Positions 1 through 21,898 of a stretch of DNA of 21,898 bases are shown here, piece after piece. Under the pieces are notes generated by a model that did not search any database, was not told where the DNA came from, and worked only from the letters and a program-made list of their open reading frames with translations. The stretch lies in IMG/VR virus record IMGVR_UViG_3300047643_000074, positions 1 to 21,898 of that record. One strand, given 5' to 3'. The first letter of the stretch is position 1. Every line of letters starts with the position of its first letter. The stretch comes from a virus. The position numbers were made by a program, and so were the translations under genes.

Positions 1-654
1 TTAGTTAAACCACCTTACAACACCTACAACTTTACCGGCAATTTTGAATTCGTCGTTGTTTAATATTTCTATTGGCCGGTACAAATCATTCTGGGGAATC
101 AATCTAATTTTTCCGTTCTTATTCTCATAAGTTTTAACAGTAGCTTCGTCATTTATTAAAGCCACAATTATATCTCCGTTTACAGCATCTCTTTTAGATG
201 AAACTATAACCAGGTCGCCTTCAAAAATTCCTGCGTTAACCATACTGTCGCCTTTAACCTTAAGTGCAAAGCAGTCGTCCGACATTTTTGTGAATGTTGA
301 ATCGATAACAATATTGCCGTCGATATTTTCTTCGGCAAGAATCGGCAAGCCTGCAGCAACGCGGCCTACAACCGGAACTTTACGAAAGCCGTGGTCTTTT
401 TCAAGCTGGAATAAATTCATTTTAGCTTCGTTCTCATCATCCTTCATAAATGATATGCCGCGGCTTGCATTGCTTTCGATATTAAGGTAGCCTTTTTTAA
501 CAAGAGCATCCAAATGGCGTTTTACGCCGAATGTTGAGGAAATATCAAATTTTTTACCGATTTCCCGCAAAGTAGGCGGGTATCCGTTTTCAGAAAGGAA
601 CTGCCTGATAAAGTTCAGAATATCCGTCTGCCTGTCTGTAAGCTGATCTTTCAT
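1..654 (-). CDS. lexA: LexA, SOS transcriptional repressor and self-cleaving protease
   Basis: Repressor of DNA-damage genes; RecA filaments trigger its self-cleavage. The N-terminal winged helix-turn-helix is clear (LTDRQTDILNFIRQFL, then GYPPTLREIG). The C-terminal S24 peptidase domain has the cleavage pair Ala-Gly in VAAGLP, the nucleophile Ser in GDSMV and the general base Lys in TVKTY. The reading frame is open up to 708, but I start at the ATG at 654 (MKDQLT): an AAGGAGAT site lies 7 bases upstream, and the promoter -10 box at 697-702 rules out a start at 708. This gives 217 residues, near the usual length. An ATG at 681 is a weaker alternative. The gene looks like a normal host lexA; the phage would then begin upstream of it, but a phage-borne copy is not excluded. 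Confidence 0.93.
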   Translation of the reverse strand: MKDQLTDRQTDILNFIRQFLSENGYPPTLREIGKKFDISSTFGVKRHLDALVKKGYLNIESNASRGISFMKDDENEAKMNLFQLEKDHGFRKVPVVGRVAAGLPILAEENIDGNIVIDSTFTKMSDDCFALKVKGDSMVNAGIFEGDLVIVSSKRDAVNGDIIVALINDEATVKTYENKNGKIRLIPQNDLYRPIEILNNDEFKIAGKVVGVVRWFN

Positions 655-696
655 TTTTAATATCTCCTTGTTAGTGCTCATTTGTTTACTATCGTA

Positions 697-725
697 AATA
701 TAGTGCACGAATGTTCACGTGTCAA
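697..725 (-). promoter_or_regulatory. lexA promoter (-35 TTGACA, 17-base spacer, -10 TATATT)
   Basis: On the minus strand TTGACA (725-720) is followed by exactly 17 bases and TATATT (702-697). This is close to a perfect housekeeping sigma-factor promoter. Transcription should start near 690, giving a leader of about 35 bases before the lexA ATG at 654. Confidence 0.75.
703..718. promoter_or_regulatory. Candidate LexA operator (autoregulation)
   Basis: An imperfect palindrome of the form GTGnACnnnnGTnCAC fills the spacer between the -35 and -10 boxes of lexA. LexA normally represses its own gene, and this is the only dyad in the promoter. The half-site resembles, but does not match, the Gram-positive CGAAC-N4-GTTCG box. 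Assignment is by position and symmetry only. Confidence 0.5.
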
Positions 726-830
726 GTATTATTTAAAAATATTTTTAAGGCATGTGATTATTGCACAATATAATGACAAGTGAGGAGATAACTAGTTAGA
801 AAAGCTTTATTTGTTGGCTGAAATCGAACC

Positions 831-978
831 GCTCGTTCTACATAGTGAAGCGATATTGTAGAATGAGGATTATGAGTGAAGTGATGTTTTTATAAAAGAT
901 GCGAAAATAGATTGTATTTCAATAGCTCGTTCTACAATTATTAGCTCGTTCGACATGTTTTTGGCCGCTCGTTCTACA
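831..978. repeat. Five copies of a 12-bp motif (TGTAGAACGAGC on the minus strand)
   Basis: Exact minus-strand copies lie at 978-967, 936-925 and 842-831, and a one-mismatch copy (TGTCGAACGAGC) at 955-944. A partial copy in the opposite orientation (TGTAGAATGAG) lies at 857-867. The three copies nearest the cargo genes are 23 and 19 bases apart. Two related AGTGAAGnGAT strings lie near 844 and 876. Spaced copies beginning with TG at the edge of a Mu-like phage could be transposase-binding end sites; a dispersed host repeat is the alternative. The copy at 967-978 contains the stop codon of the next gene. Confidence 0.55.
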
Positions 979-1396
979 TTTTAAGGGAGTGTCTCACAAA
1001 GGAAGTTGACATATTGTCATAATCAATCATTACCCTTCTTATCTGTCTTTTCTCCGGCCATATCTGATAGTAAATCCAATGGCCGTCACATCTGGCAACG
1101 GCGTAGTAATAGTCCGGAAGATCGAACTCCCAATTAAATTTTTGTTGAGGTAACAGTGATTGAAAGTATTTCAGGTAAGTCCTAGTTATATCAAATTCAT
1201 ATGCCCAAGGACTGTCAATCTTTATATTAAGAAATCGTATTGATTCTCTTATCTTCTCAACAGCATCTTTGCCGTCCAAAGTCTCAAGCTTCTCTGCCAA
1301 CTCCCTGCGTAGTATTAGTTCGAACCTGAAAGGAAATTTCTTATCCGGCTTTTCTTTTAACCGGGCTATTATCTTTGGAAGATTAATTTGAGGCAT
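974..1396 (-). CDS. Hypothetical phage protein, 140 aa (last cargo gene)
   Basis: I do not recognise this protein. It is soluble-looking and charged, with an N-terminal half likely helical (KIIARLKEKP, ELAEKLETLDGKDAVEKI) and an aromatic C-terminal part (DLPDYYYAVARCDGHWIYYQIWP). It has no signal peptide or membrane segment. The ATG at 1396 overlaps the end of the upstream 98-residue gene by 14 bases, so translation is probably coupled. The first 11 codons (MPQINLPKIIA) recur as a stranded copy at 1714-1749 after the methyltransferase, showing that this gene formed the fixed downstream border of a cargo slot. Its stop codon lies in a copy of the TGTAGAACGAGC repeat, which may mark the phage edge. 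Confidence 0.6.
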   Translation of the reverse strand: MPQINLPKIIARLKEKPDKKFPFRFELILRRELAEKLETLDGKDAVEKIRESIRFLNIKIDSPWAYEFDITRTYLKYFQSLLPQQKFNWEFDLPDYYYAVARCDGHWIYYQIWPEKRQIRRVMIDYDNMSTSFVRHSLKM

Positions 1397-1399
1397 TAA
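1365..1399. repeat. 35-bp exact direct repeat, copy 1 (slot downstream border)
   Basis: These 35 bases are identical to 1718-1752. The copy spans the last codons of the 98-residue gene (NASN, stop) and the first codons of the 140-residue gene (MPQINLPKIIA). Flanking bases differ at both ends. The spacing of 353 bases encloses the 98-residue gene. Confidence 0.97.
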
Positions 1400-1679
1400 G
1401 TTGTAATGGTGGTTTTTCTTTGCTGTCGGATAGAAGCAAAAATGAAGTTAGTTGTTTACCTACTACCTTCTTTTGGTTTTCTATAAATTTTTCTTTGGTA
1501 ATTGTCGTTCCCTTCAAAAGCTGCAATATTTTAGCTCTTGATTTGAAATGATAAAAGTGAAACCCATCGGCTTCGCCCCACTTAGTCGATTGTATTGAGT
1601 AAGCTTCTTTATCGCCAACAATCATAGCGCAATAATTCCCGACATCTTTGTATATTGGATAATTTGGCTTTTCCCTCAT
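1383..1679 (-). CDS. Hypothetical cargo protein, 98 aa
   Basis: I do not recognise this small protein. Visible features are an aromatic, histidine-containing middle (ADGFHFYHFKSRAKILQLL) and a lysine-rich C-terminal part; there is no signal peptide or membrane helix. The ATG at 1679 has GAGGAG 6 bases upstream. That ribosome site lies in a near copy of the sequence before the methyltransferase start, and the last four residues (NASN) and stop are shared with the methyltransferase. The gene therefore occupies the same slot type as the methyltransferase, between identical borders. By context it is a phage cargo (moron) gene; it could act with the methyltransferase or independently. Confidence 0.6.
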   Translation of the reverse strand: MREKPNYPIYKDVGNYCAMIVGDKEAYSIQSTKWGEADGFHFYHFKSRAKILQLLKGTTITKEKFIENQKKVVGKQLTSFLLLSDSKEKPPLQLNASN

Positions 1680-1702
1680 GCTGCTCTCCTCTAAATATTT
1701 TC
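1676..1702. repeat. Cassette upstream border, second copy (27 bp, 25 identical to 2494-2520)
   Basis: This stretch reproduces the 3' end of the F-like head gene together with the GAGGAG ribosome site and the start-stop overlap. It differs from 2494-2520 at two positions: the start codon is ATG instead of GTG, and one T in the minus-strand TTT run has become A. The change creates a TAG in the old F frame. Confidence 0.9.
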
Positions 1703-1713
1703 GATTGTTTTAA

Positions 1714-1749
1714 TCATGCTATTATCTTTGGAAGATTAATTTGAGGCAT
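1714..1749 (-). pseudogene. Stranded 5' remnant of the 140-aa cargo gene
   Basis: The ATG at 1749 opens MPQINLPKIIA, identical to the start of the gene at 1396, and then meets TGA at 1716-1714. It overlaps the methyltransferase end exactly as the intact gene overlaps the 98-residue gene. A following ATG at 1717 gives only eight codons before TAG at 1691. This is a recombination scar, not a functional gene. Confidence 0.85.
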
Positions 1750-1752
1750 TAA
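1718..1752. repeat. 35-bp exact direct repeat, copy 2 (slot downstream border)
   Basis: Identical to 1365-1399. It contains the methyltransferase C-terminus (NASN, stop) and the truncated start of the 140-residue gene. Together with 1676-1702 it shows that the methyltransferase and the 98-residue gene have the same borders. Confidence 0.97.
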
Positions 1753-2497
1753 AAGCTTCTTTTATAATCAGGAACAGTATGTAGGCTATTTGCGGAACAA
1801 TGGCATTATCCAGTCCAGATAATCTATATTCGTCCAATTTTCGGGGTAACCCATCATCATCTCGACAAATGAGATTTTCAAATTTCTGCCAGTTGTGCAT
1901 TTTATCATTTCTACTAAAGACATGCTGAAGAAGTTCCCATTCTCCTGGTTTTTTTTTATTTTTTTCTTCAATGAAGCAATTTTGAAATTTCTCGAATATC
2001 TTAAGCCATCCGAAGCGGTTGGAGTAGGCAACAACCCAAAGCCTTGCCCGCTTATGTCGGGCTCCCATTTCACTTGCTTGTATAACTTGCCATTCAATAT
2101 TATACCCGATTTCGGAAAGGGCTCCGAGGATAATTGGTAATCCTTTATTAACGAGGTTCCTGACGTTTTCAATAATGATAAATGGTGGTCGTAGTTCATT
2201 GATGATTCTAAAGTATTCAAACCAAAGTCCGCTTCTTTTGCCTTCAAGCCCTTTTCCTTTTAAGTTTATAATTGATATATCCTGGCATGGGAATCCACCA
2301 GTTAGAACATCAACTTTTGGTAAATTCATTAATCCCACTTTTTTAACATTGGTAAATCTATTAACCAGTGGAAATTTTCCCTCCAATAACCTTAAGCAAA
2401 ACTCATTGTTTTCAACCTGGAAAACATTCTCAATGCCTGCCCATTGCGCTGCCAAATCAAAACCGCCGATCCCGGTGAATAAACTGCGATGAGTCAC
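1736..2497 (-). CDS. C5 cytosine-specific DNA methyltransferase (Dcm family)
   Basis: Transfers a methyl group from S-adenosylmethionine to carbon 5 of cytosine in DNA; in a phage this usually protects against host restriction. Visible motifs are I (FTGIGGFDLAAQWAG, residues 7-21), IV with the catalytic Cys71 (GGFPCQDIS), VI (ENV, 110-112) and VIII (HKRARLWVVA, 148-157). A short recognition region follows, then a motif X-like C-terminus (GLPRKLD, LDNAIVPQ near 229-236). At 253 residues it is a compact phage-type enzyme. The usual LGNA reads LDNA, which might affect activity. The start is GTG at 2497 with GAGGAG 6 bases upstream, overlapping the TGA of the F-like gene. A second gene is nested in its +1 frame. 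Target sequence cannot be read from the protein. Confidence 0.93.
   Translation of the reverse strand: MTHRSLFTGIGGFDLAAQWAGIENVFQVENNEFCLRLLEGKFPLVNRFTNVKKVGLMNLPKVDVLTGGFPCQDISIINLKGKGLEGKRSGLWFEYFRIINELRPPFIIIENVRNLVNKGLPIILGALSEIGYNIEWQVIQASEMGARHKRARLWVVAYSNRFGWLKIFEKFQNCFIEEKNKKKPGEWELLQHVFSRNDKMHNWQKFENLICRDDDGLPRKLDEYRLSGLDNAIVPQIAYILFLIIKEAFNASN
1786..2247 (-). CDS. Nested +1-frame gene inside the methyltransferase (PTPTASD/MGYPENWT protein, 153 aa)
   Basis: This frame lies wholly inside the methyltransferase gene, shifted by +1. It contains two motifs that I recall from the C-terminal regions of many phage-type cytosine methyltransferases or their companion proteins: GFGLLPTPTASDG (residues 69-81) and FVEMMMGYPENWT (127-139). 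A further stretch resembles the segment usually before them (SSEPFPKSGIILNGKLY, 40-56). The same DNA gives methyltransferase motif VIII and the motif X region in frame 0, so both frames look selected. The first possible start after an in-frame TAA is TTG at 2247, with AAGG repeats upstream (AAAAGGAAAAGG); an ATG at residue 17 is an alternative. Function is unknown. A specificity or regulatory partner of the methyltransferase is a guess. Confidence 0.6.
   Translation of the reverse strand: MKAKEADFGLNTLESSMNYDHHLSLLKTSGTSLIKDYQLSSEPFPKSGIILNGKLYKQVKWEPDISGQGFGLLPTPTASDGLRYSRNFKIASLKKKIKKNQENGNFFSMSLVEMIKCTTGRNLKISFVEMMMGYPENWTNIDYLDWIMPLFRK
1949..1965 (-). other. A7-T-A9 slippery tract in the dual-coded region
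   Basis: On the coding strand seven A, one T and nine A follow each other. The tract lies between the two conserved blocks of each overlapping frame. A run of nine A is long enough for transcriptional slippage, and loss of one A would move a reader from the methyltransferase frame into the nested frame. Confidence 0.5.
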
Positions 2498-2520
2498 GCT
2501 GCTCTCCTCAAAATATTTTC
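2494..2520. repeat. Cassette upstream border, first copy
   Basis: Contains the last codons of the F-like gene, the GAGGAG ribosome site and the GTGA overlap with the methyltransferase start. It is repeated with two changes at 1676-1702 in front of the 98-residue cargo gene. Confidence 0.9.
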
Positions 2521-3252
2521 TACTTCTTTCCAGTTTTCATCTACCCAGAGCCACTCGTGCATACAATTATAGCCGCCGCAGTTGCGCAACACGGATAAGC
2601 CCTGGCCGTTGTCCATTGCATTTATTTGAAGCTCCGTATAGAGCAAACCGGCATCCAGGAGGGCTGAGCAGAAGGGGCGTATATGTACATCGTACGGGCC
2701 GAAGTAAGCCGCCTTAGTTAATCCTGCAAGCCCTGCGATAGTTTGTGCGGCGGTATTATCAAAGCCTGCAAGTTGGGTGTTTATAATCGTTTTGGAAACG
2801 CTGAGAGGCACCCGGAGTCTGTCCTGAACAAGCCTTCTTGCCCGTGTCTCTGTAAACTGCCCGTCCCTGTAACGGTCTAGTATGCCCTGCATTTCTCTTA
2901 TAGTGGGCTCGCTACTTTGATTAACCTGAGGGAGTATTGAATAATCGATTGGATACTGAAATGCCAGTGAGTCTTTAATTGCATTGTTGATGTCTATAAG
3001 TTTGTCCCTGCCTGCATCCTGCATATTGGATGAATCGTAGTTTAATTCGTTTATAAAACTGTCGATAGCATTCCGGAAGTCACCGGCTGTAATTGTAAGG
3101 GGATCGGTGGAGGCGAAGATATTACCGACTTCCGTTTCATAATCACGTAGTAAGTTATAGAAGCTCTTGCCGATTGAATTGTCTATTGCAAGCTTTAACT
3201 TATTCCGCTTTTTATAAAGCTCTATATATTTAGGAATATCAACGTACGGCAT
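2494..3252 (-). CDS. F-like phage head morphogenesis protein (Mu gp30 family)
   Basis: Minor head protein thought to help assemble the capsid around the portal. The C-terminal part fits the Mu F family: an RLRVPLSVSKTIINTQLAGF helix, a GPYDVHIRPFCSALL segment corresponding to the family DERTRP-type motif, and a terminal cysteine/histidine motif (NCGGYNCMHEWLWV, near residues 223-236). At 252 residues it is shorter than Mu F and corresponds mainly to the C-terminal domain with a helical N-terminal part. It overlaps the zinc-ribbon gene upstream by 14 bases and the methyltransferase by 4. It lies at the end of the early/middle block, far from portal and terminase, which is unusual because Mu has gp29, F and G consecutively. 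Confidence 0.7.
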   Translation of the reverse strand: MPYVDIPKYIELYKKRNKLKLAIDNSIGKSFYNLLRDYETEVGNIFASTDPLTITAGDFRNAIDSFINELNYDSSNMQDAGRDKLIDINNAIKDSLAFQYPIDYSILPQVNQSSEPTIREMQGILDRYRDGQFTETRARRLVQDRLRVPLSVSKTIINTQLAGFDNTAAQTIAGLAGLTKAAYFGPYDVHIRPFCSALLDAGLLYTELQINAMDNGQGLSVLRNCGGYNCMHEWLWVDENWKEVENILRRAA

Positions 3253-3442
3253 TTGGCTGTTTTTCCTTCTTATAATATGGAATCGCTTTTGCAGTCTGCT
3301 CGCTGATAAACGACCGCTTGCATTTAGGACAGGTATGCCCGCGGTCTGTATGATCCCGGTATTTATGAGTCTTGATTATGCTGAACTGCGAATCAGTTTT
3401 TCTTTTTGGGAAATAGCCGCAGTCTTTATAAGGACATGTCAT
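3239..3442 (-). CDS. Small zinc-ribbon protein, 67 aa
   Basis: Two potential zinc-binding groups are visible: Cys3 and Cys8 (CPYKDC) at the N-terminus, and CPKC (residues 38-41) preceded by a histidine cluster (HKYRDHTDRGH). This suggests one or two small zinc folds that bind nucleic acid or protein. Basic residues are frequent. It overlaps both neighbours (17 bases with the HTH gene, 14 with the F-like gene), so it belongs to the same coupled operon. Com of Mu is also a small zinc protein encoded near a modification gene, so a regulatory role is possible, but I see no specific similarity. Confidence 0.6.
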   Translation of the reverse strand: MTCPYKDCGYFPKRKTDSQFSIIKTHKYRDHTDRGHTCPKCKRSFISEQTAKAIPYYKKEKQPNAVR

Positions 3443-3728
3443 TTTGCGCCCTCTTTTCTTTGTCGGTTTTCTTTGCAGTTGTTACAAGATCATAAAGCCA
3501 GCTTGCGGTGCGGTGCGCTGCCTGAAATTTCTGCGGCAGGCGGGCATTATCCAGCATCTCTAAAATCTCATCATACCTGTCCGGAGGAATATTCACGCCG
3601 CCGATTGATCCGAGAATCTTTTCAAAAATATTCTTCGGGTTAGCCTTATATTTCCCCTTCAGTATTTTACCTATAGCGCCGTGAGATATCCCGGCCTCGC
3701 GCTCTATTTGTCTGATTGATTTAAGCAT
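3426..3728 (-). CDS. Small helix-turn-helix protein, 100 aa
   Basis: The N-terminus (RQIEREAGISHGAIGKILKGKYKANPKNIFEKIL, residues 5-38) reads as a Cro/XRE-like helix-turn-helix, comparable to the N-terminal DNA-binding region of Mu B. The remainder is helical and basic, with no membrane segment. It overlaps the 68-residue gene by 8 bases and the zinc-ribbon gene by 17. It is probably a DNA-binding accessory or middle-phase regulator; its target is unknown. Confidence 0.6.
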   Translation of the reverse strand: MLKSIRQIEREAGISHGAIGKILKGKYKANPKNIFEKILGSIGGVNIPPDRYDEILEMLDNARLPQKFQAAHRTASWLYDLVTTAKKTDKEKRAQNDMSL

Positions 3729-3927
3729 TGGTTACAACCTTAAATTCACTTTCGTTTATCTCAGCCTCATCCAATTCACGCCTTATCTGGCAGAGGGTAT
3801 TATATTCTTCCTGTGTATGCTTTAGAAACCGGAAAACATTCTGTGCGGCTAAATCAACTGCGGCTTTGTCACTGCCGGCTTGCGGGTATAGAGTCCGGCA
3901 TTGTTCAATAATGGTTTTTGTAATCAT
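3721..3927 (-). CDS. Hypothetical protein, 68 aa
   Basis: I do not recognise this protein. It appears all-helical and acidic toward the C-terminus (RRELDEAEINESEFKVV). It starts on an ATGA overlap with the Gam-like gene, and its end overlaps the next gene by 8 bases, which supports real translation in a coupled operon. There are no motifs, signal peptide or membrane helix. Confidence 0.55.
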   Translation of the reverse strand: MITKTIIEQCRTLYPQAGSDKAAVDLAAQNVFRFLKHTQEEYNTLCQIRRELDEAEINESEFKVVTNA

Positions 3928-4439
3928 TTAGAAGCCTTTTCGGATTCAAGCTTTTCCCACTTTACATCAATAAAGAACGATTCTTCCTGGTCGATCTTAA
4001 GGCCGACTCCGGCAAGTTGCTCGTCAGTGATCTTCTTTTGTGAGTAATCAGCAAGGATAGTATCTCTATTCATATCCTCTTTAGTGCGCACATAAGTGCC
4101 CGGAAAAACACGCTTCAGTAATTCCAGGACTGTTTTAATATTATACTTCCTATTAAGCATCATAACCTTCGGCGGGTTAGTCCTGAAGCCCACCGTACCG
4201 ATTGAACATTCTTTTGAGCGTACTTTTTCAAACTCAAATTTATTCTTAATGCAGAAAGCCTCAATGTCGCTCCTAAGCAAGTCGGCTTCGGCCCTTAATG
4301 CGCGGGTTTCATCATCAAACTTCTCTTTGATGGTATTTATCCTGGCATTCATCTGCGCTTCCATCTTGGCTACCTGAGCCTCCCGTTTAGCTACCTCAAA
4401 TAAGCCATTCTCTATATCTGTCATTGAACTGAATTTCAT
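3924..4439 (-). CDS. gam: Mu Gam-like DNA end-protection protein
   Basis: Gam proteins bind double-strand DNA ends and block host exonucleases, a Ku-like role during phage transposition and infection. The 171-residue protein has the expected plan: a long N-terminal coiled coil (about residues 15-62, including EAQMNARINTIKEKFDDET), then GTVGFRTNPPKV (81-92) and the YVRTKEDMNRDTIL stretch (116-129), ending with a GVGLKIDQEESFFID-type strand. All are typical of the family, and the length is close to Mu Gam. It lies 11 bases after the DUF2786 gene and overlaps the next gene by ATGA. Confidence 0.88.
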   Translation of the reverse strand: MKFSSMTDIENGLFEVAKREAQVAKMEAQMNARINTIKEKFDDETRALRAEADLLRSDIEAFCIKNKFEFEKVRSKECSIGTVGFRTNPPKVMMLNRKYNIKTVLELLKRVFPGTYVRTKEDMNRDTILADYSQKKITDEQLAGVGLKIDQEESFFIDVKWEKLESEKASK

Positions 4440-4450
4440 AATGTGCCTTC

Positions 4451-5101
4451 CTATTGTAATAGTTTAGTGCTCTTGTTAGTATTAATTCCTTTTCTAATTT
4501 CTATGCTTTCACCATGTCTGTAACCCTGGCTGAAAGCTGCGCTTACGTTGCCATCGGGCTTAATTGATTTTGATTCATGTGGCCCAAAATTTTTAACGTA
4601 TTCTTCAAGGCGTAAGGCATGACTGACTAATATTAAGCCTTCCTGCTCTTCCGGCTTCGGCTGTTGTTTCCGCAATTTCTCGAATAATCCGGCATAAATT
4701 CCATATAGGAAAATCTGCCTGTTTCTTACACGGCCGCGCTTCATTTTCCATGTAAGCCTGAATATCTGTATTAAATAATTATATGTATACATGGCTATTT
4801 CTAGGTCGGTTTTTGTGCCGATAAAAATTATACCTTCGCAGGAAGTAAGTGCTCGTACATTAAAGAAAGTATCAATTATTAAGGCAGCATATTTGCATTC
4901 CCACTGGATCCTGTGGGCTCTTGAAACATCGTGGGTTATCGGCTCACGTTTAGCCTCGTCCGGGTTGATTTTATTGAGATCTAAATTATGTTTGGCGGCA
5001 AGCTTTTGCGCAAGTAAAAGAGCCGTTTCAATTTCGGCTTGTGTGCCGCCATGCTTCATTCTCAATAGTTTTTTAATTGTCTCTATAACCGATTCACTCA
5101 T
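4451..5101 (-). CDS. DUF2786 protein
   Basis: The N-terminus (VIETIKKLLRMKHGGTQAEIETALLLAQKLAAKHNLDL, residues 5-42) is the characteristic DUF2786 helical domain found in many phages. It is followed by a second domain with a hydrophobic helix pair (YTYNYLIQIFRLTWKMKRGR) and a C-terminal AFSQGYRHG motif, also usual for the family. The biochemical function is unknown. The gene starts on an ATGA overlap with the coiled-coil gene upstream and precedes Gam, a common place for this family in Mu-like early regions, so a DNA-metabolism role is plausible. Confidence 0.8.
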   Translation of the reverse strand: MSESVIETIKKLLRMKHGGTQAEIETALLLAQKLAAKHNLDLNKINPDEAKREPITHDVSRAHRIQWECKYAALIIDTFFNVRALTSCEGIIFIGTKTDLEIAMYTYNYLIQIFRLTWKMKRGRVRNRQIFLYGIYAGLFEKLRKQQPKPEEQEGLILVSHALRLEEYVKNFGPHESKSIKPDGNVSAAFSQGYRHGESIEIRKGINTNKSTKLLQ

Positions 5102-5409
5102 ACAGTTTCTGCCGTATTTAATTGAACAAAATTATTATTCTCTTCCGACTCGGTTCTGAATAGCGGGTAAATACCGTCAGTGTTCCCGCCTGCTGATTCG
5201 AAGAAGCCTTTCTTTATATTAAACTCACGCTGCTTAAGGTTTATCAACTTATGGATACCTTTCTCTTCATGCTTCAGGTCGGTATATTTTAGTACCGATG
5301 GCTTTAATTCCTTAGCGGAATTCCTCACGGCGGCCAGCTTGCCGGACAATACGTCTATCTCTTCTTTGTTAGCAGCTAATGCCGCTTCAAATTTGGATAC
5401 ATCGAACAT
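5098..5409 (-). CDS. Hypothetical coiled-coil protein, 103 aa
   Basis: Not recognised. Residues 5-70 form a likely helical or coiled-coil region (FEAALAANKEEIDVLSGKLA, then KHEEKGIHKLINLKQREFN); the C-terminus is polar and probably disordered. There is no signal or membrane segment. Its TGA overlaps the ATG of the DUF2786 gene, so the two are translationally coupled. The 59-base spacer upstream (5410-5468) is A/T-rich and holds a 17-base string also found at 21359-21375. Confidence 0.55.
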   Translation of the reverse strand: MFDVSKFEAALAANKEEIDVLSGKLAAVRNSAKELKPSVLKYTDLKHEEKGIHKLINLKQREFNIKKGFFESAGGNTDGIYPLFRTESEENNNFVQLNTAETV

Positions 5410-5443
5410 TGTTTTACTCCGTTTTATTTATTATCAAGTTTAC

Positions 5444-5460
5444 TATTATCAGGTTTTCAA
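5444..5460. repeat. 17-bp exact repeat shared with 21359-21375
   Basis: The same 17 bases (TATTATCAGGTTTTCAA) occur in two spacers about 16 kb apart, one in the early block and one in the late block. Nearby related words (TTATCAAGTT) suggest a degenerate repeat family. No function is evident. Confidence 0.8.
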
Positions 5461-5468
5461 TTAGTCCG

Positions 5469-5855
5469 TTAATCAATTAGACTGTCTTCCGGATCACTCC
5501 TCAGAAAATCAGCTTCCCCCTCCTCTAAATCTTCTTTATCAAAAAGTTCATGGGCAGGCAATTGATTCTTTGCCTGAGGGATATAAGGCAGTACCGGGTA
5601 ATCTATATGAGCCTTTGAATATTGCCTGCACCATTCTTCAGTTGTAGGACTTATTGAAAATATTGAAGAGGGTGAATAAAGCTTGGTGTGTGAAAAACCT
5701 TCCTCAGACTTCGGCACGTCTATTTGCAGCATAACCTGAATGCCTACTTTTCTTTCGGATACGCGGCCTGCTACCTGGCTGTGGCCCATAATTTCAACGT
5801 AGGCCCATGTTTCAATTGTCTCTGTTTTTGAATCTAATAATTGACCGTCATTCAT
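5469..5855 (-). CDS. Conserved phage protein of unknown function, 128 aa
   Basis: I recall the central pattern (ETWAYVEIMGHSQVAGRVSE, then LQIDVP, then YSPSSIFSISPTTEEWCR) from many phage hypothetical proteins, where it reads W-x-V-x-E-L-M-G-H and SAIY-x-I-x-P-x-x-E. The first 75 residues probably form a small beta domain; the C-terminus is acidic and disordered (DKEDLEEGEADFLRSDPED). No biochemical role is known to me. AAAGGA lies about 9 bases before the ATG. It stands in the middle-gene cluster between small unknown proteins. Confidence 0.65.
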   Translation of the reverse strand: MNDGQLLDSKTETIETWAYVEIMGHSQVAGRVSERKVGIQVMLQIDVPKSEEGFSHTKLYSPSSIFSISPTTEEWCRQYSKAHIDYPVLPYIPQAKNQLPAHELFDKEDLEEGEADFLRSDPEDSLID

Positions 5856-5872
5856 TGATTTTATCCTTTCCT

Positions 5873-6094
5873 CTAATTCTTATGTATTTCCATAAATATT
5901 GCCAGTTCATTTATCTCTTCCATCTTTGTCCATGCCCTTTTTTGCCTGCCCTGGCAGCCGGAAAAGATGAATATTTGTAACTGCGCATTGTAATAGAACA
6001 TCAATGCCGCGCTGTCGTTCAAGTCCGGGTAATCCCGTTTTGCTTCGGTAAGAACCCTGCCGAAAAGCTTTGTTGTTATTGCCTGTTTATTCAT
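5873..6094 (-). CDS. Hypothetical protein, 73 aa
   Basis: Not recognised. It has mixed helices with an aromatic centre (ALMFYYNAQLQIFIFSGCQ) and no convincing membrane segment. It starts on an ATGA overlap with the upstream gene and lies 17 bases before the next, consistent with a real coupled gene in the middle operon. Confidence 0.5.
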   Translation of the reverse strand: MNKQAITTKLFGRVLTEAKRDYPDLNDSAALMFYYNAQLQIFIFSGCQGRQKRAWTKMEEINELAIFMEIHKN

Positions 6095-6471
6095 AACTGC
6101 ATCTCGTAATTTTTATCTTCCGCGTTTATGCAATAAACCTCTTTAATTAAATCCTTCACACTCAGGCGCTCGCAGTTGGCAAAGCTTTCTAACTCATCTT
6201 TTATCGCTCCAAACCGGCGCTTCTTGTAGTCAAACCATTCTTCGTTATTTACTGCCAAGTAGTAGCCGTTTTCATTACCTATAACCCTTATGCCTTCTTT
6301 ACGTGCGGCTGCAGAGTATGAGCGGCATTCGCGCCTGAACTGCTCAATGGACTTGCTCGTCCAGCCCAATGCCGTGAACATTGTATAAAGTACTTCGGAT
6401 GTTAAGGCGTTAGCCTTACCGAATCCGAGCTTATCAACAAACCTAGTTACTTCGCTTTGCTGGTTTTTCAT
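6091..6471 (-). CDS. Putative winged-helix phage protein, 126 aa
   Basis: The arrangement of a long helix (SKSIEQFRRECRSYSAAARK), a short turn and a beta hairpin (IRVIGNENGYYLAVNNEEWF) followed by an arginine/lysine helix resembles a winged-helix fold, where the hairpin would be the wing. I cannot name a family. It starts within the GemA-like gene (29-base overlap) with only a weak ribosome site, so coupling to GemA translation is likely. A DNA-binding regulatory role is inferred. Confidence 0.5.
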   Translation of the reverse strand: MKNQQSEVTRFVDKLGFGKANALTSEVLYTMFTALGWTSKSIEQFRRECRSYSAAARKEGIRVIGNENGYYLAVNNEEWFDYKKRRFGAIKDELESFANCERLSVKDLIKEVYCINAEDKNYEMQL

Positions 6472-6895
6472 TGTTTAATTTCTCTTTTCTTCTTTTAATT
6501 AAATACCCCACATATGCAACTGACGGCCTGCCGGTTAAGTATTTATAATGCAGGTAGCCGTACCGTTTAATAGCCAACTCTATCAAATATTCTTCGCTCC
6601 ATCCAAGCTCTTTGCGCAGTTTGCCTACCAGGTATAACTGAGGAGCGCTCATACCGGGTATCTTGGTAACGCCCAGATTTTCTACTTTCTTCCAGTCGAT
6701 AGAATCGGCTTGTATCTTGGAATCAAGCAAGCGGAGTTCCTGGTTAGAAAGGTGTGCCATACTTTCTACTTCAAACTCCGCCGCTGAAAGCTGATGCAAC
6801 AACGGGTGAGGGTCTTCAATATTCCATTTCATCGCAGCGTGGCCGTGCAGCTCCCTCATCAACTTTACTCTGTTCTCTTTGTCGTTTCCACTCAT
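6443..6895 (-). CDS. GemA/gp16-like regulator (DUF1018)
   Basis: The core at residues 80-137 (PGMSAPQLYLVGKLRKELGW, then a helix ending YVGYLIKRRKEK) matches the pattern of Mu gp16/GemA proteins: a Q-x-x-x-I-x-x-L-x-x-x-L-GW start, a basic middle helix and a final helix close to the C-terminus. In Mu, GemA affects host gene expression and DNA relaxation. The N-terminal extension (residues 1-75) is not part of that domain and is unrecognised. The gene lies 8 bases after the HD gene, in the usual middle-region position. Confidence 0.65.
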   Translation of the reverse strand: MSGNDKENRVKLMRELHGHAAMKWNIEDPHPLLHQLSAAEFEVESMAHLSNQELRLLDSKIQADSIDWKKVENLGVTKIPGMSAPQLYLVGKLRKELGWSEEYLIELAIKRYGYLHYKYLTGRPSVAYVGYLIKRRKEKLNNEKPAKRSN

Positions 6896-6903
6896 AATAT
6901 GCC

Positions 6904-7464
6904 TCAGCTTATATTTTTATAAAGCTCGTTGAATTTTCTTAAAAAGTTTCTTTCAGCTTCAACCGGTGTTAACTGAACTTCGAGGTGAATATTTATTTTT
7001 GCCGATACAGCTATTTCAAAGTTCGGAAAAGAAGTGAGCTCTTTAATCTCTAAAGCAAGTAATGAAATATCATATTCCCGTATTGTTTGTGGTTCGGTAG
7101 CGGGAAGCCCGAACCTTTCATAAATCATTGTCTGCAATAAAACCTCCGCAGCCCTGTATCCACTCATCATATTTTCATATTTAATCGGCCTGATTATATC
7201 GCCTAAATATGCTTCCGATGCATCATGCAACAAGCCCATTAAGGCAAGCTTCTTATCATTTTTAGCTTTAAGAATCTCAGAACTTATTATAAGGCTATGC
7301 TCAGCAACGCTATAAAAGTTTTTGCAATGCCCGTTAAACCTGCATTGAAGAGCAAGCGAGTGAGCTATATCTTCAATTTTAATTTCCGATGGAAACGGTT
7401 CCAGAGGATAAAATTTTGTCCCGCCGAAAGTGGCCATCCAATCACCATATCTACAAGTTTCCAT
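6904..7464 (-). CDS. HD-domain phosphohydrolase (YfbR-like phage nucleotidase)
   Basis: This is the phage form of the YfbR/HDDC2-type HD family. The typical opening is present (GGTKFYPLEPFPSEIKIEDI, residues 14-33; then CRFNGHCKNFYSVAEHS, 41-57). The metal ligands are His56, His80-Asp81 (LLHDASEAYLGD) and a later Asp132 (REYDISLLALE). Family members remove phosphate from deoxynucleoside monophosphates, so it may alter the nucleotide pool during replication. At 186 residues the length is normal. It lies 12 bases after the winged-helix gene and 8 before GemA. Substrate cannot be told from sequence. Confidence 0.85.
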   Translation of the reverse strand: METCRYGDWMATFGGTKFYPLEPFPSEIKIEDIAHSLALQCRFNGHCKNFYSVAEHSLIISSEILKAKNDKKLALMGLLHDASEAYLGDIIRPIKYENMMSGYRAAEVLLQTMIYERFGLPATEPQTIREYDISLLALEIKELTSFPNFEIAVSAKINIHLEVQLTPVEAERNFLRKFNELYKNIS

Positions 7465-7476
7465 TATTCTACCTTA

Positions 7477-7773
7477 TCAAAAAGTTTCCAAATTAAGCCA
7501 GTAGAGGTTTTCTACTGTATCGTCACGTTTAAGCTTGCCTGTTTCTACCATACCGTTAAGTATGCGTGTAGCGCGGCTTATTGAGCAGTTAAACAGCCTT
7601 GATACCTCACCGCGGGTTGCGCTGTGCCGCACGGTATTCTCGCTCATAAACCTTGTTACTTCAACTGCAACCTGATCCTTTGTTGCAGCATCCAGGTTAA
7701 ACCGCCTGCCTGTTGGCATTGATGTTCTGCAAATAGTTCTTTTCCCCGTCTTCTTCTTTTGAACCGTCTTCAT
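7477..7773 (-). CDS. Winged-helix DNA-binding protein, 98 aa
   Basis: Residues 30-95 form a typical winged helix: QVAVEVTRFMSEN, then ATRGEVSRLFNCSISRATRILNGMV (recognition helix SRATRIL) and a wing (LKRDDTVENLYWL). The N-terminus is very basic. The start at 7773 is supported by AAAGGA 6 bases upstream, although it makes the gene overlap the 3' end of the B-like gene by 77 bases in another frame. It is probably an early-to-middle regulator or transposition accessory factor. Confidence 0.7.
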   Translation of the reverse strand: MKTVQKKKTGKRTICRTSMPTGRRFNLDAATKDQVAVEVTRFMSENTVRHSATRGEVSRLFNCSISRATRILNGMVETGKLKRDDTVENLYWLNLETF

Positions 7774-8737
7774 AATTTTCCTTTATTTTAGTATGGATAC
7801 CTTTATACATTGTAATTATTGTTGATGCGTCTACATCGTTAAAGCTTTTAATCCTGCCTTTGCCCATTACGTGAATAATCTCTTTTCTTACCTCTTCCAG
7901 GTCGCTTAAGCCTGCGCGCTGGCTAAAGAACTCTGCAAGAGCCTGATGATCCGTAGGCTTTAGCGGGATGTTGTTATAGTCAGCCCAAAGCTTTACATCG
8001 CTTTTCTGCAATTTCGGCAGCTTGCGCACTACCGATATACGCCTTAAGAACTGTTCCTGCTCGGATATGCCCTGGTATGTCCTGTCGGAATCGGTAAATA
8101 CATCATTGTAAAATTTATAATTACCAAGCAGCAATATTGAAAACTGCGGAACGTTATCTAATAAATCCTGAAGCACTTTAAAGTATCCCCAGTCTTCGCT
8201 AATCAGCCTCTGGGCTTCATCTATAATAAGTACAACCTTAGTATCGCTTTGTAGTGCCGCTATTAAATGACGTAAGTTATTTGTTGATTTTTCGTTTATA
8301 TTAAACAGGGTGCATATATCCCTTATAAAATTTTTCTTTGCAGCTACTTTTGATTTTTCCTGATCGGTTAACACCTGGATGTATTTGCAACTATAATCCT
8401 TAGCCAGTTTTTTGCCGGAAGTTGTTTTACCCTGGCCGGTAGGGCTTGCAAGCGTCATCATTATCTTTTCATTTTTGCACCTGATTATTGCCTTTTCGAG
8501 ATCATTATATAATGCAGTATGAAGGACTGTAGTATCAAGCAGGTCCCGGCCTTCCATAATACGCATCATCTTCTCTATTGAATTATCAGGAAATGCGCGC
8601 TTATCCTGAATCATTAGGTTATAATCAAACTGTTCTATCCCCAAACGTACGGCCTGCGCCTCGCGCTGCAAGCCCTGAGCATTGCAGTAGCGTATCCACC
8701 TGGCAGTTATCTTTTGGTTTTCCTGGTTGTATGTCAT
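7697..8737 (-). CDS. Mu B-like AAA+ ATPase, transposition target-selection protein
   Basis: B proteins form ATP-dependent filaments on DNA, stimulate the transposase and choose target sites (target immunity). The sequence shows a Walker A motif (ASPTGQGKTTS, residues 97-107) and Walker B (VVLIIDEAQRL, 168-178), with an arginine-finger-like stretch (EQEQFLRRISVV). The N-terminus (TARWIRYCNAQGLQREAQAV) is a likely helical, HTH-like region as in Mu B. At 346 residues it is slightly longer than Mu B. It overlaps transposase A by ATGA, the standard A-B order. The last 77 bases are also used by the winged-helix gene. Confidence 0.9.
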   Translation of the reverse strand: MTYNQENQKITARWIRYCNAQGLQREAQAVRLGIEQFDYNLMIQDKRAFPDNSIEKMMRIMEGRDLLDTTVLHTALYNDLEKAIIRCKNEKIMMTLASPTGQGKTTSGKKLAKDYSCKYIQVLTDQEKSKVAAKKNFIRDICTLFNINEKSTNNLRHLIAALQSDTKVVLIIDEAQRLISEDWGYFKVLQDLLDNVPQFSILLLGNYKFYNDVFTDSDRTYQGISEQEQFLRRISVVRKLPKLQKSDVKLWADYNNIPLKPTDHQALAEFFSQRAGLSDLEEVRKEIIHVMGKGRIKSFNDVDASTIITMYKGIHTKIKENYEDGSKEEDGEKNYLQNINANRQAV

Positions 8738-10740
8738 TCTTCTATCCCTATTGTTTGCCCATAAATTTCCGACAGCTCATTAGCCAGTTCGGTGTTGTTA
8801 TTCTTTTTGTGCAGTTCGTTACTCCTCTTGTTTTTTATTTCGTTATTTAATTCGTTAGCCGCCTGATCCCTGAAAGTGTTTATTCCATAAACCGGTGTGT
8901 TAATTTCCGTTGTGCACTCCTTCTCCATAGCCGCTCCGGATGTAATTTTGGCAGCCCTGGATGTTTCTTTGTATTGTTGATTCCTGATTGAGATAAATGT
9001 TTTTGCATATCCCTGCGGGCTTAAACCCTGCACTACTAGCGGATGAGGTTCTGCTATGCATAAAAATTCTTCCACCGCTTTGCCTTTTACAAAGTTCTTA
9101 AGAAACACGTAAACTTCTTTAATAAATAATTTTTCTTTGCCGCTTTGCTCTTTGATGCGGATTATATTAGAAGGGGAGTAGCGTATATTTGCCTTCCTGC
9201 CGATGTATGAACCCATCTTAAAATGTATATACTGCAGGTTCTTCAGGTTAATGCCGTATGGGTGTATTGTGCAGTCTTCTTTAACCGGCATAATCATCAT
9301 AGCAAGAGTTTCTTTTGAAGGTATTGCCCGGCTTTGCCACCCGCATAAATTGTAAATGCTTCTTATCCATAAGGGTGAATAGATATCGGTGTGCAGCTCA
9401 GCCTTTGAAAAATCCGGATCATTAAATATTCTAATAATTTCCTGTATGTCCTCAGGTATAACTCCCTTAAATGCCGTTAAAATATTTTTATTAGTCTGGA
9501 AGTATTCAAGCGGCAACTCATAGTTAAGAGGCAGTGCATATTTCCCTTTGCGTTCCTTTTCAATTGCGGAGTGCCTTCTATGGTTATAATCATCAACCTG
9601 GCTTATAATAAAATCCACCATTTCTTCGGATGACCATATATTTTTATCGCGGATAAGCTTTGCAAGTTTTTCAGGCTGTTCCTGGTACCTGCGGCCGGTG
9701 TATTCCTTAATGCCTGTAAACCAGTCCATTGTACCGCCTATGCCGAACTGCCGTTCAATCTGCTTAGTCCAGGGCTGTCGTCCCTGGCTGTGGCTTTCAA
9801 TCATTCCAAGATTCTGAAGAGTTCCAAGCTCGCTCATAGGAGCAATTTTCATAAGCTTCATTGCAGCTAAATGGCGTTCTTCTATATTATAGCCTTTATA
9901 AGTTTCATCTTTGAAGCTTCCTTCCTTCGTCATTACCCGGCTTAACATGGCTTTGCCGTTGTCTGTCTTATAGATGGCTTCGTTATCGGAAAGGCCGCAG
10001 CGGAAAACAAAGTTTACAAGGTTATCTGCAAGGCTGTAGCTGTCCGGGCGCTCACAAATAGTCGGATAATTCAAATATCTATCACCAACACTGTTGTGAA
10101 AAGCCATCCAGGGGCGTAATATTTTGCCGTCATGTATGCATATGGCATCGGCCTGAGAGTGATCGCTCTGGATAAGCTGCATGGGTTCATATACCGAGTA
10201 GTCGCATAATAGTTTCTGCTGCTGTAAATTCTTATACCGCACCGGGCCAAGGTTAATAAGGTTCTGGGCTTCTTTATCCACCATTGGCTTAACCATATTT
10301 ACAAAGTGCCTGTAGCTAACAACTTCAGTCCCTTTTTCTTCAGACTCTTTTGTAAACTGCCGGTAAACTTTTTTATAGCCGAAGTTTCTGCGGAAATTTG
10401 TATGCGTGGATGATTTTGTTTGTGTAATCATGGCGGCGGCTTTAATCAGCAGGCTCTCATCTGCTTTAGTTGATCCCTTGTCGCTTCGTTCTTTGCGCTC
10501 TTTACCTTCGGCCGCTGTTTTACCCGTATTGTTTCCATCAATATTGTTTGTTCCATAATTTTCCTGCGCAGGCAGTGAAAGTGCCTTAAGGTTAATTTCA
10601 TATCTAAAGCCTCCGTTCATGCGTGATGTTTTCTTAATTGCCCACTCCGGGTATTTATCTCTTGCAATCCGTTGTAAAAGTGTTTTATAATTAATCCCTT
10701 CCAGCCGCGCAGCAACCTCCGTATCAATAAATTTATCCAT
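8734..10740 (-). CDS. Mu A-like DDE transposase
   Basis: Catalyses donor cleavage and strand transfer in replicative transposition. The N-terminus (IDTEVAARLEGINYKTLLQR, residues 5-24) is a Mu-type HTH DNA-binding domain that should read the phage end or enhancer sites. The catalytic triad can be placed at Asp193 (IQSDHSQAD), Asp260 (YKTDNGKA) and Glu329 (KQIERQFG). The Asp-Asp spacing of 67 matches my memory of MuA (269 and 336). A basic and then beta-rich C-terminal domain follows (GSYIGRKANIRYSPSNIIRI). At 668 residues the length is typical. GGAG lies 5 bases before the ATG. Confidence 0.93.
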   Translation of the reverse strand: MDKFIDTEVAARLEGINYKTLLQRIARDKYPEWAIKKTSRMNGGFRYEINLKALSLPAQENYGTNNIDGNNTGKTAAEGKERKERSDKGSTKADESLLIKAAAMITQTKSSTHTNFRRNFGYKKVYRQFTKESEEKGTEVVSYRHFVNMVKPMVDKEAQNLINLGPVRYKNLQQQKLLCDYSVYEPMQLIQSDHSQADAICIHDGKILRPWMAFHNSVGDRYLNYPTICERPDSYSLADNLVNFVFRCGLSDNEAIYKTDNGKAMLSRVMTKEGSFKDETYKGYNIEERHLAAMKLMKIAPMSELGTLQNLGMIESHSQGRQPWTKQIERQFGIGGTMDWFTGIKEYTGRRYQEQPEKLAKLIRDKNIWSSEEMVDFIISQVDDYNHRRHSAIEKERKGKYALPLNYELPLEYFQTNKNILTAFKGVIPEDIQEIIRIFNDPDFSKAELHTDIYSPLWIRSIYNLCGWQSRAIPSKETLAMMIMPVKEDCTIHPYGINLKNLQYIHFKMGSYIGRKANIRYSPSNIIRIKEQSGKEKLFIKEVYVFLKNFVKGKAVEEFLCIAEPHPLVVQGLSPQGYAKTFISIRNQQYKETSRAAKITSGAAMEKECTTEINTPVYGINTFRDQAANELNNEIKNKRSNELHKKNNNTELANELSEIYGQTIGIEE

Positions 10741-10806
10741 ATTTGCTCCGGTTAATCAAAAAGAAGGTTTATTTATTTTATGCCATTCGCAGGTAACTGA
10801 ATAATC

Positions 10807-10828
10807 CTTTGTCACTACCGGGACAAAG
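10807..10828. other. Hairpin at the end of the 75-aa gene, before transposase A
   Basis: CTTTGTC (10807-10813) pairs with GACAAAG (10822-10828) around an 8-base loop; the stop codon of the upstream gene lies in the loop. There is no U-tract on either strand, so it is more likely an mRNA-stability or translational element than a terminator. Confidence 0.4.
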
Positions 10829-11042
10829 TGGTATTTATCAAAATTTGGCGTTTTAATTTCGATCTTAGTCTTGTTGTCGGATTGTAACCTCCCAAATTGC
10901 TCTTTAATAACCATTGATAAGTTTCTTTGCCTAATTGCTCTTCTAGTATAAGAGCTTCTGAATATTTTCTGTAAATTTTTGATGCTATGCCAATTGCAGG
11001 CAAGCCGAATAAAAATATCAATAATAATGTTATACCGTCCAT
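10815..11042 (-). CDS. Small membrane protein, 75 aa
   Basis: One N-terminal hydrophobic helix (GITLLLIFLFGLPAIGIASKI, about residues 3-23) is followed by a basic, polar cytoplasmic-type tail (SKLKRQILINTTLSR). There is no lipobox and no convincing cleavage site. AAAGGA about 7 bases before the ATG supports the start. It lies between the HTH regulators and the transposase, where Mu has no counterpart I can name. A membrane-acting early function such as superinfection control is only a guess. Confidence 0.55.
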   Translation of the reverse strand: MDGITLLLIFLFGLPAIGIASKIYRKYSEALILEEQLGKETYQWLLKSNLGGYNPTTRLRSKLKRQILINTTLSR

Positions 11043-11062
11043 ATTTATTTCCTTTTAGTCAA

Positions 11063-11098
11063 TACGAATTTCACGAATAGATCAAGTACGAATTTCAC
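11063..11098. repeat. Two copies of a 12-bp word (TACGAATTTCAC)
   Basis: Exact copies at 11063-11074 and 11087-11098, 24 bases apart, with related bases between. The second overlaps the stop codon of the 61-residue gene. I recall similar strings (ATTCGTGAAATTCGTG types) as dispersed repeats in Bacteroidota-group genomes, so this may be a host-type repeat in the phage spacer. Confidence 0.6.
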
Positions 11099-11280
11099 AA
11101 ATTATGAGAGTCCTTTTCCGCCAGAGGCGGATCAGCCTTTGGCTGAGAATTTTTATCTTGTTTCCCAAAATGAAATCCGCTTTCATCTTCCCAGCCATCA
11201 GGTGCGTCCTTAATCATTTTACGGAATAGCAGGAAGAGAAGAAAATAAACCACCGCAAGAAAGAGTATGTACCAGATCAA
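11095..11280 (-). CDS. Small single-pass membrane protein, 61 aa
   Basis: A strong transmembrane helix fills residues 2-18 (IWYILFLAVVYFLLFLL), followed by RKMIKD and a polar, probably cytoplasmic tail. The start is TTG at 11280; it overlaps the TGA of the preceding gene, and GGGAG lies 7 bases upstream, which makes the unusual start credible. It has no recognised family. It sits with another small membrane protein between regulators and transposase. Confidence 0.55.
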   Translation of the reverse strand: MIWYILFLAVVYFLLFLLFRKMIKDAPDGWEDESGFHFGKQDKNSQPKADPPLAEKDSHNL

Positions 11281-11630
11281 TTTTTACTCCCTTTAATTAT
11301 CTTACCGGTAGAAATAACTTCACGACTTAACCCGATAAAAAGCCGTTTCTGGAATTTTCCTTTGCTTAACGGGTAAAGAACAATTGATTCGCTTAGCTTT
11401 TTTATAACTAACCAGGCGTGATGAGTTATAAAGGATTTTACAACTTCCTGGTAATTGGGATCTTCCTTTGAGTGGTATGCTTTTAAGCTTTCCAATATTT
11501 CAGTATGCCTGTTGTTAAGCCAATCGTAGATAAAAACAATCTCGCCAACTTTTACTTCACCGGCTTTTTTGTTCTTAAGCTCAAAAAGGAATTTCTGATC
11601 GTCAGAGTTTGGGGTGTTGTTATTTTCCAT
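11277..11630 (-). CDS. Hypothetical protein, 117 aa
   Basis: Not recognised. It is a soluble alpha-helical protein with a histidine pair (ITHHAWLVIKKL, residues 68-79) and a basic C-terminus. It overlaps the upstream HTH gene by 11 bases and the TTG-started membrane gene by 4, consistent with a coupled early operon. No motif points to a function. Confidence 0.55.
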   Translation of the reverse strand: MENNNTPNSDDQKFLFELKNKKAGEVKVGEIVFIYDWLNNRHTEILESLKAYHSKEDPNYQEVVKSFITHHAWLVIKKLSESIVLYPLSKGKFQKRLFIGLSREVISTGKIIKGSKN

Positions 11631-11949
11631 TTGCTATTCCGTTCCCGTTAAATTGCAAAGTGTTTAAGTAATCGATAATCTTTCCACGCAGTTTTTTAAG
11701 TAATGGATCGCCGCTGATTGCCTGGCTTATTGCAGCCTGAGATACTTCGAATTCTTTCGATAATTTTTTCTGATTTATTTTTAGACTGCTCATAACAAAA
11801 TTTATTTCGGTAGAAGAAGTCTTTGCTAGTAATATTAATGACTGGTTAGAAGCTACTCGGCTTATTTTATAACCTTCTCTTAATAAAATATTGTTTATGA
11901 TATTCAGAAAGGTCTTTTTTAATTTTAATTTCATTTTATTAGAAACCAT
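11620..11949 (-). CDS. Helix-turn-helix protein, second early regulator
   Basis: The C-terminal half contains a clear XRE-type helix-turn-helix (INQKKLSKEFEVSQAAISQA, then ISGDPLLKKL), very like the HTH of the Ner-like neighbour; the N-terminal half is a basic helical extension. I start at the ATG at 11949, preceded by GAAGGAAGGAAAC; an in-frame TTG at 11967 and an ATG at 11934 are alternatives. It overlaps the Ner-like gene by 11 bases. The similar HTH blocks suggest that the two regulators arose by duplication and may recognise related operators. Confidence 0.7.
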   Translation of the reverse strand: MVSNKMKLKLKKTFLNIINNILLREGYKISRVASNQSLILLAKTSSTEINFVMSSLKINQKKLSKEFEVSQAAISQAISGDPLLKKLRGKIIDYLNTLQFNGNGIANGK

Positions 11950-12136
11950 TTTGTTTCCTTCCTTCAATTAGCTTAATTATCTTTTCCCTTAAACTTTCCA
12001 GTCCCTTATCCCCTGCAATAGCCCGGCTGATTGCGCCAACTGATACGCCCAGTATCTCAGCTAGTTCGGTTTGTTTAATTCCTAAGTTTTTTAATTCGAA
12101 TTGGATAAGTGCAGGGGTGTATGTGTTTTTTGTCAT
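11939..12136 (-). CDS. Ner/Cro-like early regulator, 65 aa
   Basis: The whole protein is one XRE/Cro-type helix-turn-helix: IKQTELAEILGVSVGAISRA (residues 20-39), then IAGDKGLESLREKI. As first gene of the leftward early operon, immediately opposite the CI-like repressor, it matches Mu Ner in size and position; Ner turns down the early and repressor promoters. Two palindromes upstream (12171-12188, 12198-12215) are the likely binding sites of this protein, the repressor, or both. Confidence 0.75.
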   Translation of the reverse strand: MTKNTYTPALIQFELKNLGIKQTELAEILGVSVGAISRAIAGDKGLESLREKIIKLIEGRKQNGF

Positions 12137-12170
12137 ATTGTGTGTTCTGTCTCTTTTTTTTTATATTATT

Positions 12171-12188
12171 AAGTAAAATTATTTACTT
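12171..12188. promoter_or_regulatory. Operator palindrome 1 (AAGTAAA-N4-TTTACTT)
   Basis: Seven-base arms pair perfectly around four central bases. The core AGTAAA/TTTACT is shared with the palindrome at 12198-12215, with centres 27 bases apart. It lies just downstream of the early -7 box, over the expected transcription start. Confidence 0.75.
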
Positions 12189-12192
12189 GTTT

Positions 12193-12223
12193 CAAACGTA
12201 GTAAATATTTACTACTCTGTCAA
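12193..12223 (-). promoter_or_regulatory. Early promoter, Bacteroidota type (TTG-N20-TAnnTTTG)
   Basis: On the minus strand TTGACA starts at 12223, and TACGTTTG occupies 12200-12193. TTG, a 20-base gap and TAnnTTTG fit the Bacteroidota consensus. Read as a sigma-70 promoter, the -35 is perfect but the -10 (TACGTT) is poor. It would drive the Ner-like gene and the whole leftward operon. Confidence 0.65.
12198..12215. promoter_or_regulatory. Operator palindrome 2 (GTAGTAAATATTTACTAC, perfect)
   Basis: An 18-bp perfect palindrome between the two boxes of the early promoter, touching the TA of its -7 element and close to the repressor promoter at 12224. A bound protein would block the early promoter. 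It shares AGTAAA/TTTACT with palindrome 1. Confidence 0.8.
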
Positions 12224-12231
12224 TAGTTTTG
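12224..12231 (+). promoter_or_regulatory. Possible repressor promoter -7 box (TAGTTTTG)
   Basis: Fits TAnnTTTG on the plus strand, 20 bases before the repressor ATG. No good -33 TTTG is seen at the expected distance. The leader would be very short, which agrees with the absence of a Shine-Dalgarno site for the repressor. Confidence 0.45.
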
Positions 12232-12251
12232 TAATATATATTTTCTACATT

Positions 12252-12638
12252 ATGCTGAATAAAAAAGAAACCGGGAAAAGGCTAAAAGAATTTGCTACGC
12301 ATAATTTTACAAGCCTTGCTGAATTTGGGAGACAATTTGGGAAGGATCGAACTTTTTTTACTCCATACTTTAATGGAACCAGTGCCCCTGGTGGCGAAAT
12401 ATTGTTTAGACTTGCTGAGCTTGGATGTGACATTACTTGGTTATTAACCGGCGCGAAACATAATGAATCAGTTATAATGAATCAGGTTGCTGCAAGAATG
12501 ATAGAACTTGAAAAAGAGTTGGATGAAAAGAATAAAAAATTATCTAAAATCAGAAATGAGGCAGGTAATGAAGTCCACAAAATAAATTACCATAAAGTGG
12601 CAGAACAGAAGCCTATTTATAACAAAAAGGAGGAGTGA
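12252..12638 (+). CDS. CI-like phage repressor, HTH domain only, 128 aa
   Basis: The N-terminal domain fits the phage CI-repressor HTH family: SLAEFGRQFGKDRTFFTPYF (residues 21-40) and the hallmark AELGCDITWLLTG (55-67). A coiled-coil tail (ARMIELEKELDEKNKKLSKI) probably dimerises it. It has no S24 protease domain, so it should not be cut directly through RecA. It is transcribed opposite the early operon across two palindromes, the standard place for the lysogeny repressor. The ATG has no evident Shine-Dalgarno site. The lipoprotein gene follows after 3 bases. Confidence 0.8.
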   Translation: MLNKKETGKRLKEFATHNFTSLAEFGRQFGKDRTFFTPYFNGTSAPGGEILFRLAELGCDITWLLTGAKHNESVIMNQVAARMIELEKELDEKNKKLSKIRNEAGNEVHKINYHKVAEQKPIYNKKEE

Positions 12639-12641
12639 AAT

Positions 12642-12992
12642 ATGAAACTTTTGTTTATTATTGCATCCATTGCGGTTCTGTTTGTCCTCGGTTGTGCAAC
12701 TGTGAACACCTGGATCGGAAAAGATTTCGATCAAACAAAGACTAGCCAGATATTAAAAGACAAATCAAATAAAAACGACATAACCAAACTCTTTGGTGAG
12801 CCTTATACTAAGACACAAACGCCGGATAAAGAGATTTGGAAATATTTTTATCAACAAATAAAGACTTCGGCCCAGACAATTATAGTAACAACAGTTCAGA
12901 CAAATACTGAAATCAAAAGCCTTGAGGTTGTATTCGAAAATAATATTGTAAAAGATTATTCTTATACTTTTCAGCCATTTCAAAAAAAATAA
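12642..12992 (+). CDS. BamE/SmpA-like lipoprotein, 116 aa, in the lysogeny operon
   Basis: The N-terminus is a lipoprotein signal peptide (MKLLFIIASIAVLFVLGC) with the lipid-anchored Cys18. The mature part (ILKDKSNKNDITKLFGEPYT, then EIWKYFY, then IKSLEVVFENNIVKDYSY) follows the BamE/SmpA/OmlA pattern: helix, GxP turn, and a strand with N-x-V. It should be attached to the outer membrane. AAAGGAGGAG before the ATG is a strong ribosome site. Being 3 bases after the repressor, it would be made in the lysogen. A superinfection-exclusion or host-fitness role is inferred; an origin by capture of a host gene is likely. Confidence 0.8.
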   Translation: MKLLFIIASIAVLFVLGCATVNTWIGKDFDQTKTSQILKDKSNKNDITKLFGEPYTKTQTPDKEIWKYFYQQIKTSAQTIIVTTVQTNTEIKSLEVVFENNIVKDYSYTFQPFQKK

Positions 12993-13034
12993 CCTACCCT
13001 TTAATCCCCTCGTTAAGAGGGGGTATTTAGTAGG
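12993..13034. terminator. Nested hairpin after the lipoprotein gene, likely terminator
   Basis: CCCCTC (13006-13011) pairs with GAGGGG (13017-13022) around GTTAA, with an outer CCTAC/GTAGG pair (12993-12997 and 13030-13034). It lies directly at the end of the plus-strand operon. A following T-tract is weak (GTATTTAG). It may also be a host-type palindromic repeat. Confidence 0.5.
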
Positions 13035-13094
13035 TCTAGCAAGATGTCAAAGAGCACCGCTGATTAAGCTGATTTATAATCAACCCACCTCCGT

Positions 13095-13141
13095 CGAGGC
13101 GCGGCCTCGCCGCGACTGGCCTTCGCCCCTCCCGAGAGGGG
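13095..13141. repeat. Two GC-rich hairpins between convergent operons
   Basis: CGAGGC/GCCTCG with a GCG loop (13095-13109), then CCCCTC/GAGGGG with a CCGA loop (13126-13141). The second ends 10 bases before the stop of the baseplate-like gene and may stop leftward late transcription. The CCCCTC-GAGGGG type recurs at 13006 and near 21430. Confidence 0.6.
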
Positions 13142-13150
13142 AGTAAAACA

Positions 13151-14641
13151 TTAAGAGATATTCAAACAAGTTAAGACAGTTTCATTATTTGCGGCGCTGC
13201 GTTTAATTGTATGAATTAAAAAAGTGCCGCCGCCGTCTGTAAACTGTTTGCCGGGCAAAATATTCTGTAAGTAGCCGCCTGCCTTTAAGCCGCGCACTGT
13301 ATAATCCACCCACTTGCCTTTATCGTAATAACATTTTTTATAAGCTTGGGTTAATGCTTCATTAAACGCTGCGTAGTTTACTGCATCGGGGTTGGTGATG
13401 CTGTCAACCAGCAGGTCAAGGTCGTTAATAAAAAAGACCAGGTTTGTGGAATAGAGCTTTCCATCCGCGCTTATCTTATTGCCGTTTACGTAAACGAATG
13501 ATCCGCTGTCTATAGTGCAGCCGGTAAGGCTGTTTGATGTTTTGCCCGTATATGTAAACTGCTGCGTGCCTGTATTGTTAATTATCGAAAGAGTCCCTGC
13601 GTACCCGAACAGTGAAGTATCGTCAACGTTGATTGTAATAGGGGATGTGGATAAAGTTGCGCCCCCTACGGCGGTCATAAAAAACTTTTTGGAAATATTT
13701 GTATGGTAAAAATCCAGGGTTAAATCATCGCCGTAATGCTCTCCGTTTGCAAATGAGTAATCCATGCCTATATCGCTGCCGTTGGGCACTGCGGGCATGT
13801 TTTTAAGCGTGGCTGAAATAGAATGCATTAAATATTTGGAAGCAGGAGCGCGCTTCTTTACAGGCGGCAAGGTAATGGCCGAGCCGCTGTCCTTCTCAAT
13901 TATCTTTAATTGGAAATTTGTACCGTCATAAATAACCGAAGGGAAAAAGAAAAAATCACGCGCCAGTATGCCAAGCATGTTAAAACTGCTGTTAAGGCTT
14001 GCGGGGTAAGCGTTCTCCCAAACATCACCGCCGTTAGTAAGCCACTGGATATTAAATATCAGGTCTTTTAATTTATACGAATTGGTAAGGCGGTTATAAA
14101 GCCTTTCACATTCATAATTAATTGTTGTGCCAACACCCAGCATTGCGCAGAAGCCCTGGAATATTTTATCAAGGTAATAGAAATTAACATCCGAATAAAT
14201 CGAGCTGAAATGAGTGAATACATAACTCTTCAAATCCGGAAGAGTTATATACTGCGCTGTGCTTAGTATGCCGTTTGCAGTAAAGTTTATATTGCTGAAA
14301 TGCAAATCAGAAGAGGGATCAACATCAGTATCGGGCACGATTGTATTAAAATCAATATCGCCGAAAAAATAACATTCGTTATCTATAAGCACAGCGGCCT
14401 GCAGGGCTTTTGTATTAAGCAGGGCGCCTAAAACATAATTGCTTTTATTCCTCAGTTTGAAGTCGCAGCTTCCTATGCGCAGTTCGCCCAAGCTTAAATC
14501 AAACCCGTCTTCAACATCGCCTATGCCGTCTTTAACAATAATATTTGGTGTTGTTTCCGCGCCGCTTAAGGCGGCGTCAAAAAATTTTACAACCACCGCG
14601 CCTGCAGGTATATTTATCGTGGGATGCGTATATACTTTCAT
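13151..14641 (-). CDS. Putative phage tail/baseplate protein, 496 aa
   Basis: I cannot assign a family firmly. It is beta-rich and aromatic with no signal peptide. Residues 335-385 contain a small repeat-like domain common in phage tail proteins (GTLSIINNTGTQQFTYTGKT, then SNSLTGCTIDSG). The end (GKQFTDGGGTFLIHTIKR, then NETVLTCLNIS) resembles the closing strands of baseplate-hub domains. It starts on an ATGA overlap with the gpG-like gene. A baseplate-hub or tail-tip role is therefore the best guess. It is the last gene of the leftward late block, followed by hairpins. Confidence 0.5.
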   Translation of the reverse strand: MKVYTHPTINIPAGAVVVKFFDAALSGAETTPNIIVKDGIGDVEDGFDLSLGELRIGSCDFKLRNKSNYVLGALLNTKALQAAVLIDNECYFFGDIDFNTIVPDTDVDPSSDLHFSNINFTANGILSTAQYITLPDLKSYVFTHFSSIYSDVNFYYLDKIFQGFCAMLGVGTTINYECERLYNRLTNSYKLKDLIFNIQWLTNGGDVWENAYPASLNSSFNMLGILARDFFFFPSVIYDGTNFQLKIIEKDSGSAITLPPVKKRAPASKYLMHSISATLKNMPAVPNGSDIGMDYSFANGEHYGDDLTLDFYHTNISKKFFMTAVGGATLSTSPITINVDDTSLFGYAGTLSIINNTGTQQFTYTGKTSNSLTGCTIDSGSFVYVNGNKISADGKLYSTNLVFFINDLDLLVDSITNPDAVNYAAFNEALTQAYKKCYYDKGKWVDYTVRGLKAGGYLQNILPGKQFTDGGGTFLIHTIKRSAANNETVLTCLNIS

Positions 14642-15180
14642 TCCATGCCCGCCAGTGAGTTTAATTCATCATCGGTTAAATAAAGCCAGCGCCTTATAAC
14701 TTTGGATCTGCCTGCGCCCTGGTGATGCCACTGTGCAAGCTGGTCGTTGCGCGCGCCGTCATGCCCGATTGTTAGTTCGCCGGTTACAGGATTTGCATCC
14801 AGAACTTTTAAGCTTCGCATCATTTCTCCCGTCCAGCGCATATCAACTTTTGTACTTGGCTTGCCGCTTTGCGCTCTAAGCCATTCGTAACCTTTTTTTA
14901 TAACCACCCATTTCTTACCGGCTTTGGTTGTAAATATCTGCGTTTCTGTTTCCGGATCATATTTATCTTTTAGTATCTTTAATAAAACATCTTTCTTCTG
15001 TATTGCGCCTATAGGCATGGCAAACGGCTTTGTGCTGTATTTGTCAGTGCCGGATGTTGATCCGTTTTCAAATATGCCGTCTGCAACGCGCTGCTTAATT
15101 ATTGCAATAGCATGCGCGCCTACCCGAAGGAGTAAGGAGTGGCCGATAATTTCGCGCAATATGTCTTCGTTAGTTCCCAT
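14638..15180 (-). CDS. gpG-like virion morphogenesis protein
   Basis: Fits the phage virion morphogenesis (Mu gpG) family, implicated in tail completion or head-tail joining. Typical elements are the MRWTGEMMRSLKV motif (about residues 118-130) and the C-terminal LAQWHHQGAGRSKVIRRWLY block followed by LTDDE, where family members have H-N/Q-x-G-x-G-R-x-x-R-x-x-L. I start at the ATG at 15180 (MGTNED, 180 residues). A GTG at 15189 lies inside a hairpin and lacks a ribosome site. The end overlaps the baseplate-like gene by ATGA. Confidence 0.8.
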   Translation of the reverse strand: MGTNEDILREIIGHSLLLRVGAHAIAIIKQRVADGIFENGSTSGTDKYSTKPFAMPIGAIQKKDVLLKILKDKYDPETETQIFTTKAGKKWVVIKKGYEWLRAQSGKPSTKVDMRWTGEMMRSLKVLDANPVTGELTIGHDGARNDQLAQWHHQGAGRSKVIRRWLYLTDDELNSLAGME

Positions 15181-15185
15181 AACAG

Positions 15186-15205
15186 GCACAGGTTGAAACC
15201 TGTGC
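15186..15205. repeat. Hairpin between portal and gpG genes
   Basis: GCACAGGTT (15186-15194) pairs with AACCTGTGC (15197-15205) around two bases. It touches the portal stop codon. I recall the same CACAGGTT/AACCTGTG word as a dispersed palindrome in other environmental genomes, so it may be a REP-like element. Confidence 0.7.
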
Positions 15206-16617
15206 TACAGCCCTCCAAACGGATTTTTATTGCCGCCGAAACTTGGAGCCTGATCTTCAGGGCCTACGGTTCCGAAATAATCATCCGCCCACTCGCTGCT
15301 GAACTGCTTGCCGCTGCTTGCAAGATCGCGCACTACGGCGGCCATGCCCTGCAGGTCTTTATACTCTTCGGTTATAAATTCAAATTCCGGGTAAGCATTG
15401 TTAGCCGGCATTCCATAATTATAGAAGTAATCTTTATCAACAACTTTATCAACGCGCGGTTTAATATCGCCGCAGTCAGTCCAGATTTTATCTTTCTCGC
15501 TGTCCTGGTGAACAGTTGCAGCCGCTTTACTGCCTACGCCTTTGCCTATTTGCGTGGTAAGATTCTGGCCTAGCATTAATATGCTTTGCTTAGTTTCAAT
15601 ATAGTCTGCAAATGTTTGATATGGATTATTATTGCTGTTGCCGCCTTTTGATTCAACAAATTCAATCATAGTTGTAGTATCAATTACAGCGCTTGCATCT
15701 GTGCCCAGATTCTGCACTGCTGTTTTAAGAGTATTTATTGCGGCATCGGAAGAAAGCAGTGGATCAAACTTTCCAACCCTCAGAGGCATACCGAACAGCT
15801 CGTTAAACTTTGCCCAGTCAAGAAGGTTATAGTATTTAAGCAGGGTTAAATAAAGAGCGGGACGAATGAGGCCGCCGATATAGTCGGAGATTAATCCTTC
15901 AAAGGGATTGTTCATCATTGTAATTACCTGGTCTTCGTTAATAGGCAGATACATAATGCCCGCGTTGTTATTAAGGTAGCGCGCAACGCTATACTGATCC
16001 ACATTCGTAACAAGCGGACTGTTATCCTGCCCGATCGTCATAAAATATTCATAGTTCGTGCGGTCAACTATTAGTTGAAGCTTTTTATCTTTCTTTGAAA
16101 AATGTATGTAATCTATTGATTCAAAGTTCGGCATGTACTGATTATTGGAATCAAGCATCCAGTGAAGCTGCGATACCGAATGCCCGAAGATAATTCCGTT
16201 ATCCATGCATTTAAGAAAATCTTTGAAGTTGCTTTTTACAAGCCGGTTGTTTATTTCATCTGCGCGTTTCTGTTCAACAGGATCCTCCGCGTTTATATCA
16301 GCCGGTTTAACGCGCCACTCAAAACCCATTATTGCATCCTTGCGTTTCTGCAGTACGCCTGCAAGGTGCATGTCAGCAATCGGAAGCTTGCGGAGTATAT
16401 CAAACATCGGGCGCGGATCGCCGAGTATAGTTATAACTGCCTGCTTAAGCTGCAAGGGTGTAGGCAGCAGTGCAACCCGTAAAGGCGCGTAAGTGTAATC
16501 CTTCTGTTCAATCTTAACTGATGCCGGGGGCACCGCTGATTTACCTGATTTATTTGATTCCGCTGATTGCTTGCCGAATTTAAGGTGAAAATTTCCAGTG
16601 CTGATTTCGAAACTCAT
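15205..16617 (-). CDS. gp29-like portal protein (DUF935)
   Basis: Portal of Mu-like phages: a ring at one capsid vertex through which DNA enters and leaves. The 470-residue protein has the family signatures KRKDAIMGFEWRVKPA (91-106), DNGIIFGHSVSQLHW (139-153), LDWAKFNELFGMPLRVGKFD (256-275) and ETKQSILMLGQNLTTQIG (331-348). AAGGAAT about 7 bases before the ATG supports the start. It follows the lysozyme gene and precedes the gpG-like gene; in Mu, F would lie between portal and G, but here F is about 12 kb away. Confidence 0.9.
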   Translation of the reverse strand: MSFEISTGNFHLKFGKQSAESNKSGKSAVPPASVKIEQKDYTYAPLRVALLPTPLQLKQAVITILGDPRPMFDILRKLPIADMHLAGVLQKRKDAIMGFEWRVKPADINAEDPVEQKRADEINNRLVKSNFKDFLKCMDNGIIFGHSVSQLHWMLDSNNQYMPNFESIDYIHFSKKDKKLQLIVDRTNYEYFMTIGQDNSPLVTNVDQYSVARYLNNNAGIMYLPINEDQVITMMNNPFEGLISDYIGGLIRPALYLTLLKYYNLLDWAKFNELFGMPLRVGKFDPLLSSDAAINTLKTAVQNLGTDASAVIDTTTMIEFVESKGGNSNNNPYQTFADYIETKQSILMLGQNLTTQIGKGVGSKAAATVHQDSEKDKIWTDCGDIKPRVDKVVDKDYFYNYGMPANNAYPEFEFITEEYKDLQGMAAVVRDLASSGKQFSSEWADDYFGTVGPEDQAPSFGGNKNPFGGL

Positions 16618-16638
16618 TTTTTTTATTCCTTGTATTTA

Positions 16639-16671
16639 ACTTTGAACTTTGGCCTTTGCACTTTGAACTTT
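16639..16671. repeat. Two copies of a 12-bp word (ACTTTGAACTTT)
   Basis: Exact copies at 16639-16650 and 16660-16671, 21 bases apart, between portal and lysozyme genes; the second reaches into the lysozyme stop codon. Similar AAAGTTCAAAG strings are, from memory, common dispersed repeats in Bacteroidota-group genomes. Confidence 0.65.
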
Positions 16672-17437
16672 ACAACTCAGGTTTAGGAGGTAACGGAACA
16701 AAATTCATTGTGAAAGTTTCCTGCATTTCAAAGGGCAATGTGGTAAGCGGTACCGGGTTAACATCCCTCAATTCAATTACGAAGCTTTCTTTCTTCTCAC
16801 AGGCGGTTAAAATTAAATTGCCTTCTGCATCCCGGCGTTCATTCAGGTTTTTGCTTTTATGCCTGATTGCTTTTATATCATTACCCAAAGCTTCATAGTC
16901 GCCTGTTTGTATCCTTGCCTTTGCAACATAAACAGTTCTTCCGGTGCCGTAGTTATAAGCCAGATCCAGCAGTGATGTATGAACTGCTTTTTTTATCCAG
17001 TCAAACGGGATGGAAAGTAATTCAGGTATATGAAGTATTAAATATTGCCAGTAATCATCACCTGAGTAGTTTGAAAAAATATTCTGTGCGGCAATATCGG
17101 GTACCAGCACTTTATTCTTAAAACATCTTTCGTTGTTATTAATCCATTCGGCAGCATCTAATTTCTTTAAGCCGATTGAAGTTTTTAATAATGATAAAAG
17201 TATATCATTCAAAAAATAATTATCTCTATAAAAGCAAAGAACCTGAGCAATCATATTCTTATCGCCGTTGCCTAAGTCAACACCGGGATCAATAGTAATG
17301 CCGCTGCTGCTTATTGGATTAGTCCTGCTATCCGGATAGTAAACAGAGCTCTTATAATATTTGGCGCCGCTGCCCTCTTCGTTAAGTATAAATGCGGCTG
17401 AACCCTTGAAGCCGAGTGATTCTAATTTTGTACTCAT
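16670..17437 (-). CDS. Phage lysozyme, pesticin/GH24-like
   Basis: Probable peptidoglycan hydrolase for host lysis. The N-terminus shows the T4-lysozyme/pesticin pattern: catalytic Glu20 or Glu21 in FILNEEGSG, then SSGITIDPGVDLG (residues 44-56), which corresponds to the family G-x-T-x-G-x-D-L-G strand. LLDLAYNYGTG and NERRDAEGNLIL further on are usual for the fold. It has no signal peptide or membrane helix, so release would need a holin, and none is adjacent. A C-terminal tail of about 35 residues (DVNPVPLTTLPFEMQE) is extra. A virion-associated wall-opening enzyme is an alternative. AAAGGA lies 9-10 bases upstream. Confidence 0.75.
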   Translation of the reverse strand: MSTKLESLGFKGSAAFILNEEGSGAKYYKSSVYYPDSRTNPISSSGITIDPGVDLGNGDKNMIAQVLCFYRDNYFLNDILLSLLKTSIGLKKLDAAEWINNNERCFKNKVLVPDIAAQNIFSNYSGDDYWQYLILHIPELLSIPFDWIKKAVHTSLLDLAYNYGTGRTVYVAKARIQTGDYEALGNDIKAIRHKSKNLNERRDAEGNLILTACEKKESFVIELRDVNPVPLTTLPFEMQETFTMNFVPLPPKPEL

Positions 17438-17464
17438 TAAAACTTATCCTTTGTAATTTAATCG

Positions 17465-17514
17465 ACCTCACCCGGCTAAAGCCACCCTCTCCTTACTAAG
17501 GAGAGAGGTGAGGT
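17465..17514. repeat. Nested palindrome between terminase and lysozyme genes
   Basis: Outer arms ACCTCACC (17465-17472) and GGTGAGGT (17507-17514) enclose a perfect inner stem CTCTCCTT/AAGGAGAG (17487-17494 and 17498-17505). The layout resembles REP/BIME-type mobile palindromes. The right arm ends at the terminase stop codon. Confidence 0.75.
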
Positions 17515-19094
17515 TAAAATGAATTCCTGTTAACTCTTGTTTTGCCGAGCGATTCATAAGCTTCATGGCTGTCCATGTCGTTTATGTATTTGCCCGCAAA
17601 CATTCTGAATACTTCCCGGTATGCTGAGCCAAGTGCATCGGCGTAATCCAAATAAGGATAATCCGGAAAGCCGGTTAAGTGCGATTGCGCTTCTATGCCT
17701 TCTTTGCTTTTCAAAAAATCTTCATGGAATAAAATATCGCCTACTTCATAAGGCACTGTTAATTTTCTAATTCGCTCCGGCTTTGGGCCGCTGCCTTTAA
17801 CAGTTATCGGCCTTATAGGCAGGGGAGGTTTATCTTTTACAGTCGGGTATAATTTCCGGAACAATAAAAACTGGCTCTGGTGGAAATCTTCTTCCCATCC
17901 GATAAAGCGAATATGCTTTTCATACCTGTTATAAAGTTTATACATGCCTATAAAGTAAGGTTCCCAGTCGCACTGCCTTACAAAACAATCAGGCGCATAA
18001 AATTTAGATGTGGTAACTGAGAATAATAAAATACCGATCGCCTTAAAGCATGTCTTAGTTCCGCCTGCAGGATCGCACATCATTATACCAAGCGCATCAT
18101 CCGGCAATTTGGAATATGAGCGCCAGTTTGCAAGCTTAAATTCCAAACCGCTCGGCACTACCGGGCATTGCATATAGTTGCCCAGCCAGGTCATCATGCC
18201 GACGCCGAAGAATAATCTCATCTCCTCTTCAGTATCAAACTTATAAGCCTCATGCCAGAGAGGACGATTTTTCTTCCTGTCCCATGCCGGGAATAAATGA
18301 ATAATAAATGCGGGAAACTTTTCTTTGCGCTCGGTCGGCTCCATATCAATAATGATATTCATGGCCATAGTCTTACGCGCATTATTGCCGAACCATATTA
18401 TAGGGGCATCATTGCTTAAGCGCGGGATGATATCGTTATTTATAAACTCCAACTTATCCCTGCTGATTTCTACGTTGCCGCTCTTACGGTAACTTTCAAG
18501 ATCGTCTATATCGCAGAAGTCGGGCCTGAACCATTCGCGCACGCGGCCTGTCGGCGGAACGCCGTAAGCGAATGCTTCGAACCAGGTGCCGTATTTATTA
18601 AATTTTGTAGGCGCAACTTTGAAGGCTCCGGTTTCCCAGTGGCCTGCAGTTCTTAAATTGCCGTATAAAAATATCAGGCGCGGGTTATTTTCAAATTCAA
18701 GCTTAATGGATTCGCAGTCGATTAAACTTAAGTCCATCGTTTCGGTAATTTTAATTATATAATGCCTGTGCCCGTATAGAGCGCACCATATTTTATAGAG
18801 CCGCATAATAATTGTTTTACCGTGCTCAGGCGGGCCTGCAAAAACATGCACTAACCTTTTCTTCTCATCGGAACATTCTTTTATTTCGCGGTGCAAATCG
18901 CTGAAAGGCTTGCTGCAGTATTCGGGAAAAACTTTCTTGCAGAAATACCAGAAATCTTTACCGGCCTTTTTAATAACCCTAGCACGCTCGGTTTCGGTAA
19001 TATCAAGCACCAAATCCTTAAGCTGCTCGCGCCTGTCGTCAAGCTCCTGCTCACGTTTTTTTAATTGTTCGATTATGTTGGAAAAATCGCTCAT
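17514..19094 (-). CDS. Large terminase subunit, Mu gp28-like
   Basis: Motor that packages DNA and cuts it after a headful. ATPase motifs: Walker A GPPEHGKT (residues 87-94), Walker B-like RPDFCDIDDLE (190-200), and a GRVREWFRP coupling segment. The nuclease domain has candidate acidic residues Asp341 (MMCDPAGG), Glu401/402 (GWEEDF) and Asp483/Asp486 (LDYADALGSAYRE). At 526 residues the length is near Mu gp28. A coiled-coil N-terminus (EQLKKREQELDDRREQLKDL) may contact the small subunit. It follows the small-terminase candidate after 87 bases; its own ribosome site is weak. Confidence 0.9.
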   Translation of the reverse strand: MSDFSNIIEQLKKREQELDDRREQLKDLVLDITETERARVIKKAGKDFWYFCKKVFPEYCSKPFSDLHREIKECSDEKKRLVHVFAGPPEHGKTIIMRLYKIWCALYGHRHYIIKITETMDLSLIDCESIKLEFENNPRLIFLYGNLRTAGHWETGAFKVAPTKFNKYGTWFEAFAYGVPPTGRVREWFRPDFCDIDDLESYRKSGNVEISRDKLEFINNDIIPRLSNDAPIIWFGNNARKTMAMNIIIDMEPTERKEKFPAFIIHLFPAWDRKKNRPLWHEAYKFDTEEEMRLFFGVGMMTWLGNYMQCPVVPSGLEFKLANWRSYSKLPDDALGIMMCDPAGGTKTCFKAIGILLFSVTTSKFYAPDCFVRQCDWEPYFIGMYKLYNRYEKHIRFIGWEEDFHQSQFLLFRKLYPTVKDKPPLPIRPITVKGSGPKPERIRKLTVPYEVGDILFHEDFLKSKEGIEAQSHLTGFPDYPYLDYADALGSAYREVFRMFAGKYINDMDSHEAYESLGKTRVNRNSF

Positions 19095-19181
19095 TCTTGT
19101 TTCAGCGTCCGTTTCTTAGTGTAAGGTTATTAAAATCAATTTCACCACCGTTTCACCGCCTTAGAATTGAAAATTTAGGCA

Positions 19182-20027
19182 TTACTGTTTGCTTCCGGCA
19201 ATTTTAGAATATTCTTCCCTGATCACCTTAATTTTAGAAGTCTCATCAAGCTCAGGTGCATAACGTTCTATAATTGCATAGACAAGTTTCAAATCCAATT
19301 GCCGTTCAGGATTATTTATTTTTGTTGCGCGCATAAGCCTGGTAAGTTCGGTAATATTTCTTTTCTCGCATAGGTCATGCTTCAGGTAGTTAAGCCGTAC
19401 CAACATTAATTGTTCGTCTGATATTGCTTTGAAATCCGGATCTATCTTTGCCATTTCGGAAATCTGTAAGCAGTAGGAAAGAATAACCTGTATGTCGTTT
19501 ATCTGCCTTACGGGAATCGGGATAATTATTTTTTCTCCCTTTGCCGATTCCACCTGCACATTAAATGCGCCGTGCATTTCCGCATCAACAATTGCAATAT
19601 CAAGTTTGAAGATATCTTTAATCAAATCTTTAAGCTGGTCCAACTGAGGCGCATTGCGGATAGCTTTGAACTTATCCACGTTCTTATATTCTTTAGCAAG
19701 TTGATTACCCTGGTGCTCGCTTATTCCCAGTTTATTGGTTGCTTCATCAACGCTGGCGCCAAGCGCAAGCTCTGCAAAAAATTCTAACTTGGTTTTTGCT
19801 TCAATATCTTTTTTCGGTATGCCTGCGTCATTCCTTTTTTTGCGGCCCACGCCCTGGCCGTTCTTAAATTTATCAACCCGGTATTTTAATGTTGAAAGTG
19901 AAATGCCAAGTTCTTTAGCAAGCTTTTCTTTTTTAATAACATTGCCGCGCCCAAGAGAAATGAATTCAAGGATTGATTCCTTCTCCATGCGTTCTTCAAA
20001 TTTATTCGGTGTTACCTGCGGCTTCAT
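19182..20027 (-). CDS. Small terminase candidate, two HTH motifs, 281 aa
   Basis: The N-terminus has an HTH (KKEKLAKELGISLSTLKYRV, residues 32-51) followed by a basic linker (GQGVGRKKRND) and a second HTH-like segment (EATNKLGISEHQGNQLAKEY). The C-terminal half is helical. Position directly before the large terminase and DNA-binding character suggest the small terminase subunit, which selects phage DNA for packaging. It is longer than Mu gp27-type proteins, and I see no firm family match. AAAGGATATAA before the ATG supports the start. Confidence 0.55.
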   Translation of the reverse strand: MKPQVTPNKFEERMEKESILEFISLGRGNVIKKEKLAKELGISLSTLKYRVDKFKNGQGVGRKKRNDAGIPKKDIEAKTKLEFFAELALGASVDEATNKLGISEHQGNQLAKEYKNVDKFKAIRNAPQLDQLKDLIKDIFKLDIAIVDAEMHGAFNVQVESAKGEKIIIPIPVRQINDIQVILSYCLQISEMAKIDPDFKAISDEQLMLVRLNYLKHDLCEKRNITELTRLMRATKINNPERQLDLKLVYAIIERYAPELDETSKIKVIREEYSKIAGSKQ

Positions 20028-20036
20028 TTATATCCT

Positions 20037-20465
20037 TTATACTTGTATGTTAAAAAAGAAATCGCATGAGATTACTGTTAAACTTGCACTGCGGTCATGC
20101 CACTCAATCCTTTTAAGTTCCCACCTGTAATATTTACGGTTGCCGTTCATGCTAACTTCCATTTCCGTATCGCTTACTTTATCAATGGTCTTTGCAACAA
20201 GCCGTAACACTATATCCTCGCCTTCTATCTGCGTTTTATTAAAAGCGGAAATTATAAAGCATGTTGCAATAAGCGGTATCTTCTTTGAATATTCTCCGGG
20301 ATCGCCGGTTAATGAATCGGGTACATCAAAATCAGGCATAACAATACAACCGTTTTTCTTAACGGTATTTATTTTTCCTACTTCGCCACGAAAGACCGAC
20401 TTGTCTTCAAAGCAATCGACTGTTTTAATAGCATCAATAAGATCTGTTAACGCTTGTACGAACAT
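20037..20465 (-). CDS. Possible gp37-like tail-terminator protein, 142 aa
   Basis: The layout resembles DUF1834/Mu gp37-type proteins: an N-terminal helix (MFVQALTDLIDAIKTV), a mixed centre with MPDFDVPDSLTGDPGEYSKK and C-terminal beta strands (RKYYRWELKRIEWHDRSASL). The gp36-like protein three genes upstream makes this plausible, because gp36 and gp37 are neighbours in Mu. Similarity is weak, so a general morphogenesis protein is the safe call. No clear ribosome site is seen. Confidence 0.4.
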   Translation of the reverse strand: MFVQALTDLIDAIKTVDCFEDKSVFRGEVGKINTVKKNGCIVMPDFDVPDSLTGDPGEYSKKIPLIATCFIISAFNKTQIEGEDIVLRLVAKTIDKVSDTEMEVSMNGNRKYYRWELKRIEWHDRSASLTVISCDFFFNIQV

Positions 20466-20536
20466 TTTGATTTTTATTTTGTTAGAAAATATCTCCGGTT
20501 ATGAACCTGTAGGACTGGATCCTGATATTTTATTAT

Positions 20537-20566
20537 TGTAGGAATTTGATTAATCAAATTCCTACA
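20537..20566. repeat. Perfect 30-bp palindrome
   Basis: The left half begins TGTAGGAATTTGATT and the right half is its exact reverse complement; the centre is between 20551 and 20552. It lies in the 122-base spacer after the secreted-protein gene and has no U-tract of note. It could end or stabilise the upstream transcript, or be a host-type REP element. Confidence 0.85.
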
Positions 20567-20587
20567 TCTACATCAATTAAATAATAT

Positions 20588-21067
20588 TTATTCTTTCTTA
20601 ACGTTATAAAGGTTATAGCGTATATAAGATGTCCCATGTACTCCTTTAACGTTCACGCTCATCCATCTGTAATAAGGATATTTTAAATTATTCGCATCTA
20701 TATAAATTCTTTTATTGGTATAGGTGGAATCGCTTGATATTACAGTATCTACATTGGCAAATAAGGTAGTCTTATAAAAACTGCCCTGTAAATAATTAAC
20801 CGCCTTTAAGCTTGCTGAAGAAGCGGCCACCTCCAAAGACCAGGGACAGCTTATCCAATCTGCATTATTATATGTTGCAAGATGAAAAGCCGTTGAAAAT
20901 GTAGTATCAGAGGAATCAACCGCTACGGTTGTTGTATGATAATAATCCATTTTGTCAACCGTCTGTGTCCAGGCGGGCTCCGATGCCGCCGATTGGGCAA
21001 TTGCCTGCCCTCCGAATATGATCAATGCAAGAAAGGTAAATAGCATAATAAAAAACTTACCTGACAT
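20588..21067 (-). CDS. Secreted protein of unknown function, 159 aa, in the late block
   Basis: The start at 21067 is chosen because AGGAG lies 7 bases before this ATG; the frame is open further upstream without support. The N-terminus is a Sec signal peptide (Lys4, then FFIMLFTFLALIIFGG) with a likely cut after AIA (AIA-QSA). The mature part of about 135 residues is rich in Ser, Thr, Tyr and Asp, probably all-beta, with repeated DSSDT/SSDSTYT strings and two cysteine-free halves. I know no family. An exported protein among morphogenesis genes is unexpected; a cell-surface moron or periplasmic lysis helper are possible. Confidence 0.65.
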   Translation of the reverse strand: MSGKFFIMLFTFLALIIFGGQAIAQSAASEPAWTQTVDKMDYYHTTTVAVDSSDTTFSTAFHLATYNNADWISCPWSLEVAASSASLKAVNYLQGSFYKTTLFANVDTVISSDSTYTNKRIYIDANNLKYPYYRWMSVNVKGVHGTSYIRYNLYNVKKE

Positions 21068-21089
21068 ATTATTACTCCTGATTAGTGAA

Positions 21090-21353
21090 TTAATACCGAA
21101 GCGCTGACTTCGATTTATTTTTAAGATCAATATGAACCGGAACTTTAATGCCGGTTAAACTGCCGAGCACAGATTCATACATGCCGTCAAGGTAGGTATG
21201 CTGGCCGGGTGTTAATGCTTCATTCCTGTTAAGAATATTTTCAAACTGTGTAAAGGGCTGTTTCATTTCTATAGGTAAATATTCAAAATACTGCCTGACA
21301 ATTTTTGCAGTTGCCTGATCTAATCGAATCCGCTGTGATGGTTCTGTTTTCAT
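21090..21353 (-). CDS. Hypothetical protein, 87 aa
   Basis: Not recognised. The sequence is helical with a conserved-looking LTPGQHTYLDGMYESVLG segment (residues 47-64), reminiscent of short zinc-less motifs in phage accessory proteins (LTPKQ-x-x-Y-L-x-x-x-Y). There is no signal or membrane segment and no good ribosome site. It lies 22 bases before the start of the secreted-protein gene and after a hairpin-rich spacer. Confidence 0.5.
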   Translation of the reverse strand: MKTEPSQRIRLDQATAKIVRQYFEYLPIEMKQPFTQFENILNRNEALTPGQHTYLDGMYESVLGSLTGIKVPVHIDLKNKSKSALRY

Positions 21354-21358
21354 TAAGT

Positions 21359-21445
21359 TATTATCAGGTTTTCAAGTTGTCAGGCCTGCCTGCCGGTAGG
21401 CAGGTTATCAAGTTAAACCCACCCCTATGCCCCTCCCTGGAGGGG
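21359..21445. repeat. Spacer with a 17-bp repeat and two hairpins
   Basis: It contains the 17-base copy shared with 5444-5460 (21359-21375), then CCTGCCT/AGGCAGG (21385-21391 and 21398-21404), then CCCCTCC/GGAGGGG (21430-21436 and 21439-21445). The hairpin types are like those at 13006 and 13126 and suggest a host repeat family. Confidence 0.75.
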
Positions 21446-21457
21446 AATAGAGTGGGA

Positions 21458-21898
21458 CTATCTAAAAGTCCGGTCTATGCGCACCAGCGAATCAAAATAA
21501 TATTTATCGGCTTCTTTAACGTTGGATGTTGAAATTAATTTTATATCGCCGCTTGCAATTCCTTCTATATAAGAGAGCGCGTCTTTATTTTGGCTGTCCC
21601 GTATCTTAAGAACGTTATCGCTTAATGAGCTGTAAAGCCCGGACAGGCCGTAAACAACAATTCTTGCAATTGCATCTTTAAGCGGGGTAATATCAAATGA
21701 CGGATCAAGAGGAATATCATAGAAGCTTTGAATTTTAGTATCCACCATTGCGCAGATTTTTTTTATTAGTTCTGTAACATTGGTGGTCTTTGCAGTCTCA
21801 TCAATAACAACGGTAATGGCTGTTAGCTCATCCTGACTGATGCACGTAAGCAAATCGTTTTCGTTTATATAGTAGCCTGTAAGTAATTCAGCCGCCAT
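21458..21898 (-). CDS. gp36-like protein (DUF1320), possibly complete at the window edge
   Basis: Fits the Mu gp36/DUF1320 family of head-tail or neck proteins. It has an N-terminal YINENDLLTCISQDELTAIT helix pair, a middle ICAMVDTKIQSFYDIPLD segment (family A-x-I-D-x-Y-L-x-x-R-Y-x-x-P-L), LKDAIARIVVYGLSGLYS and a C-terminal ALSYIEGIASGDIKL stretch. All are typical. The ATG at 21898-21896 is the last codon of the window and would give 146 residues, the normal length; upstream sequence is not available to confirm the start. Confidence 0.75.
   Translation of the reverse strand: MAAELLTGYYINENDLLTCISQDELTAITVVIDETAKTTNVTELIKKICAMVDTKIQSFYDIPLDPSFDITPLKDAIARIVVYGLSGLYSSLSDNVLKIRDSQNKDALSYIEGIASGDIKLISTSNVKEADKYYFDSLVRIDRTFR

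Follow-up and report, generated by a model that had tools for sequence, protein, structure and literature searches.

In position, the slot described here resembles Mu mom/com, where a DNA modification gene likewise lies next to the right end of the genome, although mom is not a C5-cytosine methyltransferase. Closer to it in mechanism stand the phages Brujita and Island3, which differ by gene 68, with about 60 bp of duplicated sequence flanking it; this case was attributed to boundary-sequence recombination, with gain or deletion both being possible via homologous recombination (PMC3029335). In temperate coliphages, mosaic formation that is driven by homology and yet tolerates divergence has been demonstrated (PMC3945230). 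Finally, Mu-like phages of Pseudomonas aeruginosa carry regions of genomic plasticity (RGPs), whose mode of acquisition was called mysterious and in which no common flanks were seen (PMC4378225). As a rule, the gain of a single accessory gene by a phage can no longer be read, its junctions having decayed. Boundary-sequence recombination and Mu-like accessory regions are both already described, and what the present locus adds is a case in which the two borders and the two cargos can still be read.

The window, by which we mean the whole stretch of 21,898 nt that was analysed, is the virus record IMGVR_UViG_3300047643_000074 of the IMG/VR collection. Judged by its genes, the phage is a Mu-like virus of Ignavibacteria-type bacteria. 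Namely, in addition to a terminase, the window encodes the four proteins by which we recognized Mu-like membership: a Mu-type transposase (PF09299, E=4.9e-5, above cut-off), its AAA+ partner (AAA_22, E=9.3e-12), Gam (Phage_Mu_Gam, E=1.5e-27) and a Mu portal (Portal_Mu, E=1.9e-60). The second mark of such membership, i.e. transposase-type repeats together with a terminal TG, was found at the right ends of all four phages compared here. Two of the three relatives, IMGVR_UViG_3300023503_000172 (G001) and IMGVR_UViG_3300021604_000008 (G002), were reached via the portal, which opened the family, whereas the F-like protein, the 140-codon protein or the transposase alone retrieved no relative when used as queries. 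The third, G003, which is a prophage in an assembly from the Melioribacteraceae, was reached via a transposase alignment; neither viral contigs nor the host order nor a sample of the class yielded additional close members when searched with alignments of the transposase and of the AAA+ partner. Core genes are collinear between the window phage and all three relatives, which are distant (35-50% identity in the F and transposase proteins).

Table 1. Features of the accessory region and its surroundings (window coordinates).
Feature	Position	Strand	Remarks
F-like head protein gene	2494-3252	-	ends the conserved part of the early operon; anchors the variable site on the left
Left border, copy 1	2494-2520	-	F-gene end and GAGGAG site, before the methyltransferase; 25/27 versus 1676-1702
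Cassette 1: C5-cytosine DNA methyltransferase	1736-2497	-	253 aa, GTG start; PF00145, E=9.8e-42
Right border, copy 1	1718-1752	-	stranded 11-codon start of the 140-codon gene, then TGA; exact 35-nt match to 1365-1399
Middle chimeric junction	1676-1752	-	140-gene start joined to F-gene end; 70/77 matches to the two sources
Left border, copy 2	1676-1702	-	F-gene end remnant and GAGGAG site, before the 98-codon gene; 25/27
Cassette 2: 98-codon gene	1383-1679	-	no family match
Right border, copy 2	1365-1399	-	beginning of the 140-codon gene, here intact; identical to 1718-1752 over all 35 nt
140-codon gene	974-1396	-	no family match
Right transposition end	774-979	-	terminal TGACAAGTGAGGAGATAAC at 774; TGTAGAACGAGC-type repeats at 831, 925, 944, 967
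Host lexA and promoter, outside the phage	1-773	-	TIGR00498, E=6.9e-65

Reading along the minus strand, the F-like gene is followed by the methyltransferase, the 98-codon gene and the 140-codon gene (Table 1); in other words, two unrelated genes stand in tandem, and both have an F-gene end before them and a 140-gene start after them. We consider it likely that the block represents the accessory genes which a Mu-like transposable phage carries at its right end, preserved as a partly resolved recombinant. The original prediction had described a 27-base border with 25 identities before both cargo genes, an exact 35-base border after both of them, and, between the two, a stranded 11-codon start of the 140-residue gene. 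All three are borne out, the middle copy reading MPQINLPKIIA and then TGA. The two differences between the left borders are TTG to TAG and the change of the start codon from GTG to ATG. Over longer stretches, the left borders agree at 30 of 36 nt and the right borders at 44 of 48 nt, with the copies spaced 818 nt and 353 nt apart, respectively. The 35-mer is the longest exact repeat of the region as well as of the whole window, the longest one in the shuffled sequence of the region being at most 16 nt, and among direct repeats of at least 28 nt in the whole window the two border families rank top, the sole other one being 71% identical. Just beyond the exact 35 nt, four mismatches fall within 13 nt (P = 0.004 if placed at random), and this pattern may signify either a homologous part of no more than 35 nt or an event of gene conversion. 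What is seen here is, in short, a mark of boundary-sequence recombination, i.e. a short homologous sequence duplicated at the borders of inserted genes.

Since both borders are common to two cassettes, one could argue that a recombinase recognises them and stacks genes at this place, as in an integron. We find such a dedicated cassette system exceedingly improbable: the borders are the coding edges of two neighbouring genes and are not palindromic, no such site is present in the relatives with an empty slot, border repeats of this kind are absent from the relatives, and none of the window proteins that were searched was recognisable as a site-specific recombinase.

The middle junction consists of a 140-gene start of 48 nt (44 matching) and an F-gene end of 29 nt (26 matching), with the best split point at 1705, and its mismatches (4/48 and 3/29) amount to seven private differences in 77 nt. 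Translated, the F-end remnant gives KTIENI, a stop, RRAA and another stop, as compared to KEVENILRRAA in the intact gene. The neighbouring codons (KTIENI versus KEVENI) differ in addition to the TTG/TAG change, which is to be expected if the remnant stems from a diverged relative. The same private differences bear on the question of whether the tandem was created during assembly, by merging two variants from the sample into one contig via their shared borders. Strain mixtures are possible in an IMG/VR virus record, and the borders are indeed shared. However, stringing the outer borders together would not give the junction, and a fusion with mismatches of its own makes assembly duplication unlikely. 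What is more, the exact stretch that the two variants would have shared, 35 nt, is small compared with the word sizes typical of the final step of an assembly. Taken together, we regard an artefact of this type as very unlikely.

How could the two cassettes have come together? One parent would have been a phage with the order F gene, methyltransferase and 140 gene, and the other a related phage, or a second copy, with the order F gene, 98-codon gene and 140 gene. With the border regions able to act as homology arms, a misaligned exchange would have joined the 140-gene start of the first parent to the F-gene end of the second, keeping both cassettes. We infer both the parents and the recombination, because no single-cassette relative was found. 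As both borders and the chimeric junction are legible, it is possible to reconstruct the event and to predict the two products of its resolution. Namely, a crossover at the 35-nt repeats would remove 353 bp, including the 98-codon gene, and restore one of the parents, while a crossover at the 27-nt repeats would remove 818 bp, including the methyltransferase, and restore the other. The collections searched, in which close relatives are lacking altogether, contained no phage with either cassette alone, and a degenerate MPQINLPKIIA pattern had no match in viral contigs; the check originally proposed, i.e. a relative with an F-like gene, a single gene and the MPQINLPKIIA gene, likewise yielded no such phage. 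The original interpretation stands in part: the chimeric junction with its private, slightly diverged sequence fits recombination between two related phages, or an equivalent exchange between copies that each bear a cassette, but the parents are unseen.

The same final order could be reached by duplication within a single phage, if an unequal exchange doubled the slot and one cargo was later replaced from outside at the same borders. An exact copy of 35 nt fits a recent duplication well. On the other hand, such a history requires one extra step, and the F-end remnant is already diverged, with codon-like changes over the 36 nt compared, while the right border is exact. We therefore hold it to be rather improbable; as far as the codon-like divergence of the remnant can tell, it favours a related phage over self-duplication. 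The tandem thus looks like a recent, half-resolved recombination between two related viruses, i.e. phage gene shuffling of a recognised kind that is seldom so readable.

In Brujita and Island3, as here, part of a neighbouring gene has been duplicated and flanks an accessory gene close to the right end (PMC3029335). Unlike there, both sides of the cassette are duplicated in the window, two different cargo genes are present in tandem, and the junction retains parts of both neighbours.

Concerning the cargos themselves, the methyltransferase is further matched by phrog_363 (E=7.6e-62) and, above cut-off, by TIGR00675, and it contains motifs I, IV (PCQ), VI (ENV), VIII (RxR) and X, as is characteristic of C5-cytosine enzymes. 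Going by its family, it probably modifies phage DNA against host restriction. The 98-codon gene has no match in Pfam, PHROGs or PADLOC and an insignificant one in NCBIfam (E=0.087), and no relative of it was found among phage records or 79 genomes of the family. For the 140-codon protein, a weak match to a transcriptional regulator was obtained in the PDB (3qfi, E=0.0049), and in a two-sequence comparison the similarity between its N-terminus and that of the F-like protein was not significant (E=0.084). Single-sequence structure models were poor for both small proteins (mean pLDDT of 41.7 for the 140-codon and 46.1 for the 98-codon protein).

The start codons of both cargo genes overlap the stop codon of the F border, as GTGA in the methyltransferase and ATGA in the 98-codon gene, GAGGAG lies six bases upstream of both, and the NASN* with which both proteins end is encoded by the respective copies of the right border. 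In other words, the imported genes borrow expression signals and C-terminal codons: the F-gene end supplies the ribosome site and the 140-gene start the last codons. Strictly, a moron is one gene that has a promoter and a terminator to itself; matches to promoter and terminator consensus sequences are weak only, and the cargo genes, which overlap the operon and use the ribosome site of the latter, are not filed as such. The G+C content of the cassettes (35-38%) is below that of most of the early operon (mostly 40-45%), and low values are present in other window genes, too.

Homologs of the F-like gene are found at the same place in all three relatives (47% identity in G002, 39% in G001 and 35% in G003); its name is based on the original prediction and on a C-terminal motif, with no Pfam family at cut-off. 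What follows this gene differs, being three genes in the window, one of 108 codons in G001 and none in either G002 or G003, after which the transposase-type repeats and the phage end come next in the relatives. None of the methyltransferase, 98-codon and 140-codon genes has a homolog in the three relatives. The prediction of a modular slot holds in that what comes after the F-like gene varies, but the 140-codon gene is not its conserved right anchor. Because no relative has this gene, the variable block extends from the F-like gene to the right transposition end, and because the relatives are distant, the variability seen spans a long time. Defence or modification genes, which had been expected in the slot of relatives, were not recognised in any of the three. 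Non-homologous genes at a fixed place beside conserved genes are, at the same time, what defines an RGP. As in P. aeruginosa, the accessory genes are mostly short and lie at fixed places between core genes, with zero to several at each, and some of the P. aeruginosa regions coincide with low G+C (PMC4378225). Unlike there, the flanks are readable here, and the proteins and the host group differ. Early-operon genes at 4451-5101 (DUF2786/DUF7168), 5873-6094 (unknown) and 6904-7464 (HD-domain protein) are also without counterparts in the relatives, which makes the slot one of several variable places in the operon. In a more distant Mu-like Melioribacteraceae prophage (G042), a 316-codon gene with several similar repeats, AP2-like by eye, comes directly after the F-like gene (L076:9144-10094).

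The right end itself carries a terminal motif (TGTTAAGTGAANNGATAA type) that is common to the four phages, while the flanks differ in the three relatives. Arrays of 11-12 bp repeats (TGTAGAACGAGC, TGTCGTTGCGC, TGTCCGATGAGC) are present at the right end of every phage (831, 925, 944 and 967 in the window; L008:2523-2670; L009:4117-4275; L038:8729-8877), with G002 and G003 having one repeat sequence in common. Such repeats are probably transposase sites whose sequence varies between members. In the G003 prophage, the right end also includes an exact 50-nt tandem duplication comprising the terminal motif (L038:8880-8979).

Beyond this end lies lexA. Both the LexA protein and the promoter are conserved at other Melioribacteraceae lexA loci, and the window LexA is 49% identical to that of G001 and up to 61% to those of hosts. 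A phage-borne lexA was judged unlikely, as promoter and protein match the host loci. The phage end is situated upstream of the lexA -35 box, in the same orientation, at a distance of 48 bp in the window, 44 bp in G001 and 39 bp in G002 (window 1-774; L008:2726-2824; L009:4332-4425), and upstream of mraZ instead in G003; three of the four insertions are thus upstream of lexA. With right flanks only and n=4, a target preference is a lead and not a result. Tentatively, and at somewhat less than an even chance, we propose a Mu-like family that differs from Mu in its preferred insertion 39-48 bp upstream of the host lexA -35 box in one orientation, such that the cargo operon faces the lexA promoter. 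In Pseudomonas Mu-like phages, target choice is mostly random, some having hotspots (PMC5977238), and a search for phage integration upstream of lexA gave no report among the papers covered. Insertion near lexA may be more unusual than the cargo tandem.

The legible junction opens a view of gene acquisition of a kind that is lacking in the Pseudomonas Mu-like phages, where no common flanks were seen (PMC4378225). If the insertion preference is true, recombination at the borders would shuffle cargo at a phage end located right beside lexA, the gene of the SOS repressor.

Follow-up and report, generated by a model that had tools for sequence, protein, structure and literature searches.

Organization of the locus

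The window, by which we mean the whole 21,898-nucleotide stretch of viral DNA analyzed, belongs to a Mu-like phage, with a Mu-type portal (E value, 2e-60) and a Mu transposase C-terminal domain. On its minus strand, positions 1736..2497 encode a C5-cytosine methyltransferase (MTase) of 253 amino acids in frame 0. This protein, referred to as alpha, starts with GTG, 6 nt downstream of a Shine-Dalgarno-like GAGGAG (2504..2509, minus strand), and matches Pfam DNA_methylase (1e-41) and phrog_363 (8e-62). It carries motifs I to VIII and X, of which I, IV, VI, VIII, and X were identified, and lacks motif IX. The catalytic PCQ of motif IV (2282..2290), ENV of motif VI (2162..2170), HKRARLWVV of motif VIII (2030..2056), and GLDNAIVPQ of motif X (1790..1816) all lie on the minus strand.

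Nested in the +1 frame, an ORF of 153 amino acids, referred to as beta, covers 1786..2247 of the same strand and is proposed to encode a small subunit comprising a recognition region and motif IX. Its TTG start codon is found 7 nt downstream of a Shine-Dalgarno-like AAGGA (2255..2259, minus strand). Motif IV of alpha is upstream of the overlap, motifs VI and VIII are within it, and motif X overlaps the last codons of beta. This open frame had been pointed out in a sequence-only reading, and the translations bear it out: beta runs from 2247 to 1786, in frame +1 relative to the MTase ORF at 2497..1736, and the motifs quoted for both frames are present, namely, ENV, HKRARLWVVAYSNRFGW, DDDGLPRKLD, and LDNAIVPQ in frame 0 and GLLPTPTASDG and MMGYPENWT in the +1 frame. 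The DNA of the PTPTASD motif in beta (2008..2028, minus strand) reads AYSNRFG in alpha, and that of beta motif IX, RNLKISFVEMMMGYPENWT (1831..1887, minus strand), reads in alpha as a spacer ending in CRDDDGLPRKLD. The earlier assignment of GLPRKLD to motif X was mistaken; it belongs to the spacer, whose DNA gives motif IX when read in the +1 frame, and motif X is LDNAIVPQ. Beta matches phrog_1008, named 'DNA methyltransferase', at 4e-11, and has no significant match in Pfam or NCBIfam.

The MTase gene and an adjoining 98-amino-acid ORF are located between direct repeats, as if the two formed a cassette that had undergone duplication or exchange. One repeat pair occupies 1352-1399 and 1705-1752 (48 nt, 92%), and the other occupies 1676-1711 and 2494-2529 (36 nt, 83%). 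At the end of the phage record, positions 1-708 contain a gene for a LexA-like repressor/protease (Pfam LexA_DNA_bind and Peptidase_S24).

Occurrence of the +1 frame in related methyltransferases

To obtain relatives, 80 viral and 80 genome loci were gathered by the motif IV pattern alone, which introduces no bias toward the overlap since motif IV is upstream of it. A matching +1 frame was present in 154 of these 160 loci. All 80 viral loci, with GC contents of 0.37 to 0.67, matched the beta profile in the +1 frame at 44 to 147 bits. At a threshold of at least 35 bits, the 80 genome loci comprised 74 two-frame forms and 1 split form, and among the remaining five, one reached 34 bits in the +1 frame. 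Collection searches were done with alpha, since alignment A1 was too diverse to serve as a query. The +1 protein matched 102 phage records by tblastn, and its best places, in Porphyromonas, Bacteroides, Vibrio, Mycobacterium, and Synechococcus phages, also matched the frame-0 MTase. The two-frame arrangement is thus the usual form among relatives of this MTase, both phage and prophage, in these samples.

In two loci (L003 at 2866-3642 and L218), several PTPTxxD-like repeats were seen in the +1 frame between motifs VIII and IX, and the recognition region there seems to grow via repeats that are read in both frames.

Chance and codon bias as sources of the +1 frame

As a null model, codons were shuffled among synonymous positions of each gene, which keeps the protein and its codon usage. 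The longest +1 open frame of the window has 157 codons, compared with a shuffle mean of 60 (P = 0.003). Across 95 genes, the +1 open frame was longer than in shuffles at P ≤ 0.01 in 69, whereas the other same-strand frame and the three reverse frames gave 1, 1, 2, and 0 genes, respectively. Scored with a beta profile that was built without the window, the +1 frame of the window reached 150 bits versus a maximum of 92.7 bits in 100 shuffles. With this profile, the score exceeded all 100 shuffles in each of 81 loci, with a mean z of 7.9.

Selection in the two frames

As the window lacks a close relative, selection was measured in other clades. There, each difference between close relatives was assigned to a class according to its effect in each of the two frames; the rates given here are naive counts, uncorrected for multiple hits and derived from nonindependent pairs. 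In two phage clades, frame-0 synonymous changes were approximately 2- to 4-fold lower inside the overlap. For mycobacteriophages, changes that are synonymous in frame 0 and nonsynonymous in the +1 frame dropped from 0.18 per site upstream of the overlap core to 0.05 inside it. The reverse class rose from 0.02 to 0.05, and double-nonsynonymous changes inside the overlap amounted to 0.006. In the AT-rich Bacteroidales phages, the frame-0-synonymous/+1-nonsynonymous rate was 0.71 before the overlap, 0.39 from the start of beta to motif VIII, 0.21 from motif VIII to the end of beta, and 0.90 after the overlap. The reverse class over the same four segments was 0.27, 0.16, 0.48, and 0.32. Beta therefore changes more slowly than alpha 3' of motif VIII (0.21 versus 0.48), and from these rates alpha is the dominant frame as far as motif VIII and beta is the dominant one past it. 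Both frames are under selection. The synonymous-site check proposed in the sequence-only reading thus found frame-0 synonymous sites constrained inside the overlap.

Division of motif IX and the two folds

Motif IX, which is VEMMMGYPENWT in the window, scored 40.9 bits in the +1 frame and -14 bits in frame 0. With a scorer that had been trained partly on the same loci that it scored, 151 of the 160 loci had motif IX in the +1 frame only and 3 had it in frame 0 only; a single locus had it in the third frame, 5 had it in no frame, and none had it in both frame 0 and the +1 frame. Because of the overlap between training and scored loci, mutual exclusion is the strong point of this result. A search with a simple regular expression led to much the same result, apart from a few frame-0 matches that arose by chance. 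By kind of locus, the +1 frame carried motif IX in 77 of the 80 viral loci and in 74 of the 80 from genomes; with the relatives keeping the +1 frame open and its motifs in place, the earlier suggestion of dual coding is supported. The family consensus of the beta C terminus is LNPxxVEWLMGFPxGWT, and the end of beta aligned to motif IX (LTPTECERLQGFPDGWT) of single-chain relatives with an hhalign probability of 91. In three split relatives (L013, L063, and L166), motif X is missing from frame 0 and instead follows motif IX in the +1 frame. The presence of both motifs there therefore ties the +1 motif to the MTase.

An AlphaFold model of alpha (pLDDT, 85) matched M.HhaI with a Z score of 25.6 over 205 residues. 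It was confident at residues 1-160 and at the motif X helix and poor at residues 163-215, and alpha has no folded small domain. Modeled alone, beta folded poorly (pLDDT, 71; pTM, 0.40). The beta model had no match among PDB structures, and the beta profile gave only chance-level matches to PDB sequences, two of which, at an E value of about 1, were plant DRM-type methyltransferases aligned via the middle and end of beta. Since the model of beta alone is poor and has no PDB match, its assignment as the small domain is based on the presence of motif IX and on exclusion.

Single-chain relatives with another +1 ORF

Another set of loci (L125, L170, and L201-L212) comprises single-chain C5-MTases that have motif IX in frame 0 and a different conserved +1 ORF. 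This ORF, with the sequence KYYLSPKACAGILRRAEKRGKxLP, matches phrog_16143. It shares the N-terminal region of beta and lacks motif IX. It beat synonymous shuffles in 10 of 10 cases (z, 8.9 to 11.1), and frame-0 synonymous changes were 0.54 in its region versus 0.86 before and 0.80 after it. These sequence features suggest that the +1 product can have some role other than carrying motif IX, and this ORF may hint at an earlier function of the +1 protein. A tentative scenario, to which we give slightly less than even odds, is that the +1 protein has long accompanied phage C5-MTases and has its own function, and that the recognition domain entered the +1 frame later through frame changes. Such a move would have yielded the two-frame form and, where motif X moved too, the split form. 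A family tree groups the single-chain forms together; it is unrooted and so gives no direction of change.

A proposed two-subunit enzyme

We propose, with a probability of roughly 0.83, that the locus encodes a heterodimeric C5-cytosine MTase, with the catalytic domain translated in frame 0 and the recognition domain in the +1 frame from an internal start. Alpha would provide the large catalytic domain, made up of motifs I to VIII, a poorly folded spacer, and the motif X helix. Beta, presumably synthesized from a start codon within the alpha gene, would supply the small DNA recognition domain, consisting of the variable region and motif IX. The +1 frame very probably gives the missing DNA recognition half of the MTase. 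The two chains are expected to assemble into the active enzyme, with both being needed for activity. Such an enzyme would probably methylate the DNA of the Mu-like phage and thereby might protect it from host restriction. The sequence-only reading had spoken of dual coding of two related functions; the dual coding stands, but its two products most likely represent domains of one enzyme rather than separate related functions.

Translation of beta probably starts at the TTG at 2247, 7 nt downstream of AAGGA, or at an ATG further along. Two relatives (L007 and L039) have an ATG with AAGGA at a similar location. An internal start codon ahead of the beta core was found in all 170 loci; the window itself uses TTG as the candidate start, and in 23 of the 170 relatives no start is accompanied by a 4-nt Shine-Dalgarno match. 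The AAGGA-TTG arrangement and the constraint on beta 5' of motif VIII argue for a start of its own.

Three other explanations were weighed. Conservation of frame-0 residues together with codon bias could by itself produce +1 motifs in a shadow ORF, and it does generate some +1 similarity, as window shuffles averaged 59 bits. This is extremely improbable: all shuffles were outscored in all 81 loci regardless of GC content, and frame-0 synonymous sites are more constrained in the overlap than in its flanks, so that shuffles and site-class rates rule it out for the family. Programmed ribosomal frameshifting near motif VIII would instead reach the +1 frame within a single alpha-beta fusion chain. 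VAYSN and LPTPTASD share the same DNA, and if ribosomes shifted by +1 at this point, the recognition region would follow motif VIII. However, constraint on beta upstream of motif VIII would be needless if the shift occurred at motif VIII, internal start codons precede the beta core throughout, and motif X stays in frame 0 in most loci, which would require a second shift. A frameshift fusion is disfavored by the internal starts and the upstream constraint on beta, and we regard it as very unlikely.

Somewhat less improbable, though still unlikely, is that beta is a separate accessory protein, such as a regulator, chaperone, or anti-restriction factor, and that alpha, with a small domain of an unusual kind, is by itself a complete MTase. 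The +1 ORF that shares the N-terminal region of beta in single-chain MTases with frame-0 motif IX would fit this, as would the structural coverage of M.HhaI by alpha from end to end. The absence of any locus with motif IX in both frames speaks against it. Past motif VIII, moreover, alpha is poorly folded and less constrained than beta, and in the split relatives motif X, too, is on the +1 chain.

Comparison with known methyltransferases

The described layout of the two-subunit enzyme proposed here resembles that of M.EcoHK31I, although the latter is a bacterial restriction-modification enzyme with the known target YGGCCR and the window encodes an MTase of a Mu-like phage. An alternative frame within the gene for the large chain reportedly encodes the small chain of M.EcoHK31I (Lee, Kam and Shaw 1995, Nucleic Acids Res. 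23:103). In this respect, the window is similar, its second chain being in another frame within the large-chain gene. M.EcoHK31I, a two-polypeptide MTase, has motifs I to VIII and X on the large chain and motif IX on the small chain (PMC3404938); likewise, in the window, motifs I to VIII and X are on the large chain, and motif IX is off it and on the second chain. The earlier remark that such an arrangement had not been seen described as a system does not hold, as M.EcoHK31I already exhibits this division of motifs (PMC3404938). The predicted recognition domain of M.EcoHK31I was placed on the large chain (PMC3404938), whereas selection and folding here point to the small chain as its carrier.

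M.AquI is also a two-polypeptide C5-MTase whose second chain has motif IX, as in the window, but its second chain carries motif X as well (PMC3404938). An M.AquI type is ruled out for the window, where motif X (LDNAIVPQ) is in frame 0; the split relatives L013, L063, and L166 are of this type. The single-chain enzymes M.HhaI and M.HaeIII have the catalytic fold and motifs in common with alpha. They carry motif IX and the recognition domain on the same chain, whereas frame 0 of the window lacks both, and the split between alpha and beta corresponds to their two-domain layout. With no motif IX in frame 0 and residues 163-215 poorly predicted, alpha is not a conventional C5-MTase with motifs I to X on one chain. 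In mycobacteriophage methylases, the ShiLan domain is a mobile insertion that encodes an HNH endonuclease (PMC11855218). In both cases a phage methylase gene conceals a second protein in another frame, but the ShiLan domain is an insertion, whereas beta is a second reading of conserved sequence that belongs to the methylase itself.

Prevalence and annotation

The arrangement is of a kind already described for a few bacterial enzymes, and what looks new is its prevalence; no paper on phage MTases with a nested frame was found in a partial coverage of the literature. It is an unusually clear same-strand overlap, with each frame holding one domain of a single enzyme, and it recurs across phages and bacterial genomes at widely differing GC contents. 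With its many natural examples, its split forms, and its single-chain relatives, the family allows direct tests of how overlapping genes originate. Gene callers keep one frame of the pair, and such MTases may be cloned and studied minus one subunit and then miscalled inactive or orphan. None of the inspected records that had both frames intact carried annotations for alpha and beta at once. Alpha alone was annotated in six (L006, L008, L009, L010, L012, and L237, an intact prophage copy in Escherichia coli), and beta-frame ORFs alone were annotated in three (L005, L014, and L016).

In mycobacteriophage Llama (L011) and related phages, the overlap differs in length by one base, so that neither alpha nor beta stays in frame; the same match of 92.3% was listed for Llama, Ochi17, Modragons, Seabastian, OfUltron, AlpineSix, and Jinglebell. 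In a prophage of E. coli PCP07014 (L238), stops occur at nearly the same place, around 1765, in the alpha and beta frames, and this MTase carries a pseudogene annotation.
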